From Acuticoccus sp. MNP-M23 (GTDB lineage: Bacteria; Pseudomonadota; Alphaproteobacteria; Rhizobiales; Amorphaceae): a DNA stretch of 64,000 nt. Below are positions 1 through 64,000 of the stretch, one piece after another. Below the pieces are notes generated by a model. That model saw only the letters and a program-made list of their open reading frames with translations. It ran no database searches and had not been told where the DNA came from. The number at the start of each line of letters is the position of its first letter. Positions within the stretch are counted from its first letter, which is position 1. The stretch is taken from positions 3,774,501-3,838,500 of the forward strand of contig NZ_CP133480.1 in assembly GCF_031195445.1 (NCBI RefSeq), in the 5' to 3' direction. A program made the translations under genes and the position numbers.

Positions 1-1593
1 CATGCCTGAGGGCAGCTGCGCAGCGGCGGACCCGACCCGACAGGGCGCGCGGACTGTCTGGCCACAACTTCGACCGGGAACGCTCGCCGGCGACTCGTGT
101 GAGGGTGGACAACAGCTCCATCGCGGTGCCGCTCCATTCGTTCTGGTCCGCCATCAGCACCCTCAAGGCGGATGCGGCGGGATCGGCCTCGATCACCTCG
201 TCAACGATCCTGTCGCGATTGGCGCGGTACGCGTTCATGAAAGAGCCGGCGGGCCACAGCGTGCTCTCACAGGCGGTCGCCCAGAGCGTGAAGTCCGCCA
301 TCCGCGGCAAGCTGCCGATCCTGGTTTCGGAAAGTTCGCGCAGGCCGGTCGAGAGGGCGTCGAGCAGAGCGCCGAGGAGGCGCGGCCGCGCATCATGAAA
401 CCGCGCCTGGAGTGCAGTCTCGGGCACGCGATTGTACTCGGGGATCGGCTCAAGAGTGAGGAAGATCGCCCGATCGGCGAGATCGTCGCGTGAGACCACA
501 TCCTCGATCCCGTTGAGGATTACGGGGCGCACCGCGGTGAAGAGGGCCTCATCCTGATCGGTATGGAGCTGGCGGGTTGCGTAGCCGCCGCCGGTCGCGA
601 GGCGGCACAGAGTGTCGGACAGCCAGACCGGAATCGCCGAGACGTTGTCGAATGCCTGGACGTGAGCGTTGCCGGCGGCGATGAAGAGATCGCGATCGTC
701 GCGCGGCAGGGCGCGAAGCGGAGCCGTGTTGGGATCGACGATGTTGCGCAGGATCGTCACGAAGGTGGATTTCGCCGACCCCTGCTCGCCTGAGACAACC
801 AACAGGGGATAGGGGCAACGATCGCGTAGCGCGGCAAGAAGCCAGGACACGACGAGGATGAAGTCGTCGTCCGAGCCGACGTTGAGGAACTCCCGGAGCT
901 CGGCGATCAAGCCGCCCGAGGCGGGCGGCGGCAGAGGACGCATATCCCGCGTCCGGATGAAGCGCACAGGGGGACACTCGACGATGCGCCAGCCGGTCGC
1001 ATCGATCTCCACGGCGCGCCAGCCATCGTCGACGAGGTCGAGGAAGAGGTGCCCCGCGTGGCTGGCGAGGCGAAGGTGAACCGGCCGCTCCGGTCCGTCG
1101 AAGGGGGCCTGGGCCTCCAGCACGTTCAGCGCTGCCTGGAAGGCGACGGCGCCGGGCGCGCTTCCGGTCTCCTGATAGTAGCGCCGTGCCAGCCAGTGAC
1201 GGAAGGGCTGGCTGCGAACTCGGTAGGTCTCGCGATGGTTGTCGATCTGGAGGTCGGCGCAGGCGCCGCCATCGGGCGAGTGGAAGAGTTCGACAGCGCT
1301 CGCGATGTCGATGAGGATGTCGGCCTGTGCGGAGCTGCTGCCACCTTCGCCGCGCTCGGACTCGATCAGCTTGTCGAGCGCGGCAACGCGGACGCCAGCC
1401 TTCTTCAGTCGGGCGCGGAGGTCTTCGAACTCGGGGCGGTTCGAAGCCTTTAGCAACGTTAGCTCGGCGAGAACGCGGCGCCGGGATCGTGCGTCACTGC
1501 GGCAACGAGCTCGTTGAGGGGATCGGCCACAGCCTCCGCGCCCTCGACAGCTGCGATAATTGACAGATGGGGATTCCGAGACTGATCGATCAC
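1..1593 (-). pseudogene. Phage/plasmid replication ATPase (partial, runs off left edge; frameshifted near start)
   Basis: The minus strand is open from about 1465 to the window edge and encodes a P-loop protein. The Walker A motif GEQGSAKS lies at 767-790. Downstream is a long helical region with the motif TLWATACESTLWPAG, typical of ATPases that sit beside Toprim primases in alphaproteobacterial prophages. The GTG start at 1593 overlaps the primase stop (GTGA), with N-terminus VIDQSRNPHLSIIAAVEG. The first 43 codons then hit TAA unless one base is added near 1465, where SPELTLLK would be restored. So the gene is probably broken there, or the base is a sequencing error. The C-terminus lies outside the window. 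By context it is a replicative helicase-like ATPase; exact family not determined. Confidence 0.65.
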
Positions 1594-2469
1594 GCAGAAA
1601 CCTCCGTGGTGGCGGCGCCGCGGATGAGGAGGTCGTTGAAGTCCACGCCAGCGGGAGGGCGAGCGATGCGAACACTGCGACCTTCGGCGCGCCAGCGACG
1701 GGCTGCAGCCGTCGCAGCCGACTCGCCGGGCGGATCGCCGTCGGCCAGAACGATCACGTCGCAGATGGTGCGGGGCAGGTCGAGAAGGCGCAGGCCAGAG
1801 GTCGACAGTGCGGCCCATGCGGGCCGGCCGGTCGCCTGCATGACGGCGAGGCAGGTCTCGATGCCTTCGCCGACCATCACGCTGTCGGTGGCATTGGCGA
1901 GGCGGAAAGCGCCGCCGCCGCTGGGGCCAAGCATCATCTTGTTGGGGCTGACGAGTGCTTTGCCACTACCGTCCGCTTTCAGGAAGGTGCGATGGATCGC
2001 GGTCTCTTCACCGTCGCCGCCACGGGTGATCAGCGCGACCATGCACGGCAACAGCGGCCTGCCCGGATGCTTGAGGCCGGGGTGGAAGCGCAGTGAGGCG
2101 GAGATCGGGAACGTGATCCCGCGGGACACGCAGGTAACGTTCGACGGGCGTCCCGGCAGGGAAGCGTGAGGCCTCCCAGATGGAGAGGGCGTAGGCGGTA
2201 TTGGACGCGCGATCGTGGTCGCAAATCCCGGGGGAAATGCTCGCCGTTGGGGTCGAGGTGCTGCCGGCATCCCAGCAGCCGAGATCACGAAGCTCGGCAA
2301 TGACCGAGGCCTGGCTACAGCCTGCGAAGCAATGGACCAGGGGCTTGCCGCTGCGCGAGATGTTGATCGCTAGGCTCGGGGTACGATCGGCATGTACAGG
2401 GCAGGACGCCATCCAACCCGCACCGATCCGGACCACGTTCAAGGCCTTTGCGATGTCCTCAGCGCTCAT
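1590..2469 (-). pseudogene. CHC2/Toprim phage DNA primase, frameshifted
   Basis: Two reading frames together make one primase. The first frame (start ATG 2469) has a CHC2-type zinc finger with ligands in CPVHADRTPSL and VHCFAGC. The second frame carries the Toprim core, with VGEGIETCLAV and the metal-binding VLADGDPPGES. They join at 2127: TAC CTG CGT is followed by one extra G and then TCC CGC GGG ATC, so deleting that base restores YLR-SRGIT. About 292 residues would result, normal for this compact prophage primase family. The start overlaps the HTH gene and the stop overlaps the ATPase start, so the three were one translationally coupled operon. It would make RNA primers for phage or plasmid DNA synthesis. 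As read it is inactive. Confidence 0.8.
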
Positions 2470-2731
2470 TCCACATCTCCTCGGGCTTCACCGTGGAGTG
2501 CTGAGGCAAACGGATGCGCTGGCGCGCCCAGGCATCAAGGTCGTGGAGTGTGTAGAGCGGCGTCCGGCCGGCTTTGCTATAGGCCGGACCGCCGCCGACG
2601 ACAGCGAGCTTCGCGAGCCAGCGGGTCGAGCAGGGAAAATTGTACGTCGTGCGGACGTAGCGCGCAGCTTCGTCTCGCCGCAGATAGGCAGGGATGGGTG
2701 TTTCCGGTGACGGCTGGATGGTTTCGGTCAC
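2459..2731 (-). CDS. Excisionase/AlpA-like helix-turn-helix protein
   Basis: A 90-residue protein with a MerR/excisionase-type helix-turn-helix. RRDEAARYVRTTY forms the first helices, and the C-terminal TPLYTLHDLDAWARQRI is the wing and recognition signature of AlpA-like prophage regulators. The last codons overlap the primase start by 11 bases. Proteins of this size and position usually regulate prophage or element excision and early replication genes. The reading frame is intact, unlike its neighbours. The specific target is unknown. Confidence 0.7.
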   Translation of the reverse strand: MTETIQPSPETPIPAYLRRDEAARYVRTTYNFPCSTRWLAKLAVVGGGPAYSKAGRTPLYTLHDLDAWARQRIRLPQHSTVKPEEMWNER

Positions 2732-3822
2732 AGATTTCTCCGAAGTGAATCCGGCGGCTGATGCCGGCGTCCTGCGGAAACCTTGTGCGCTTCGTTGGCA
2801 CTAAAAAGCGCGCACTAAACTGGCAGCGTTCGATAATTTGGTGCGGCTCGTCCTTGGTTCGTCGCTTGGCGGCGTTGTAGTTGTGAAACGCGGACCTGAT
2901 GGCATTTTCGATCGGCTTTATCTTGAGAGGTTTGATGCCGGCATTAGCCGACGGAAACCACTCGTGGAGCGCTTTGGCCTCTAGACCGATCGTCGGACAC
3001 ACCTCACCGCGCGCGGCGCGTTGCTCGAATTCCAGCAGGTAGACGTCCCTTGATCCTGGCCGTCCCGGCGCCCCGGTCCTCCGCGGGTTGGCGTAGACAA
3101 CCTGCTTGACCTTTGCGTATGGGAAGACATCGCTCAGATCAGGGCCTCTCACGCTTATGCGTCGCCAACGAGCCCCATTCCAGTTGCGCAAGGAGTCGTC
3201 GAAGCCGGACTGCCAAAGCAAGTCATCAACATAGGAGTGGCAGACGAGGGCCAAAGCCTCGGTCTGAACGAGCGCGTCATCCGGCGCGTCGAAGGGGTGC
3301 CGTATGCGGCAGCTAGCGAAGACGTACCCGGGGATCGGGCCTGGCAGGCCATCACTGGTGCCGACCGCCTCGATGTGGCCATCGACTACCTCTTGAACGA
3401 GCCTGCGATAGCCAGCGCGTAGAGTTTCGTCGGTCACATCGATCGTGCCGCCTTCGCTCGCCACCCAATGTGCCGCTGCCGACAGCGGGATGTAGCCTGT
3501 ATTCGGGGTGACAAGTAGGGGGGGCGCGATCCGTCCGGTGGGGCGTCGGCAGCCAAAGGTCCCTGACGGCGCCGGCATGAAGTCTAACGTCCTCCAAGGC
3601 CGAGCCATGGGGAAACTGCTTCATGCATCGATAAATATCCCGGCCTTTCTCTTCGACGGCTTCCAAATCTGGCCAAAGCGCCTCCGAGACTTGTTTCCGT
3701 TCTCTCGTCTCCCGATCAATGCCGCTGGCTTTTAAGCTTCCTCGCGTCAGCATTACCCAAAGTTCCGCGCGGGCTTCTGCGAACGACTTCAGATTGGTGC
3801 TGGGGTGTGCGGCATCTGCCAT
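2577..3822 (-). pseudogene. Unknown prophage protein, frameshifted in a G7 tract
   Basis: The start ATG at 3822 follows a TGATG overlap with another frame. The first part reads MADAAHPSTNLKSFAEARA through a helical region. At 3518-3524 (seven G on the plus strand) the sense continues in another frame with LLVTPNTGYIPLSAAAHW and a longer mixed region ending in VFPYAKVKQVVYANPRR and beyond. One added or lost C in the coding strand joins the two. The far C-terminus overlaps the HTH gene by about 155 bases and may itself be out of frame. I do not recognise the family. It lies just upstream of the excisionase-like gene in the same direction. The homopolymer makes either phase variation or a sequencing error possible. 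Confidence 0.5.
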
Positions 3823-4225
3823 CACTTCGTCCCCATCGTACGTCGAGCGGGAGCCTCGCAACTGATGGAGGTTCCAGCTGCTCGAGGAAGTAGCCTTCCC
3901 GAATTTCGCCATCGGGTCCGAGGCGATGGCGTCCAAACACCCAGATCCAACATTCTTCGCGGTAATATCTCCAGTACTCGCGGACCCTCTCTGCGGAGCG
4001 CCACAGGATCCATGCGAGCGCCATGCATGGAGTCCAGCGGTCGAGCCGCATGGGATCAAATGCATCCGGCACCGTCACTGGCGCAAGCGGACCGATGCAA
4101 AGCTCCCGCGCCTTCGCCTCGCCATCGTCCGGGGTTAGCCGTCCGTTCTCCACTTTGCTGATGAGCTGATTGCGTTGAGCGAATGCTTTTGCATCGCGTC
4201 TGGGTCGGGGGAGATCCGTATTCAT
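3716..4225 (-). CDS. Unknown prophage protein, about 169 aa
   Basis: The start ATG 4225 has a good ribosome-binding site (GAGGAG eight bases upstream). The N-terminus MNTDLPRPRRDAKAFAQRNQ leads into a compact domain with the aromatic-rich motif REYWRYYREECWIWVFGRHR. The last 40 or so residues look less protein-like and overlap the next gene by 107 bases, so the true end may be nearer 3822 with a small frameshift. Not recognised. It is the first gene of the minus-strand early block and is divergent from the methylase at 4425. Confidence 0.45.
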   Translation of the reverse strand: MNTDLPRPRRDAKAFAQRNQLISKVENGRLTPDDGEAKARELCIGPLAPVTVPDAFDPMRLDRWTPCMALAWILWRSAERVREYWRYYREECWIWVFGRHRLGPDGEIREGYFLEQLEPPSVARLPLDVRWGRSDGRCRTPQHQSEVVRRSPRGTLGNADARKLKSQRH

Positions 4226-4424
4226 GAGGTGGCTCCTCTTGCATCCGTCGCAACGCGAAGGCGGTTCAACCGAAGTATACCGCAAAATGTCGTTGAGGCG
4301 TTGTTGAAAGCTTCGCCGTTGCGCAGCCCAACACAATTGGATGTGGTATAAAGGGCGAACGCAAAAGGTCCGGGGTCGCCGATTTCAGGCAGCGGAATTC
4401 CTTACGGGGGCGCAGAGCGGAATC

Positions 4425-5707
4425 ATGACTGGAACAGGGCCAGCAGCAACGGTGAAGCCAAGAACGTCACTACCAACGCTTGCTGTGGAGGACCGTCCCA
4501 TCGAGAGCCTCATCCCCTACATCCGCAACGCCCGCACCCACTCGCCGGCGCAGGTATCGCTGATCGCGGGTTCGATCCGGGAATTCGGCTTCAATAACCC
4601 CATCCTGATCGACCGTAATAACGGCGTCATTGCGGGCCATGGGTGCCTTCTCGCCGCGCAGCAACTGAAGCTGTCCTCGGTTCCCTCGATAGAACTCTCC
4701 CATCTCACGGACACGCAGAAGCGGGCCTACGTGCTGGCCGACAACAAGCTCGCCGAGCGCGCCGGCTGGGATGCCGAACTTCTCGCCCTCGAAGCGGGGA
4801 GCTGTCCGACCTTGGCATCGACCTCGAAGACCTCGGGTTCGAGAGCCTCGAACTCGATAAGCTGATGTCGAACTCGGCGGCCGACGACCGCGAAGAGGAG
4901 ACGCCAGGGCCGCCGGCCATTCCTGTCTCGCGGAGTGGTGACTTCTGGCAGCTCGGGAAGCATCGCGTGCTCTGCGGTGATGCCACCTCCAAAGCTGATG
5001 TTGCGCGGCTTCTGGACGGCATGATGCCGACGCTGATGGTGACCGTTCCGCCGTACGGCGTGAACTACGAGCCGGCCTGGCGGAACGAAGCCTGTGGGAC
5101 GAAGAACAGGCGCACCGGCACGGTGAAGAACGATGACAGAGCGGACTGGACGGAGGCGTGGACGCTGTTCCCCGGCGACGTTGCCTACGTCTGGCACGCC
5201 GCGCTTCACGCCGGGACGGTGGCCGACAATCTCCAGGCGGCAGGCTTCGACATCCGCTCCCGGGTGATCTGGAGCAAGGACCGGATGGTCTTCTCCCGCG
5301 GGCACTACCACTGGCAGCACGAGCCCTGCTGTTATGCCGTGCGTCGTGGCGGCAAGGGTCACTGGTCCGGCGACCGCACCCAGACCACGCTGTGGCAGAT
5401 CCCGAACCGCGACCAGGATGCCGACGCCGTCCACGGCACCCAGAAGCCCGTGGAATGCATGCGCCGGCCGATGCTCAACAACACCTCGCCCGGCCAGGCA
5501 GTCTACGACCCTTTCCTCGGATCGGGCACGAGCATTATCGCGGCCGAGACTGCAGGGCGGAGCTGCTTCGGCCTCGAACTCGATCCGGCCTACGTGGACG
5601 TCATCGTGATCCGATGGGCCGCGTTCACCGGCCAGAGCCCTGTGCTGGTGGAGACCGGCGAGACATTCGACGTCATGCGCAGCCGGCGTAATGCGCAGGT
5701 GTCCTGA
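4425..5707 (+). pseudogene. ParB-N/DNA adenine methylase fusion, frameshifted and with altered catalytic motif
   Basis: The N-terminal half is a ParB/Sulfiredoxin-like nuclease domain (IRNARTHSPAQVSLIAGSI, then GVIAGHG and VLADNKLAERAGW). The C-terminal half is an N6/N4 DNA methylase with FLGSGTSIIAAE for SAM binding. These fusions are common next to terminase genes, where they methylate phage DNA. Two lesions are visible. One base is missing near 4794, where LLALE should continue into GELSDLGIDLEDLG in the next frame. The catalytic motif IV, normally DPPY, reads VPPY (GTT CCG CCG TAC, about 5044-5055). Loss of the Asp should abolish methyl transfer even if the frame were repaired. The stop overlaps the terminase start by one base. 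Confidence 0.8.
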
Positions 5708-6234
5708 TGCGCGGCCGCAAGCCAAAGCCGACGGCGTTGAAGGTAGCGAACGGCAATCCGGGCCGCCGTGCGCTCAATCCGAACGAGCCGAAGCCGCCTG
5801 CGAGCAAGCCTACCTGTCCGTCGCATCTCTCGTCCGCTGCAAAGACCGAATGGCGGCGCATTGCCGGAACGCTCCACGACATGGGCGTGGTCACGATTGT
5901 CGACCGGGCCGCGCTCGCGGCGTACTGCCAGGCTTAAGGCCGCTGGGTCGAGGCAGGGAAGCGGCTCGCGGAGACGCCGACCCTTCTCAAGACGCCATCC
6001 GCCTACGTCAAGCAGTCGCCATGGCTGAGCTTCGCCAACAAGCAGATGGAGCTGATGAACCGGTACATGGTGGAGCTCGGGATCACCCCTGCCTCCCGCA
6101 GCCGCATCTCGGTCGAGAACGCCGCGGCAGATGAACCGCTGAAGGTCACCATCGTCCGCTTCGTCGTCGACCCTAAGAACAGCGATGGGCCGGTGATCGA
6201 TCATCGGCCGGGCGGGTATGATCATGGCGGATAG
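5707..6234 (+). pseudogene. P27-family phage terminase small subunit with internal stop
   Basis: The N-terminus MRGRKPKPTALKVANGNPGR is the hallmark of the P27 terminase small subunit, which recognises phage DNA for packaging. The frame is interrupted by TAA at 5935-5937 in AALAAYCQA*GRWVEAGKRL, where related proteins have Tyr, and stays open in the same frame to 6234. Translation therefore stops after 76 of about 175 residues. No large terminase subunit follows: the next gene is a recombinase, so the packaging block was truncated by deletion or insertion. Confidence 0.8.
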
Positions 6235-6462
6235 CGCTCGCCTTTCCTCCGGCTGAAGGAACGTGCTTCGAGCGGGCCGCTGGATCCTTATGCCCCCTAT
6301 GCCATTGGCGACCGCTGAAGATCTCGGTGCGGGAGAAGAGTCCGTCCGCGAAGTAAAGTCCTTTATCTGCAGCCCGCCGTCGAATGACGGTTCAGCGTCC
6401 GCGGTGGTTCGAGTACACAACTGCGCAACCAACGTTTGGCAGTTCTGTACACCCGGGTTTTC

Positions 6463-7158
6463 ATGCGCTTCGTTGCCTACCACCGCGTCTCGACTGCACG
6501 GCAAGGCAGGAGTGGTCTCGGGCTGGAAACGCAGAAAGTTGCCATTGATGGGCTCGCCGCCGAGAGGGGCAGCGATGTGATCGCGGCCTTCACGGAGATC
6601 GAAAGCGGCAAGGTGAGCGATCGGCCGGAGCTGGCCAAGGCTCTTCACCTTGCGAAGGTCACAGGTTCCACGCTCGCCATCGCACGGCTCGACCGTCTCT
6701 CCCGCAACGCGGCCTTCCTGCTCACCCTGCGCGACAGCGGCGTGCGTTTCATTGCGGCCGACATGCCCCAGGCCAACGACCTCACGGTGGGCATCATGGC
6801 GCTGGTGGCCGAGCAGGAGCGTGAAGCCATCGCCCGCCGCACCCGTGAGGCACTGGCGGCCGCCAAGGCGCGCGGGACCAAGCTAGGGAACCCGAATGGC
6901 GCCGCCGCGCTACAGCGGGCAGGGCGGGGCAATGCCGCGATTCTGAAGGCGATCAGTGCGAACGCAGATGCCTACGCCGCATCGCTTCAGCCATTCGTGG
7001 TGGATTTTCGCCGCTCGGGTCGAACCAGTCTGCGCGCCATCGCAGAAAAGCTGAACGAACGCAGCACCGTCACACGACGGGGAGGGCGGTGGCACGTTTC
7101 CAACGTTCGAAACCTCCTCAGGAGAATGGCGCAAGAACATCTGGAGGCCAATCGATGA
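6463..7158 (+). CDS. Serine recombinase (resolvase/invertase family)
   Basis: From MRFVAYHRVSTARQG (catalytic Ser in RVS) through AIARLDRLSRNAAFL and EREAIARRTREALAAAK this is a small serine recombinase of about 231 aa. The C-terminal DNA-binding part is RSGRTSLRAIAEKLNER with RRGGRWHVSNVRNLLRRM. ATG 6463 is chosen because the catalytic domain starts there; an in-frame ATG 27 bases earlier adds nothing recognisable. It would catalyse site-specific strand exchange for element integration or resolution. The stop overlaps the next gene (ATGA). A decayed copy of its 3' end lies at about 29.4-29.65 kb. Confidence 0.85.
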   Translation: MRFVAYHRVSTARQGRSGLGLETQKVAIDGLAAERGSDVIAAFTEIESGKVSDRPELAKALHLAKVTGSTLAIARLDRLSRNAAFLLTLRDSGVRFIAADMPQANDLTVGIMALVAEQEREAIARRTREALAAAKARGTKLGNPNGAAALQRAGRGNAAILKAISANADAYAASLQPFVVDFRRSGRTSLRAIAEKLNERSTVTRRGGRWHVSNVRNLLRRMAQEHLEANR

Positions 7159-7373
7159 AGCAGACAAAGTTGATGTCGTTTGTTGAAGCGCTCGTGATTG
7201 TCGCGGTCGGCTTTGCGGCCGCCGTCTTGACGCAAATCGTAGTGTTTCCGCTTTTCGGAATGCATCCGGCGATCGGCGACAGTCTGGCCATCGGCGCGAT
7301 CTTCACAGGAGTGTCGATCGCTAGATCCTATGCGCTGCGACGGTTTTTCGAGCGCGTCGGCCTCCGTGGCTAG
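7155..7373 (+). CDS. Small membrane protein, DUF7220-like
   Basis: A 72-residue protein starting MKQTKLMSFVEALVIVAVGF with two predicted transmembrane stretches (about residues 10-30 and 43-62) and a basic tail SYALRRFFERVGLRG. It overlaps the recombinase stop (ATGA) and is probably translationally coupled. Similar short proteins accompany recombinases in alphaproteobacterial prophages and islands. The function is unknown. The 5' part recurs at about 29.60-29.65 kb behind the recombinase remnant. Confidence 0.6.
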   Translation: MKQTKLMSFVEALVIVAVGFAAAVLTQIVVFPLFGMHPAIGDSLAIGAIFTGVSIARSYALRRFFERVGLRG

Positions 7374-7416
7374 CGCGCACCGCACTCCAGCCTCTTCGGT
7401 GCTTCTACGGGCGTGC

Positions 7417-7690
7417 CTAGCCTCCACGCAACGAATTCCAACCGACGATGCCGCTGACGCGGTCGTTGCCGCTGGTGTCGCTCACCACGTGGCGCGTGTC
7501 CGCCATGCTGGCGTCGAGGAGGTCGCCGAACGCGCTCAAGGTGGTGTGGATGGTGGTCGGCCTGAGGCCACAGAGCGTCAGATTTTCGCCGTAGAGACCG
7601 AGGTCGGCGACGAGGTCGCCACCCACCGCGCTCGCGAAGTGGACGGAAACGGGGACCATCGCGATCGGGCTCAGTCGCCAGGTCGGCTAC
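7417..7690 (-). pseudogene. Possible RTX-protein C-terminal remnant
   Basis: The open minus-strand frame between stops reads GGDLVADLGLYGENLTLCGL and then a Gly/Asp/Ser-rich tail ending IVGWNSLRGG. YGENLTL followed by a Thr-rich strand and an Asp-rich loop resembles terminal modules of Rhodobacterales RTX proteins, which fits its place just downstream of the RTX cluster. There is no convincing start or ribosome-binding site. The rest of 7374-7804 shows nothing I can identify. Confidence 0.25.
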
Positions 7691-7804
7691 GCACTCCGGG
7701 CGGCGTCGCGCAGCCAGTCCGCCGCTCGGAGAAGAGGCCACGTGAGCATTAGGCCGGGGGTGCCTTGTACGCCGACGCTCCCGGTAGCTGTTCGTGCCCA
7801 GGTG

Positions 7805-8745
7805 TCATGCGATAAAGGGCTCGTACCCCACCGCGAAGTCGTCGGCTGTTACGGTAGTATCGCTGCCGGCGGCGAAATCGTAGACGAAGCCGCCGATCTT
7901 CGCCTCTTCTCCGGGGCGATGTCGCCGTGCGCGCTCACGCCGTTCCAGGGCGTGACCGCGAGCCCGTTCGGTGTCCATTCAAAGCCCCAGGCGTCGTCGT
8001 GGCGGATGACGTCGCTGTCGTCAGTGAGGTCGAACACGAGGTCGTCGACATCCGTGATCAGCGCGCCGGTGTCGTTCGTCAGGTCAATTTCGACCACACC
8101 GCCGGTATCCCAGCTGCTCAGGGTTTCGACGCGGATCGTCGCGCCGTCGAGCGATGCGGGCGCCGCAGGGTCAAAGCCTGCATCGTCTTCCAGGTCGAGA
8201 TCTTCGAAGGTGAAACCGAATGCGCCCGCCTCATATCCCGCGCCCTCGACTTGGACGCCGATGCGCACCGTGTCGCCGGGCGTGAGCTCCACCTGATAGT
8301 CCTGGCCGACGCTGCACGCGGTCAGCGACTGGCCGCTCGCATCGACGTCCAGTGCAGCTGGATGACCGCTGATCCAGGCGTTGACGAGCGTGCCATGCGC
8401 CAGCGCACCGGTGATGATGAAGGCCGACACGTGGCCACCCGGCACGTCGTCCGGCACCGTCACCTCAAACTCGGCGACATAGCCGCCGCCCCAGGCAGGG
8501 TTCAGCCAGTCGTTGACCTGCATTGTTTGCGCGTCGACCGACACTTCGCCTTCGTCGACGACTTCGATGGTGACCGTTTCGGCGGCAGATGTGTTCATCG
8601 CCGCGTCCGTCGCCGACACAGCGAGGGCGAACGCGTTCGGCGTGGCCTCGTCGTCGTTGGCGGCCGAGGCGGCTCCGGTGGCCGTGAGCGTGACCTCGCC
8701 GGTCGCTGTGTCGATGGCGAAGTAGCCGTGTTCATTCGCGGTCGC
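7805..8745 (-). pseudogene. CBM2-like/cadherin-type C-terminal fragment, 5' truncated and frameshifted
   Basis: The frame opens abruptly right behind the stop of the RTX gene with the tail of a cadherin-like domain (GYFAIDTATGEVTLTATG). A CBM2-like beta-sandwich follows (LSSWDTGGVVEIDLTNDTG, then WGFEWTPNGLAVTPWNG). After GDIAP the frame is lost in a CC-GGGG run at 7911-7916. In the adjacent frame GEEAKIGGFVYDFAAGSD continues to a TGA at 7805, the likely original stop. No start codon or ribosome-binding site is present, so this is the 3' end of a second surface-protein gene. CBM2 domains bind polysaccharide, usually cellulose or chitin. Confidence 0.55.
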
Positions 8746-8761
8746 GGCCGCCGAACTCCGA

Positions 8762-11700
8762 TCAGGCGAGGTCGGCGTCCCATGTGTATGAGCGCGTGAT
8801 GACGTTGTGGTCGGCGTCGTAGTCGAAAGTCGCGGTCGTCCAGTGTCGCGTATCGGGGACGTCGGTCATGGTGCGGCTGACGAGAGCGTCGTCGACGATG
8901 GTGTCGTCCCTCACGGTGCCGTCGTCGAAGACCCAGGAGCGACCGACGAGATCGCCGTCGGCGTCAAATTCGGAGGAGCGCTCGAAGAGGAAGCCGTCGT
9001 CACTGCCGGTCGCCGTGACTTTGGTCACCACGCCATCCGTGTATTCGTAGGCCCTGCCGCTTTCGGTCCCGTCGTCGTCGACCTGCTTCCTTTCGATGCG
9101 CCGGCCGCTGTCGTCAAACGTCAACTCGCGGATCGCCCACGGCACCGCGCCCGCGTCGCCCGGCCCGTCGACGATGGTCATCTTCGAGAGCACGCCGTCA
9201 GTATATTCGAACGTCGTCGTCCGCTCGGTGCCGTCATCGTTGACCACGCGGCGCGACGACAGCCGGCCGGCATCGTCGAAGCCGCATTCGATCGTCGACC
9301 ACGCTGCGGTGCTGTCGGCCCCGCTCGCATCGACGCGGGTCATGTCCGTTCGCACACCGTCCTCGTACTGGACCAGGACCGAGCTGCCGGCGTCATTGAT
9401 CTTGAACCGCCGCGCGAGATCGCCATCCTCGTAGGATGTTTCGACGGTGTCCCAGACACGGACGTCATCGATGTCGGTGCGCAGAACCTCGTTGCGGACG
9501 CCGTCGACGTACGCCACCTCGGTGCGGATCCCGCCCGACAGGCGCTCCTTTGCGATGAACTCGCCAGTGTCGTCGAAGATGGTTATCAACGTGCGGGCCT
9601 CGGAGGACTTCACGGTGGCCCATCCGTTTGCGAACAAGATCTCCTCGATGCCCGTCAGCCAGTCGGTGCCCTCGTGTCTGGGATCGGCGGTGTTGCCGTC
9701 GCTCACCCACACGCCGCTGTGGTCGGCCGCGATCTCGACCTTGAAGTCGGCGAGGTTGCCATCGTAGGCCGCGGTGTCGTGACCGTCATCGCCGTTCAGC
9801 GTGTCGTCGGCACTGACGCCCCAGAGCGTATCGTCGCCCTCCGTGCCGTTCAGCGTCTCGGACAGGTCGGTGCCGACGATCCCCGAATAGGGCGTGCCAT
9901 CGATCGTGATCGTCACCGTCGCGGTATCGCTCGCGCCGTGCTCGTCCTCCACGGTGTAGGTGAAGGTGTCGGTCGCGCGCTCGCCGATCGCGAGGTCGTC
10001 GAACGCGCCGTTCGGGTCGTATGCGAACGTCCCGTCGCCGTTGTCGGTGACGAGGCCGATGGTGGCGCTGGTGTCGAAACCGGCGAGGCTGAGCGTCGCG
10101 CCCTCGTCGACGTCGGTGTCGTTCGCCAGCACGTTGCCGGTGGTGAACGGCGTTTGCTCGTCCGTGCCGAAGTGGTCGTCGACGCCGACCGGGTCGTCGT
10201 TGACGCCGACGATGACGAAATTCACGGTCCCGCTGGCGGACGATCCGGCCGAGTCGGTCACGGTATAATCGAAGCTGTCATAGCCCGCTTGCCCGAGTGC
10301 GACCGAGGCCCATCCATCGCCCGGCGTATAGGTGAACTTGCCATTGCCGTTGTCGGTGGCGGTGCCCTCAGTGCCTTCGGTGTCGAGGACGAAGCCATGG
10401 GTGTCGTTCGTGTCAGGGTCGCTGAACGAGTAGTTCCACGTGCGGGTCCCGCTGTCGGCATTGATGACGATGGTTTGCCCGATGGGGACCACGTCGTCGT
10501 TCGCGCCGGTGACGGTCACCGTCACAGTCGCGGTCTGCTCGCGGCCATAGTCGTCGATCGCGGTGTAGGTGAAGCTGTCCTCGGTCGTCTCGCCGTCCGA
10601 GAGGGCGTCGAGGGTGCCGTCGGCGACATAACCGAACGTGCCGTCGCCGTTGTTCGTCACCGTGCCCTGGGTGGCGGTGAGGTCGACGGCGGCGATCGAG
10701 AGGCCCTGACCGGTGTCGTTGGCGAACACGGAGGAAATGACGATGGGCACGTCCTCGGTGGCGGCGGCCGTGTCGTCGGTAAGGAGGGGATCGTCCCAGC
10801 CCGTAATGGTGATGAAGACCTTCGTCGCGCTGGTCGCGCCGTTCTCGTCCTTCGCGCCGTACCAGAACTGGTCGGTCGCGGTCTCGCCCGCGGCAAGGTG
10901 GTCGAACGCGCCGTTCGGATCGTAGTCGAAGGTGCCGTCGCCGTTGTTGGTCACCTCGCCCTTGGTGTCGTGGTCGGGGATCTCGAGCGGGCCGGATGCG
11001 GTCAGCATCGCGGCGGTGTCGACGTCGACATCGTTGGCGAGGACGTCGCCGGTGGTGAAGGCGGTGCCCGCGTCTGTGGTGAAGGTGTCAGACGTGCCGA
11101 TCGGGCTGTCGTTCGCGCCATCGATGGAGATGGTGACGGTTGCGGTATCCTCGCCCCCTTGGCCGTCGTTGACGGTGTAGGTGAACGTGTCCGTCGCCAG
11201 TTCGCCTCTCGCCAGCGACTGGAACGCGTCGCCAGGGTCGTAGTCGAACGTTCCGTCGCCGTTGTCGGTGACGGTCCCCAGCGTGCCGGTCGTATCGTAT
11301 GAGCCGATGGTAAGGGCATCCCCGTCGGCGTCGGTATCGTTTCCGAGCACCGACACGGTGACCGTTCCGTCTTCGCCAACATTGGCCGTGTCGTCGCCTG
11401 CCGCGGGGGCGTTGTTGGCGAGCACCGTCACCGTCACCTGGCCGACGCTTTGGTGGCTGGTCTCCAGGGTGGGGCCGCCGGTGCCCACGCCGTGGGCCCC
11501 GCCAGTGGAAGCGGTGCCCTCGTTCCCGTCAACGATCCGATAGTAGAACGTGAAAGTTCCCGAATATTCGGGATGGGGCGTGATCTCCATCAGGTTGTTT
11601 TCAATCACGGCGTCGCCCACCGCCACGGGGAAGCCGATCAGGCCGCCGCTCGGCGTGAACGTCGTATCGGTCTCTTGGATGGCGACGACGGTCAGCTCGT

Positions 11701-13888
11701 CGTTCTCGTCGTCTTCATCATTGGCGAGAACGTCGAGAGTGATCGCCCCTCCGGCCCGCAGCGTGACGCTGTCAGCTTTGGCGATCGGCGCCTCGTTGTA
11801 GACCAACGTCACGACGCCTGGGGTGTCGGAGTCGCCGATGTGATAGCTGAACTCCGTCGGATACTCGTCAACGCCGTTGGCGATGTCCCACTCATCAAGC
11901 GGCGACCAGTCGTACTCGAACGGGTCGAGCAGCAGCGTCCCGTCAGCCCGCAGCGTCACGTCGCCGATGCCGGAGACGTAGACGGTGTCCCCGGACTCGA
12001 CCGCCTAGCCGTTGATCTTGCTCACGGTGAGGTCGATCTCGAGGTCGGTCTCGTTGTCGTTCGCAAGCACGTCGATGATGGTGCCGTCGGAGTACGTGTC
12101 GCTCTGGCGCGCCTGGACGGTGTCATCGACCGGCACGGCGTTGCGCGAGACGGTCAGCGTGGCGAAATCGGCGACGAACCCATCGTCCACGGCGTAGGTG
12201 TAGGTGGCGCTGCCGACGAAATCGTCGGAAGCGGTGAAGGTGTAGCTGCCGTCGGCATCGAGGACGAGCGTGCCGTTGTCGTCGGTGATCGTGCCAGTGC
12301 CATCCACCAGCGTGTCGGCGTCGACGAGGGTGGCGGCGAGGGCGTCGTCGACGTCGCTCTCCTGATCCGTGTCGTTGGTCAGGACGTCACCCGTGACCGA
12401 CGACGTCGTCAGGGTCATGACCTTGGTGTCGTCGGTCCCGACCGGAGCGTAGTTCGTGATCAGCGGCAGAATGTTCGCGACCTTGCCCTCGACGATCTTG
12501 TCGCCGTTGTAGGAAAGCACGAACCACGCATCACCGTCGTTGTTCTCCCGGGCGCTGAAGTCCGGCTCGGATGCGACGATAATGATCCGGTCGATGCCAT
12601 CGAAGGTGATGGTATGATCCGGGCCCGAGGATGGATCGTAGGCAGCCGGGTCGAAGTCCGGATTCCGACGGGCGAGGATCATGTCCCCGCCGGGCGATGT
12701 CTCGGTGTAGGCCCAGACGCTCTCATCCCCGGCCTGCTCCAGGATCAACCGGTCGGTCTTTCCCGCATTTCCGTGGAGGGTCGCATGACTGCCCGCCTCG
12801 AACGAATAGTATTCATCCATGAAGAGGAAAATATCGCTGCGGGCGCCGCCATAGGCCGTGTCAGAGCCGCCGCCGAGGTAGATCAGATCCTGGTCGTCCT
12901 GTCCGTCGGCAAAATCATCTCCCGCTCCGAGGTAGATCCGATCGCTGAAATCTCCGCCTTTGATCGAGTCGTCGCCGTCGCCACCGAAGATCGTGTCGTG
13001 GCCGGCGCCCCCGTCGATCTCGTCGTCGCCCGAGCCGCCGTCGATGGAATCGCGGCCGCCTTCGCCCCAGACGGTGTCGTTGCCACCATTGCCGATCAGC
13101 GTGTCGCCGCCTTCGTCGCCTTCGACCTTGTCGTCGTCGTTCCCGGCGTCGATGTAATCGTTGCCGTCGCCGCCGGAAATGCTGTCTTTACCTTCATTTC
13201 CCTCGATAACGTCGCGGCCGCTTCCGCCGCTGATGGTGTCGTCGCCGCGGTTGCCGAAGATTGTATCCTCGCCGTCGCCGCCAGAAATGCTGTCTTTACC
13301 ATTGTAGTAGTTGTGGCTGTTCGCGTCGCCGACGATGTAGTCGTCTCCCGCCTCACCGAAGATGGTGTCGTTGCCATCGCCGCCGATGAGGGTGTCGCCG
13401 CCTTCGTCGCCTTCCAGCAAGTCCTGGTCGAGACCGCCGTCGAGGGAATCGTTGCCGTCGCCGCCGTAGAGTTTGTCGCTGCCGGCGCGGCCGTTGAGCG
13501 TGTCGGCGGCGCCCTGCCCGTAAAGAGTGTCGTGACCCACGCCGCCATCCAGCGTGTCGTTGCCCTCGCCGCCCTCCAGCCGGTCGTTGTCGTCACCACC
13601 CTCAAGCGAATCGTCGTCGCCCTGGCCCAGCAGCGTGTCGTCGCCGGCACCGCCGATCAGCGTGTCGGTGCTCTTGCCGCCCTTGAGAAAGTCCTTGCCT
13701 TCTTCGCCGTCGAGGTAGTCGCTGCCGTTTTCGCCGTCGAGCGTGTCGTTGCCCGTGCCGCCGTAGATGGTGTCCTTGCCGCCGCCACCCTCGATATCGT
13801 CGTCACCGCCCCCGGCATCGATCCAATGGTCGGCGCCGCCGTAGGATTTGTTGTTTCCGCCGTCATTCAGATACTTGGGATCGGCCAC
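8762..13888 (-). pseudogene. Giant RTX/cadherin-type repeat protein with in-frame amber codon
   Basis: The start is GTG 13888 with AAAGG upstream. Residues about 10-330 are glycine-rich calcium-binding RTX nonapeptides (GGxGxDxLx, for example GGTGNDTLDGENGSD). Next come VCBS/cadherin-like modules with repeated NDTD and GDGTFDYDP motifs (about residues 480-1280). The C-terminus is a run of about 45-residue modules with DDGT and YTDGV. An in-frame TAG at 12005-12007 splits it after VSKING; AVESGDTVYVSGIGDVTLRA continues in the same frame, and related repeats suggest Gln (CAG) was lost. The full product would be about 1708 aa, probably secreted by a type I system and used in adhesion or biofilm. 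No type I transporter is in the window. The N-terminal position of the RTX block is unusual. Confidence 0.75.
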
Positions 13889-14205
13889 TGAAACGCCTTT
13901 CTACGATTGGATACTGACGCGTGCGGACCGGGAAATGCCCTGCGGTCGCAAGGCCGCTAAAACCAATTGAGCCACATGAGGCAAAGGGCCCCCGCTTAGG
14001 ACGGAGGCGAGGATCCATCTACCGAATAGCCAATGTGAAGCCTGGGATCATGGTCCCAGCGTCTCAATTCCGCGGCGCTCATCGCCAAAGTTCATCCAGG
14101 CGAGTAATCATTGCGAGAACGCGCACAATTCATGCCAAAAATCTGTGGGTGATCTGCTACAGTCGCGTTCTGCCGATCAAATCTTCTGAACGGGATACAG
14201 AAATT
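13889..14205. other. Intergenic region upstream of the RTX gene
   Basis: No protein-coding signal is convincing here. The minus strand around 13940-13985 has a tRNA-like box (TGGCTCAATTGG) but no acceptor or T-arm pairing. The segment presumably carries the promoter of the RTX gene; I see no clear operator. Confidence 0.4.
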
Positions 14206-15282
14206 CTACTCGGATAGCTCGTTTTCCGCGCGCTTGCTGGTGATGGACGGGTGGCTGAGCCAGTCGCCAAGATTGGTTGCGACCCTAGAGTCAACCGAAG
14301 GCGCGGGCAGCGGCTGGTCAAGCCGTTCGCCGACGACTTCGACGGGCGTCACCCCGAACGATGAACGGAACGCCCGCCGGAAGTTGGCCGCATCATGGAA
14401 GCCCCAGCGCTCGGCCACATCGCGGACCACGCCGCGCTCCTTGTTCGAGCGGGTCAGCTCCTGGAAGCACCGGGTCAGGCGCCGCTGTCGGATGTAGCGT
14501 TCGATCCCTCCCGAATCGGCGAACATGCGATAAAGGCTCGCCCGCGAGATGGCGAAGCGTGCGCATAAGGCATCGACCGAGAATGCCCCCGTGGACAGCT
14601 CTTCGTCGACCGAGGACTGGATCGCGTGTCGGCGGGCGCGGATAACGGCTGCGCTGACGGCGCGTGGTCTTCCCTCGAGGATCAGCGCTCGGACGAGCTC
14701 GGCAACGTCCATGGCCATCTGCGGACCTTCCTGCACCGTGGCGAACGGAAGGCGCGAAGCAAGAGCCGTGAGTGCAGTACCCATGATGCGCCCGGCGGGT
14801 GTTTCCGGGCTCAACAGATAGTTTGCGCGATGGATCGCTGGATCGTATCCAATCATCTCGTGAGGCATAAACAGCGCGTTGTACCTGAAGTCGGCGTAGA
14901 TGTTGTGAAAGCCCACGTCCCGGCTTTCCAACGAGATCTGTCCCGGCGTCAGCGAGTGCCGCGCGCCGCCGAACGTGCCGACGCTGGAGCCGGACACCGC
15001 GAAGCGCAGAAACAGACACCCGCTCTGGATGGCGTCGCGCCGCGGGTCGTAGCGCAGCCGGACGCCGCTGAGCCGGCTCCACCCGGCCGTCATTCCGGCG
15101 AGCTGCCAGGCGTGGCCGTGGGCAGCAAAGTCCCGCGAGCCGCCGATGAAGTCCGTTCCGTAAAATGCGCCATAAAAGTCGCGAAAGGCGTCCCGCTGAT
15201 CTTCGATCGGCAACGTCGCATCGTTGATTGGAATGCCGGGCAGCGGCACACAATCGGTACGCGGTCCGGCGGTTTCGATCAC
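14206..15282 (-). CDS. AraC-family transcriptional regulator
   Basis: The start is GTG 15282, six bases after an excellent GGAGGAG; longer frames upstream lack this. The 358-residue protein has an N-terminal AraC_binding_2-like sensor domain (about 60-200). The C-terminal AraC HTH pair (about 225-330) shows FAISRASLYRMFADSGG and VAERWGFHDAANFRRAFRSS, the normal two-helix signature. It would bind DNA and activate or repress nearby genes on sensing a small molecule. It lies 317 bases upstream of the RTX gene in the same direction and next to a dead peptide-type ABC ATPase; its target is not evident. Confidence 0.85.
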   Translation of the reverse strand: MIETAGPRTDCVPLPGIPINDATLPIEDQRDAFRDFYGAFYGTDFIGGSRDFAAHGHAWQLAGMTAGWSRLSGVRLRYDPRRDAIQSGCLFLRFAVSGSSVGTFGGARHSLTPGQISLESRDVGFHNIYADFRYNALFMPHEMIGYDPAIHRANYLLSPETPAGRIMGTALTALASRLPFATVQEGPQMAMDVAELVRALILEGRPRAVSAAVIRARRHAIQSSVDEELSTGAFSVDALCARFAISRASLYRMFADSGGIERYIRQRRLTRCFQELTRSNKERGVVRDVAERWGFHDAANFRRAFRSSFGVTPVEVVGERLDQPLPAPSVDSRVATNLGDWLSHPSITSKRAENELSE

Positions 15283-15425
15283 GTTGGCTCCTCCATACCG
15301 AGCGGGCTGATGCGCGCCGCTGAGCGACCGCCGCCGACCGGCATCAGCGTAGGCACGCCCGCCTCGCACTCGGCAAATGCGCGCGGATAGCGAGGCGCAA
15401 ACGGGCACCCGGGCAGCGGCGGGAA

Positions 15426-16110
15426 CTAGCTTTGCACAGACTCACCGAGCGGCAATAGGCGGTTCCGCTGCCGCGGATCGAGCGGAGGGACCGCCAGAAG
15501 CAGCGCTCGCGGGTAGGGATGCGCCGGGCGGGCGACGACGTGCGCAACCGGCACGCTCTGCACGATGCGGCCGAGGCACATGACGATGACGTCGTCTGCC
15601 ATGCTCTCCACCGTCGCCAGGCTACGCGAAATTCGGAGGTAGCCGAGGCCACGGCTCTCCTGAAGCTAACGCAGCGGATTGACAGTCTTTGCCAGGAAGG
15701 AGACGTCGAGTGCCGCCGTCGGCTCGCCGAGGAGGGGAGTGTCCGGCTCGCACCTCAGCGCCATCGCGATCATCACGCACTGGCGCTGTCCGCCGGAGAA
15801 CTCAAGAAGTACCCGCACAAGCTCGGGACGGCTGACCGCAGCAAGTCTGGCCGCCGCCATCGCCCGCGCAGCAGAGCGGCTGGCATCGCGCTGTCGGCGG
15901 ATGATATCGGAAAGCTGACCTCCCACCGTGGAGAACGGGCCGAGCGACCTGGTGGCGTCCTGAAAGATCATCGCGCATCGCCGCCCGCGAACCTCGCGCA
16001 GCGGCTCCGGTATGGCACCGACGATGTCGATGCCGCCTATCGCCACGCGGCCGGACACCCGCGCGCCAGCCGGCGCGCGGGCCGTGGAACCGTGGCCGAG
16101 CCCTCACCTA
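15426..16110 (-). pseudogene. Oligopeptide-type ABC transporter ATPase, degenerate
   Basis: Recognisable pieces are the Q-loop (AMIFQDATRSLGP), the signature LEFSGGQRQ, and the D-loop/end region PHPYPRALLLAVPPLDPRQR? typical of Dpp/Opp ATPases (here ARPAHPYPRALLLAVPPL). Walker A is eroded to GHGST without Lys. Walker B reads TPLLGEPTAALD, with Gly replacing the Asp. An in-frame TAG at 15666-15668 interrupts VNPLR*LQESRGLGYL. No start codon or partner permease remains. It is a relic of a dipeptide/oligopeptide importer. Confidence 0.75.
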
Positions 16111-16178
16111 AAGGCGCGGAGTGAAGCGCGTTGTGGGTGTACGGCTCGCCGGGCTGGGTTCGGTCACGACGCGTCGCT

Positions 16179-16910
16179 TCAACCTGCGATCAGCAAAGCG
16201 GCGTAGCCGGCGGCGGCGAGGGCGAATGGCCAGAACCGGCTCTGCCTTTCTTCCGGCAGCTCTTCTTTCAAGACGTTCAGCACCACGCCGCCGGCAAGGA
16301 ACGCGAACAGCAATCCTGTCGCCAGTTCCGGGATCTTCACGACCAGCGCCAAAACCCATCCGACGCAGACTGCAGCCACGAGGATCCAGCGTCCGGGTGT
16401 ATCGTAACGTTCCTTGTGGTGCTGACGCAGCCCGAAATCAACGGTCACAAAGTGCATCGCCATTGCGAAGAAGTAAATCATCAGGGACCAGAGGCCCGTT
16501 TCTTCCCGATGAACCAGCAGGTAGCCGATCAGAAAATTGTAGACGGCGAATGAGCCGAGGTGAACTCGGAACAGCCCAGCCGCGACTACGTCCTGTGCGC
16601 CGCCGTGCAGTGACTTGCCTCGGGATGTCTTGGCCAATCGCTCCAGACCGTAGAAGCTCGCGAGCCCGACGAGAGCGACCAGGAAGACCCAGCTCTCCGC
16701 CACCTCAGGGGCTACTCCCAGTCCTTGCGCAAAGGTGCTCTGGTGCGCGCTGAGTTCGGGAAGGACGTGCAGGAAAACGTAGGCCACGGCAATTCCGCCA
16801 GCTGCAGATAGCCATCGACTGCGGGGCGCCACGTCGAGGAAGCGCAGGCGGCCAATCAACAGGTGGATCAGACAGAAGCCGATCGTGAGGAGCGCGGTTA
16901 GGTAGATCAT
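16179..16910 (-). CDS. Polytopic membrane protein, ZIP-like
   Basis: 243 residues with about seven hydrophobic segments, starting MIYLTALLTIGFCLIHLLIG. A central loop contains AMHFVTVDFGLRQHHKERYD, and the C-terminus has GGVVLNVLKEELPEER. The overall pattern, with a His-rich loop and the KEELPEER motif, recalls ZIP metal transporters, but the metal-binding helix signature is not clearly present, so transport of zinc or iron is only a suggestion. On the minus strand GGAAC is followed after 16 bases by GGTT just before the start, a one-mismatch sigma-EcfG-like promoter that would give an almost leaderless mRNA. It follows the kinase gene after an 87-base gap. Confidence 0.55.
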   Translation of the reverse strand: MIYLTALLTIGFCLIHLLIGRLRFLDVAPRSRWLSAAGGIAVAYVFLHVLPELSAHQSTFAQGLGVAPEVAESWVFLVALVGLASFYGLERLAKTSRGKSLHGGAQDVVAAGLFRVHLGSFAVYNFLIGYLLVHREETGLWSLMIYFFAMAMHFVTVDFGLRQHHKERYDTPGRWILVAAVCVGWVLALVVKIPELATGLLFAFLAGGVVLNVLKEELPEERQSRFWPFALAAAGYAALLIAG

Positions 16911-16997
16911 CGCAATATAACCGACCTGCCGGAGCTGCGTTCCCGCCCTGCAAGAGGGGATTGCAGCTGGCCCGGCTAATGAACGGGTGTGGGGGCC

Positions 16998-18041
16998 TTA
17001 TTTCTGCAGTTTGAAACTTAGGCGGCAACGGACGCCGGTTGGTTCGTAGGACAATTCTGTCTCTCCATTCGGCATAGCCGACTTGATGACTGTCGTACCG
17101 AAGCCTTCACGCTCCGGAGCGATGACTTGAGGGCCGCCCATCTCAGCCCACAGCAACATGACCTTGCCGCCTGCATCGTGCGACCAAGTAACCGCGACGC
17201 GGCCCTGCGGCGTCGAGAGAGCGCCATACTTGCGCGCATTGGACGCCAGTTCGTGCATGACGAGCCCAAGCCCCGTCGCCTGATCGCTTGCCAGACTGAT
17301 GTCGGGTCCCTCCAACGTCAGCACGCCGCGCTCGTCCGGCGTCAGCAGGCCGCCGGCTGTCGCCTCGATAACGAGCTTCAGCGGAGCCGCTTGCCAGTTG
17401 CCCTCGCGCAGCGCGTCGTAAGCTCGGGAAAGCGCGTTCATCCGCGCCCGGAAAGCGGTCCGGAATTCTGCGGAGTTGCCCGCAGCCGCCTCCGTCAGGA
17501 TCCCGAGCGACGAAACCATGGAGAAGACGTTCTTCACCCGGTGACTCAGTTCCTCGAAAAGAACGTTGGCATGGGTCTCGGCGCGGCTGTGTTTCTCGAT
17601 CAGATCGGCAAGGTCGTACTGCCGGCGTCGCGCGACCAGCGCACTTTGGACAGCCGTCGCAATCTCCAGGATGCTGCTGGGCCGGATGAGAACCGTGATC
17701 GGCTGCCCGTCTCGGGCGTCCAGGAGCCGGCGGGCCCAGCGCTCCGCCTGAATTTCCGATTCCCCCAGCAGGACGACAGGCGGGGCGGACCAAAGCGGCT
17801 CCCGCGTCAACAGATCGATCAGCGCATCGAGCGTCGCGGGCGTCATCGCCTCGGCGGTCAGAAGGAAGGCCCCAACCTCTAGCCTGTGCGCGCTCCGTAG
17901 CTGGCAGTCGAGTGAAGCGCGCCGAGCAACGTCTATCGATCGCTCCAGCAGGATCTGCTCGAGGACGGATGCATCGCGCGCGAAAGGGGCAAGAACGACG
18001 AGGCGTTCCGAGCGCACGAGGTCGCCCTGATCCACCGTCAC
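16998..18041 (-). CDS. HWE-family sensor histidine kinase
   Basis: 347 residues. The N-terminal 125 or so resemble a degenerate receiver domain (VLAPFARDASVLEQILLE, no clear phospho-Asp site). The C-terminal kinase has the H-box EELSHRVKNVFSMVSSLG (phospho-His in SHRVKN) and the N-box HELASNARKYGALS, with an ATP-binding lid GFGTTVIKSAM, all typical of HWE/HisKA_2 kinases in alphaproteobacteria. It starts at GTG 18041, overlapping the KaiC-like stop by four bases (GTGA), so the two are translationally coupled. No transmembrane segment is seen, so it is cytoplasmic. The likely partner is the KaiC-like ATPase and possibly the receiver at 23993. Confidence 0.85.
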   Translation of the reverse strand: MTVDQGDLVRSERLVVLAPFARDASVLEQILLERSIDVARRASLDCQLRSAHRLEVGAFLLTAEAMTPATLDALIDLLTREPLWSAPPVVLLGESEIQAERWARRLLDARDGQPITVLIRPSSILEIATAVQSALVARRRQYDLADLIEKHSRAETHANVLFEELSHRVKNVFSMVSSLGILTEAAAGNSAEFRTAFRARMNALSRAYDALREGNWQAAPLKLVIEATAGGLLTPDERGVLTLEGPDISLASDQATGLGLVMHELASNARKYGALSTPQGRVAVTWSHDAGGKVMLLWAEMGGPQVIAPEREGFGTTVIKSAMPNGETELSYEPTGVRCRLSFKLQK

Positions 18042-19484
18042 GACGCCTCGTCGTTGACAGCGTCACGGGTGACACCGAACGCTCCCTCGATCGGGCGGAT
18101 CGTCACGCCGGGCGGGTCGATATGGAGAGCGCGGATGGCTCGGGAATGCGGTCCGAAGCGCTTCTTCCCCACCCAGATGGAGCGGCCGATCTCGCCATCC
18201 TGGCGATACTGCGACAGCCGGATCACGTTGTCAGTCAGGAAGCTGAAATCAATTTCGGATTGGCCGGCCTGCTGTTCCGCGGACTCGTTCAGCGTCAACA
18301 CGGTGGCAACGCCCATCTGCTTCAGCGAATTGAGCAGCGCGTTGAACTGCGGCAGCAATTCGCCCCCCGCGCGCAGGGTCCGGACGAAGCCTGTCAGGCT
18401 ATCAATCACGATCAGGCGAGCGCCCTCCTCGACGACATTCTCGATCCGCCGGAAGAGCTGCCCCTGGGTTATTTCGGTCGGGTTGAATTGCTCCAGATGC
18501 AGCAGCCGCTTGTCGATATGGCCCTTGAAATCCATGCCGATGTCCTGGGCCCGACCGAGCACGTCGTCGTACAACTCCTCGAACAGAAAGAAGCCCGCCT
18601 TGATGCCCCGCTGCGCCGTTGCGTCGACCAGCTTGGCCGACAGGATGGACTTCCCCGCGCCCGTGTCTCCGATGATGAGCGTGGTGCTGTTGCCGGGCAA
18701 TCCGCCGCCCAGAAGCTCGTCGAGGGTCTCGTCTCCCGTCTTGACCTCCCAGTTTTCCGTCTCGCGTCGCTCCCCGCGCGGAACGAGGCGGGGAAACACC
18801 GCGAGCCCGCCTTTCTCGATCGTCATGTCGTGAAAGCCTTCGAAGAAGGGGCTCCCGCATCTTGATGACCTGGAGGCGCCGGTGCGTCACGCCGAATTCC
18901 GGCGTCGTCCAGTCCAGCCGGATGGTGCCGTGTGTGGTCAGTTCGGTGCTCTCGACCGTTCCCAAGCCGTCGAACGCCTCGATCAGAAGGGCCGTCGTCT
19001 TCGCCTTCGAAAGGGCGGTCTTCAGCCCCAGGATCGCGCGGCGGAAGCGCAGCATCGACGTGCTGATGAGGCGCAGTTCCGCGAGACTGTCGATGACGAC
19101 GCGGCGGGGTTCGTGGTCCTCAATCCGCGCGACGATCCTCTCGATCAACTCGGCGAGCTCCTCCTCCGACGTGTGCAGGACCGTTTGGGTGTGCGACACG
19201 TCGCTCACCTCCGACGCCAGCAGCTCGACGATCTCGATGCCGGACAGGTCCAGCCCGTGCGAGTTTGCGATACCAATAAGTTCGCCGCGGGTTTGCGAAA
19301 GCGTGAGGTAGAGGCATCTACCCGCTTCGTCCGGCTCCACCCCGGCCAGAAGAAACTGGAGCGCAAGGGTCGTCTTCCCCGTTCCCGGCCCGCCTTCGAC
19401 GAGATAGACATGCTCCGCTTCCAGGCCGCCCTGCAGGATGCTGTCGAGGCCCTCGACCCCTGTGGAAATCCGCTTCGCCAACAT
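18038..19484 (-). pseudogene. KaiC-like double-domain ATPase, one-base frameshift between domains
   Basis: The start ATG 19484 has GGAGG five bases upstream. Domain 1 (RecA/KaiC fold) has Walker A GGPGTGKTT and Walker B RRVVIDSLAEL. Domain 2, in another frame, has Walker A GDTGAGKS and Walker B ARLIVIDSLTGF. They meet at a run of four G on the plus strand (18848-18851): with three, the coding strand would read MREPFFEGFHDMTIEKGG and join both domains into a normal KaiC-like protein of about 481 aa. No KaiA or KaiB is present. Such proteins in non-cyanobacteria couple ATP hydrolysis to histidine kinases in stress signalling, and an HWE kinase is coupled directly downstream. The frameshift may be a sequencing error; an ATG at 18826 could also allow domain 2 to be made separately. 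Confidence 0.8.
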
Positions 19485-19651
19485 TGTCCTCCGTCCTGAT
19501 ATGAGGGCCGCCGGCTGTCATACTCACGTTTCTTCGGGAGGTTGCTTACGCCGTCCTTCTTCTCGATAAAGCAGGTGGTGCGGGAAGTGAACAGGACACC
19601 GAGCCTGCCTCTCTAGGCGAGCCTGGACGGATCCACTTCAGCGTATAGCGG

Positions 19652-22600
19652 ATGACTATCTGGGAGCGCTGGGAAGATGATGCGCCGGACGCAATGAACA
19701 GGCTGCCGCCCATTGTGGGAATAGGATCCTCCGCCGGCGGTTTGGAGGCCCTGAAGGAACTCGTCCACGCGATCCCGGACGACAGCGGGATCGCGTTCGT
19801 GATCGTGCAGCACCTTGCGCCCGACCAGCCGTCGCTGATGGACAAGCTGCTTGGCGATCACACTGAGGTTCCCGTCGTAAGAATTGAAGACGGCATCGCG
19901 ATCGAGCCCGACCATGTGTACATCATTCCGCCGGGGCCGTTCCTCGAGATCGAGAAGGGCCGTTTCCGGCTCATCGAACATGCGCGCGAAGAAGGGGTGC
20001 GCACCCCGATAGACCGCTTCTTCACCTCGCTATCGGAGGCGGCGGGCCGCCAGGCGTTCGCCGTCGTCCTCTCGGGCACGGGATCGGACGGCACGATGGG
20101 CGTGCGGGCGATCAAGTCGCACGGCGGCATCGCGCTGGTGCAGGAGAGCCGGAACGCGAGATTTCCCGGAATGCCGGACAGCGCCGCCGCCACCGGCCTT
20201 GTCGACTTCGTTCTGAGGGCCAGTGCCATACCTGGCAAGATCATGGAGATCGTCAACCATCGTGCCGAGATGGAAGAGGGGATCGGGCGCCAGGCGCTCC
20301 TGGACGAGATCGAGGAGCGGCTCGATGAGCTCCTCGACCAGCTCGAGACCGACGCCGGCAACTCGTTCTCCGGCTACAAGCCCGGCACGCTCGTGCGGCG
20401 TATCGCCCGCCGGATGACCCTGCTGCGGCAGGGGACCGTCGACGGATATCTCAGAACACTGAAGCGGCAGTCGGAAGAGCGGGAGCTTCTGACTCAAGAC
20501 TTCCTGATCGGCGTGACGCAGTTCTTTCGCGACCCCGAAAGCTTCGACGACGTGAAGTCGAAGGTACTGCGGGACGTGTTGAACAGCGAGGCCGCCTCCT
20601 TCCGGATATGGGTCCCCGGCTGCTCAACCGGCGAGGAGGCCTATTCGCTCGCAATCATGGCGCGCGAACTCGCCGAGGAGACCGGCGACAAGAGGTCATG
20701 GAAGATCTTCGGCACCGACATTGACCAGGATGCGCTGCGTCACGCCCGCAACGGCCGTTACCCTGAGGCTTCCCTCAAGGGCATGACCGAAGCCCGCCGC
20801 GACAGCTTCTTCCACGGCTCGGAAGGATACTGGCAGGTCGACCCGCGTCTTCGCGAGATGTGCGTGTTCGCGCCGCACAACCTGTTGCAGGATCCCCCGT
20901 TCTCCAAGCTCGATCTGATCTCCTGCCGCAACGTGATGATCTATCTCAGCGCCGACAGTCAGGAGGCGCTGCTGCCGAGATTCCATTACGCCCTGAACCC
21001 CGGCGGGTTTCTGTGGCTCGGCCCATCGGAGACGGTGGGTAAGGGCGAAGGTTTCTTCAAGTCTTTAGACCGGCAGGCCCGAATTTTTCGCCGGGACGAT
21101 CGGGCCAGACCGGGTTACAGCGCGCTCGGCCAGGTTCAGCCCAAGCCGCGGATGCAGAAGGCCCCGCAGGTGGGTAGGGCAATCTCGCAATTTGCGGGGA
21201 AGCCACGGGCGGCGGACGACATCGCCGCCGTGTCCGAGGACGCCTTCATGAAGCGGTTCGCCCCGGCCTTCGCGACGATCAACCGCCAGAACGACGTGGT
21301 CTACGTATCGGACGCGATGTCGTCCTTCGTGAAGCCGTCGCGCGGGGCAACGAGCGTCGCCCTTGATGATTTCCTCGCACCCGAACTCAGGCTGCCGTCG
21401 CATTCCGCGATTGACGAAGCCCGCGGGACGGGGACGGACGCCCAGATCAGGAACGTCGTCGTCGATATCGGTGACAAGCCGAAGATGTTCGACCTTCGCG
21501 TCTCTCCGGTATCCGAGGACAGCGACTTGATGCTGCTCGCGCTGACCGAGGTGCGGCCGGCGGAAGAGGGCGACCTTGGCGAGGCTGGAGCGACCCGGCG
21601 GCGGGACAGCGAGGCCCAGGAACTCGCCCTGACCCGCAAGCGCCTGTCCACGCTGGAACGCGAATTCGAAGGCGCCGAGCAGGAGCTCAGAAGCGCCAAC
21701 GAAGAACTCTTGAGCATGAACGAGGAGCTGCAGAGCTCCAACGAGGAGCTCGAGACCAGCCGCGAGGAACTGCAGTCGATCAACGAGGAGCTGGAGACCA
21801 TCAACGCGGAACTGTCGGAGAACAACCGCCAGCTCGTCCGCGCCAACAGCGATCTCCAGAACCTGCTCGAGAGCACCGACATCGCCACGCTTTTCATCGA
21901 CCAGAGCGACTGCGTGCGGCTCTACACGCCCGAGGTGCGCAAGCTGTTCGGCGTGCAGGAGCGCGATATCGGCCGTTCGATCCATGACCTTGCGCGGCAT
22001 GTCGACTATCCGGGCCTCAAGGATGATGCCGAGGCGGTTCGCCGGACGCTGCAGCCGATCGAACGAGAAGTCCGCATCGACGCGACCGACGAAACCTTCG
22101 CCACCTGGTTGCGACCCTACCGGACCGTGGACAACCGCCTCGACGGCGTGGTCGTCACCTTCGTCGACGTTACGCAACGCAAGCGCAGCGAACGACAGCT
22201 GGAGGAGAACGCCAAAACACTGCGCGAACAATATTCGGAGCTCGAACAGCTTTACGATACCGCGCCGGTGGGTCTGAACCTGCTCGACCGAGAGCTGCGT
22301 TATCTTCGGATCAACAGCACCCTGGCGCAAATCAACGGGTTTCCGGTCGATGAGCATATCGGTCGCATGCAGGAGGATCTCCTGCCGGCCGTCCACACCG
22401 AAATCGCGGAAATCCAGCGGCGCGTGATTGAAACGGGCGACCCGGCGCTCGGCCTGAAGGTCGAGACCGAAACCCCGGCCGAGAAGGGCGCGAAGCGTAA
22501 CTTCGTCGTGGATTTTTATCCGGTGCGCGACGGGGACGAGATTTTCGCCGTTGGGTCCTGCGTCCGCGAAGTCACCCGCGAGAAGCAGTTGGAGCGCGAC

Positions 22601-23953
22601 CTCGCAGCGGGTGCTGTTCGCCGGGAGGTGGCCGTCGAGGCCGCAGGCCTTGGCGTCTTCGAATGGCTGATGGACGAGGATCGGGCCATCTGGGAAAACG
22701 ACCGAATGTACGAGATTTTCGGGCGACCCAGCGAAGAAGGCCCACTCTCGCTAGACGAATTCGTTTCGAACATGCTGCATCCCGACGACCATGAGGTCAT
22801 TAAGTCTGCTGTCGAGACAGCCCGGCGAACCGGCAACTTCGACGTCAGCGTGCGTATCCGCAGGCAATCGGATGGCGAGCAGCGGCACATCCAGTATTAT
22901 GGCCAGATAGAAGCACGGGGCGACAACGAGCAGAAATGCCTGATGGGCGTGATTGCCGACGTGACCGATCTGCGCCGCGCGCAGGAGCGCGACCGCGAGG
23001 ATCGCAACCGCCTGCAAAGGCTCCAAGACAGCCTGAGCGCCTTTGTCGGGCTGCTCGACACCGAGGGCACGCTTCTGGAGGCGAACGCTGCCGCGCTCGA
23101 AGCGGGCGGGATCGCTGCGAAGGATGTCATCGGCCGCAAGTTCTGGGATGCGTCTTGGTGGTCGTTCAGCGAGGAGTCGAAAGACCGCCTGAAGGACTCC
23201 GTCGCCCGCGCGGCCAGGGGTGAGAGCCTGCGCTATGACGTCCCGATCCGCGCGGCGGGTGGCGAGACGCTCATCCTAGATTTCCAGCTGGTTCCGATCT
23301 TCGACGACGATGGGAAGGTGACGGAAGTTGTCCCCTCCGCCATCGATGTGACCGAGCGCGTCCGCGCGGAAGAGCGCAAGGACGTCCTGCTCGCAGAACT
23401 CGAGCATCGTGTCAAAAACACTCTGGCCACCGTCCAGGCGGTCGCGCGCTTCAGCAAGCGATGGGCCAAGGACAAGGAAGACATGGCGCGCGGCCTGAAT
23501 GACCGTCTCGCCGCGATATCGCGCACGCATGATGCGCTTACCGCAACCGATTGGGAGGGCGAGCACCTCAAGGCGCTACTGCGTGCGGAACTGGCCCCCT
23601 ACGCAGACCCCGACGGCGACCGCTTCCGCTACGTTGGAGACGATCTGTTGCTGTCGCCCGGCAATGCGCTGCCCGTCGGTCTGGCCATTCACGAGCTGGC
23701 AACCAATGCGGCGAAACATGGAGCCCTGCTTCACGAGAATGGACGGATCGAGGTCACCGTGAAGGCGGATGGACGCCAGCTTCAACGCCTCGAATGGCGG
23801 GAGATCGACGGGCCGAGCGTCGAGCCTCCCGAGGCGAATGGCTTTGGCATGTTTCTGATCGGCACTCTGCTTGAACGGGAACTGAAGGCGACTGTGAGCG
23901 TTGAATTCAAGCCGGCCGGCTTTTGCTGCGTCATAGAGCGGAATAAAAAATGA
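19652..23953 (+). CDS. CheB-CheR-PAS-HWE hybrid histidine kinase
   Basis: A 1433-residue multidomain protein; a second in-frame ATG at 19694-19696 is an equally good start. It begins with a CheB methylesterase domain (about 20-190) with Ser in GIGSSAGG, His in QHLAP and Asp in SGTGSDGTMG, so the triad is intact. A CheR methyltransferase follows (about 210-470; SAM motif VPGCSTGEEAYS and FGTDIDQDAL). Residues about 650-745 form a long Glu/Leu coiled coil with ELQSSNEELETSREEL repeats. Several PAS domains come next, then an HWE kinase at about 1245-1433 (ELEHRVKNTLATVQ and HELATNAAKHGALL). No transmembrane helix. It is divergent from the KaiC-like/kinase operon and followed by a single receiver. 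It probably links a PAS-sensed signal to phosphotransfer, not classical chemotaxis. Confidence 0.9.
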   Translation: MTIWERWEDDAPDAMNRLPPIVGIGSSAGGLEALKELVHAIPDDSGIAFVIVQHLAPDQPSLMDKLLGDHTEVPVVRIEDGIAIEPDHVYIIPPGPFLEIEKGRFRLIEHAREEGVRTPIDRFFTSLSEAAGRQAFAVVLSGTGSDGTMGVRAIKSHGGIALVQESRNARFPGMPDSAAATGLVDFVLRASAIPGKIMEIVNHRAEMEEGIGRQALLDEIEERLDELLDQLETDAGNSFSGYKPGTLVRRIARRMTLLRQGTVDGYLRTLKRQSEERELLTQDFLIGVTQFFRDPESFDDVKSKVLRDVLNSEAASFRIWVPGCSTGEEAYSLAIMARELAEETGDKRSWKIFGTDIDQDALRHARNGRYPEASLKGMTEARRDSFFHGSEGYWQVDPRLREMCVFAPHNLLQDPPFSKLDLISCRNVMIYLSADSQEALLPRFHYALNPGGFLWLGPSETVGKGEGFFKSLDRQARIFRRDDRARPGYSALGQVQPKPRMQKAPQVGRAISQFAGKPRAADDIAAVSEDAFMKRFAPAFATINRQNDVVYVSDAMSSFVKPSRGATSVALDDFLAPELRLPSHSAIDEARGTGTDAQIRNVVVDIGDKPKMFDLRVSPVSEDSDLMLLALTEVRPAEEGDLGEAGATRRRDSEAQELALTRKRLSTLEREFEGAEQELRSANEELLSMNEELQSSNEELETSREELQSINEELETINAELSENNRQLVRANSDLQNLLESTDIATLFIDQSDCVRLYTPEVRKLFGVQERDIGRSIHDLARHVDYPGLKDDAEAVRRTLQPIEREVRIDATDETFATWLRPYRTVDNRLDGVVVTFVDVTQRKRSERQLEENAKTLREQYSELEQLYDTAPVGLNLLDRELRYLRINSTLAQINGFPVDEHIGRMQEDLLPAVHTEIAEIQRRVIETGDPALGLKVETETPAEKGAKRNFVVDFYPVRDGDEIFAVGSCVREVTREKQLERDLAAGAVRREVAVEAAGLGVFEWLMDEDRAIWENDRMYEIFGRPSEEGPLSLDEFVSNMLHPDDHEVIKSAVETARRTGNFDVSVRIRRQSDGEQRHIQYYGQIEARGDNEQKCLMGVIADVTDLRRAQERDREDRNRLQRLQDSLSAFVGLLDTEGTLLEANAAALEAGGIAAKDVIGRKFWDASWWSFSEESKDRLKDSVARAARGESLRYDVPIRAAGGETLILDFQLVPIFDDDGKVTEVVPSAIDVTERVRAEERKDVLLAELEHRVKNTLATVQAVARFSKRWAKDKEDMARGLNDRLAAISRTHDALTATDWEGEHLKALLRAELAPYADPDGDRFRYVGDDLLLSPGNALPVGLAIHELATNAAKHGALLHENGRIEVTVKADGRQLQRLEWREIDGPSVEPPEANGFGMFLIGTLLERELKATVSVEFKPAGFCCVIERNKK

Positions 23954-23992
23954 CGCCGTGAAGGCGCGCTACAGCGAAGGAAGCTTGGACTG

Positions 23993-24364
23993 ATGTCGCT
24001 GCGCATAATGGTCGTCGAAGACGAAGTGCTGGTCGGCATGGATCTGGTCATGCTGCTGGAGGATTGGGGGTATTGTCCGGACGGGCCCCATGCTTCCGTA
24101 CGGGAAGCGATCGACGCGTTCGATAACTTCGAGCCGCAGGTCGCCATTCTCGACATGAACCTCGGCGGGGGTGAATCGAGCATCCCGATTGCCGAAGAGT
24201 TGGTAGCCCGCGGTATCCCGTTCGTCTTCCTGACAGGTTACACGCGATTGAATCTGTCCGGAGATCCGCTGACGAAAAACGTACCGACCATGAAGAAGCC
24301 AATTTCAGAGGACGATCTCCGTTCCACGCTTAGAAAGCTGAGCGAACAAGTGAGTGTCGACTAA
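23993..24364 (+). CDS. CheY-like single-domain response regulator
   Basis: 123 residues, one receiver domain and no output domain. The acidic pocket is in VVEDE, the phospho-acceptor Asp54 in VAILDMNLGG, the conserved Thr in FLTGY and the Lys in MKKPIS. It starts 39 bases after the hybrid kinase stop, so it is likely co-transcribed and phosphorylated by it. Without an output domain it probably acts by protein-protein contact, like the short receivers paired with HWE kinases in the alphaproteobacterial general stress network. Confidence 0.85.
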   Translation: MSLRIMVVEDEVLVGMDLVMLLEDWGYCPDGPHASVREAIDAFDNFEPQVAILDMNLGGGESSIPIAEELVARGIPFVFLTGYTRLNLSGDPLTKNVPTMKKPISEDDLRSTLRKLSEQVSVD

Positions 24365-24549
24365 ACTGAAGCACCGTCGCCTCGGCTCGGAGATGGGGTG
24401 TCTTGACTCAAACGGCAGTCCGGCGTGCCGAAAAACCACCAAATGCCGCACGGCCGTCATCGGCGGTGCACGCGAGCTCCCCCTGTACCAGAACGGCCGC
24501 GATACGCTCTATCGCCTGCACGGGACGCAGGAGGCATATTCCATCGGCC

Positions 24550-24717
24550 GCGCAAATCGGCAACGGCGAGCCGTATTACTCCAACATGCCGGCGTTCGAG
24601 GCCGTCCTCAGCGACGAGGATATCGTCGCCGTGCTGTCCTACATCAAGAGCCGCTGGCCGCCAGACGTCCGGGCTCGGCATGCCGAGGTGAATGCGCAGA
24701 TGACGGCTCGGCCGTAG
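24550..24717 (+). pseudogene. Cytochrome c C-terminal remnant
   Basis: The segment ending at 24717 reads YYSNMPAFEAVLSDEDIVAV and then LSYIKSRWPPDVRARH. This is the C-terminal half of a small class I cytochrome c with the axial Met in SNMPAF. No CxxCH haem site is found in any frame from 24365 to 24550, so the front of the gene is lost or scrambled. Related cytochromes often sit next to DUF305 genes, as here. Confidence 0.6.
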
Positions 24718-24891
24718 CGAGCCTACGCGTCACCGGCTGTCTGGTGGTTGAGTCCGTGGTCTCTGCCCGGAAAGCCATCACAGCGCCGGCTCGCTTGGTC
24801 GAGCGGCTCGGATCAAGGGGCGCGTCCGGCTTTCCCGGAACCGAAAGTGAGCCCCATGCCTTCTCTTTAACGATCCGCAGGGTGAACAAGT

Positions 24892-25761
24892 ATGTCCTAC
24901 ATCCGCTTTGGCGCGATGATCCTGACGTCGACCGTCGTCATGTTCGTGCTGATGTATCTCAACACCTACCTCTTCGCCCACGTCTTCTTCTCCGAGACGC
25001 GCACGTACATGGCGATCCTCATGGGCGCGACGATGGCGATCATCATGCTCGCCTTCATGCTGGGCATGTACACGAACGCTCGCGCCAACGCGGCGATCTT
25101 TGTGAGCGCCGCAGTCGTCTTCGCCCTGTCGCTGTGGCTGGTGCGCAGTCAGGTAACCGTCGGCGACACGTCCTACATGCGCGCGATGATCCCGCACCAT
25201 TCCATCGCGATCATGACGTCGAGCCGCGCGAACATCTCCGATCCGCGGGTGCGCAAACTGGCGGGCGACATCGTCTATGCGCAGGACAAGGAGATCGCCG
25301 AGATGCGCTACCTGATCGACGCCATCGACCGCGGCGGCGACGGCTCCGAGGAGGCGGCGCCGACGGCGGTCGTGGTCACCTTGGACGAGGCGCTCGCGAC
25401 CGCCGATCTGCCGGCGCTCGACCCGCAGTTCATCTCCGATGCCGAGATGGCCGAGGGCCTGCCGGCCGGGGCGCAATGCACCTTCACATACACCGAAGGC
25501 AGCCCGCCGGTCCTGGGGCTGGCCGGAGACGGGTCAGCCCTTGTCAAAATCAGCGGCGATCTGGTGCGCCTGGAGGCGGAGCCTTCGACGCTGGTATCGG
25601 GCCCCACGGCGAGCGCCCCCGGCATCACAATGGAGATCGGCGGCCCGGGCGACGAACCGCTCGGCGCCGCCCGCAGCACCCGGACCGAGGCGACGCTGAC
25701 GCTGACGCTCGAGCGGGGCCTCAACGTTGGTTACATCGGCACCTACGGCTGTGCCGCGTAA
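24892..25761 (+). CDS. DUF305-type membrane protein
   Basis: 289 residues. Three hydrophobic helices occupy roughly residues 5-85 (ILTSTVVMFVLMYLNTYLFA, then two more). A DUF305-like domain follows with MRAMIPHHSIAIMTSS and a second acidic/His-poor part; the HH pair is the conserved feature of the family, often linked to copper or metal handling. The last 110 residues form a beta-rich domain (residues about 180-289) ending LNVGYIGTYGCAA, most likely extracytoplasmic. The next gene begins 15 bases downstream, so the two form an operon. The biochemical role is not established. Confidence 0.75.
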   Translation: MSYIRFGAMILTSTVVMFVLMYLNTYLFAHVFFSETRTYMAILMGATMAIIMLAFMLGMYTNARANAAIFVSAAVVFALSLWLVRSQVTVGDTSYMRAMIPHHSIAIMTSSRANISDPRVRKLAGDIVYAQDKEIAEMRYLIDAIDRGGDGSEEAAPTAVVVTLDEALATADLPALDPQFISDAEMAEGLPAGAQCTFTYTEGSPPVLGLAGDGSALVKISGDLVRLEAEPSTLVSGPTASAPGITMEIGGPGDEPLGAARSTRTEATLTLTLERGLNVGYIGTYGCAA

Positions 25762-25776
25762 GAAGGAACGAGGACG

Positions 25777-26544
25777 ATGCAGCAGCAAGTCTCGACGAAG
25801 ACGGCCACCCTTTACCGGATGGTTATGCCGGAGCACACCTGCCCCTTCGGGCTGAAGTCGAAGGATCTCCTGGAGCGGCAGGGCTACGCGGTAGAGGATC
25901 ACCACCTCGAAACGCGGCCCGAGACGGACGCCTTCATGGAAGAGCACGGGGTCAAGACGACGCCGCAGACCTTCATCGGCGGCGAGCGCATCGGCGGCTA
26001 TGACGATCTGCGAGTCCATTTCGGCATCGACCCGCCGAAGGAAGAACAGAGCGACACGACGTACCAGCCGGTGATCGCGATCTTCGCCGTCGCCGCGCTG
26101 CTCGCGCTCGGCCTGTCCTGGCATCAATACGAGAATCCGTTCACGTTGCGGGCGGCAGAGTGGTTCGTCTCGCTGTCGATGACGATCCTCGCAATTCAGA
26201 AGCTGCAGGACATCGAGAGCTTCTCGACGATGTTCCTGAACTACGATCTCCTCGCCAAGCGCTGGGTCCGCTACGGCAAGATTTACCCCTTCGGCGAAGC
26301 GCTCGCCGGCATCCTTATGACGGCGGGGGCGCTTGTCTTCATCTCGGCGCCCGTCGCCCTCGTCATCGGCACGATCGGCGCGGTCAGCATCTTCAAGGCG
26401 GTCTATATCGACAAGCGGGAGCTGAAGTGCGCGTGCGTCGGCGGCAGCTCGTCGGTGCCGCTCGGCTTCGTGTCTCTGACGGAAAGCCTCATGATGATGC
26501 TGATGGGCATTTGGATGCCGCTTAAGGCATTCGTTCTGTCGTGA
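25777..26544 (+). CDS. Glutaredoxin-MauE/DoxX-like membrane fusion protein
   Basis: 255 residues. The N-terminal 80 are a glutaredoxin fold (TATLYRMVMPEHTCPFGLKS, then VKTTPQTFIGGERIGGYDDL). The active site is monothiol, Cys-Pro-Phe-Gly. From about residue 95 the protein has four transmembrane helices of the MauE/DoxX type, ending with a cytoplasmic or periplasmic Cys pair in LKCACVGG. Such fusions occur in alphaproteobacteria beside DUF305 genes. The likely role is thiol-redox or disulfide transfer at the inner membrane. It is co-transcribed with the DUF305 gene. Confidence 0.8.
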   Translation: MQQQVSTKTATLYRMVMPEHTCPFGLKSKDLLERQGYAVEDHHLETRPETDAFMEEHGVKTTPQTFIGGERIGGYDDLRVHFGIDPPKEEQSDTTYQPVIAIFAVAALLALGLSWHQYENPFTLRAAEWFVSLSMTILAIQKLQDIESFSTMFLNYDLLAKRWVRYGKIYPFGEALAGILMTAGALVFISAPVALVIGTIGAVSIFKAVYIDKRELKCACVGGSSSVPLGFVSLTESLMMMLMGIWMPLKAFVLS

Positions 26545-26572
26545 TGACCGGTGAAGCGGACGTCAGCGTTTT

Positions 26573-26740
26573 TTAGCAGCGAACAGGAGCACGGCTCGGG
26601 CCCGCGTTGAGCCGCGCAATCCCATTACGGCCTTCCAGACCGGCGATAGTCCGGTGAAGCGCCGGCGGCGTCAGGCCGAGGTCGGTTGCGATCGATGAGT
26701 GCATCTGGCCGGCCGGAAAAGCCGCGGGCGGATCGCAAGT
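26573..26740 (-). pseudogene. Possible Crp/Fnr-type HTH remnant
   Basis: The minus frame contains FPAGQMHSSIATDLGLTPPA followed by LHRTIAGLEGRNGIAR, matching the recognition-helix layout of Crp/Fnr C-terminal domains. No effector domain, start or ribosome-binding site is found. Outside it, 26545-26813 shows nothing else. Confidence 0.3.
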
Positions 26741-26813
26741 GCGGCAAGGCGTGCCATGACCCGCTATTGGCATGGAACCTTAAAACACTCGTCTCTGATG
26801 AACTTTTTTCGCA

Positions 26814-26840
26814 GGAACGGACCAGAAGGCGCGCCGTTTC
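26814..26840 (+). promoter_or_regulatory. Sigma-EcfG-type general stress promoter
   Basis: GGAAC at 26814-26818, then exactly 16 bases, then CGTTTC at 26835-26840. This is a perfect match to the alphaproteobacterial general stress response consensus GGAAC-N16-CGTT. It lies about 100 bases before the SDR start at 26940 in the same direction. It should bring the SDR/AGE operon under EcfG control. Confidence 0.7.
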
Positions 26841-26939
26841 CTGATCATACAGCGCCGCGATGCAGCATCGTCCTGCACGCGGCCACAGATCGACCCAGCG
26901 GCAATTACCGTGCTTGCCCCGAACCTTTGAAAGACACTC

Positions 26940-27755
26940 ATGACCGAGAAAATCGACGATTTAATGCCACCCGTCGAATACATCACCGAGGACTACAAGG
27001 GTGCGAACAAGCTGAAGGACAAGCGTGTCCTGATCACCGGCGGCGACAGCGGCATCGGCCGCGCGGTCGCCCTGCACGTGGCGCGTGAGGGGGCCAGGGT
27101 CGCCATCCTCTACCACAGCGACGAGGACAGCGCCCGGAAGACGCGTGAAGGCATCGAGGCCGAAGGGGCCGAAGCGCTTGTCCTCCAGGGCGATACCGCG
27201 GACAGCACGAGCTGCACCGATACCGTGAACGCCGTTGTGGCCAAGTGGGGCGGCATTGATGTTCTGGTGAACAACGCGGGGCTCCAGAAGCCCTACGCCT
27301 CCCAGGAGGACATCAGCGACGACGACTGGCGGATGCACTTCGCCGTCAACATGGACGGCATCTTCTATACGACGCGCGCCGCGCTGAACCACATGGGCGA
27401 GGGCGCCAGCATCATCAACACAACGTCCATCAACGCGTTCGTGGGCAACGCCGACCTGGTGCCATACACGGCAACAAAGGGTGCGATCGTCGGCTACACG
27501 CGGGCGCTGGCCCTCCAGCTGATTGATCGTGGCATCCGCGTTAATGAGGTCGCGCCCGGGCCGGTCGCGACCGAAATCCAGCTGGTCTTCAAGGACTACG
27601 ACGAGGACATGCTGAAGAACATGGCCTCGCCGATGGGGCGGATGGGCCAGCCCTACGAGCTCGGCCCGGCCTACGTGTTCCTCGCCTGCCGCGACTCCAG
27701 CTTCGTGACCGGCCAGACCCTCCACGTCAACGGCGGGATGATCGCCAATGGCTGA
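26940..27755 (+). CDS. SDR-family oxidoreductase (YdaD/YhxC-like)
   Basis: 271 residues. After a 28-residue leader (MTEKIDDLMPPVEYITEDYK) comes a classical NAD(P)-binding Rossmann fold with TGGDSGIGRAVA, NNAG, catalytic Ser in NTTSIN and the YxxxK pair in PYTATKGA, closing with VTGQTLHVNGG. The leader and motif set match the stress-induced SDRs found in many Bacillus and alphaproteobacteria. The physiological substrate is not known. It sits behind the sigma-EcfG promoter and overlaps the next gene by eight bases. Confidence 0.85.
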   Translation: MTEKIDDLMPPVEYITEDYKGANKLKDKRVLITGGDSGIGRAVALHVAREGARVAILYHSDEDSARKTREGIEAEGAEALVLQGDTADSTSCTDTVNAVVAKWGGIDVLVNNAGLQKPYASQEDISDDDWRMHFAVNMDGIFYTTRAALNHMGEGASIINTTSINAFVGNADLVPYTATKGAIVGYTRALALQLIDRGIRVNEVAPGPVATEIQLVFKDYDEDMLKNMASPMGRMGQPYELGPAYVFLACRDSSFVTGQTLHVNGGMIANG

Positions 27756-29022
27756 CGCCGCGCCCCCTGTCGAGGGAGGATTTGCTGCGTGGGCGGACCT
27801 CGACAGCCATCGCCGCTGGCTCCTGGCGGAGGGTCAGCGCCTCCTCGATCACTATGGCGGCGCCCGCGTGCCGGCAGGCTTCGCCACCCTCGGCAACGAC
27901 GGCACCATGGTGGACGACACCGCGCAGGGAATCATCACGGCGCGCATGGTGCATTGCTATGCGCTGGCGTCCCTCATGGGGGTCCCCGCGACCGCGCCAC
28001 TCGCCGATCACGCGCTGGACGCGCTGCTGGATGGTCCCTTGCGCGATCGCCGGCACGACGGCTGGTTCGCCGATGCGTCAGGATCCTCGCGGAAGAAGGC
28101 GTACCTGCACGCTTTCGTCGCGCTGGCCGGAGCCTCCGCCGCGATGGCGGGACGGCCGCGCGGCACCGAGCTGCTTCAGGCGGCCGCGAGGGTGATCGAC
28201 GAGCGCTTCTGGATCGCCGGAGAAGAGGTGCTGCAGCCGAGCTTCGCCGCGGACTGGACGGACCCTGAAGCCTACCGAGGCGCCAACTGCTGCATGCACG
28301 GAACGGAGGCATGCCTCGCGCTCGCCGACGCGACGGGCGAGGATCGCTGGCTGGACCGCGCCCTGTCGCTCGCCCGCCGTTTCGGTCACGATATCCCATC
28401 CGCCCACGATGGGCGTCTGCCGGAACACTTCGATCCGGACTGGACGCTGCTGCCGGACTACGGTGCGGACCTGCCGACCGACGACACCCGCCCGTTCGGC
28501 CTGACGCCCGGACATTTCGCGGAATGGGCGGGCCTGCTCCTCAAGGTCGAGGCGGCCTGTCTCACGCGTGGGCGCACGGCACCCGAATGGCTGCTCGGCG
28601 ATGCCGTGCGCCTGTTCGACAACGCGATGGCGCACGGCTGGGCGCCGGACGGCAAGCCGGGCATGGTCTACACCATCGACTGGGCCGACCGGGTTTCAGT
28701 GCCGAACCGAGCCTACTGGGTGCAGGCCGAAACCGCGAATACTGCGCTGATGCTGATGCGGCGCACCGGCGAGGCGCGGTACGAAGGGGTCTACCGCATG
28801 GTCTGGGACTACATCGCCGCAACGCTCATCGACCGCACGGCTGGCGGCTGGAGACAGGAAGTCGACGCCGACGGCACGTTGAGCGGCGTGGTCTACCCGA
28901 CGCGCGAGGATCTTTATCACGACTTCCAGGCGACGGTGATCCCGTTGATCCCGGTATCGGCGTCAGTTGCGGGGGGACTGAGGGCGCAGCATTCTGAGCG
29001 GATAGACCGGCTGGCCGCTTGA
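27748..29022 (+). CDS. AGE-family epimerase/isomerase
   Basis: 424 residues with the (alpha/alpha)6 barrel pattern of N-acylglucosamine 2-epimerases and sulfoquinovose/mannose isomerases (aldose-ketose isomerases of the AGE superfamily). Conserved elements include the GxxEACLAL region (NCCMHGTEACLALADATG), LPEHFDPDW, and the C-terminal His in REDLYHDFQA. The start ATG at 27748 overlaps the SDR stop. Co-transcription under sigma-EcfG suggests a role in sugar metabolism under stress, for example osmoprotectant or trehalose-related sugars, but the substrate cannot be read from sequence. Confidence 0.75.
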   Translation: MADAAPPVEGGFAAWADLDSHRRWLLAEGQRLLDHYGGARVPAGFATLGNDGTMVDDTAQGIITARMVHCYALASLMGVPATAPLADHALDALLDGPLRDRRHDGWFADASGSSRKKAYLHAFVALAGASAAMAGRPRGTELLQAAARVIDERFWIAGEEVLQPSFAADWTDPEAYRGANCCMHGTEACLALADATGEDRWLDRALSLARRFGHDIPSAHDGRLPEHFDPDWTLLPDYGADLPTDDTRPFGLTPGHFAEWAGLLLKVEAACLTRGRTAPEWLLGDAVRLFDNAMAHGWAPDGKPGMVYTIDWADRVSVPNRAYWVQAETANTALMLMRRTGEARYEGVYRMVWDYIAATLIDRTAGGWRQEVDADGTLSGVVYPTREDLYHDFQATVIPLIPVSASVAGGLRAQHSERIDRLAA

Positions 29023-29409
29023 AATCGGTAACATCGCGGCGTCATCCACACATGCGACGGGCCACTCGCGATGTGCCGCGCTCGCGAGCCTCCATTCTGC
29101 TACTCCGAAACTGCCGCCTCGGTGACAGGCCGGGCACGTTGCATCCACGTCGCCCCTTGGCTTCACGGCCTCTGTTAAAGCGTCCCCGCAGCAGCTCTAA
29201 GATACCTGGCGAGGCCGCTCTGAAATCCGTTCTGAGACTCAACTCTGCAGACCGGCCAGGCCAGGGCACTCGCTTTGTAGTAGCCGACGAGGCGGAGAAT
29301 GTTCGCTCCGGGACCCTCTCCCTCCGCCACTCAGCAAGTTCGAACCGTTCTCTGCTCCTCAATCGGGCGTCGAAAACGCCACGGCGCGCGCGCTGTGGCG
29401 CGAAAGCTG
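29023..29409. other. Intergenic region between AGE epimerase and recombinase remnant
   Basis: No convincing coding sequence, hairpin terminator or repeat is visible. The GC content is typical of the surroundings. It lies between an operon end and mobile DNA and is probably scar sequence. Confidence 0.35.
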
Positions 29410-29650
29410 ATGACTGCACGATCAGCCCTTGAGCCAATCATCGTGGATGTTCAGCGCTCGGGTCGAACCAGTCTGCGCGCCATCGCTGAAGAGCTGAACG
29501 AATGCGGCATCGTCACACGACGGGGAGGGCGGTGGTACGTTTCGAACGTCCGGAACCTTCTCGGGAGGCTGGGTCGAAAGCAGGCGGGCGCTGGACGATA
29601 AAACAGACAAGGCTGATGTCTTTCGTGGAGGCGATAGTCACGATCTTTTC
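29410..29650 (+). pseudogene. Decayed second copy of the recombinase 3' end and DUF7220-like start
   Basis: RSGRTSLRAIAEELNECGIV and RRGGRWYVSNVRNLLGRLG match the C-terminus of the serine recombinase at 6463-7158 almost residue for residue. The following DNA matches the start of the small membrane gene (KQTRLMSFVEAIV), but its ATG has become ATA and the frame then runs into unrelated sequence. The catalytic half of the recombinase is absent. Corresponding DNA is at about 7000-7210. Confidence 0.8.
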
Positions 29651-29719
29651 TTCGTGTCCACGAAACCGGCAGCAGCTCAGGCCGCAGCCGGCGGCCCGCC
29701 TGCGTCGAGCCTGATCGAC

Positions 29720-29959
29720 TCATCCGCGTTGAGGGTGCACCGATGCGCGGATGCGCAACAGGCTCTGCGGCGTGATCTGCTTGCCTAACCGCTTTCCGAT
29801 AGAGGCGGTGAGGTCGGGAAGTTTCCAGCTCGATACGCCGTCGACCTTGGCATCGGGACCCCGGAGGATCCGCTCGGCGAGAAGCGCCAGCGCACCCTCG
29901 GTGAGGGCAGGCCCGCGCCACGGTCCGGGACGGTCGAGGAGACCCGCCGACCTGCGCAA
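29720..29959 (-). pseudogene. IS630-type transposase N-terminal scrap
   Basis: The motif GPDAKVDGVSSWKLPDLTAS followed by IGKRLGKQITPQSLLRI matches the second helix-turn-helix of IS630/Tc1-like transposases. The DDE catalytic part and both terminal inverted repeats are missing. The fragment lies just after the 3' end of the cyanophycin operon. Confidence 0.5.
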
Positions 29960-30016
29960 GAGACTCCGGGCCCGGATGCCAATCCTCTACCGAGTTAGCG
30001 GGAAGGCGCGCTGATA

Positions 30017-32029
30017 TCAGACGCCGCGTGGGATCGTCCGGTTCCAGCTCCGCTCGTAGACGATTTCGTCGGCCTGTTTCGCCTCTAGATGGGCCTCGAT
30101 GATGAAATCGGTGGGACTGCAGGTGAGGCGCGTCGTGGTGCGCGAGGACGTGACCCAGCCGTCGCGCTCCAGCCCTGCGTGCCACTGCGCAAAAGCGGTT
30201 GCGGAGGACGGGTCGCTCGGGTCTATCGTGTAGCGCTCCACCGCGTTCTTGCGGATCGTTATGTCGTCTTCCACCAGGCGGTATGTGCCGGCGCCGTCGC
30301 CGAGTTCAAGGGTGACGCTGTTCTCGTCAGCCTCGCGCACGACGCGCCAGTAAAGGTTTGCCGGTTCAATGGTTTCGCGGGTCGGTCCCTTGCCGGTTTC
30401 AGGTTCGCCGAACGTGACGGCATCGATGGCAAGAGCCTCGCGGCGCACGGGGAGTGTGAGACGCGAACCTGACGGATCAACGGTAATGGTCACCTTCTCG
30501 GGCGAAGGCCAGATCATCGGGAAATACGACGTGGAGACCGCGAGGCCGATGCGGTGACCGGCGCGGAAGCGCTGCGCGACGGGCTTCAGGGGAACGCGCA
30601 CGGTCACACTTTTGCCCGGCACGAGGGGCTTCGGGTCGGCGTGGCCATCGCGATGCGTGAGGTTGAGGACGCCGAACGTGACACGGGTCGCGGCCCCATC
30701 CGGGGCGATGTCGTCGATATGCACTGCGACCTGCGCCATCTCCCGGTCCGCTGAAAGCCGCAGCGTGACTTCAGGCTCGCCGGCAATGTCGACCGGCTGG
30801 GCCAGGGGTTCGGTGAAGAATGTAAGGCTGCCGCCATACTCCGCGCGCTGGTCGGTCGGCTGATCGCCGGGGTGGGCGTAGGAGCACCACTTGCCGCCGG
30901 CCATGCCGACGTCGAGTGGCGATGAGACGGTGAGCAGCGCGCCGCCCCCTTCGCCGCCAAGCGTGCCGCCCGACCCCAGCGCGTAGTGCGTGGGCACGAT
31001 GTTGCTCGACGGCCAGACGGGCTCGGCGATCCATTTGCCTTCGCGCGACGGGTAGTTCGCGCGCGGCGGCGCATGGTCCTGCTGGAAGAGCCGCAGCATA
31101 GGTTCGTCCATGATGCCGGCCGGCTCAAGCTTCAGCCATTCGTCCCACCAGCGGAGCGTCTCCTGCAGGAAGCCGATGGCGGGGCCGGGCGAGCCAACGT
31201 GCGGCCGCTTGTGCGACCACGGGCCGACGAGGCCCTTTCGCGGTCCTTCGAGGTGCTCCATCAATCGCAGGACCGAGCGGCAGTAACCGTCCGCCCAGCC
31301 GCTCACCGCGTAGACCGGGATCTTTATCGCCGAATAGTCCTCACAGACCGAGCCGTGCTGCCAGAAGGCGTCGCGGGTCTGGTGGTTCAGCCAGTTCTCC
31401 AGCCACAGGCCGCTTTTTTCCAGCCGCTCCAGCCACAGTTCGCGCCAGGCTTCGCCGCGCCAGCGCGGATCGGGCGGCAGGGCGTTGCGCGCGAACATCT
31501 GCGAGGCCCAGGAGAAATTGTCGATGAGGAGGCAGCCGCCCATGTAGTGCACGTCGTCGGCATAGCGGTCGTCGGTGGAGCAGATGGTGACAATCGCCTT
31601 CAGTGCCGGCGGCTGGAGGGCTGCGATCTGGAGGCCGTTGAACCCGCCCCACGAGATGCCGATCATGCCGATATTGCCGTCGCACCACGCCTGATCGGCA
31701 ATCCATGCGATGGCGTCGACACCGTCCTGCAGCTCTTGCGGCAGGTATTCGTCCAGCATCAGGCCTTCCGAATCGCCCGCCCCGCGAAGGTCGAGCCGGA
31801 CGTAGGCGTAGCCGTGGCCGGCATAGTACCGGCCGGTCTCCTCATCCTCGGGCGCGCAAAGGTCGTTCTTGCGGTAGGGGATGTATTCGAGGATCGCCGG
31901 AACCGGTTTTGCTTCGGCGTCTTGCGGCATGAAGATGCGGGCGGCAAGGCGGCAGCCGTCCGGCATCGGCACGTCGATGTGCTTTATCTCCCGAACCTTG
32001 TGGGGGAGATCCTCGGCGACGCGCATCAT
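30017..32029 (-). CDS. CocE/NonD-family serine hydrolase (X-Pro dipeptidyl-peptidase-like)
   Basis: 670 residues from ATG 32029, which overlaps the upstream stop (ATGATG); a start 99 bases earlier would intrude into that gene. An N-terminal alpha/beta-hydrolase domain has the nucleophile Ser126 in GISWGGF, a likely Asp in GWADG and His in GPWSHKRPH. The C-terminal half is the jelly-roll of the X-Pro_dipept_C type (from about 360), which begins near SNIVPTHYALGSGG. No signal peptide. Family members hydrolyse esters or amides, including cocaine esterase and acyl-peptide substrates. Its position as last gene of the cyanophycin operon suggests an ester or amide substrate linked to cyanophycin or its dipeptides; this is inference. 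Confidence 0.85.
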   Translation of the reverse strand: MMRVAEDLPHKVREIKHIDVPMPDGCRLAARIFMPQDAEAKPVPAILEYIPYRKNDLCAPEDEETGRYYAGHGYAYVRLDLRGAGDSEGLMLDEYLPQELQDGVDAIAWIADQAWCDGNIGMIGISWGGFNGLQIAALQPPALKAIVTICSTDDRYADDVHYMGGCLLIDNFSWASQMFARNALPPDPRWRGEAWRELWLERLEKSGLWLENWLNHQTRDAFWQHGSVCEDYSAIKIPVYAVSGWADGYCRSVLRLMEHLEGPRKGLVGPWSHKRPHVGSPGPAIGFLQETLRWWDEWLKLEPAGIMDEPMLRLFQQDHAPPRANYPSREGKWIAEPVWPSSNIVPTHYALGSGGTLGGEGGGALLTVSSPLDVGMAGGKWCSYAHPGDQPTDQRAEYGGSLTFFTEPLAQPVDIAGEPEVTLRLSADREMAQVAVHIDDIAPDGAATRVTFGVLNLTHRDGHADPKPLVPGKSVTVRVPLKPVAQRFRAGHRIGLAVSTSYFPMIWPSPEKVTITVDPSGSRLTLPVRREALAIDAVTFGEPETGKGPTRETIEPANLYWRVVREADENSVTLELGDGAGTYRLVEDDITIRKNAVERYTIDPSDPSSATAFAQWHAGLERDGWVTSSRTTTRLTCSPTDFIIEAHLEAKQADEIVYERSWNRTIPRGV

Positions 32030-33324
32030 TCGTCGATGTTGGTGAACTCGAAGTTCAGCCCCTTCATCACGCGCTCGTAGTTCCACAGAAGCGAGGCCTG
32101 GGTGTTGGCGCCCATCCAGATGCAGCACACGGCGAAGCTGTAGGAATCCTGCTCGGGAAGCTCGGTCAGTCGCATGCCTTCCTTCATTTGCACGGCGACG
32201 GTGGTGCCGGGGACCTTGTCCTGCGCGGCGGCGACTTCCTCCGCAGAGGGTACGCTCGATGCGACCGCGTTGTTGAAGAACACGCGGTAGAAGAACTCTG
32301 CCGCGACGTTGTAACCGCCCTCACGCTTCGGCATCTGCGGCGCGCGGCCGAGGCCGATGTCGACGGCAACCTGCTGATGGCTCGTTCCGTCGACTTTCTC
32401 GAACATGTCGCAGTGGGACTGGGCAAGGCGGGTGTTGATCTCAAGGAGCCAGATCTTGTCCTGCACCTCGTCCCAGAAGAACTCGATGTTGAAGGCGGAG
32501 TCGTCGTAGCCGGTGTGCTCCATGATCTTGATGGCGATCTCGGCCATCCTGTCCTGCACCCGCTGCGGCAGCTTCGACGGATACATGTAGTAGAAGAACG
32601 AAAGAACCTGCGGATAACGGATGGAATCCACCACGCCGTAGGGGACGACCTTGCCGTCGTAGACGTAGCCCTCCAGCGTGCACTGGCGGCCGCCGATGAT
32701 CTGCTCGGCCATGCAATACTGGCCGGCGACCTTGCGAATGTCGGCCGGCATTTCCGCGTGGTCGAGCACGTAGTCGAACGGTTCGGACACGGCACCGACG
32801 CCGGCACGCAGCTTTTCGATCGCGAAGTCGAAGTCTTCCGGGTTGTCGACACGGAAGCCAAGCCGCGAGCCCGACGACTTGATCGGCTTGACGAAGAAGG
32901 GGAACGACAGCGCCGACTGGCCGATCTTGGAGAGCGCATCGTCGTCGAACGGGTCAAACGCGGTGAAGGCGGGGATATGCTCGGGGATCACTTCGCGCTG
33001 GACCGTGCGGCTCCAGAACTTGTGCTCGCACTTCAACAGGCTTTCCAGCGACGTCGCCCGCGTGCCGAACTTCTTGGCGAGCAGCGGCAGCATCGTCGAC
33101 ACCGGAATGTCCATGTAGCCGATGATGGCGTCGACCGGAACGTCGGCCGCCCTGATCTGCCGCTCGGCAATCTCGAGCAGGGAGGGGATGTTGTAGTCCT
33201 CCACCTCGTAGACGATGGCCGGATCGATGACGCCGTGGAACACCACGTCCTCGACACCCTTGAGCCGCTTCAGGCGCTCGTGATTGAGATCGTTCATGCC
33301 GATCACGAAGACGTTCTTCGTCAT
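32026..33324 (-). CDS. ATP-grasp ligase of unknown substrate
   Basis: 432 residues. The N-terminal Rossmann-like lobe starts MTKNVFVIGMNDLNHERLKR. The ATP-grasp core follows with FFVKPIKSSGSRLGF (nucleotide-binding Lys region) and the metal-binding DKIWLLEINTRLAQSH near residue 300. ATP-grasp enzymes join a carboxylate to an amine or thiol through an acyl-phosphate. The start is preceded by GGGAGG six bases away and lies 42 bases after the cyanophycin synthetase stop, and its stop overlaps the hydrolase start. The operon suggests an amino acid or dipeptide substrate, for example modifying or recycling beta-Asp-Arg, but nothing in the sequence names it. Confidence 0.75.
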   Translation of the reverse strand: MTKNVFVIGMNDLNHERLKRLKGVEDVVFHGVIDPAIVYEVEDYNIPSLLEIAERQIRAADVPVDAIIGYMDIPVSTMLPLLAKKFGTRATSLESLLKCEHKFWSRTVQREVIPEHIPAFTAFDPFDDDALSKIGQSALSFPFFVKPIKSSGSRLGFRVDNPEDFDFAIEKLRAGVGAVSEPFDYVLDHAEMPADIRKVAGQYCMAEQIIGGRQCTLEGYVYDGKVVPYGVVDSIRYPQVLSFFYYMYPSKLPQRVQDRMAEIAIKIMEHTGYDDSAFNIEFFWDEVQDKIWLLEINTRLAQSHCDMFEKVDGTSHQQVAVDIGLGRAPQMPKREGGYNVAAEFFYRVFFNNAVASSVPSAEEVAAAQDKVPGTTVAVQMKEGMRLTELPEQDSYSFAVCCIWMGANTQASLLWNYERVMKGLNFEFTNIDE

Positions 33325-33366
33325 CGCATCCTCCCGTTCCGTTTTATTGGGCGCAATGCGCCGCGT

Positions 33367-35988
33367 TTATTGTGCCGCAACGGCGGCCTTCTCACGGAAA
33401 CTGCGCCCCTTGAGCCGCTGGATCGTGCCGTCGACGTCGTCCACCAGCAGGAGGAGCAGATCGCCCTCCTTCGCTTCGTCCATCGCACGGCCGATGGCGT
33501 CGTGCTCGGCAAGCTCCAGCGTGACGCGGCAGGAGCCTGCCTCCTCGGCGCCGGCCCTGAGGAGACCGGCCGCTTCGCCGACCTCGCGCTGGCGCGCATG
33601 CGTCTCGCAGATGAACAGGATGTCGCTCATCTCGCCGAGCTGACGGCCCAGCGCCGAAAGGTCCTCGTCCCGCCGGTTGCCCGGCGCGCTCGCAACGCCG
33701 ATCACCCGTTTTCCCTGAAGACCACGCACCAGCGGCGCCAGCGCGGCCAGCGCAGGCACGTTGTGGCCGTAGTCGATCAGGCAGCGAACGCCATCAGCCT
33801 CGATAAGGTTCGATCGGCCGGGAAGTTGTGTCGGCGTCGGGTGGAAGGTGGTGAGGCCCATCCGTATGTCGCCCAGCGAGAGGCCGTGCGCGTGCGCCGC
33901 GGCGGCCGCCGCCATCGCGTTCTGCACGTTGAAGACGGCGTGGCCCTCGAAAGCGATCGGCACGTCGTTGACCTCGACGATCTCAGCTTCCACCTCGCCC
34001 TGCCGCAGCACGATCCTGCCGCCGCGCACCGTGACCACTACGCCGTGCCCGGCAATGTGGCCCGCAAGATCCGGGTTGTCCGGGTTCATGGTGAAGTAGG
34101 CGATCTTGCCACGTGCCCAGTAAGTGCCCTGGTCGAACACGCGCGGGTCGTCGGCGTTGAGGACCGCGGTGCCGCTCTCCTTCACCGCGTAGGTGACGAC
34201 GGTCTTGCAGCGTGCGAGCTCGTCGAGCGTGTGGACGTCGTAGTCGCCGAGGTGGTCGCTCGCGATGTTGGTGAGGACGCCGACATCGCACTCGTCGAAG
34301 CCGAGGCCGCGGCGCATGATGCCCCCGCGCGCCACTTCCAGAACCGCATGGTCGACGGACGGCTCCTGAAGCACGATCTGCGCCGATTGCGGGCCGGAAT
34401 AGTCGCCGCGCATGACGACGTGGTTGTCAATCTCGATCGCGCCCGTCGTCGCCATGCCCACGTGGCGGCCGGCATAGCGCAGGATGTGCGCGATAAGGCG
34501 CGTGGTGGTGGTCTTGCCGTTGGTGCCGGTGATCGCGGTGATAGGGATGCGCGCGTCGCCGGGGTCCGGGAACAGCATGTCGACGACGGCCTCACCAACC
34601 GGACGGCCCTTGCCGTGGGTCGGCGACAGGTGCATCCGGAAGCCGGGGCCTGCGTTCACCTCCACCACGCCGGCGGACTGCTGGTCCAGGGGACGGGTCA
34701 ACGTTTCGGCCAGAAGGTCGATGCCGATGATGTCGAGCCCGATCAGCCGGCCGATGCGTTCGGCTGCGAAGCGCACGTCGGGGTGGACATCGTCGGTAAG
34801 GTCGGTGGCGGTGCCGCCTGTCGAAAGGTTCGCGGTCGACTTCAGCAGGAAGATCTCGCCCTGGGGCAGGACGCTTTCCAGCGTGAGCCCGGCCTGCGCA
34901 ATCAGCCGCTCGGTCTGCTGATCGACGAAGATCTGCGTGAGCAGGTTTTCGTGGCCGACGCCGCGGCGCGGATCCTTGTTCTCGCGGTCGATCAGCTGCT
35001 GCAGAGTGGACGTGCCATCGCCCTCCACGTGGGCGGGCCTGCGTCGTGCCGCGGCGACAAGCTTGCCGTCCACCACCAAGAGGCGGTGATCCTCGCCCTT
35101 GATGTACTTCTCCACGACGACACTTGCATTGCGCGCGTAAGCGGCGTCGAAGCCTTCCTTCAGCTCGTTCTCGTCGGTGATGTTGGTGGTCACGCCGCGT
35201 CCGTGGTTGCCCACCAGCGGCTTGGTGACGACGGGATAGCCGATGCTTTGCGCCGCGGCGACGGCCTCTTCGAAGGTGTAGGTGATCGAGCCCCAGGGCA
35301 CCGGGATGCCGGCTTCGCCGAGGATCTTCTTTGTCCAGTCCTTGTCGTCGGCGATGGAGGAGCCGATCAGGCTGGTCTTTGCCGTAACGGTCGCCTGGAA
35401 GCGCTGCTGGCGGTTGCCGTGGCCGAGCTGGATATAGCTCGCGTCCTCGGTCAGCCGCACGTAGGGGATGCCCCGCTTGCGGGCGGCCTGCACTATGGAA
35501 TTGGTCGACGGCCCCAGCATGTTGGCGTCGCGCACTTCCTTCAGGCGTTCGATCACCGGCCCCAGATCGGCCGTCTGCCCGTCGTAGAGGCGCTCGACGA
35601 TGGCGACCGCCTCGACCCCGGCGGCAATCCCGCACGCTTCGTCCCGGTAGCGGTAGACCACGTTGTAGACGCAAGGCTCGTAGCTATCGACCGTCTTGCC
35701 GTAGCCGACCGTGAAGCCGATCAGATTCTGCAGCTCAATCGCGACGTGTTCCACAACGTGGCCGGCATAGGTGCCGGCCTCGACGCGCTGGAGAAAGCCG
35801 CCGGGCACGCCGACAGAGCAGCGATGGTCGTAAAGCGACGGCAGGACGGCCTTCAGGTTGTCCAGAAAGCCCGGCACTTCGTTGCTCGGCCGGTGGTTGA
35901 GGTCGCCAATGTCGAGCCGCATGAGGATTGCGGGGTAGCCACTGTAGTAGTTTGGTCCACGCAAAGCCCGATGGCTGACAATTTTCAC
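33367..35988 (-). CDS. cphA: Cyanophycin synthetase
   Basis: 873 residues, the usual size. Start GTG 35988 with AAGGA upstream. The N-terminal domain (1-160) carries MKIVSHRALRGPNYYSGYPA and GGFLQRVEAGTYAGH. A central ATP-grasp domain (about 200-470) contains VVTKPLVGNHGRGVT and ends GVVEVNAGPGFRMHL. The C-terminal Mur ligase-like domain has the P-loop ITGTNGKTTTTRLIAH (about 490). CphA extends multi-L-arginyl-poly-L-aspartate: the ATP-grasp site adds Asp to the backbone and the Mur-like site adds Arg to its side chain. All key motifs are present, so it is probably functional. It follows cyanophycinase by nine bases and precedes the ATP-grasp ligase. Confidence 0.95.
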   Translation of the reverse strand: MKIVSHRALRGPNYYSGYPAILMRLDIGDLNHRPSNEVPGFLDNLKAVLPSLYDHRCSVGVPGGFLQRVEAGTYAGHVVEHVAIELQNLIGFTVGYGKTVDSYEPCVYNVVYRYRDEACGIAAGVEAVAIVERLYDGQTADLGPVIERLKEVRDANMLGPSTNSIVQAARKRGIPYVRLTEDASYIQLGHGNRQQRFQATVTAKTSLIGSSIADDKDWTKKILGEAGIPVPWGSITYTFEEAVAAAQSIGYPVVTKPLVGNHGRGVTTNITDENELKEGFDAAYARNASVVVEKYIKGEDHRLLVVDGKLVAAARRRPAHVEGDGTSTLQQLIDRENKDPRRGVGHENLLTQIFVDQQTERLIAQAGLTLESVLPQGEIFLLKSTANLSTGGTATDLTDDVHPDVRFAAERIGRLIGLDIIGIDLLAETLTRPLDQQSAGVVEVNAGPGFRMHLSPTHGKGRPVGEAVVDMLFPDPGDARIPITAITGTNGKTTTTRLIAHILRYAGRHVGMATTGAIEIDNHVVMRGDYSGPQSAQIVLQEPSVDHAVLEVARGGIMRRGLGFDECDVGVLTNIASDHLGDYDVHTLDELARCKTVVTYAVKESGTAVLNADDPRVFDQGTYWARGKIAYFTMNPDNPDLAGHIAGHGVVVTVRGGRIVLRQGEVEAEIVEVNDVPIAFEGHAVFNVQNAMAAAAAAHAHGLSLGDIRMGLTTFHPTPTQLPGRSNLIEADGVRCLIDYGHNVPALAALAPLVRGLQGKRVIGVASAPGNRRDEDLSALGRQLGEMSDILFICETHARQREVGEAAGLLRAGAEEAGSCRVTLELAEHDAIGRAMDEAKEGDLLLLLVDDVDGTIQRLKGRSFREKAAVAAQ

Positions 35989-35997
35989 GCGCGTTCC

Positions 35998-36888
35998 TTA
36001 GTTATTCTCAAGATCGGATGGGGAGAGGAACCGGCGCTTGCGCACATCGTAGCCAAATCCACTGGTGAGAGCGTGCATAATAACGTGCTCGACCGCAACC
36101 GGCTCGCCGTCGCTCAATTCAAAGACATTCGATACGCGCAGTTCAGAGCTGTCGACGATGATGACGTGGCCGTTGCCGATCGCTTCGAGGATCGGCCCTT
36201 CGTGGATGATGACCCCCGCATCCTCGCCGATACCGATGCCGAGATATTCCGGGTTCGTCGTCCCCACCTCCATCAACCGGGTGAAGCGGCCCCTTTCCAG
36301 GAAATGGCTGTCGATGATGACGCCGTGCACGAACGCCAGGCCGGAACTCATCTTGACCGCGCCCTTGCGCAGGGCGTCGGCGGCGTGGCCGTTGTAGATC
36401 ATGGTCGCCGACATGGCGGCGGCGCCGGCGCTGGTGCCGGCGATCACCGCGCCCTGTTCGCGCCGTTGGCGGATTGCGGCGAGAAGCGGCGAGCCGCCGA
36501 GAATGTGGGTGAGGCGGAGCTGGTCGCCGCCCGTGAGGAAAATCACGTTGCACCGCTCGATGGCTTCGATCAGCTCGGGCCTTCCGGCATCGGCGCGAGT
36601 GCGAACGTCGAGATTGTGGACAGCCTTCGCGCCCAGTCGGCCGAAGGTTTCGTCATAGGTGGCGAACGTCTCGTCGGGATAGCCGCTCGCCGTGGCGATG
36701 ACGCCGACCTCGCACGCCGACGGGTCCGGCGCGAGGCCGAGAACGCGCCGCAGGATGACCGCTTCGGATGTCTTGTCCTCGGCGCCGCCGATGGCAACCA
36801 GCACGCCGCGGGACTTGTTGTCGGTAAGATCGTTGAACAAGGCGACCGTGGCCTTCCAAGTAAGGCGCTGAGGGTGCGCCGGAATCAT
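35998..36888 (-). CDS. cphB: Cyanophycinase
   Basis: 296 residues, S51-like serine peptidase fold. The nucleophile Ser153 is in the elbow IAGTSAGAAAM; FLTGGDQ supplies the oxyanion region and DSHFLERGR the conserved His/Glu-Arg element. It cleaves cyanophycin to beta-Asp-Arg dipeptides in the cytoplasm. The N-terminus is slightly ragged, so a later start near residue 18 is possible. It is the first gene of the four-gene operon; the cphA start is nine bases downstream. No further Asp-Arg hydrolase (isoaspartyl dipeptidase) lies nearby, which makes the two downstream enzymes candidates for dipeptide processing. Confidence 0.92.
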   Translation of the reverse strand: MIPAHPQRLTWKATVALFNDLTDNKSRGVLVAIGGAEDKTSEAVILRRVLGLAPDPSACEVGVIATASGYPDETFATYDETFGRLGAKAVHNLDVRTRADAGRPELIEAIERCNVIFLTGGDQLRLTHILGGSPLLAAIRQRREQGAVIAGTSAGAAAMSATMIYNGHAADALRKGAVKMSSGLAFVHGVIIDSHFLERGRFTRLMEVGTTNPEYLGIGIGEDAGVIIHEGPILEAIGNGHVIIVDSSELRVSNVFELSDGEPVAVEHVIMHALTSGFGYDVRKRRFLSPSDLENN

Positions 36889-36984
36889 CTAAGCCAGCCG
36901 GCGGACGCGATTGCAACCGCTCTCACGCTCGACCGGACCCGCGCGCGCACGTCCTACACCACTCGATGGCGCGCGACCACCGTG

Positions 36985-37838
36985 AGGCAGTCGCCGAGCT
37001 TGACGGAACCCGGAAGAATGCTTTTCGAGCGGACGCAGGAGGGCCGGCCGGACGCGCAGGAGGGCGCTGTAACGCTGTTCACGATGCACGCTGCCAGAGG
37101 ACTCAAGCGGCCGGTGGTTGTCCCGGTAAACACGCTGGGTGCGCCGCGGACGGAATCGCGCGCTTTCGTCGACGAAGCCACCGGAGCGCTCCTTCGCAAG
37201 GTGCTCGGCGCCGAGCCGACGGGGTACGCTGCGCGCTGGGAGGCGGAGAAGGAGGAGATCCGGCTGGAGCGCCAGCAGCTGTGGTATGTGGCGGCGACGC
37301 GGGCGCTGCAGACGCTGCTGTTGCCCCGTCCTGACGCGGAGCCCGGCCGGTCAGCCTGGCGCGCTCCGGTCGACCTCGCGCTCGGCGACCTGCCGCCGTT
37401 CGACCGTCCGCCCGTCGCAGCGCGAGCGGCCGCCGGCATACGTCCGGGCGCGCAGTCGGCGGAGACATTCCGCGCCGAGGCGGAAGGCATAGCCGGCCGT
37501 CAGCGGCGGCTGTTCCGGGTGGTTCCGAGCCGGCACGAGGGCGGCGCGCCGGAGCCGGCGTCACCGATCATTTCCGCCGACGAGGATGCGGCCGCGACGA
37601 TGGCGGTGGACGGTTGGACGCAGGTCCGTGAATCGGTCGGGCGCGGCGCTGCGTTGCGCGGACGTCGCGAGCGTGGCCTCGCAATCCACAAGCTCATCGA
37701 GGAGGTGCTGACCGGCGAGACCTTGGCGGCCTGCGAGCCGTTGGAGACGCGGGCAGGTGTGCTCGCGATGTTGCTGGGGCCGACGCCGAGGCGGAAGCCG
37801 CCTACTACGGCCAGCTTGAGGCCATGCCGCTCGCCGCG
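36985..37838 (+). pseudogene. UvrD/AddA-type helicase C-terminal fragment
   Basis: The open frame carries GAVTLFTMHAARGLKRPVVV, a helicase motif V-like segment, and RLERQQLWYVAATRALQTLL, motif VI of UvrD-like helicases, followed by a RecB-nuclease-like region beginning GLAIHKLIEEVLTGET. The N-terminal helicase core with the Walker A site is absent, and the 3' end runs into tail-gene sequence. It is an orphan fragment facing the cyanophycin operon. No start codon is convincing. Confidence 0.65.
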
Positions 37839-37869
37839 TAGGATTCAAGCCAAACGGTTTCCGGAAAAC

Positions 37870-38531
37870 GCGGGGCGGTTCAATCGAGAGCGCGCCAGGT
37901 ATCTGGGAAATCGTCCAGGCAGGCGCGGCGGAACTGATCGGCCCAGGCCGGTATCGCCTGACCAGACTCCTGCGGGGCCAGCGCGGCACTGAAGGAGCCA
38001 TGGGCAATCCGGCGCCCGCCGGCGTGCGGGTCGTGGTGCTGGGCGACAGCATTGCAACGCTGCCAATCGCCGAGGCCGATCTCCGGCATCCCGTGGAACT
38101 GGCGCATCGGTCCCGCAAGCCGCCCGGTCAGCGACGAGACCAATGTGGCGCAGACCTTCACGCCTGAAGGCGTCGGGTTGCGGCCGTTCTCGGTCGCCCA
38201 TGTCGAGCAGCCGTCGCGCAAGGCGCGCAGTCCCGGCGATCTGACGATCCGCTGGACACGCCGGTCCCGGGCACTCGTGGCCGACAGCTGGGGCGGGCTC
38301 GAGGTGCCGCTGGGCGAGGAGCTCGAAGCCTACGAGGTCGAGATCCTCGACGGCACCACAGTGAAGCGGGTGCTGAGCACCGCCACCACCAGCGCGGTCT
38401 ACACCGCCGCAGACCAGACCGCCGATTGGGGCGCGCCACTCGCCCCCGGCGAGAGCCTCATCGTCCGCATCTTCCAGCTCTCCGCGCTGGTCGGGCGGGG
38501 CGCGCCCGAGACCGTCACGCTCTTGTTCTGA
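37870..38531 (+). pseudogene. GTA/phage tail-tip (gp15-like) C-terminal remnant, frameshifted
   Basis: IWEIVQAGAAELIGPGRYRL and LTRLLRGQRGTEGAMGNPAP are highly characteristic of the C-terminal end of the Rhodobacter gene transfer agent baseplate/host-specificity protein. After PIAEADL the frame is broken by one extra C at 38083/38084, and the protein resumes in the next frame with GIPWNWRIGPASRPVSDET through to VTLLF at 38531. The large N-terminal part is missing. It is followed closely by DUF2793, as in intact prophages. Confidence 0.8.
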
Positions 38532-38541
38532 AGGCAATCCC

Positions 38542-39618
38542 ATGTCCGACGCCACGACCCATCTTCTGCTGCCCTGGATCCTCGCGGCGCAGGCCCAGAA
38601 GCATGTCACCCACAACGAGGCGCTGCGGATCCTCGACGGTCTGGTGCAGTTTTCCGTCCTCGACCGCGACCTGACCATGCCGCCCGGCAGCCCCGTCGAT
38701 AGCGACCGCTATATCGTGGCCAGCGGCGGGACCCGTGACTGGACGGGCTGGGACCTGAACGTAGCGATTTGGACGAGCTGGACCCGGCTGCGCCTGCCGC
38801 CTCGGACCGGGTGGCGGGCTTGGGTCGAGGATGAGGGACTGCTGCTGGTCTACGACGGCGCAGGCTGGATCGGGACCACGCCCGCGGCGCTGCAGAACGT
38901 GGCGCTGCTGGGACTCGGCACGACGGCGGATGCGTCGAACCCGTTCTCGGCCAAGCTGAACGCCGCGCTCTGGACGGCGAAGCCCCTCGGCGAGGGCGGC
39001 ACCGGAGATCTGTTCTACACCATGAACAAGGAGGCGGCGGGCGACGATCTCGGGCTGACGCTGCAGACCAACTTTGTCACCAAGGCGCTGGTCGGGCTGT
39101 TCGGCTCGGACCGCTTCCGCCTCGCGGTCTCCGCCGACAGCAGCACCTTCTTCGACGGGCTCAGCGTCGACAACGCCACCGGCATCGTCGACCAGCCCCG
39201 GCTGCCCCGCTTCAAGGCATGGGCCAACTACGACAACTACGTCAGCGTCGGGACCTGGACGAAGATCGGCCTCAACAGCACCGACTACAACGATAAGGGG
39301 GCGTTCGACGCCGCGAACAACCACTTCGTGGCGCCGGTGGATGGCACTTACCTCTTCGGAACGACGCTGCTCGACAAGATCAACGCCAGCGCCACTGCGA
39401 GCATGCGCGGGCGATTCGTTCTGAACGGCTCGACCGAAATCCGCGGCTCCCTTGGCGAAATCTCCGCCACCCACGTCTCGCTCGCCACCGCGATCTGGCT
39501 GCAGACCATGGTGCCGCTGACTGCTGGCGATGCCGTCGAGCTGCAGGGGTATTTCCGGGTCGCGGACGGGTATTTCGTCGCCGACCAGACCTCCTTCTGG
39601 GGCTGCAAGGTCGGCTGA
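38542..39618 (+). CDS. DUF2793 phage tail-associated protein
   Basis: 358 residues. The conserved DUF2793 signature AAQAQKHVTHNEALRILDG appears at the start, then repeated Trp/Gly-rich beta modules. The C-terminal 120 or so residues look like a C1q-type jelly-roll (HFVAPVDGTYLFGTTLLDKI). In alphaproteobacterial prophages this protein lies next to the tail tip and is thought to be a tail fibre or receptor-binding component. The frame is intact although the preceding gene is broken. Confidence 0.85.
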   Translation: MSDATTHLLLPWILAAQAQKHVTHNEALRILDGLVQFSVLDRDLTMPPGSPVDSDRYIVASGGTRDWTGWDLNVAIWTSWTRLRLPPRTGWRAWVEDEGLLLVYDGAGWIGTTPAALQNVALLGLGTTADASNPFSAKLNAALWTAKPLGEGGTGDLFYTMNKEAAGDDLGLTLQTNFVTKALVGLFGSDRFRLAVSADSSTFFDGLSVDNATGIVDQPRLPRFKAWANYDNYVSVGTWTKIGLNSTDYNDKGAFDAANNHFVAPVDGTYLFGTTLLDKINASATASMRGRFVLNGSTEIRGSLGEISATHVSLATAIWLQTMVPLTAGDAVELQGYFRVADGYFVADQTSFWGCKVG

Positions 39619-39637
39619 GCGGCGGAAGGAGGATCCG

Positions 39638-39925
39638 ATGAAACCACCCCGATCCGAGGGCTTCGTGCGCATGCCCGACGCCGAGTTCGAGGCGATCCTG
39701 ACGCGGGCGGCCGAGGAAGGCGCGAAGCGCGCGCTTGCCGATGTCGGTCTCGACGGCGACGAGGCCGCGCTCGACATCCGCGATCTGCGCTCCCTGGTGG
39801 ACTGCATCCGGCTGGTCCGCCGCACCGCAATGCAAACCGCCGTTCGCATGATCACCACCGGCGTCATGCTGGCGCTGCTCGCGGGCATCGCAATCAAGCT
39901 CAAGATCTTCGGCGGCGGCCCGTAG
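39638..39925 (+). CDS. DUF6127-like small phage protein with C-terminal membrane helix
   Basis: 95 residues from ATG 39638, after AGGAGG. The start MKPPRSEGFVRMPDAEFEAI leads to an amphipathic helix, and the C-terminus MITTGVMLALLAGIAIKL is a single transmembrane segment. Small proteins of this kind follow DUF2793 genes in Rhodobacterales prophages. Function unknown; membrane association and position suggest a role near lysis. Confidence 0.6.
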   Translation: MKPPRSEGFVRMPDAEFEAILTRAAEEGAKRALADVGLDGDEAALDIRDLRSLVDCIRLVRRTAMQTAVRMITTGVMLALLAGIAIKLKIFGGGP

Positions 39926-39959
39926 CCGCGCCCCATCCCCATTCATCAGCCCGCAATGA

Positions 39960-39981
39960 CCCGCCCTCGAGGCGGGTTTTT
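39960..39981 (+). terminator. Rho-independent terminator
   Basis: Stem CCCGCC/GGCGGG (39960-39965 with 39971-39976) around a five-base loop, followed by TTTTT. It separates the DUF6127-like gene from the M15 peptidase gene. Confidence 0.75.
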
Positions 39982-39998
39982 CGTTTTCGGAGGACCCC

Positions 39999-40493
39999 AT
40001 GAACACGACTTTCCACCGACATTGTCGTGATGTGCCGAAAAGCGCGTGGCGCTGGCCGAATTTCTCGCCGCCCGAGATCGCCTGCCGGGGCACCGGCAAG
40101 CTGCTGGTCAACGAACCGGCGCTCGACGAGCTGCAGGCGCTGCGCGACCGGTTGGGCAAGCCGCTGATCGTCCGCTCCGCCTATCGCAGCCCAGAGCACA
40201 ACCGCGCCGTGGGCGGCGCGACCCGCTCCAAGCGCCTTGACGGCGCGGCCTTCGACATCACCATGGCAAACCACGATCCGGTGGCCTTCGAGGCGGCGGC
40301 GCGGGAGGTCGGATTCATCCGTTTCGGGTTCTACCCGCGCTCGGGGTTCATCCACGTCGACCTCGCCTCGCCGAACGTCTTGAGACCACGGAGAAGGTCA
40401 ATGATGTCCAACGCCGGATGCTGGAAGCGGCGGCGCGCCGCCCTCGTGATCGCAACGAGCTTTTTCCAGCGGCTGCACGACGGTGAGTTCTGA
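39999..40493 (+). pseudogene. M15-type peptidoglycan peptidase with lost zinc ligand and chimeric tail
   Basis: The D-Ala-D-Ala carboxypeptidase/endolysin fold is clear: FSPPEIACRGTGKLLVNEPA, SAYRSPEHN and GFYPRSGFIHVDL. In family members the sequence SKHLDGAAFD supplies a zinc-binding His; here it is SKRLDGAAFD. After HVDLAS the normal ending is gone. A deletion joins it to the last part of a small lysis-cassette gene, ending FFQRLHDGEF. Catalysis is therefore unlikely. In the intact phage the enzyme would cleave cell-wall peptides. Confidence 0.7.
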
Positions 40494-40653
40494 CGGGCGC
40501 GCCGTCAGAACATGTCCGCCCGTGGTCGAGTACAGCCGGGAGTTTCAGGCGCGGGCGGCCGAGGAACTGCCCTTGTTGCCGGAGGGATTGGTGATCGCGG
40601 AAATGCTGGGCGACTACGCCGCGATGCGTGAGCAGGCGCGGGTGTGTCGTTGA
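40483..40653 (+). CDS. Rz1-like small lysis-associated peptide (partial)
   Basis: A 56-residue frame beginning with GTG that contains RTCPPVVEYSREFQARAAEE followed by LPEGLVIAEMLGDYAAMREQ. Homologous short phage proteins with Cys-Pro-Pro and this helix lie downstream of endolysin genes, some as outer-membrane spanin lipoproteins. The upstream signal/lipobox part seems lost, so it may be a fragment. It overlaps the M15 frame by 11 bases. Confidence 0.4.
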   Translation: MSSDGRAVRTCPPVVEYSREFQARAAEELPLLPEGLVIAEMLGDYAAMREQARVCR

Positions 40654-40672
40654 CCGGCCCTTTCCCTTTGTT

Positions 40673-41548
40673 TCAGACGCGCTGCCAGGCGCGCGAAAGC
40701 AGGATGACCACCGGAAAGGTCATTGCATAGGTCAACGCGCCGTAGACGACGGAGGGTATCGCGAAGAGCGGAAAACCCGAGGCATCGCCCCATAGCATAG
40801 CCCCCGCGGCAAGCCCCAGCCCGCTGTTCTGCACACCCGTCTCTATGGCTATGGTTATCCGCTGCGGTGCGGACAGACCGCAAACCTGCCCCATGGCAAC
40901 ACCGAAGCCGAGAAGGAGGAAGGTCAGGAATGCAAGCTGCCACCCGATCAGGATCAGGCCCGATCGCAGCGTATCGGCGACTTCCATGAAGGACCAGCCG
41001 ATGATCGCGATGAAGACGGCAAAGCAGATGCGGAAGACGGCAGGCTCGTGCCGCTCGACGAGGTGGGGCGCGAGGGAACGGATCGCCATGCCCAGGAGGA
41101 CTGGAACCGTGGCGACCGCCACGACCCGTAGCGTCAGATCCCCCAACTCGATCCGCGTCGCTTCGGCTCCGAGAAAATGACCCGCTGCCAGAAGCGACAG
41201 CGCCGGCAGGGTCGCCGCCGACAGGAGGTTGCTGACCGCCGTCAGGGATACGGACAAGGCCACGTCGCCGCCGGCGATCCGAGTGAGCAGGTTGCTCATC
41301 GCGGCGCCAGGGCAGAGCGCGAGGAGCACCATGCCGAGGGCGAGGTCGGGATCTTGCTGCAGCACCAACACGAACAGGAGGCCCACGACCGGAACGAGGA
41401 CGATCTGGCTTGCGACCCCGACAAGGAGAGCCTTCGGTCGTTTCAGCGCCAGGCGGAAGTCGGCGAACGTCAGGCCAAGTCCGAGCGCGAACATCATCAA
41501 GAAGACCGCGACTGGAACTGCCACATCGATGATCGTTTCAGTCGTCAC
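40673..41548 (-). CDS. Bile acid:sodium symporter family transporter
   Basis: 291 residues with nine or ten transmembrane helices beginning [20 protein letters not shown]. The BASS-family features include the discontinuous region near [20 protein letters not shown] and the second repeat at [20 protein letters not shown], both typical of the sodium-binding crossover helices. Substrates in this family include bile acids, pantoate and various organic anions; none can be assigned here. It is convergent with the phage remnant and divergent from the AhpD-like gene, with no operon partner. Confidence 0.8.
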
Positions 41549-41678
41549 GGCTTGACCCCCGAGATCCGTGTATCACGGGCGGCGTGGCGGATCGAGCCAA
41601 AGGCTTGGCAGGGCAGGCCAATACGAACGCAGGCTGCATCGGTAGCTTCGGGGCATCGAAACACATGGAGATCTCGAC

Positions 41679-42227
41679 ATGCCTCGTATCCAGCTTCCCG
41701 CCGGAATAGACGCGGCGCCCGCCGCTTCCCAGCCCCTGCTCGAAGCCGTCAAGAAGACGCTCGGCAGCGTGCCGAACCTGTTCCGCATCACCGCGAACAG
41801 CCCCGCCGCGCTCGAGGGCTATCTCGGACTGAACGGCGCGCTCGCCAAAGGCAGGCTGACGCCGCAGACCCGCGAGCGGATCGCACTCGCCGTTGCAGAG
41901 ATCAATGGCTGCGACTACTGCCTTTCGGCGCATGCCTATCTCGGAAAGAACCTCGCCAAGCTCGACGAGGCCGAGATCGCCGCGAACCGCGCCGGCGGCT
42001 CCTCCGACCCGAAGGCCGATGCGGCCGTGCGCTTCGCGGTAAAACTTGTCCGCGAACGCGGGCAAGTGACCGAGGCGGACGTCTCGGCGGTGAGGATGGC
42101 GGGCTACGGCGAGGCCGAGATCGTCGAGATCGTGGCGCACGTCGCGCTGAATACCCTCACCAACTATCTGAACGAGGCGTTCGACACGCCCATCGACTTC
42201 CCGGTCGTCAGCGCCACCGCCGCCTGA
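41679..42227 (+). CDS. Carboxymuconolactone decarboxylase/AhpD-like peroxidase-related protein
   Basis: 182 residues. The AhpD fold contains the redox motif [16 protein letters not shown] (CxxC plus His), and the family opening [19 protein letters not shown] is clear. Such proteins reduce peroxides or act as proton relays in oxidative-stress defence. The intact CxxC-H supports activity. It heads a plus-strand run of small redox genes, with DUF1348 starting 77 bases downstream. Confidence 0.85.
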
Positions 42228-42304
42228 CACCGCGGTCGCGCTCTCCCGCTGCCTCCCGGCCCGCGAGCGGGGCGAACTCCGCCACCCCAAGAAGGTTTCG
42301 CCAG

Positions 42305-42769
42305 ATGACACGTCCCCCGTTGCCGCCTTTCGACGACGCCTCGGCCCGGATCAAGGTCCGGCTGGCCGAGGATGCCTGGAACAGCCGCGAACCCGAACGG
42401 GTGTCGCTCGCCTACACGCCCGACAGCCAGTGGCGGAACCGGGCGGAGATTTTCGCGGGGCGCGACCGGGTCGTCGAGTTCCTCACGCGGAAGTGGACGC
42501 GCGAGCACGACTACCGTTTGATCAAGGAACTCTGGGCCTATCACGGCAACCGGATCGCCGTGCGCTTCGCCTACGAGTATCGCGACGACGGCGGTAATTG
42601 GTTTCGCGCCTACGGCAACGAGAACTGGGAGTTCGACGCGGACGGCCTGATGCGCCGGCGCATCGCCTCGATCAACGACCTGCCGATCACCGAAGCGCAG
42701 CGCCTGTTCCAATGGGACCTCGGCGCGCGGCCCGAGGATCACCCTGGCCTCACCGACCTCGGACTGTAG
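42305..42769 (+). CDS. DUF1348 SnoaL-like protein
   Basis: 154 residues with the NTF2/SnoaL cone fold typical of DUF1348: [34 protein letters not shown] and the C-terminal [16 protein letters not shown]. The start ATG 42305 lies shortly after the AhpD-like stop. DUF1348 proteins have no established enzymatic role. The next gene begins 10 bases after the stop, so they are probably co-transcribed. Confidence 0.85.
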
Positions 42770-42779
42770 GAGACGCGCC

Positions 42780-43400
42780 ATGCCGAACGCCTACGCAGAC
42801 ATCGCCTTCACGCCCCGGGTCCGCGCGGAACAGCTGCGCTTCGGCTCGGCGGATGCCTATGCTCGCGTGCTCTCGCCCGAGCGCGACGACGGCGCCGAGC
42901 TAGGGCCGCGCGAGGCCGCCTTCCTGTCGGCGCGCGACGGCTTCTTCCAGGCCACCGTGTCGGAGACCGGCTGGCCCTACGTCCAGTTCCGGGGCGGCGC
43001 GCCGGGATTTCTGAAGGTCATCGACCAGCGCACGATCGGTTACGCCGACTATAGGGGCAACCGGCAATACGTGAGCGTGGGCAATCTGCGCCATGACGAC
43101 CGGGTCTCGATCATCGCCGTCGACTACGCCCGCCGGGAGCGTCTGAAGCTCTGGGGCCATGTCCGGATTGCCGAGGACCGGGACATCGTGGATCTCCTGA
43201 ACGGCGTCGATGGCCCCCGGGCGGAGCGCGGCATCGTCATCAGGATCGCCGCGTTCGACTGGAACTGTCCGCAGCACATCCCTATCCGCCTGACCGATGT
43301 TGAGCGCGACGGCGAGATCGCGCGCTTGCGCGACCGTATCGCATCTCTTGAACGCGACCTTGCCGGGAACACCGGGCTCCAGCGCGAGTTGATCGCCTGA
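42780..43400 (+). CDS. Pyridoxamine 5'-phosphate oxidase-family flavoprotein
   Basis: 206 residues. The split-barrel FMN-binding fold is indicated by FLSARDGFFQATVSETGWPY and VQFRGGAPGFLKVIDQRTIG, with NRQYVSVGNLRHDDRVSII following. The C-terminal 30 residues are a coiled-coil-like helix (IARLRDRIASLERDLAGN). Family members bind FMN or F420 and reduce various substrates. It lies directly after DUF1348 and before an AraC regulator. Confidence 0.8.
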   Translation: MPNAYADIAFTPRVRAEQLRFGSADAYARVLSPERDDGAELGPREAAFLSARDGFFQATVSETGWPYVQFRGGAPGFLKVIDQRTIGYADYRGNRQYVSVGNLRHDDRVSIIAVDYARRERLKLWGHVRIAEDRDIVDLLNGVDGPRAERGIVIRIAAFDWNCPQHIPIRLTDVERDGEIARLRDRIASLERDLAGNTGLQRELIA

Positions 43401-43469
43401 ATGAGACGGTCGTTTGCCAGGCGGCCCGGAAATGCTGGTTCTCGAGATGCTTTCGGCCTAGCGTCGGCT

Positions 43470-44480
43470 ATGCCGAGCGTGACCGCCGCATTTGCGCGTG
43501 CCATGGCCCATGCGGCCGGGATGACGTTGAGAGACGACGGGGCTCTTGTCTCGGGCGGAGTGGTCGTGCGCCGGCTGCCGCAGCCTGCGGACGGTCGGCT
43601 CGCGGAAACCGACTACTTCGATCTTCTGGACTGGATCCGCCGGGGACATGAAGACGAAGTTGCGTTGCTGGAAGCCTACGCGAGAGCGATCCGCGCCGAC
43701 GATATCGGGGTCCTCGGTCTTGCCATGAAGACGGCGCCAACGCTGCGTGCCTCGCTTGAGCGTGTGGAACGCTATTGGCGGGTGGTCACCGATACGGCGG
43801 TCTATCGCCTCGACGCGACCGGCGATCCGGCGTTTCTCGTCTTCGAGGCGCGCACCGGGCAGCATCCTGTGCTGGAGTTTCGCAACGAGGGCGCATTGGC
43901 CGGGTCCGCGCGCAATATGCGCCAGATCGTGGAAGGCGAGTTGGTCCTCGAACACGTCTCGTTCCGCCACGCGTGCCGCAGCGATCCGGACCGCTATGCC
44001 GCGCATTTCGGCTGCCCTGTCCACTTCGAGGCGGACCGTAACGCCATAGCATTGGGGCCCGCGATGCTCGACCTGCCGAACCGGCTGGGCGATGCGGCGG
44101 TGTCGGACTTCCTGACCGCCCATCTCGAGACCGAGATCGGCTCGCTCGAGGACGATGCCTCGCTGCGGGCCGCGCTGTTGCGCCGCCTGACACCGGCGCT
44201 CAGCAACGGCGTGCCGCAAGCGGCGGATATCGCGCGCGACATGGGGATGAGCGAACGCACGCTCTATCGCCGCCTAGCGGACGAGGGACTGACCTTTCGC
44301 GATGTCCTGATCGAGGCGCAATCCTCGCTCGCGCAGGAGCTTCTGCGAGACAGCGACAGTTCCATCGCCGAGATCGCCTTCCTCACCGGTTTCTCCGAGC
44401 AGAGTACCTTCAGCCGAGCGTTCAAGCGCTGGGTGGGACAGGCCCCGGCACAGTTCAGGCAGCAGGCCCCGAACCGATAG
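43470..44480 (+). CDS. AraC-family transcriptional regulator (Arabinose_bd type)
   Basis: 336 residues. An OruR/ArgR-like N-terminal effector domain (about 20-200) precedes the AraC HTH pair at about 240-330: ARDMGMSERTLYRRLADEGL and EIAFLTGFSEQSTFSRAFKR, with the closing WVGQAPAQFRQ. ATG 43470 is preferred; an in-frame ATG at 43401 would add 23 poorly conserved residues. It follows the PPOX gene by 70 bases and presumably controls the neighbouring redox genes. Confidence 0.85.
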   Translation: MPSVTAAFARAMAHAAGMTLRDDGALVSGGVVVRRLPQPADGRLAETDYFDLLDWIRRGHEDEVALLEAYARAIRADDIGVLGLAMKTAPTLRASLERVERYWRVVTDTAVYRLDATGDPAFLVFEARTGQHPVLEFRNEGALAGSARNMRQIVEGELVLEHVSFRHACRSDPDRYAAHFGCPVHFEADRNAIALGPAMLDLPNRLGDAAVSDFLTAHLETEIGSLEDDASLRAALLRRLTPALSNGVPQAADIARDMGMSERTLYRRLADEGLTFRDVLIEAQSSLAQELLRDSDSSIAEIAFLTGFSEQSTFSRAFKRWVGQAPAQFRQQAPNR

Positions 44481-45009
44481 CGCCATCCAGCCGGGTCCGT
44501 CTCGGCAGGACTGGCCAGAGCTTTGGCTGAGACGGTAGAGTTCAGCGCGGCAGCCCCGGACCAGGTTCAGCGAACGATCCGCGAAGCGTGTCGGACTGCG
44601 CACCTGCGCCAGCGTTTCGCCGTCGAACGAGGTGCTGCAACAGCAAGGGCGGATCCGCGTCTCTGGGACGACCCGGGCATTCGCCGCGGAAGAGCGCCGC
44701 GGCACCCTTAGGCCGGATCAAGCTGCCGGCACCGTTTTCCCGAGTTGCCGCCCCCGAAGCGTGCGCTGTCCATCCGCGCGTCCTGTTCCTGAGGCAAGAG
44801 TATTGAGATCCGGGCGCCCCCCGCGCGCCGCAATATTCCGAGCTCTGGCAGGTTTGGCCAATACCCTGGCAGGTCCTGCCGATACCGTACTCCCCGTTTC
44901 CTGCACTTTCCCTCTGCCAACCCAGAGAGAGCGCTTCGGTCAGGGCCCACCCTCGGCCGGACCCGGCTCCGGCGGCAATGACGGATATCAGGTGAAGGAG
45001 ACCAAAGAA
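44481..45009. other. Intergenic region before the isochorismatase-fold gene
   Basis: Frames are open on both strands because of high GC, but none shows a recognisable domain or start signal. The last 20 bases hold the AAGGAG ribosome-binding site of the next gene. A promoter is likely but not identifiable. Confidence 0.4.
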
Positions 45010-45873
45010 ATGGACCAGGATCATAGTCACGACCGCGGCTGCGGCTGCAATATAACCCCGGAGCAGGTCGACATGGCACGCCGGCGCCTGATGACGGGGG
45101 CCGCCGGCGCCGCTGCGGCCGGGGCCGTCGCCGTCGTTGGAGGAACCGCGACCGCCGCCACCGACGAGGCGCGCGCCCTCTACGCCGATCCCGCCGAGCC
45201 GGGGCTGCCGCAGGTCGACATGGAGATCGCGCCCGGACGCACCGCTCTGGTGGTGACCGATCCGCAGATCGACTTCCTGTCCGAGGACGGCGTCACCTGG
45301 GGCGTGGTGGGCGAGAGCGTCACCGAGCAGGGCACCGTAGACAACATCGAACGGCTGTTCGCCGCCGCCAAGGCCGCGGGAATGCCGGTCTTCATCTCGC
45401 CTCACTACTACTACCCGCACGACCACAAGTGGCACTTCGAGGGCACGCTGGAGAAGACCATGCACGCCATCGGCATGTTCGACCGTCCAGGCCCCTTGAA
45501 GCTTGATAACTTCGAAGGCTCTGGCGCCGACTGGATGCCGCAGTACAAGAAATACATCGAGGACGGCGAGACCGTCATCTGCTCGCCGCACAAGGTCTAC
45601 AGCCCCGCCCAGAACGACCTGAACCTGCAACTGCGCAAGCGCGGGATCGACAAGGTGATCCTGGCGGGCATGTCGGCCAACCTCTGCACGCAGGCGCATC
45701 TCTACGAGCTGCTGGAGCTGGGCTTCGAGGTCGCCGTGGTGCGTGACGCCACCGCGGGCGCGAAGGTGCCCGAAGGCGACGGCTACCTCGCCGCCCTCAT
45801 CAACTTCCGCATGGTCGCAAACGGCGTCTGGTGGACCGACGACGCGGTGGAGCGCATCGCGCGCTCGACCTGA
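45010..45873 (+). CDS. Tat-exported isochorismatase-fold cysteine hydrolase
   Basis: 287 residues from ATG 45010 (AAGGAG nine bases upstream). After a His/Cys-rich start MDQDHSHDRGCGCNITPEQ comes a twin-arginine signal ARRRLMTGAAGAAAAGAVAV and an Ala-rich cleavage region, so export by the Tat route is predicted. The mature domain has the triad Asp in VVTDPQIDFL, Lys in ICSPHKVYSP and Cys in MSANLCTQAH. The fold cleaves amides or isochorismate-like ethers; periplasmic location is unusual for it. The extra 22-residue leader before the Arg pair is also unusual. Substrate unknown. Confidence 0.85.
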   Translation: MDQDHSHDRGCGCNITPEQVDMARRRLMTGAAGAAAAGAVAVVGGTATAATDEARALYADPAEPGLPQVDMEIAPGRTALVVTDPQIDFLSEDGVTWGVVGESVTEQGTVDNIERLFAAAKAAGMPVFISPHYYYPHDHKWHFEGTLEKTMHAIGMFDRPGPLKLDNFEGSGADWMPQYKKYIEDGETVICSPHKVYSPAQNDLNLQLRKRGIDKVILAGMSANLCTQAHLYELLELGFEVAVVRDATAGAKVPEGDGYLAALINFRMVANGVWWTDDAVERIARST

Positions 45874-46146
45874 ATCGACGGTCCGCGGCACCGGCCGCCG
45901 GACGGCCAGGGCCGACCGCGCCGGTCCTCCGATGGGGACGACGACCAACGAGGCGTTCGTAGCGTTCGCCTTTTCTCCCGCCGACACGGCCGCCCTGGGG
46001 CGACCGTCCCCAAGGCGCTCCGGCGACGGCCTTCGCGGCATCTCCGGACCCTCAAGACGCCGCTCCGCCTAGGGCGGCGACCTCCCCCTCCGCGCGTTCG
46101 GCGGGGGATCAACCGCCCCTTACGGGCCAGCAGAAAGGAAGACCTA

Positions 46147-46659
46147 ATGACCCGCAATTCGATTCTGATAGCCGCCGCCTTCGTCGGCGCCATGGCCTCC
46201 GCCGAGGCAGCTTTCGCCGCGGACGAGTATAACGTCTCCACCGGCACCACCGTGGAAGGCCAGGGCGTCGCGCTTCGCGGCGTCGACGCGGTCGCGCTTG
46301 CGGAAGGGCTCGATGTCACGGCCGGCCACGCCCGCTTCACCGCCGTGCACGACGGCGTCGCCTACTACTTCGCCGACGAGGAGGCGATGACGCACTTTGC
46401 GGCCGACCCCGGGCGCTACATGCCGCGCTACGGCGGCTTCTGCGCCTTCGGCGTGGCCAAGGGGAAGAAGCTCGACGGCGATCCGCGCTACGCCGACGTG
46501 GTCGACGGCAAGCTCTACCTCTTCCTTAACGCGGCGGTGTTCGAGGCCTACAGCCAGGACAAGGCCGGCGTCCTCGCCAAGGCTGAGCGGAACTGGCCCG
46601 GCATGCACCGCCGGTCCGTCGCCGAGGTGAACGGCCTCGAGACCGCCAGTCTGCGTTGA
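46147..46659 (+). CDS. Exported YHS-domain protein
   Basis: 170 residues. A signal peptide (MTRNSILIAAAFVGAMASAE AAFA, cleavage near residue 24) is followed by a YHS-like domain with GVDAVALAEG, YYFADEEAMTHFAADPGRY and YGGFCAFGVAKGKKLDGDP. YHS domains are found in copper ATPases and monooxygenases and may bind metal. The single conserved Cys (GGFCAFG) is present. It lies downstream of the Tat-exported hydrolase, making a pair of periplasmic proteins. Confidence 0.8.
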   Translation: MTRNSILIAAAFVGAMASAEAAFAADEYNVSTGTTVEGQGVALRGVDAVALAEGLDVTAGHARFTAVHDGVAYYFADEEAMTHFAADPGRYMPRYGGFCAFGVAKGKKLDGDPRYADVVDGKLYLFLNAAVFEAYSQDKAGVLAKAERNWPGMHRRSVAEVNGLETASLR

Positions 46660-46960
46660 TCGGCATCCTGCGATGCGAAACTGGGGGGCGCCGGCTGCGG
46701 CCGACGCCCTCTTTCCGTGGGCGACGCCTTCGCACGTCGATGCGCTGCGGTCTTGAAGCCGCAGCCTGCAGAATGTCCGGCCTCGGCGAATGCTTTTGAC
46801 CTGACCCCCGCTGGTCCGTCAGCGAGGGCCCGCAGCGCTGTTGCAGATGACCGGTTCGTCATTCGGCAGAAACGACCAAGCCGATGGCAGGGACGGCGGA
46901 GATCGGGCTGCGGCGCCGGCACTATCGTCCGGACATCATCCAAGCCCAGGGAGGAACACT
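46660..46960. other. Intergenic region before the small ORF
   Basis: No recognisable gene in any frame. The last part contains the strong ribosome-binding site GGGAGG for the ORF at 46961. Confidence 0.35.
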
Positions 46961-47089
46961 ATGCAACCGAGCCCGATCTTCGTGAACGGCACCATTAATG
47001 GGACCGGGGGCCGTGCCGACAACGCCCTTGGACATGCCGAGAGCAGTGCTCTGCTCAAGGAATCCAGCGACGGCCGGACTGCCGCCTGA
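46961..47089 (+). CDS. Small unknown protein, 42 aa
   Basis: ATG 46961 follows GGGAGGAACACT, one of the best ribosome-binding sites in the region. The product starts MQPSPIFVNGTINGTGGRAD and has no membrane segment or known motif. It lies 45 bases before the azoreductase start and could be a leader or a truncated gene. Coding status rests mainly on the ribosome-binding site. Confidence 0.35.
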   Translation: MQPSPIFVNGTINGTGGRADNALGHAESSALLKESSDGRTAA

Positions 47090-47134
47090 ACGAGCAGACA
47101 GCCATTCTTGAAACCGAAAGGAAGGACCACCGAC

Positions 47135-47791
47135 ATGACACGTATCCTCAGGGTCGACGCCAGCGCCCGCGCCGGGCGATCCCTGTCTCGCCAACTCGGC
47201 GACCGGTTCATCGACGAATGGATCGCGCGCGAATCCGGCGTCGAGGTCATTATTCGGGACGTTGGAAAGACGCCGCCGCCGATCATTTCCGAAGCATGGA
47301 TCGCGGCTGTCTTCAGCGCAGAGATGACCGCGGAGCAGCGAAAACTCACCGAGTTCTCCGACGAACTGATCGCCGAAATTGCTACCGTCGATCTCATCCT
47401 CTTCACGACGCCGATGTACAATTACGGCATGCCTGCGGCCTTGAAGGCTTGGTTCGATCAGGTGGTGCGGGTCAACAAGACCTTCACCTTCGATCTCTCC
47501 CGCGGCGACCGGCCGCTCGAGCCGGTGCTTTCTGGCAAGATCGTCGTCGCGCTGACCTCCTGGGGCGAGTTCGGTTTCGGAATGGGCGAGGTGAACGAGG
47601 GGGGCGACATGCTGGTCCCGCACCTGCGTTTCGCGTCGCGCTACCTCGGGATGTCTGAGTTTCACCATGTCGGCATCGAGTATCAGGAGTTCGGCGATCA
47701 CAGGCACGAGGCATCGAAAGCGGCTGCTGCGCGGGCGGTCGGCGATCTGGTGACCCGGCTTGCATGCCCGACCGCCAGCCAGGCAGCGTGA
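47135..47791 (+). CDS. azoR: FMN-dependent NADH-azoreductase
   Basis: 218 residues. The flavodoxin-like fold has the FMN phosphate loop DASARAGRSLSRQLGD and the signature PMYNYGMPAALKAWFDQVVR, diagnostic for AzoR. It reduces azo compounds and quinones with NADH in the cytoplasm and so protects against electrophiles. ATG 47135 is preferred because the fold begins at once; an ATG 27 bases upstream is possible. It fits with the other redox genes of the region. Confidence 0.85.
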   Translation: MTRILRVDASARAGRSLSRQLGDRFIDEWIARESGVEVIIRDVGKTPPPIISEAWIAAVFSAEMTAEQRKLTEFSDELIAEIATVDLILFTTPMYNYGMPAALKAWFDQVVRVNKTFTFDLSRGDRPLEPVLSGKIVVALTSWGEFGFGMGEVNEGGDMLVPHLRFASRYLGMSEFHHVGIEYQEFGDHRHEASKAAAARAVGDLVTRLACPTASQAA

Positions 47792-47979
47792 GGGAGCCCG
47801 CAATGTCAATGCCGCTCTGCCCCAGGACGATATGCCCTCGGCCTGTCGCCGCGCGACTTCGCCGAATTCGCCCTGACCGCCCGCGGTCCGATGCCTGGGC
47901 GAGCACCGCCTGATCCAGGCAGCTCCGGCGGCGGGCGTCGCCCGCTACGGGGTCCAGCCGCCGTCAAGGAGACCTTTTC

Positions 47980-48468
47980 ATGTCGCCGTTCCTCTTTGTC
48001 CTCACGCAGTTCGCCATTCTTTCCTACGCACTTCTCGGCGGCGTCTTCCTCGCGTTCTCGGACTTCATAATGCGCTCGTTGTCACTCACGCGCGGTGCTG
48101 GTGGAGTTGAGGCGATGCAGATTATCAACCGCGAGGTCTTCCGCTGGATGTTCATGACCTTGTTCCTCGGCACGGCTCTTGTGTCCCTGCTCATCGCTGG
48201 CTTTTCCACCACTGGTCTTGAGGGGCAGGCACGCCTGCTGATCTCGTCCGCGGCTCTCGTGTATCTGGCTGGCTGTTTTGGCGTCACGGTATTGTTCAAC
48301 GTACCTATGAACGAGGCTTTGGGCCGTATGCAGCCGGAATCCGCGTCGGCACACGCCTATTGGACCGAGATTTACATCCCGCGCTGGACATTCTGGAATT
48401 CGGTTCGCACCGTCGCATGCATCTTCTCCGCCACCCTGGCGTTGTTCGGGCTTCTCTCCGTGGCGTAG
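47980..48468 (+). CDS. DUF1772-family membrane protein
   Basis: 162 residues with four transmembrane helices, beginning MSPFLFVLTQFAILSYALLG. The family features include the loop MQIINREVFRWMFM and the conserved NVPMNEALGRM before the last helix pair, followed by the aromatic-rich YWTEIYIPRWTFWNSVRT. DUF1772 proteins resemble anthrone oxygenase-type membrane proteins; the role is unknown. It has an AAGGAG-like site upstream and lies after the azoreductase. Confidence 0.8.
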   Translation: MSPFLFVLTQFAILSYALLGGVFLAFSDFIMRSLSLTRGAGGVEAMQIINREVFRWMFMTLFLGTALVSLLIAGFSTTGLEGQARLLISSAALVYLAGCFGVTVLFNVPMNEALGRMQPESASAHAYWTEIYIPRWTFWNSVRTVACIFSATLALFGLLSVA

Positions 48469-48556
48469 CGGGAAGCGACCAGCAAGCCCCTGATGTCGCT
48501 TACGCCAGCTTTCGATCTCCGGGGAGCACCTCAGGGGCACCTGCCACATCTATCTC

Positions 48557-48739
48557 GTGAACACAGAAGCGCCGATTGCCCGGCTCAAGCCGACAGGCAA
48601 CGGAGAAGATGTTCAGCTGGGCTACTGGCCGCACCGCCGCACATGGGCGGACGTCGCCGACATGGGCGGTGTCGTCATGCCTCTCGACGACGCGCTCGAG
48701 TTCATCGCACACGCAGGCATCGTCTGGACATGGATCTGA
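48557..48739 (+). CDS. Small hypothetical protein (60 aa, GTG start) or 3' fragment
   Basis: The frame reads NTEAPIARLKPTGNGEDVQL then GYWPHRRTWADVADMGGVVM and ends in IAHAGIVWTWI. This looks like the end of a soluble domain, and the open frame continues upstream to a TGA near 48493 with protein-like sequence. A GTG start is possible, but there is no ribosome-binding site, so it may be a truncated gene. Confidence 0.4.
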   Translation: MNTEAPIARLKPTGNGEDVQLGYWPHRRTWADVADMGGVVMPLDDALEFIAHAGIVWTWI

Positions 48740-48821
48740 TCGGAAGAACGTACAAAGTCGAGCTTTGGCTACGTTCCCTTGGTCGATGTCGCAATCAGCG
48801 ACATCGACGTAAGGCCGGCTT

Positions 48822-49901
48822 TCAGCCCAAAGTGGCGAGCTTGGCCAGTACGAACTCAGCCTTGACCAATCCGGTCCTGTCCAGCGCCTTGATCTCGTTG
48901 CCGCCAAAAAAAGTCTTCCGGTGCTCAAAGAATGGACCGTCGCTGGGGAAGACAGCATTGTGTGCCGATTCAACGGCCTGGTCGATCGTATCACCTGTAT
49001 CCTTCACAACACGAGTGGTCGTTGTTCGGAAATGCGGCGCTGTGTGCGTTACCGACGGCGCGGAGTTGGGGTAGCCCAAAGATGCCGGTGACCGGTTGAT
49101 TGACTGGTAGGTCTCCTTCTGCTTGATCCATCCTTCCTCGCGCGCGTTGAACTCACTCAGGGTGTGGAGATAATCCTGATCAAGAACATGCGACATCCAC
49201 ATCCCGAGCTCGATGCGCTTGGCAAGGCCGGCCTGGATCGGCGGCGGCCGCCTGAAGTAGGCGCTCTGCGCAATGCTATCCAGCAGGGGGCCGGCGTTCT
49301 CTTCGCCCATCTTCTCAACCGCGGCCCCAGCCGCTTCGGCCAGCATGGCTTTCATCCGACCGAGATGATGCATCAACAGACCCAACATCGAAACGCTGGT
49401 CCGCACGCTGTCGGATGGGCTTGCGGAAGAAGGGCCGAACGAGTTCGGTGAGGCGGCGAGCTTGTTAAGCCCGCCGGAGACGTGTTTGGACACTTCTCCG
49501 TAAGCGCTACCCAGCAGAAACTCGCCAATCTTGGCCGGGCGCCCGTGCTCCTGCTGTGCGCCGGTCCAAGTCAGTAACTTGGTCTTGGCGTCGAAGCTGC
49601 GCTGCGCCACTAAGATTTTCTTTTCCGGGGCAAGCCGGTTCATCACGCGGCTTGTGGCTGCTGCTTTGAGGCTTGTTTGACCGGCGAAATAGATGAGCGC
49701 TGAACTGGTGCAGATTGTCAGAATCAGGGAGATCAATGCCTCCTTCTTTTTCTGGGCTGCGGCATCAGACCTACTTTGCGCTAACAGCGTTGATTTATAT
49801 TTTTCAAATGCGGCATCATAGTGTGAAGCATAAATCCCAGCATGGCTTTGCCAATTACCATCGGCTTGAAGAACTTTGTTGTTGAACATCGACAAGTTCA
49901 T
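48822..49901 (-). CDS. Unknown 359-aa protein with one membrane segment, AT-richer 5' end
   Basis: The start MNLSMFNNKVLQADGNWQSH is preceded by an AT-rich leader (49902-49940) unlike the rest of the window. One transmembrane segment (ALISLILTICTSSALIYFAG, about residues 54-73) separates a short N-terminal helix from a long C-terminal region, which includes SAYFRRPPPIQAGLAKRIEL and a Thr-rich part. I do not recognise a family. Lower GC in the 5' third, isolation between remnants and unrelated neighbours suggest recent transfer. Soluble domains anchored to the membrane occur in toxin-like or phage-defence proteins, but nothing here proves that. Confidence 0.55.
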   Translation of the reverse strand: MNLSMFNNKVLQADGNWQSHAGIYASHYDAAFEKYKSTLLAQSRSDAAAQKKKEALISLILTICTSSALIYFAGQTSLKAAATSRVMNRLAPEKKILVAQRSFDAKTKLLTWTGAQQEHGRPAKIGEFLLGSAYGEVSKHVSGGLNKLAASPNSFGPSSASPSDSVRTSVSMLGLLMHHLGRMKAMLAEAAGAAVEKMGEENAGPLLDSIAQSAYFRRPPPIQAGLAKRIELGMWMSHVLDQDYLHTLSEFNAREEGWIKQKETYQSINRSPASLGYPNSAPSVTHTAPHFRTTTTRVVKDTGDTIDQAVESAHNAVFPSDGPFFEHRKTFFGGNEIKALDRTGLVKAEFVLAKLATLG

Positions 49902-50040
49902 TTATCTGTATACTTTCTATAAATAGTAATAATTTATGGGTCTGCCTCATCAGGCGCGTCCGTTAATTGCATATACGGCCTTGGCGGATTTTCAGGAGTG
50001 ACAACTGTCACATCGTGCCGGGCAGACGTTTCACGGGGCC

Positions 50041-50330
50041 TCAATTGAGCGATGAGGCCGCTCTGGCGCTTGGATCCGACCTCTTCACCGGGATGGCAGG
50101 TTGCAGCGAGAGCAGATGGTGCTCCCGCGCGGCATCTCGAACGGCCCACTCCGAACAAGTGTTTCTCTCGTTCTCGTTGGCCCAAGTGATGTAGGCCGTG
50201 ACTATTTTCGCAAATAGCTCCGGATCGGCCTTTCGCAGAAGATGGCATGTGGCGCTGATGACGACCTCTTTCGCATTGGGTATCAGCCTCGCGGCATTCT
50301 CTGAGACGTCCCTGTAGCAAGGCCTTATCC
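50041..50330 (-). pseudogene. Alpha/beta-hydrolase C-terminal remnant
   Basis: AARLIPNAKEVVISATCHLL followed by RKADPELFAKIVTAYITWAN matches the C-terminal strand-helix of alpha/beta hydrolases around the catalytic His, but the usual Gly-His reads Cys-His. The nucleophile elbow and N-terminal part are absent. It trails the methyltransferase gene in the same direction. Confidence 0.5.
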
Positions 50331-50456
50331 GGCCGTGCCGAAGGCCCGTGTGCCACGCGGATTGCCAAGGCGGCGAGTGACACTGCTGCGCTTCTGGCCT
50401 TCGGGCTGCGAATCGGCTCGCATGATGGGTCTCCGGGTTGACGAGAGGCGGGCCGG

Positions 50457-51293
50457 TCAAGCCGGGGCCTTCGCGATGAAATGAGCGGGGCGCAGATGCC
50501 CCTCGATGGCGATCAGGGCACGCCGTCGCGCGGTCGCAATCAGCCTTTCGGCGGCGTCGTGTCCGATGCGGCCGACGATTTCGGCACGGCGCGGTCCGGC
50601 GAGGGCTTCGGCCTCCTCGGCGGCGATTGCGGCGAACCGGCGGTTGCAGTCCTGCGCCTCGATGGCCTCAAAGCCGGCGCGGGCGAGTTCGGCGCGCATC
50701 TCGTTGATGGTGGTCGTCGCGAACCCCATCCCGTTGCCGAGCCACGCCGTCATCGCGTCGGAATAGGGCGGTGGTCCGCAGCACCAGTCGCCGAAGGCGC
50801 AGAGTGCGCCCGGGCGCAGCACCCGCCGGATCTCTGCAAACAGGCGCGCCTTGTCGGCGATGTGGATGAAGCTGTCCTTGCTGAAGACGGCGTCGAACGC
50901 CCCGTCCACGAACGGCAGGGGGCCAGGGCTCACCCGGCGCAGGTCGAGCGCCGCGGCAACGCCGTGTGCCTGCGCCAGCGCGGCGGCGCGATCAAGGACC
51001 GGCTGTTCGACATCGATGCCGGTTACGCGGCGCGCGCCGAAATCGGTCAGGAGCGCGATCGCGGGTCCGCCAGCGCCGACGCCGATGTCGAGGACCGAGA
51101 GATTCCTGAGGTCCTGGCCGCGCAGAAGGTCCGCGACGTCCTCCGACCCGCCCGGCGACAGCCAGCCCGCGCCCCAGCACAATTCGAGCAGGGCGATGGT
51201 AGCGGCGGAGTAGACCGTCGCGGGCGTCCCGGTGCGCTCCGCTGGTGGCCGGTCGAGGACCGGAAAGCTGTCATTCAAGCGTGTTTGGGTCAT
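50457..51293 (-). CDS. SAM-dependent methyltransferase (phosphoethanolamine-type)
   Basis: 278 residues from ATG 51293. The class I fold has SAM motif I VLDIGVGAGGPAIALLTDFG, the acidic end of strand 2 in GIDVEQ and FVDGAFDAVFSKDSFIHIAD, a pattern close to phosphoethanolamine or glycine/sarcosine methyltransferases. The family mostly methylates small molecules. It is the last intact gene of a minus-strand cluster with a flavin monooxygenase and another methyltransferase. The 145-base gap upstream may hold its own promoter. Confidence 0.8.
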   Translation of the reverse strand: MTQTRLNDSFPVLDRPPAERTGTPATVYSAATIALLELCWGAGWLSPGGSEDVADLLRGQDLRNLSVLDIGVGAGGPAIALLTDFGARRVTGIDVEQPVLDRAAALAQAHGVAAALDLRRVSPGPLPFVDGAFDAVFSKDSFIHIADKARLFAEIRRVLRPGALCAFGDWCCGPPPYSDAMTAWLGNGMGFATTTINEMRAELARAGFEAIEAQDCNRRFAAIAAEEAEALAGPRRAEIVGRIGHDAAERLIATARRRALIAIEGHLRPAHFIAKAPA

Positions 51294-51438
51294 GTCTGGG
51301 CATAAATAGTTGGGCGATTTCTGGTCGATGCGGTCGCGCAGGAATATGGCAGGAGCCGACCCTGTCGGTGAATTCCGGACATCCAAGGCGCGGCCGCGCC
51401 ATGGGATGCGGGGCTGGCGGAAGGGCGCCGGGGGCGCT

Positions 51439-52647
51439 TCACGCCAGTGCCTCCTCGGGAGCCTTGCCCGTGACGTGGTTGCCGGCTTCCACCGGCGACG
51501 CGGGCCGGTTCTCGGCCCCGGCGAGAATCCCCGCCGCGATCCGGTCGGCCGCGATGCGCGCGGCATCGAAGTAGCCGGTGAAGATCGGCCGGAAGCCTGT
51601 GAACCAGAGGCCCGGATTGTCCGGATCGGGCTCGCCCATCGGTGCGCGCGGCTGGCCGGTTGCATCGAGCGCTCCAAGCGGCGCGATCAGCGCCTCAAGG
51701 CCCGGGCGGTAGCCGGTCGCGGCGATGACGACGTCCGGTCTCACGCACTGGCCATTGGCGAGAACGACGTCCTTGCCGTCGAACGCTGTCAATTCGGGAA
51801 CCACCCGAATGCGACCGCGTTTCAGGGCCGCGACGAACCCGTCATCGATGGCGAAGGCGATCCCGTCACGCAGCAGTCGGGTGCCGCCGCCGTCGGGATG
51901 GCTCGTGAGCCCGTAGCGGCCAAGATTCCCAAGAAACAACCATTGCGTCAGTCGAAAGGCCGGATCGAGGATCGGGGCTGGAAGCAGGGCGAAGAGACGC
52001 GCCAGCCGGTGCAACGGCAGTCCGAAGACCCGCGTCGGCACGACCGCGGGGCCGTGCCGGACGGAGACCAGCACCTCGGCCGGCTTGTGGCGAGCCAGAT
52101 GGTTCAGCACGTCCGACCCGGAGTTCCCGGCGCCGACGATAAGCACGCGTTTGCCGTCGAAGCGCGCTACATCGCCGACATTGCCCGCATGCACCAACGC
52201 GCCCTCGAAGCCATCCCGGCCCGGCCAGTCGGGTATCTGCGGGACGCGGTCGCGCCCTGTGGCTATGACCACGTTCGCGGCGTCACGGTCGCCCTTTGTT
52301 GTCGTAACGCGCCAGCCTGTCGCCATCCGGGTGATCCGGGTCGCCTTCGTGCCGTATTCGACCCGGTCGCTCAGACCTGACGCGTAGTGTTCGAGTTGCG
52401 CCACAACCGTGTCGCGTTGCAGAAAGGCGCCATCGCCGTGGGGCGCGGCCTGACCGGGCAGGCCGGCAAAGGCGCGATGGATGTTGAGGCGAAGTGCCGT
52501 ATGACGACTGCGCCACGGTTCGGCCACGCGGTCACGCGTTTCGAGCACCGTGACCGCAAGGCCACGGTCGGCGAGAGTACGGGCGGCTGCGAGGCCCGAA
52601 AGCCCGGCACCGATCACCAGCACGCTCCGGGGATCAACAGGTTTCAT
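51439..52647 (-). CDS. Flavin-containing monooxygenase-like NAD(P)-binding oxidoreductase
   Basis: 402 residues from ATG 52647 (GGAAGGAACG just upstream). FAD-binding motif VLVIGAGLSGLAAARTLADR, NADPH-binding motif VLIVGAGNSGSDVLNHLARH and the linker ATGRDRVPQIPDW resemble plant YUCCA-type and bacterial FMOs. C-terminal ATGYRPGLEALI supports this. It would oxygenate a small nucleophile using NADPH and O2. It is downstream of a DUF1127 gene and upstream of a methyltransferase on the minus strand. Confidence 0.85.
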   Translation of the reverse strand: MKPVDPRSVLVIGAGLSGLAAARTLADRGLAVTVLETRDRVAEPWRSRHTALRLNIHRAFAGLPGQAAPHGDGAFLQRDTVVAQLEHYASGLSDRVEYGTKATRITRMATGWRVTTTKGDRDAANVVIATGRDRVPQIPDWPGRDGFEGALVHAGNVGDVARFDGKRVLIVGAGNSGSDVLNHLARHKPAEVLVSVRHGPAVVPTRVFGLPLHRLARLFALLPAPILDPAFRLTQWLFLGNLGRYGLTSHPDGGGTRLLRDGIAFAIDDGFVAALKRGRIRVVPELTAFDGKDVVLANGQCVRPDVVIAATGYRPGLEALIAPLGALDATGQPRAPMGEPDPDNPGLWFTGFRPIFTGYFDAARIAADRIAAGILAGAENRPASPVEAGNHVTGKAPEEALA

Positions 52648-52670
52648 GATCGTTCCTTCCGGTATGGAGT

Positions 52671-52886
52671 TCAGCGCCATGTCGGCGGTACGGGGCGCTT
52701 GCGCCGTTCGGAATGCTCCTCGATGCCCAAGTCGCGCAGCAGATGGTCGGGAATATCGGAAAGCGCGGCCATTTCGCGGCGAACGCGCAACCGGCCCCGA
52801 CCGCTCGCGATCCAGATCTTCAGGACGCGGGCGAGGCCGGGGAAGCGCCGGCGCGGGGCGCGGGAATGAGCAAAAATCATGCTCAT
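52671..52886 (-). CDS. DUF1127 (YjiS-like) small protein
   Basis: 71 residues. Its conserved C-terminal part RREMAALSDIPDHLLRDLGI is the DUF1127 signature; the N-terminus is Arg-rich. The start ATG 52886 overlaps the methyltransferase stop (ATGA). Some DUF1127 proteins bind RNA or regulate phosphate and stress responses. Its function here is unknown, but placement inside the methyltransferase/monooxygenase operon is clear. Confidence 0.75.
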   Translation of the reverse strand: MSMIFAHSRAPRRRFPGLARVLKIWIASGRGRLRVRREMAALSDIPDHLLRDLGIEEHSERRKRPVPPTWR

Positions 52887-54001
52887 TGTTCTGATTGTTT
52901 CTGGAGGCCCGCTCGGCGGCAGGCGACGAAATAGGCGTTTATGGGGTCGTGCGGCAGGCGGTGCATCTCGATGTCCGAGAAACCCGCCTGTTCGAGGTAT
53001 TCGCGGGCCGTTTCGATGCCCCACATGGCGCCGAGCCCCGGTCCGCCCTGGCCGATCGAGATCGGCGTGCAGTGCATGCTGGAGATCGTGAAAAGCAGCG
53101 GCGCGAAGGGGTTGCCGATGTTCTTCTCGAGGTCGCGCGAGCCGCCGATCTCCTGCATCAGGTAGACGCCGCCCTCGCGCAGCGCATCGCGGATGAGGTC
53201 GAGCAGACCCTCCGGATCGCGCTGGTCGTGGACGCCGTCGAAGGTCGTCACCAGATCGAAGGGCCCGATCCGGTCCACGGAGGAAAGATCGCGGACCTCG
53301 AACCGGAGGTTGCCGATCCCCTTGGCGCGGGCCTCGGCCTCGGTCGCCGCGAAGGCGTCGGCGCACAGGTCGATGCCGGTGAAGCGGCTTTCGGGATACT
53401 CCTGCGCGAGACGCAGAAGCGCGCGTCCCCCGCCGCAGGCCAGATCGGCGACGTCGATGCCCGCCTCAAGCCGACCGATCAGGCCAGGCACGATTGGCAG
53501 GATCGCCTCGGTCAGGCTGGCGACCACGAGCTGGGCGCTGTCCTCGGCCATGACCTCGTGGAAGCGTTCGAAATGGCCGTAATGCAGCCCGCCGCCATCG
53601 CGGAACCGCGATACCATTTCGGTCTCGACCGAGGCCGCGACCCCGATGAACTGAGTGGTGACGGCCATGTTGTCGGGGGCTGAGGCGCGCGTCAGGAACG
53701 CGGCGTGCTCGGGCGGCAGGGTATAGCTGCGCGCAATCGGGCCGTAGTCGACGACGCCAGAGGTCACCATCACGCCGAGCCATTCGCGCAGGTAGCGTTC
53801 CGTGACGCCGGCCCGTTTCGCCAGCGTCTTCGCGGTCAGGCCCGGATGCGCCGCCAGCGCGTCGAAGAGCCCGGTGCGGTGTCCGAGGGACGACATGATG
53901 GCGAGGGCGGCTTCGTTGAGCGTGCCGGCGAAGCGGTTGGCGAAGGCTTCCGCCTTGGCCGCGTCGAACGGGTGGATCGGGGATTGATCGGTCATCTGCA
54001 T
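52883..54001 (-). CDS. Winged-helix SAM methyltransferase (Rv2258c/O-methyltransferase-like)
   Basis: 372 residues. The N-terminal winged-helix dimerisation domain (AIMSSLGHRTGLFDALAAHP, then LAKRAGVTERYLREWLGVMV) is followed by a class I methyltransferase with VADLACGGGRALLRLAQEYP, FTGIDLCADAF and LVTTFDGVHDQRDPEGLLDL. This layout is typical of small-molecule O- or N-methyltransferases. It is the first gene of the minus-strand operon and is divergent from the GlxA-type regulator, 109 bases away, which likely controls it. Confidence 0.85.
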   Translation of the reverse strand: MQMTDQSPIHPFDAAKAEAFANRFAGTLNEAALAIMSSLGHRTGLFDALAAHPGLTAKTLAKRAGVTERYLREWLGVMVTSGVVDYGPIARSYTLPPEHAAFLTRASAPDNMAVTTQFIGVAASVETEMVSRFRDGGGLHYGHFERFHEVMAEDSAQLVVASLTEAILPIVPGLIGRLEAGIDVADLACGGGRALLRLAQEYPESRFTGIDLCADAFAATEAEARAKGIGNLRFEVRDLSSVDRIGPFDLVTTFDGVHDQRDPEGLLDLIRDALREGGVYLMQEIGGSRDLEKNIGNPFAPLLFTISSMHCTPISIGQGGPGLGAMWGIETAREYLEQAGFSDIEMHRLPHDPINAYFVACRRAGLQKQSEQ

Positions 54002-54110
54002 TTCTCCGGTTGGGTGCCGCTTGGGCCCATGTCATGCGGAGAGTTCTGGTGCGGATGTCCGACTCGTGATATGCGTCGATCTCATCGAAACGGTGAAAAA
54101 CGGACGCCCC

Positions 54111-55163
54111 ATGGACCAGGCATCCGCCGCGCTGAAGACCGTCGTCCTGACCCTTCCCTGCGCGGGCACCTCGACGATGTTTTGCATTCTGGATGTGTTG
54201 GGGTCAGTCGGACGCGACTGGCAGATGCTGCACGGCCAGTCGCCCCATAAGCCGATTTTCGAGGTGCGGTTGCTGTCTCCGGACGGTCGTCCGTATTCCG
54301 ACATCAACGGGCGCCGCGTGACGCCGGACGGCAGTCTGACCGAAGCGCAAGAGCCGGGCGCGCTGCCCGACCTCGTGATCGTGCCGGATCTCCATCTCGA
54401 CCCTAACGGCCCGCCACCGGATGAATTCGGTCCGCTTGCCGAATGGCTCCGCGCCGTCGCGGATAATGGCGGGATGGTGGCGTCGGTCTGTTCGGGGGCG
54501 TGGATGCTGGCGTCGGCCGGTCTTCTCGACGGGGTCGAGGCCACGACCCATTGGGGATTCGCCGACATGATCGCGCGCCGCCATCCCGAAATCCGGGTGC
54601 GCAAGGAACGCATCCTGGTCCCGGCCGGCGAAGGGCATCGCGTCGTCACCGCCGGTGGCGCATCGTCCTGGGGCGACCTGATGCTTTACCTGATCGCGCG
54701 CTTCGCGGGCCAGGATGAGGCGCGGCGGATCGCCAAGATCTACCTGCTGCAACCCCATACCGACAGCCAGCTCTGCTATGCCTCGCTGCTCGCTGGGCGC
54801 CAGCACGACGACGCCATCGTGGCCGATGCGCAGGTGTGGGCGGCCGACAACTACGCCGACCCGACGCCCGTTGCCGCGATGGCCGCTCGCTCGGGGCTGA
54901 GCGAACGCAGCTTCTTGAGGCGGTTCCGGCGCGCTACCGGGCAGACGCCGGTCGAATACATCCAGACGCTGCGCGTCGAGGAAGCCAAGCAAATGCTTGA
55001 AACGACCGGCATGTCCATCGAGGAGATTGCCGACGAGGTCGGCTATACCGAGACGTCGAGCTTCCGGAACGCATTTCGTCGCTATGTCGGTCTCTCGGCC
55101 TCCGCCTACCGGCGCAAGCACGCGACCATGGCGCCGATTGCGGCAGCTGGGCGTGCCGCATGA
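54111..55163 (+). CDS. GlxA-family AraC-type regulator (DJ-1/PfpI plus HTH)
   Basis: 350 residues. The N-terminal DJ-1/PfpI-like domain (about 1-195) has the nucleophile-elbow Cys in VASVCSGAWMLASAGLLDG. The C-terminal AraC HTH pair has AARSGLSERSFLRRFRRATG and EIADEVGYTETSSFRNAFRR. Such regulators sense small nitrogenous or aromatic compounds. ATG 54111 fits the usual length; an ORF from 54021 would extend into the upstream region. It is divergent from the methyltransferase operon. Confidence 0.9.
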   Translation: MDQASAALKTVVLTLPCAGTSTMFCILDVLGSVGRDWQMLHGQSPHKPIFEVRLLSPDGRPYSDINGRRVTPDGSLTEAQEPGALPDLVIVPDLHLDPNGPPPDEFGPLAEWLRAVADNGGMVASVCSGAWMLASAGLLDGVEATTHWGFADMIARRHPEIRVRKERILVPAGEGHRVVTAGGASSWGDLMLYLIARFAGQDEARRIAKIYLLQPHTDSQLCYASLLAGRQHDDAIVADAQVWAADNYADPTPVAAMAARSGLSERSFLRRFRRATGQTPVEYIQTLRVEEAKQMLETTGMSIEEIADEVGYTETSSFRNAFRRYVGLSASAYRRKHATMAPIAAAGRAA

Positions 55164-55335
55164 CGGCGCTGCCTGCGCTGACGATGGCCCCCATCACCCC
55201 CTGTCACACCAGGGCAGCAGGATGGCGCCGCCTCCGATCCAGACCTCGGCCCCGATGACGACAGGCAGGGCCCGCTCGATTCCGGCCGCGCCGTCGCGTC
55301 GGTCCCTGTGATGATCGGCGCAGTAGACATGCACC
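55150..55335 (-). pseudogene. Sugar O-acetyltransferase (maltose/galactoside type) remnant
   Basis: VHVYCADHHRDRRDGAAGIE then RALPVVIGAEVWIGGGAILL is a left-handed beta-helix hexapeptide acyltransferase with the catalytic-His region. The rest (PGVTGGDG, then GAIVSAGSAVMRHA) is spread over two other frames, so at least two frameshifts have occurred. It overlaps the 3' end of the GlxA gene and joins a TIR-like fragment on its 5' side. Confidence 0.65.
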
Positions 55336-55348
55336 CCGGACCCGAGCA

Positions 55349-55595
55349 CAGCGCTTGTCTGATTCCGAGCTCATAGAACACGTTGGCGTTGTGCGCCGTA
55401 ATATAGCAGATGACGAGGTCGGCCTCGACGATGAGGCTGAACATGTCCTCGCGGATGTTGCCCGCCCTGATGATTTTGCCGGTGTCGCCGCCGAGGCCAT
55501 GGCGCTCGAGCGCGATCAGCTCGCAACAGACGCGCGCGAAGTCGATCTCCTTTGCGACCCCGTCCTTCGTGATGCCGAAAAGAAGCCACCGCGTA
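55349..55595 (-). pseudogene. TIR/nucleoside-processing-like domain remnant
   Basis: FGITKDGVAKEIDFARVCCE, IREDMFSLIVEADLVICYIT and AHNANVFYELGIRQAL match the N-terminal nucleotide-binding/TIR-like domain of TRAFs-binding or TPR proteins (typical motif ADLTTANANVFYELGVRHA). The frame lacks a start, ends inside the acetyltransferase scrap, and the upstream side is cut by the IS3 remnant. Such domains occur in stress and defence proteins. Confidence 0.5.
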
Positions 55596-55599
55596 TTCC

Positions 55600-56330
55600 G
55601 CCAAGGATGCAAAGTAAGATACGCATTTGTTGCCGAGCATCGCCAAGAGTTCGCCGTGCGCGCGATGTGTCGCTGCCTGCGCATCCGCCTCAGCGGTTTC
55701 TATGCCTGATTGAAGACCCCATTGAGCACGCGGGCTCGTGAAGACGCACGTCAGACCGAGCTGCTCGGCAAGGCCTGGAAGGAAAGCGGCAGGGTCTTAC
55801 GGCTATCGCAAGCTGCACGACGACCTTCTCGATCAGGGAGAGACCAACACACCCAGGAGGGCTTTGCCTGTCTGGCGGTGGTGATCGACGTGTTCTCGCG
55901 CCGCGTCATCGGCTGGTCATTGCAGAGCCGGCAGACCACCCACATCGTACTGCAAGCATTGCTGATGGCGGTGTGGCGTGGAAAGCCGAAGAGCAGCGCC
56001 CTGGTCCATTCCGATCAGGGCTCGCAGTTCACCAGCATGCACTGGGCGGCCTTCCTGCAGCGCCACAACCTTGAATATTCGATGAGCCGGCGCGGAAACT
56101 GCCACGACAACGCTGTGGCAGAGAGCTTCTTCAATCTCCTCAAGCGCGAGAGGATCCGGCGCAGGACCTGCCGAACACGCGAAGAGGCAAGGCAGGACGT
56201 GCTCGACTACATTGGGATGTTCTACAACCCAAAGCGCAAGCACGTCAGGCACGGGATGCTGTCACCCGCCCAGCTCGAACGGCAGCAGGAAATGTAACGC
56301 GAGGGCGTCCAAAAATTTAGGGGCTATTCA
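55600..56330 (+). mobile_element. IS3-family insertion sequence remnant (OrfB)
   Basis: OrfB pieces: KVRYAFVAEHRQEFAVRAMC at 55605 on, then a TGA where Trp is expected in SGFYA*LKTP (55707-55709). A frameshift follows at GRV, where YGYRKLHDD is in the next frame. An internal deletion removes the first catalytic Asp. The rve core then continues with FACLAVVIDVFSRRVIGW, VHSDQGSQFTS (second Asp) and DNAVAESFFNLLKRER (Glu). The right end is the IS3-type TAGGGGCTATTCA ending at 56330; no left end is found. It cannot transpose by itself. Confidence 0.8.
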
Positions 56331-56449
56331 GTGCGCCGTTCGGGGGAGGGATTGTGCTGCATTTAGATTTGCGCAAACCTCGGCGCATGGTCGAGGATGA
56401 TGCCCGGCTCAACGCGCGTACCGTTGCCTGAGGGTTGGCGAGGTTTGAG

Positions 56450-56959
56450 ATGGCGATGGCGTTGGACGAAGCGGTCGAGCTCTTTCATCGGGAGCGGGAT
56501 GCGATCTGGCTGAAGCAGCCGGACGAGATCGCCGTGCTTGCGCGGGGGACAAGCCCGCGCGGCATCGGATCGCGCGGCCAGTATCTGACCCCCATCATGT
56601 TCGCCGAAGGTGCCGCCCGGTCGCTGGCCGACGAGACGCTCTGGGTGATCGCGATCCTGTGCGACCGCGAGGGCATCGATCTTCCGACGGTGAAGGCCGT
56701 GATCGCGGAGATGGTCGGGCGCAAGGCCGGCTTTTTCGAGTTGTTCGGCCTGGAGCACGCTGCACATATTGTGCGCCTCTACGTGGAGGTTGCGGGCGAA
56801 GTGGATGACGTGGCCGAGCTGAAGCGGCTGACCGAGGCGATGATCGGCTACGTCAACCGCGTCCACGTCTGGGTCGACGCTGCGTTCCCGTGGGGCGTGT
56901 GCAGTGGCTACATGCGGGCCGGCTACGGCCGGCGCGGGGCGGACGGGATGGAGCGGTGA
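56450..56959 (+). CDS. Cucumopine-synthase-like helical-bundle protein
   Basis: 169 residues, mostly helical: AVELFHRERDAIWLKQPDEI, FAEGAARSLADETLWVIAIL and VHVWVDAAFPWGVCSGYMRA. The pattern resembles the C-terminal helical-bundle domain of cucumopine synthase, here as a separate protein. Its stop overlaps the next gene (GTGA), which encodes a cyclophilin-like DUF3830 protein resembling the other half of the same enzyme. ATG 56450 is preferred to a TTG 15 bases earlier. The assignment is from recognition of family patterns and needs a profile search. Confidence 0.5.
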   Translation: MAMALDEAVELFHRERDAIWLKQPDEIAVLARGTSPRGIGSRGQYLTPIMFAEGAARSLADETLWVIAILCDREGIDLPTVKAVIAEMVGRKAGFFELFGLEHAAHIVRLYVEVAGEVDDVAELKRLTEAMIGYVNRVHVWVDAAFPWGVCSGYMRAGYGRRGADGMER

Positions 56960-57378
56960 ACCTCAAGCTTGCGATCAGAGGGGAGCACGTCTGCACGATC
57001 AACGTCTGGGCCGACCGCTACCCGCAAACCGCGCGCCGGCTGACCGAGGCGCTGCCAGTTACCACGATCGCGCAGCACGGCAAGATTGTCGGCGACCTGT
57101 TGTATCTCGGCATTCCAGTGGTAATGCCGCTGGAAAAGCCGATGCTGCTGCAGGACATTTGCCAGGAACGCCGCCGCCAGACCGGCAGCGCGGCAGGCGC
57201 GGTGTGTTTTTACGGGCCGCGGCAGCAAATTTGCATCTACTACGGTGACGACGTGGCGAACGAGCCTTTCGAACTTTCCTGGATTGGAGAGATCGAGGAG
57301 GGGCTGTCCGCGATCCAGCTTGCCGCGATAAAGTGTTGGGTCAGTCCGGGCGAAGTCGCCACGATCGCTTTGGGCTAA
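56956..57378 (+). CDS. DUF3830/cyclophilin-like cucumopine-synthase N-terminal-type protein
   Basis: 140 residues from GTG 56956. It starts MNLKLAIRGEHVCTINVWAD and has APQTARRLTEALP-type strands (YPQTARRLTEALPVTTIAQH), GDLLYLGIPVVMPLEKPMLL and VCFYGPRQQICIYYGDD, the short beta-barrel pattern of DUF3830. In cucumopine synthase this domain is fused to the helical bundle encoded just upstream, and here the order is reversed and split. Together the pair may form a heteromeric opine-type enzyme or a binding partner for the transporter downstream. Confidence 0.55.
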   Translation: MNLKLAIRGEHVCTINVWADRYPQTARRLTEALPVTTIAQHGKIVGDLLYLGIPVVMPLEKPMLLQDICQERRRQTGSAAGAVCFYGPRQQICIYYGDDVANEPFELSWIGEIEEGLSAIQLAAIKCWVSPGEVATIALG

Positions 57379-57447
57379 AGGGCCGGCACTGCCGGCAATC
57401 CACGTCCGGGACACCGGGCGCAAGACGAACAACGAGGGAAGAAAACT

Positions 57448-58599
57448 TTGACCTACAAAAACTCGCGATTGGTTCGACTGGGGCTGGCTGGCGCGGTTGC
57501 GTTGGCACTCACACAGGTTTCGGTGCCTTCTGCACACGCGCAGGACGGCACGGAGGGTCCCATCACGTTCGGGTTCTTCGGTCCGCTTTCGGGCAAGTTC
57601 AGCGCCAATGGCGAACGCTTCAAGGAAGCGGTGGAACTGTTCGCCGAGACGACCAATGCGAACGGCGGCATCGGCGGCCGCGATCTGGTGATCCTGCAGG
57701 AAGACGATCGCGGCGACCCGCTCCAGTCCGCGGCGATTGCCCAGAAATACTCGGAAAACGAGGATGTGGTCACGGCCATCGGCTCGTTCACCAGCTCCGC
57801 ATCAATCGCCGCCGGTGAGATCTTCGCCGACGTCGGCATGCCGCAGATCAGCCCGTCCTCGTCTCATCCTGACTTCACCAAGATCTCGAACTTCCAGTTC
57901 CGGATCCCGAACACTCAGGAAACGATGTCGGTGAAGTACGTTGATACGCTGAAGGCGAACGCTCCGCACGACAAGGTCGCCGTCATCTATTTCCAGGACG
58001 ACTGGGGCATCTTCGTCGGCAACGCGACCAAGGCCGCGCTCGAAGAGGGCGGTTCGGAGGTTCCAATCTTCGAGGCGATGTCGCCCGATGGGCGCGACTT
58101 CCGCCCGCTCGTCACCAAGCTGCGCAGCGCGGACGTCGACAGCATTCTGCTCGCAAGCCACTACGGCCCGTCCTCGATCTTCCTCCAGCAGCTTCGGCAG
58201 GCCGGTCTTGACCAGCAGGTCGTCGGCCCGGAGACGCTGTACAACCCGGAACTCCTCGAGCTTGCGGGCGATTCGGCGAACGGGCTGATCACGGCAACCT
58301 ATTTCTTCCCGTCCGACCCGACGAAGCAGGATTTCGTCAAGCTCTACTCCGACAAGTTTGGCCGCGATCCGGACCTCTGGGCAGCCTATGCGTGGGACGC
58401 GGTGGCAATCGCAGGGGAGGCTGCGAAGGCGCTCGTCGAGGCCGGCGAGCCCGTGACGCGGGCTGCGATGCGCGATGCCATCGACGCTCTGCCGCCCTTC
58501 GACGGGGTGACCGGCGTCACCGAATTCGTCGACGGCACGCCGCAGAAGGATCTGACCATCCTCGCCATCGAGGACGGCGCCTACAAGCTGCACGAGTAG
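57448..58599 (+). CDS. livK: ABC transporter substrate-binding protein (branched-chain amino acid/amide type)
   Basis: 383 residues from TTG 57448 (GAGGGAAG upstream). A signal peptide MTYKNSRLVRLGLAGAVALA continues to cleavage near AHAQ. The mature protein is a type I periplasmic binding protein with FGFFGPLSGKFSANGERFKE and VVTAIGSFTSSASIAAGEIF typical of Leu/amide-type receptors. The ligand may be an amino acid, opine or amide. A strong terminator follows, which can raise receptor levels over the membrane genes. Confidence 0.9.
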   Translation: MTYKNSRLVRLGLAGAVALALTQVSVPSAHAQDGTEGPITFGFFGPLSGKFSANGERFKEAVELFAETTNANGGIGGRDLVILQEDDRGDPLQSAAIAQKYSENEDVVTAIGSFTSSASIAAGEIFADVGMPQISPSSSHPDFTKISNFQFRIPNTQETMSVKYVDTLKANAPHDKVAVIYFQDDWGIFVGNATKAALEEGGSEVPIFEAMSPDGRDFRPLVTKLRSADVDSILLASHYGPSSIFLQQLRQAGLDQQVVGPETLYNPELLELAGDSANGLITATYFFPSDPTKQDFVKLYSDKFGRDPDLWAAYAWDAVAIAGEAAKALVEAGEPVTRAAMRDAIDALPPFDGVTGVTEFVDGTPQKDLTILAIEDGAYKLHE

Positions 58600-58618
58600 C
58601 CGCGCCAGGACTGTTCCG

Positions 58619-58654
58619 GGCCGGGTATCCGTACGGATACCCGGCCTTTCGTTT
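58619..58654 (+). terminator. Perfect palindromic terminator/attenuator
   Basis: A 28-base perfect palindrome at 58619-58646 (arm GGCCGGGTATCCGTAC...), followed by TTTCGTTT. It lies between the substrate-binding protein and the permease gene. Confidence 0.85.
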
Positions 58655-58681
58655 GCCCCGCACCCCCAGGTCGAAGTCGTC

Positions 58682-60562
58682 ATGATCGAATTGTTCCTGA
58701 GCCAGATCCTGAACGGGCTCGTCATCGGCTTCGTCTACGCCCTGATCGCGCTCGGCTTCTCGCTTGTCTTCGGCGTCGCCAACATCATCAACTTTGCGCA
58801 GGGCGCGTTGCTGATGCTCGGCGCCTACATCACGTTCACGCTGGTTCGCGTCGGCGCTCCGATCCTCGTCGGCATACCGGTCGCCATCGCGGTCACCACC
58901 ATTGCGGCCATGCTCATCGAGCGGCTGGCGCTGCGGCCGCTGCAGAACGCGCCGTACATCGCGCCGCTCCTGTCGACGCTCGCGATCGCCATCATCTTCG
59001 ACTCGGCGGCCGAACTGATCTGGTCCTCGGAGATCCAGTCGTTTCCCTCGCCGCTGTCGCGCTACGTCGTGTTCATCGGCTCGGCCTATCTCACCGGTGT
59101 AGATCTCGCGATCATGGTTGTGTCCCTCACCGTCATGGCGGGATTGACGCTTTTCCTGTCACGCACGTGGCTCGGCAATGCCATGCGCGCGACCGCGCAG
59201 GACCCCGAAGCCGCCGCGCAGATGGGGATCGACGTCCCGAAGATCCGCCAGATCTCCTTCGGGCTCGCAGGTGCCCTTGGGGCCATCGCGGGCGTGCTCA
59301 TCGGCATGTACTACCTGTCGGTGTTTCCGCAGATGGGCATTCCGTTCGGACTGAAGGGGTTCTCCGCGGCACTTCTCGGCGGGCTTTCTTCCATTCCGGG
59401 GGCAATCGTCGGCGGGCTGCTTCTCGGCGTGTTCGAGAGCCTCGCGTCCGGTTACGTCGGTGAAGGCTACCGCGACATCATTGCGTTCTCGATCCTCCTG
59501 CTGGTCATCTCGTTCCGCCCGCATGGCCTGTTCGGCAAGAAATCGCTCGATGCGCTGGGCGGCGCCACCGGCGCATCCGGCGGCATCCCGACGACCTCGA
59601 TCGTCGCCTCGATGGCAGGCTCCACCGGGCGGACAAAGTGGCGCCTGTTCGAAGCGCCGCTGCCGGTTCTCTTGGCGGTCCTCGCCCTGTTCGCATTCCT
59701 GCCGCTGGTCACGGGCTCGAACTATATCCTGCAAGTCGGCGTGCAGGCGGCGGTCTACGCGGTCCTCGCGGTCAGCCTGACACTGCTCACGGGGGCGGCG
59801 GGCGTCGTATCGATCGGCCATGCCGCGTTCTTCGGCGTCGGCGCCTACGTCGCGGCGCTCTCCACGGTAAACCTCGGGATCGACGCCGAGCTCGCGATCC
59901 TTTTCGCCGGTGTCGGCGGCGCCGTGTTCGCGGCCGTGCTTTACGCGCCGACCATTCGCCTGTCGGGGCACACGGTGGCGCTCGCGACGCTGGCGATCGG
60001 GCAGATCGTCTACCTCCTGTTCCTCAACTGGATCGACGTAACACGCGGGCCGATGGGCATACCGGGTGTTCCGCGCCCTGACCTCGGGCTGATCGGCATC
60101 TCGATGAGGAGCCTCACGGCGCAATACTGGCAGGCGCTCGTGCTCCTGGGCATCGCGGTCACGATCGCAGCGGTTTGCCTGAACTCGCCCATCGGCCGCA
60201 TCTGGCGCGCCATCCGAGAGGACCGGCTGGCAGCGCACGCGTCGGGCATCCCGGTCCCGCGCTATCTCATCCTTGCCTTCGTTGTCTCGGGATTTCTTGC
60301 GGGGCTCGCCGGCGCGCAGTTCGCCTTCCTGCAGAACTTCGTCAGTCCGGACTCCTTCACCATCGACACTTCGATCATCATCATCTCGATGATCGTGTTG
60401 GGCGGCCTTGGAAACGTCACCGGCGCGTTGATCGGCGGCGTCCTCCTGGCGCTCCTTCCTGAAGTCCTGCGGGAGTTCGCAGAGTACCGGATGATCGCAT
60501 ACGGCGCCGTGCTGCTCCTTCTCCTCAGATTTCGCCCCCAGGGGCTCGCGGGGACCCGATGA
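58682..60562 (+). CDS. livHM: Fused LivH-LivM ABC transporter permease
   Basis: 626 residues, about twice the usual permease length. The first half (1-300) is LivH-like: LNGLVIGFVYALIALGFSLV and FGVANIINFAQGALLMLGAY. The second half (about 330-626) is LivM-like with SLTLLTGAAGVVSIGHAAFF and IGRIWRAIREDRLAAHASGI. A linker of about 30 residues (GGATGASGGIPTTS) joins them. It would form the whole transmembrane channel of a Liv/Urt-type importer as one chain. The stop overlaps the livG start (ATGA). Confidence 0.9.
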   Translation: MIELFLSQILNGLVIGFVYALIALGFSLVFGVANIINFAQGALLMLGAYITFTLVRVGAPILVGIPVAIAVTTIAAMLIERLALRPLQNAPYIAPLLSTLAIAIIFDSAAELIWSSEIQSFPSPLSRYVVFIGSAYLTGVDLAIMVVSLTVMAGLTLFLSRTWLGNAMRATAQDPEAAAQMGIDVPKIRQISFGLAGALGAIAGVLIGMYYLSVFPQMGIPFGLKGFSAALLGGLSSIPGAIVGGLLLGVFESLASGYVGEGYRDIIAFSILLLVISFRPHGLFGKKSLDALGGATGASGGIPTTSIVASMAGSTGRTKWRLFEAPLPVLLAVLALFAFLPLVTGSNYILQVGVQAAVYAVLAVSLTLLTGAAGVVSIGHAAFFGVGAYVAALSTVNLGIDAELAILFAGVGGAVFAAVLYAPTIRLSGHTVALATLAIGQIVYLLFLNWIDVTRGPMGIPGVPRPDLGLIGISMRSLTAQYWQALVLLGIAVTIAAVCLNSPIGRIWRAIREDRLAAHASGIPVPRYLILAFVVSGFLAGLAGAQFAFLQNFVSPDSFTIDTSIIIISMIVLGGLGNVTGALIGGVLLALLPEVLREFAEYRMIAYGAVLLLLLRFRPQGLAGTR

Positions 60563-61437
60563 ACGTTTCACAGGCAACGCATCAGCATCCGGGCGCACTG
60601 CATATCGACAAGGTGACGCGCCGGTTCGGTGGTGTGGTCGCAGCTGATACCCTGGATTTCTCGGTCCAGCCGGGTGAGTTCCTGTCCGTCGTCGGGCCGA
60701 ACGGCGCGGGGAAATCCACGCTGCTGCAGATGATCAGCGGTTTTATCCGGCCGCAGGAGGGCGAGATCCGCCTTGGCGATCGCCGCATCGATCGGTTTCG
60801 GCCGGAGTTCATCGCGTCACTCGGCGTGGCGCGCACGTTCCAGACCAGCCGCGTCTTTCCGATGCTGTCGCTCTTCGACAGCGTGATGGTGGGAACGCAG
60901 GTCGGCATGATCGGCGGCGGGCAGAACGCGAAGCGCTATGGCGCGCTCAGCGAACTCGCGAGTGTCCTGTTGCGTCTTCCCGGCTATCGAAAGGTGCGCC
61001 TCGACGCGGCGGAGCGTGCCAAGGCAGTCATGATGCTGTTCGGCGATCGGCTGTGGCCGCGACGGGACGATCAGGCGTTTTCGCTGTCCTACGCCAACCG
61101 GCGGCGCCTTGAACTGGCCCGGGCGCTGGTGATGGATCCCGACATCCTGCTGCTGGACGAGCCGGCTGCCGGCATGAACCCGACCGAAACCGAAGAATTG
61201 GCCGAGGTCATCGCCGAACTGCGGCGACGGCGGCCGGGGATGACGATCATCATGGTGGAACACAAGCTGCAGGTGGTGCGCAGGCTGTCCGAGCGCTGCA
61301 TCGTCATGGCGCAAGGCGCGGTGATCGTCGACGATACGCCGGCGCGAGCACTGGAGCACCCGAGGGTGATCGAGGCCTATCTCGGCACACGCAAGTCCGC
61401 CGCCGCTTACGGAAAGGTCGAGAGCGCCAATGGTTGA
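60559..61437 (+). CDS. livG: Liv-type ABC transporter ATPase LivG
   Basis: 292 residues. Walker A GPNGAGKST, a degenerate signature FSLSYANRRRLELARAL (LSYAN in place of LSGGQ), Walker B ILLLDEPAAGMNP and H-loop VEHKLQVV. The size and DEPAAGMNPTETEEL wording are typical of LivG. The first 20 or so residues are an extra leader. It powers uptake through LivHM. It overlaps both the permease and livF. Confidence 0.88.
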   Translation: MNVSQATHQHPGALHIDKVTRRFGGVVAADTLDFSVQPGEFLSVVGPNGAGKSTLLQMISGFIRPQEGEIRLGDRRIDRFRPEFIASLGVARTFQTSRVFPMLSLFDSVMVGTQVGMIGGGQNAKRYGALSELASVLLRLPGYRKVRLDAAERAKAVMMLFGDRLWPRRDDQAFSLSYANRRRLELARALVMDPDILLLDEPAAGMNPTETEELAEVIAELRRRRPGMTIIMVEHKLQVVRRLSERCIVMAQGAVIVDDTPARALEHPRVIEAYLGTRKSAAAYGKVESANG

Positions 61438-62164
61438 GGGGCATCACCACCCGTTGGCTGCGCTCGAGAATGTCGACGTCTTCTACGGCCCCGTTCAGGC
61501 TCTCTTCGATGTCAGCATCTCCGTCATGCCCGGCGAAACCGTCGTCGTCCTCGGCGGCAACGCCTCCGGAAAGTCGACGACGCTGAAGGCGGTCATGGGT
61601 CTTGTGAAGGTGGCGAAGGGAAAGGTCCGCTTCGACGGGGAAGAGGTCAACGGAACCCCTGCGCACAAGATGGTCGAACGAGGGATCGGCTCGATCCCCG
61701 AGGGCCGGCGCATGTTCTCGGAGATGACGGTCCTCGAAAACCTGCGGCTCGGTGCCTTCGTGCACCGCAGCAAGCCACGGGCGGAGATCGACGCCATGCT
61801 GGAACAGGCGATGGAGATGTTTCCGCGGCTGGCGGAGCGACGGAAGCAGGTGTCCGGAACGCTGTCGGGCGGCGAACAGCAGATGCTTGCAATGGCGCGC
61901 GCGTGGATGCGGCAACCGCGCCTTTACTGCATCGATGAGCCCTCGATGGGGCTCTCGCCGAAATTCGTCGATCAGGTCTATGACGTCCTGATGGGCTGGA
62001 AGAAGATGGGGCTGACCATCCTGATGGTCGAGCAGAATGCCAACATGGCGCTGACGATCGCGGATCGCGCGTACGTTCTCAAATCCGGGCAGGTGTCGGT
62101 GTCGGGAGCGGCTGCGGAGCTTCTCAGCAATGATGATGTGCAGCGTGCGTATCTCGGCGGATAA
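61430..62164 (+). CDS. livF: Liv-type ABC transporter ATPase LivF
   Basis: 244 residues. Walker A GGNASGKST, signature TLSGGEQQMLAMARA, Walker B LYCIDEPSMGLSP and H-loop VEQNANMAL are characteristic of LivF. Starts inside livG with an eight-base overlap. With LivG it makes the heterodimeric motor. The stop is two bases before the oxidoreductase start, so that enzyme is part of the same operon. Confidence 0.9.
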   Translation: MVEGHHHPLAALENVDVFYGPVQALFDVSISVMPGETVVVLGGNASGKSTTLKAVMGLVKVAKGKVRFDGEEVNGTPAHKMVERGIGSIPEGRRMFSEMTVLENLRLGAFVHRSKPRAEIDAMLEQAMEMFPRLAERRKQVSGTLSGGEQQMLAMARAWMRQPRLYCIDEPSMGLSPKFVDQVYDVLMGWKKMGLTILMVEQNANMALTIADRAYVLKSGQVSVSGAAAELLSNDDVQRAYLGG

Positions 62165-62165
62165 C

Positions 62166-63605
62166 ATGGCAGCGACACCTCTCGACGCTCTCAACAACCG
62201 CGTTGCGGACGACCTCGCCTTTCTCCAGTTGCCGGCCGCGAAGTGGGTGCCGGAAACGACCATCGATGGCGAGCCGGTCCTCGACGTCGCCGTGATCGGC
62301 GGCGGGATGGCGGGGCTCGCGGCGGCTGCATCCCTGCGTTTCCAGGGGGTCGAGGCCGTCATCTTCGATGGCCGGCCGCGGGGCAGGGAAGGCCCGTGGG
62401 CAACGACGGCGAGGATGGAGACCCTGCGTTCGCCGAAGGGGCTCACCGGGCCTGCGCTGGGCATTCCCTCGCTCACGTTCCGCGCCTGGTTCGAGGCTCA
62501 GTTCGGCCGCGCCGCATGGGATGCGCTGGGCAAGATCCCCCGCCTGCAATGGATGGACTACCTTGGCTGGTACCGCTCGGTTCTCGGGCTTGAGGTTCGC
62601 AGCGAGTGCCGCGTCAACGGCATCGTGCCGCATCCCGACCATGTGGTCCTGACCCTCGATACCCCCGATGGTGCGCAGGTGCAGCGGGCACGCCATGTCG
62701 TTCTGGCCACCGGCCGCGACGGGCTCGGCGGCCCGTTGCTGCCGGACTTCGCGCACGATCTGCCGCCGGATCGCTGGGCGCATTCCTCTGACGAGTATGA
62801 TTATGACAGGCTCGCCGAACGGCGTGTCGCGGTGATCGGCGTCGGTTCGTCCGCCATGGACAGCGCTGCGACCGCGCTGGAGAGCGGCGCGGCGGCCGTG
62901 CACATCCTGGTGCGGCGGTCCGACATACCGCGCACCAATCGCGGCATGGCGATGGGAAATCCGGGCTTCGTCGAAGGACTGTCGCAGCTGCCGGACGCGT
63001 GGCGGTGGCGCATTCACAGCTACATCGCAGAAGAGCAGGTGCCCCCGCCAAAGGCCAGCGTGCTGCGGGTCTCCCGGCACGACAACGCGCACTTCCACCT
63101 CGGATGCGCAGTGTCCGGAGCCGCCATGAAGGATGGCGAGGTCGTCCTCCAGACCTCGCTCGGCCCGGCCGCATTCGACTTCGTCCTCTTCGGCACCGGC
63201 TTCAAGGTCGACTGGGCGGCGAAGGATTTCCTGAAAAATATCGGCGAACGGGCGAGAACGTGGCGGCACCGCTTCGTGCCCGGCAAACCCGGAACCGACG
63301 CTCTCCTCGACATGCCGGACCTCGGCCCCGCATTCGAGTTCCTCCCCAAGACCGGCGAGGAGGATGGCGGACTGTCGCGCGTCCATTGCTACTGCTACCC
63401 CGCGCTCATGTCCCACGGCGCGGTATCCGGCGACATTCCTGCGATCAGCGTCGGCGCGGCGCGTCTGTCTGAAGGCATCGTGGCAGCGCTCTACCGCGAA
63501 GACGTCGACTGGCATTTCCAGCGAGGCCGCGACTACGACGTGCCTGAGCTCACCGGTGATGAGTGGACGCCGGCGAGTGCGGACCTGTTGATGCCTAGGC
63601 GATAA
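62166..63605 (+). CDS. FAD-dependent NAD(P)-binding oxidoreductase
   Basis: 479 residues from ATG 62166. FAD site VAVIGGGMAGLAAAASLRFQ and NAD(P) site VAVIGVGSSAMDSAATALES frame a Rossmann two-domain enzyme similar to flavin monooxygenases and FAD/NAD(P)-binding opine or amide oxidoreductases. The motif ARMETLRSPKGLTGP lies after the FAD domain, as in FMO-like proteins. Being at the end of the transporter operon it probably oxidises the imported compound, for example an opine. The substrate is unknown. Confidence 0.8.
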   Translation: MAATPLDALNNRVADDLAFLQLPAAKWVPETTIDGEPVLDVAVIGGGMAGLAAAASLRFQGVEAVIFDGRPRGREGPWATTARMETLRSPKGLTGPALGIPSLTFRAWFEAQFGRAAWDALGKIPRLQWMDYLGWYRSVLGLEVRSECRVNGIVPHPDHVVLTLDTPDGAQVQRARHVVLATGRDGLGGPLLPDFAHDLPPDRWAHSSDEYDYDRLAERRVAVIGVGSSAMDSAATALESGAAAVHILVRRSDIPRTNRGMAMGNPGFVEGLSQLPDAWRWRIHSYIAEEQVPPPKASVLRVSRHDNAHFHLGCAVSGAAMKDGEVVLQTSLGPAAFDFVLFGTGFKVDWAAKDFLKNIGERARTWRHRFVPGKPGTDALLDMPDLGPAFEFLPKTGEEDGGLSRVHCYCYPALMSHGAVSGDIPAISVGAARLSEGIVAALYREDVDWHFQRGRDYDVPELTGDEWTPASADLLMPRR

Positions 63606-63748
63606 ACGTTGGTGTCGCGGCGACGTGCGCGGTCTTCGAAACATCATTTGCGCGGAACAGGGTTCGAGAAGTGCATGTCAGCGCTCACCCGGCGCGCCCG
63701 CAAGCTGCCTCCGGCCCCCTCCGACGCATTGCCATGGCCGCTGATGCG

Positions 63749-64000
63749 CTACCGTGCACCGTCTCGGACCGGGCGGGTTTTGCGGCGTGCGCGGAGCGTG
63801 AGGGACGCGAGCGCGGGGACGAGCGCCATCTGGAGGATCGAGGCGAACAGGATGCCGAAGCCGAGCGCTACGGCCGTCGGGATCAGGAATTTCGCCTGAA
63901 CGCTTTGCTCCAGAATCAGCGGCGTGACGCCGAAGAAGGTGGTGAGCGTAGTGAGCACAATCGGGCGGAACCGGCTCAAGGCCGCAGCCCGGATCGCCTC
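63749..64000 (-). CDS. RND efflux pump inner-membrane protein, C-terminal part (runs off right edge)
   Basis: The frame is open to the edge and includes [20 protein letters not shown] and [20 protein letters not shown], then [20 protein letters not shown], the last two transmembrane helices of AcrB/HAE1-type RND transporters. The C-terminal tail is [14 protein letters not shown]. It exports drugs or other compounds with proton motive force. The rest lies outside the window. Confidence 0.85.

Follow-up and report, generated by a model that had tools for sequence, protein, structure and literature searches.

Cyanophycin is a nitrogen-storage polymer; CphA makes it and CphB cuts it, roles that are established for both protein families, and its breakdown is thought to finish at free aspartate and arginine. 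Clusters containing cphA1, cyanophycinase and isoaspartyl dipeptidase genes were described by Sharon & Schmeing in 2023 (PMC10206079). According to that survey, isoaspartyl dipeptidase genes cluster with cphA1 in 7.5%, which is at odds with the assumption, made in a preliminary description of the locus studied here, that such a gene normally follows cphA and cphB. The IaaA of the Roseivivax halodurans cluster was purified and hydrolysed every beta-Asp dipeptide in the set tested, and one sentence of the same paper names a cocaine-esterase-like gene as a possible missing isoaspartyl dipeptidase (PMC10206079). Another enzyme, cyanophycin dipeptide hydrolase (Sharon et al. 2023, PNAS, via PMC10206079), is annotated as an M14 metallopeptidase or as AstE/AspA. 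Here we analyzed a window, that is, a whole stretch of 64,000 nucleotides, from Acuticoccus sp. MNP-M23, in which the cphB-cphA core common to the published clusters is accompanied by two further genes.

Organization of the operon

Four genes lie in one direction on the minus strand in the order cphB, cphA, ATP-grasp, CocE, with gaps of 9 bases (cphB-cphA) and 42 bases (cphA-ATP-grasp) and an overlap of 4 bases, a layout given correctly in the preliminary description. cphB (35998–36888, minus strand) encodes a cyanophycinase of 296 aa that scored 231.5 bits against the equivalog model TIGR02069 (cut-off 126.6) and matched PF03575 Peptidase_S51. cphA (33367–35988, minus strand) has a GTG start and encodes a cyanophycin synthetase 1 of 873 aa; its match to the equivalog model TIGR02068 was full-length (1123.8 bits, cut-off 850, residues 2–860), and residues 57–81 (35746–35820, minus strand) form the Cx19HxxEH motif of primer-independent CphA1 as defined in PMC9262961. 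A scan of 29600–37300 gave no promoter-like sites, versus 1.0 in shuffles, and two terminator-like sites, both on the opposite strand, versus 4.6 in shuffles.

The third gene (32026–33324, minus strand) encodes a protein of 432 aa. The general Pfam domains over cut-off were PF13535 ATP-grasp_4 (38.2 bits), CPSase_L_D2 and Dala_Dala_lig_C, and no NCBIfam model reached its cut-off. Its AlphaFold model had a pLDDT of 92.0, and the best Foldseek match among solved structures was BacD (3vmm). YwfE, RizA and BL00235 were also found in the top eleven rows, 6 of which were L-amino-acid ligases (five entries: 3vmm, 3wo1, 4wd3, 3wnz and 3vot), at 13–16% identity and with biotin carboxylases and a phosphoribosylglycinamide synthetase scoring close behind. 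A sequence-profile search returned 3vot at E 1e-4 and ranked urea amidolyase, carbamoyl-phosphate synthase and biotin carboxylase above it. Residues K146, E207, E281, E295, N297 and R299 were identical in all 93 homologues, and K149 in 92 of them; particular residues of this set presumably bind ATP or metal. The protein thus combines an ATP-grasp fold with conserved residues of nucleotide- and metal-binding type, as L-amino-acid ligases do, and the predicted model suggests that it may be an L-amino-acid-ligase-like enzyme.

The last gene (30017–32029, minus strand) begins with the ATG in the 4-base stop/start overlap (32026–32029, minus strand) and encodes a CocE/NonD serine hydrolase of peptidase S15 type (670 aa). 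It scored 251.2 bits against the subfamily model TIGR00976 (cut-off 66.3), and its Tyr/Ser/Asp/His aligned with those of cocaine esterase. These residues (Y52, S126, D247 and H273) were identical in 79 of 79 sequences, as were D153, D154, R155, D158, D159 and H161. The first four are the presumed catalytic residues; Ser117 and Tyr44 mutants of cocaine esterase are named with the fold matches. The model (pLDDT 83.3) had cocaine esterase as its nearest fold, followed by alpha-amino acid ester hydrolase and S15. The best Pfam PepX_C stretch stops at residue 522, and the secondary structure of the model indicates an extra C-terminal beta-rich region beyond it (approximately residues 551–667; 30029–30379, minus strand). 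Neither the IaaA nor the IadA family was among the Pfam/NCBIfam matches of CocE.

Conservation of the ligase-hydrolase pair

A scan of a genome collection provided the best 80 ATP-grasp loci by similarity, beyond which there were at least 500 further relatives. A CocE gene was located downstream on the same strand in 72 of them (L022 among these is cut by the contig end), at a median gap of 66.5 bases. cphA was present in 59 of the 80 loci: 44 collinear, 14 divergent and 1 convergent. Except for six of these 59 (L020, L021, L023, L026, L040 and L061; in L020 and L023 the contig stops about 3 kb downstream), all had CocE beside cphA and the ATP-grasp gene. The co-occurrence of both genes with cphA, on which the preliminary description had staked its proposal, was therefore found elsewhere, and the cphA-linked pair recurs in many genera in two main gene orders. 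The four-gene operon is conserved and does not reflect chance.

In 44 of the 59 loci the ATP-grasp gene comes directly after cphA, a position that would suit an enzyme making the primer that CphA extends, and the minimal primer is indeed a short peptide, (beta-Asp-Arg)-Asp (PMC9262961). However, the Cx19HxxEH motif of primer-independent CphA1 was present in all 61 CphA examined, namely those of the window, of L116 and of the 59 loci, and a primer synthase was rejected on this ground as highly improbable.

It could also be argued that the genes are neighbors without any functional connection. Of 10 genomes of the family, 1, the own one, clearly has cphA, and the same holds for the ATP-grasp gene; a single acquisition of the whole block is therefore probable, and its genes may have remained adjacent for that reason alone. 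Nevertheless, the two main architectures with cphA and the short same-strand distances between the ATP-grasp and CocE genes across many genera make a lack of connection very unlikely.

A quick-method tree of CocE failed to mirror the ATP-grasp tree, suggesting that the partner may have been exchanged: window-type CocE clustered with cph-linked Rhodobacterial CocE, and Rhodovibrionaceae and Halomonadaceae CocE formed a separate group. Patterns for a shared regulatory site (sigma-54, NtrC and ArgR consensus, one mononucleotide shuffle each) showed no clear excess over shuffled sequence; a slight sign was seen for ArgR, whose pattern, with up to 4 mismatches, occurred upstream of collinear cphB in 5 of 43 sequences, versus 0 of 43 shuffled.

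Occurrence without cyanophycin genes

We searched 21 draft genomes in which the ATP-grasp gene has no cphA next to it, and 11 of them had no cphA over cut-off. Four more distant relatives (L013, L014, L117 and L118; 38–48% identity), two of which belong to these 11 genomes, had ATP-grasp and CocE as neighbors and no cphA within the stretches examined; the 4-base overlap recurred in L013, L117 and L118, and the pair was divergent in L014. In L119, the ATP-grasp gene and CocE were convergent, with oligopeptide-type transporter genes between them. Of six CocE plasmid relatives hand-picked among 30 listed of 461 matching records, five belonged to or adjoined an ABC-importer operon, which in one case was annotated as oligopeptide/dipeptide. 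Other ATP-grasp homologues had no CocE, both in the wider plasmid set (L010, L097 and L098; 29–34%), which had other neighbors, and among the class-sample loci L120 to L126 (27–43%), some of which were on short contigs.

In the class sample, cphA over cut-off was detected in 6 of 376 genomes, which is not a fair comparison for the 59 of 80 loci, because the latter were chosen by similarity to a cph-linked query. The ATP-grasp gene was present in 2 of these 6 cphA genomes, and cphA in 2 of 12 ATP-grasp genomes (own genome included). On the ATP-grasp tree, adjacency to cphA required 5 changes, gains or losses, 4 of them forced by starred branches. The pair is thus not confined to cphA genomes, as a cyanophycin-specific accessory would be, and its occurrence on its own suggests a ligase/hydrolase module in its own right, which came to be linked with cyanophycin clusters. 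An enzyme solely modifying cyanophycin is unlikely, given the gene content of the 11 cphA-free genomes and the four distant pairs.

Many carriers bear halophile names, which raises the question of whether salt-adapted bacteria use the pair to form and degrade a compatible solute, with the adjacency to cphA reflecting a shared nitrogen economy under salt stress. Ectoine synthase was found in 23 of 24 carrier genomes (chosen via named loci, no Halomonadaceae) versus 3 of 49 non-carriers chosen from the samples, but this contrast is confounded, as most of the named carriers are Rhodobacteraceae related to one another and were chosen by similarity to the query. Moreover, no ectoine synthase was found in the own genome or in the closest full-operon relative (G435); with these two counted in, just 1 of the 7 carriers that come from the order and class samples has the enzyme. 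We regard an osmolyte role as unlikely.

Dipeptidases in cyanophycin clusters

The operon contains no isoaspartyl dipeptidase gene, as had been pointed out, and the same was true of the whole genome (98.3% complete) by the family models tried: there was no PF01112/IaaA and no AstE/AspA, and the IadA model gave only a 24-bit match, below cut-off. Some other enzyme must therefore act here if cyanophycin is to be fully used. CocE could be the missing isoaspartyl dipeptidase, splitting beta-Asp-Arg to Asp and Arg with the ATP-grasp protein as an accessory, as already suggested in print for a CocE-like gene (PMC10206079). No IaaA/IadA was seen within 19.5 kb in L116 either, which at 72% ATP-grasp identity is the nearest full operon. 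However, of the 53 loci with cphA and CocE within the best 80, 49 also carried IaaA (35) or IadA (14), and two of the other four (L035 and L069) break off near the expected dipeptidase position. The 49 include L041 (NZ_SJEY01000003), the very record that PMC10206079 cites for the CocE-like gene, and L050 (Roseivivax halodurans JCM 10272), whose dipeptidase gene was matched to the purified IaaA by species, not by accession. With both genes present in most of these clusters, the operon CocE does not appear to be a stand-in for IaaA/IadA, and the case for beta-Asp-Arg recycling by CocE is weakened. The dipeptidase reading is also difficult to reconcile with the pair in genomes without cphA and leaves the ligase unexplained; we consider it rather unlikely.

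Proposed function of the pair

The preliminary description proposed that the two extra enzymes modify, cap or recycle cyanophycin or its dipeptides. Their co-occurrence with cphA and cphB agrees with this; specificity for cyanophycin does not hold (11 of 21 genomes), and recycling by CocE lost ground (49 of 53 loci). Instead, we tentatively propose, with a probability of roughly 0.45, that the pair builds and cleaves a small peptide tied to the pool of Arg, Asp and beta-Asp-Arg, as a separate two-gene unit beside CphA/CphB. The operon, its conservation, the pairing, the occurrence without cphA, the conserved catalytic-type residues and the nearest folds are the observations behind this proposal, and the importer genes near CocE in its plasmid relatives and in L119 speak for a connection with peptides. 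On the other side stand the low identity of the fold matches and the similar or better scores of other enzyme families, the six cphA loci lacking CocE, the discordant CocE tree, the 2 of 6 and 2 of 12 genomes shared by cphA and the ATP-grasp gene in the class sample, and the negative outcome for a common regulatory site. The operon would then consist of two make-and-break pairs, CphA/CphB for cyanophycin and ATP-grasp/CocE apart from it. The ATP-grasp enzyme would use ATP to activate a carboxylate and join it to an amine. The resulting small peptide or amide would be cleaved again by the CocE/S15-type serine hydrolase, so that one compound may be common to both enzymes. The pair was probably recruited to cyanophycin clusters on more than one occasion, since it would draw its substrate from the same pool, with Arg, Asp or the beta-Asp-Arg dipeptide that CphB sets free as candidates. 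Such a common pool would allow cyanophycin-derived nitrogen to be stored in a soluble peptide or retrieved from it. A more specific version, which is speculative and in our view unlikely, is that the ATP-grasp enzyme uses CphB-released beta-Asp-Arg (or free Arg) to build a soluble peptide with CocE as its dedicated hydrolase, forming a second soluble nitrogen store that is coupled to cyanophycin here and runs without it elsewhere.

A conserved ligase-hydrolase pair in cyanophycin clusters, mostly together with an IaaA/IadA-type dipeptidase, points to a further compound of the pathway. It also removes support from the published guess that a cocaine-esterase-like protein is the missing dipeptidase of its cluster. 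The gene set is small and amenable to in vitro testing, and peptide synthesis would gain a new tool should the ligase act on Arg or beta-Asp-Arg.

Comparison with known systems

We found no description of the ATP-grasp/CocE pair in the literature searched, which was mostly at record level; the PNAS 2023 paper may say more. The term "ATP-grasp" occurs 0 times in the main text of PMC10206079, where neither the ligase-hydrolase pair nor its cphA-free occurrence is described by that name, and the portions seen of PMC4431377 and PMC9427784 had no bearing on the pair. Of the earlier view that the system is undescribed, the part concerning the ATP-grasp partner stands within this literature; a CocE gene in a cphA cluster has already been the subject of a published guess. 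The Roseovarius record (L041) has the order cphB-cphA-ATP-grasp-CocE, as in the operon. Cyanophycin dipeptide hydrolase resembles the operon pair in that its gene adjoins cphA and cyanophycinase genes (PMC10206079), but it belongs to a different family by annotation, and the own genome had no AstE/AspA match. The operon CocE shares its fold with CocE/NonD hydrolases, alpha-amino acid ester hydrolases and S15 Xaa-Pro peptidases, and differs from the known enzymes in its length and extra C-terminal beta region; its segment TDDRYADD aligns with SADLYRAP of cocaine esterase. Finally, the ATP-grasp L-amino-acid ligases BacD/YwfE, RizA and BL00235 provide the closest solved folds to the ATP-grasp model, whereas the operon protein is only distantly similar to them in sequence and is partnered by a hydrolase.

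The operon and its host genome

Re-reading of the window sequence bore out the preliminary description. Four genes lie on the minus strand, cphB (36888-35998), cphA (35988-33367), an ATP-grasp gene (33324-32026) and a CocE/NonD hydrolase gene (32029-30017), with gaps of 9 and 42 bases followed by a 4-base overlap in which the ATP-grasp stop codon contains the CocE start (32029). The cphA and cphB products matched equivalog models above cut-off, and the ATP-grasp protein had general domain matches only.

Among ten genomes of the host's family, cphA and the ATP-grasp gene were each found in one, the 5.16-Mb genome of the window itself, which its nearest relatives suggest is alphaproteobacterial (five others had only weak ATP-grasp matches, E 4.6e-4 to 9.2e-4); therefore, the operon block was probably gained horizontally. 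A partial recombinase (100 aa, PF07508; 29299-29601, plus strand) is located just downstream of the operon. Directly upstream of cphB is a fragment (36961-37989, plus strand) similar to a later portion of alphaproteobacterial AddA helicase; it aligns with positions 771-995 of the 1138 in TIGR02784 but, at 36.8 bits, scores far under the cut-off. These remnants on opposite flanks may mark an insertion site. Separately, a DUF2793 protein is encoded at 38542-39618 (plus strand); this domain is often found with phage or gene-transfer-agent genes.

Conservation and gene order

A scan of a genome-contig collection with a four-sequence ATP-grasp alignment matched at least 595 stretches, at least 585 of which encoded a relative. 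Our locus counts are based on the best 80 of these and therefore describe close relatives only. The proposed co-occurrence was upheld by this neighbourhood survey: cphA was present in 59 and cphB in 58 of the best 80 loci, and a CocE gene was downstream of the ATP-grasp gene in 72 (at least 90% of length aligned; in L022, one of these loci, the end of the contig truncates CocE). Gene absences near a contig end, where several loci lie, are not firm. The orientation of cphA in the 59 loci was collinear (44), divergent (14) or convergent (1). The collinear order cphB-cphA-ATP-grasp(-CocE) occurred mostly in Rhodobacterales, and the divergent order in Halomonadaceae. A FastTree phylogeny with 93 ATP-grasp sequences requires 5 changes of the state "cphA adjacent", each either a gain or a loss (4 are forced by starred branches), compared with a shuffled mean of 26.9. 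ATP-grasp/CocE spacing was unusually wide in L036 (1035 bases) and one other locus (698). One Halomonadaceae MAG (L079:9992-17642) had two ATP-grasp genes, the second of which (42% identity) adjoins a short CocE fragment.

The pair without cyanophycin genes

We searched 21 genomes, all drafts, that had the ATP-grasp gene without cphA in the locus, using TIGR02068. Ten had cphA above cut-off elsewhere in the genome (split over two frames in G413), and in 11 drafts no cphA was found above this cut-off; one of the latter, G398, is a MAG of 2.4 Mb whose contig is short. All five cphA-bearing genomes searched alongside (G416-G420) were positive; L018, L070 and L061 were outside this search. Among distant relatives with the pair (38-48% identity) in the order and class samples, ATP-grasp and CocE genes overlapped by 4 bases in L013, L117 and L118, and were divergent in L014. 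L116 (72% identity) had the complete four-gene operon; CocE was not found in L120-L126 or the contig-end locus L015. Of the 376 genomes in the class sample, 12 had the ATP-grasp gene (E <= 1e-30), 6 had cphA above cut-off and 2 had both, the window's own genome counted. Linkage to cphA thus holds for most of the near subfamily but not for the wider ATP-grasp family. In a stretch without cphA (L119:9440-18209), oligopeptide-type ABC transporter genes separate convergent ATP-grasp and CocE genes; this may be a form of the pair linked to import. Two distant ATP-grasp relatives (29-34%) without CocE, on plasmids of Paraburkholderia fungorum (L097) and Sphingobium (L010), had stress, envelope, metal or efflux genes as neighbours.

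CocE and the isoaspartyl dipeptidases

The CocE model (pLDDT 83.3) was closest to cocaine esterase (E 1.5e-38), followed by alpha-amino acid ester hydrolases and S15 peptidases. Its catalytic-type residues were invariant across all 79 homologues, and so were D153, D154, R155, D158, D159 and H161; this acidic segment was readable in three of six plasmid relatives, being kept in L099 and L102, with D158 changed in L101. Of 461 matching plasmid records six were chosen, five of which (H9, H10, H12, H18 and H37) had CocE in or beside an ABC-importer operon; in H14, an ABC transporter was ~3.6 kb away. In the CocE tree, transporter-linked Roseivivax CocE (L099) nested within the group of cph-linked Rhodobacterial and window sequences; an exchange of CocE genes between cyanophycin clusters and transporter-bearing operons may explain this.

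That cphA clusters can include a CocE gene is already in print, in one sentence of Sharon and Schmeing (2023; PMC10206079), who name it as a candidate for the missing isoaspartyl dipeptidase. The record cited there is locus L041, which has cphB-cphA-ATP-grasp-CocE plus an IaaA-type gene divergent from cphB (49% to E. coli IaaA; NF007589 323 bits, under the equivalog cut-off of 567). Using E. coli IaaA and IadA as queries (E <= 1e-15), we found cphA and CocE together with IaaA in 35 of the 80 loci, with IadA in 14 (that of L076, for example, is above the TIGR01975 cut-off) and with neither in 4, L035 and L069 of which are near a contig end. Six loci had cphA without CocE (2 with IaaA), 19 had CocE without cphA (1 with IaaA) and 2 had neither, although L092, counted among these 2, carries CocE in two frames. 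The same paper purified the cluster IaaA of Roseivivax halodurans; the L050 locus of this species has this cluster with CocE and is matched to the paper's IaaA by species rather than accession. A dipeptidase thus accompanies CocE in most cphA loci, L041 and L050 among them, and CocE is mostly an addition to it, not a substitute. In the window's genome, family models detected no IaaA (PF01112), no AstE/AspA enzyme and no IadA above cut-off, and CocE is still a candidate isoaspartyl dipeptidase there.

Possible function of the pair

The ATP-grasp model (pLDDT 92.0, from 33 sequences) had BacD as its closest Foldseek match (E 9e-22), and the L-amino-acid ligases YwfE, RizA and BL00235 were within the top eleven rows; biotin carboxylases and, at rank 2, a phosphoribosylglycinamide synthetase scored almost as high. 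RizA reportedly produces arginyl dipeptides (PMC9321006). Counting against a ligase, a sequence-profile search (profile A3, which also included one plasmid homologue) ranked urea amidolyase, carbamoyl-phosphate synthase and biotin carboxylase above ligase 3vot.

With CphA and CphB acting as already known, the ATP-grasp enzyme would spend ATP to form an amide or peptide bond, which CocE would hydrolyse. The tight ligase/hydrolase pairing suggests such a reversible store. The location of the pair next to cyanophycin genes, in two main architectures, suggests that both systems have a metabolite in common, Arg, Asp or beta-Asp-Arg being the simplest choices. That the ATP-grasp enzyme instead makes a primer for CphA is unlikely, because the Cx19HxxEH motif of primer-independent CphA1 is present in all 61 CphA proteins that were examined; this motif is reported in 83% of CphA1s (PMC9262961), so that having it is the common state. 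Support for an osmolyte role was mixed. Ectoine synthase occurred in 23 of 24 named carriers of the ATP-grasp gene versus 3 of 49 genomes without it, both sets being hand-chosen, but in just one of the 7 carriers drawn from the order and class samples, and it was not found in the window's own genome, which is among these 7.

We found no description of the ATP-grasp partner or of the pair in the open-licence literature searched. Within that literature, CocE beside cphA was already on record, and what would be new is its ATP-grasp partner and the pair as an accessory module of cyanophycin clusters.
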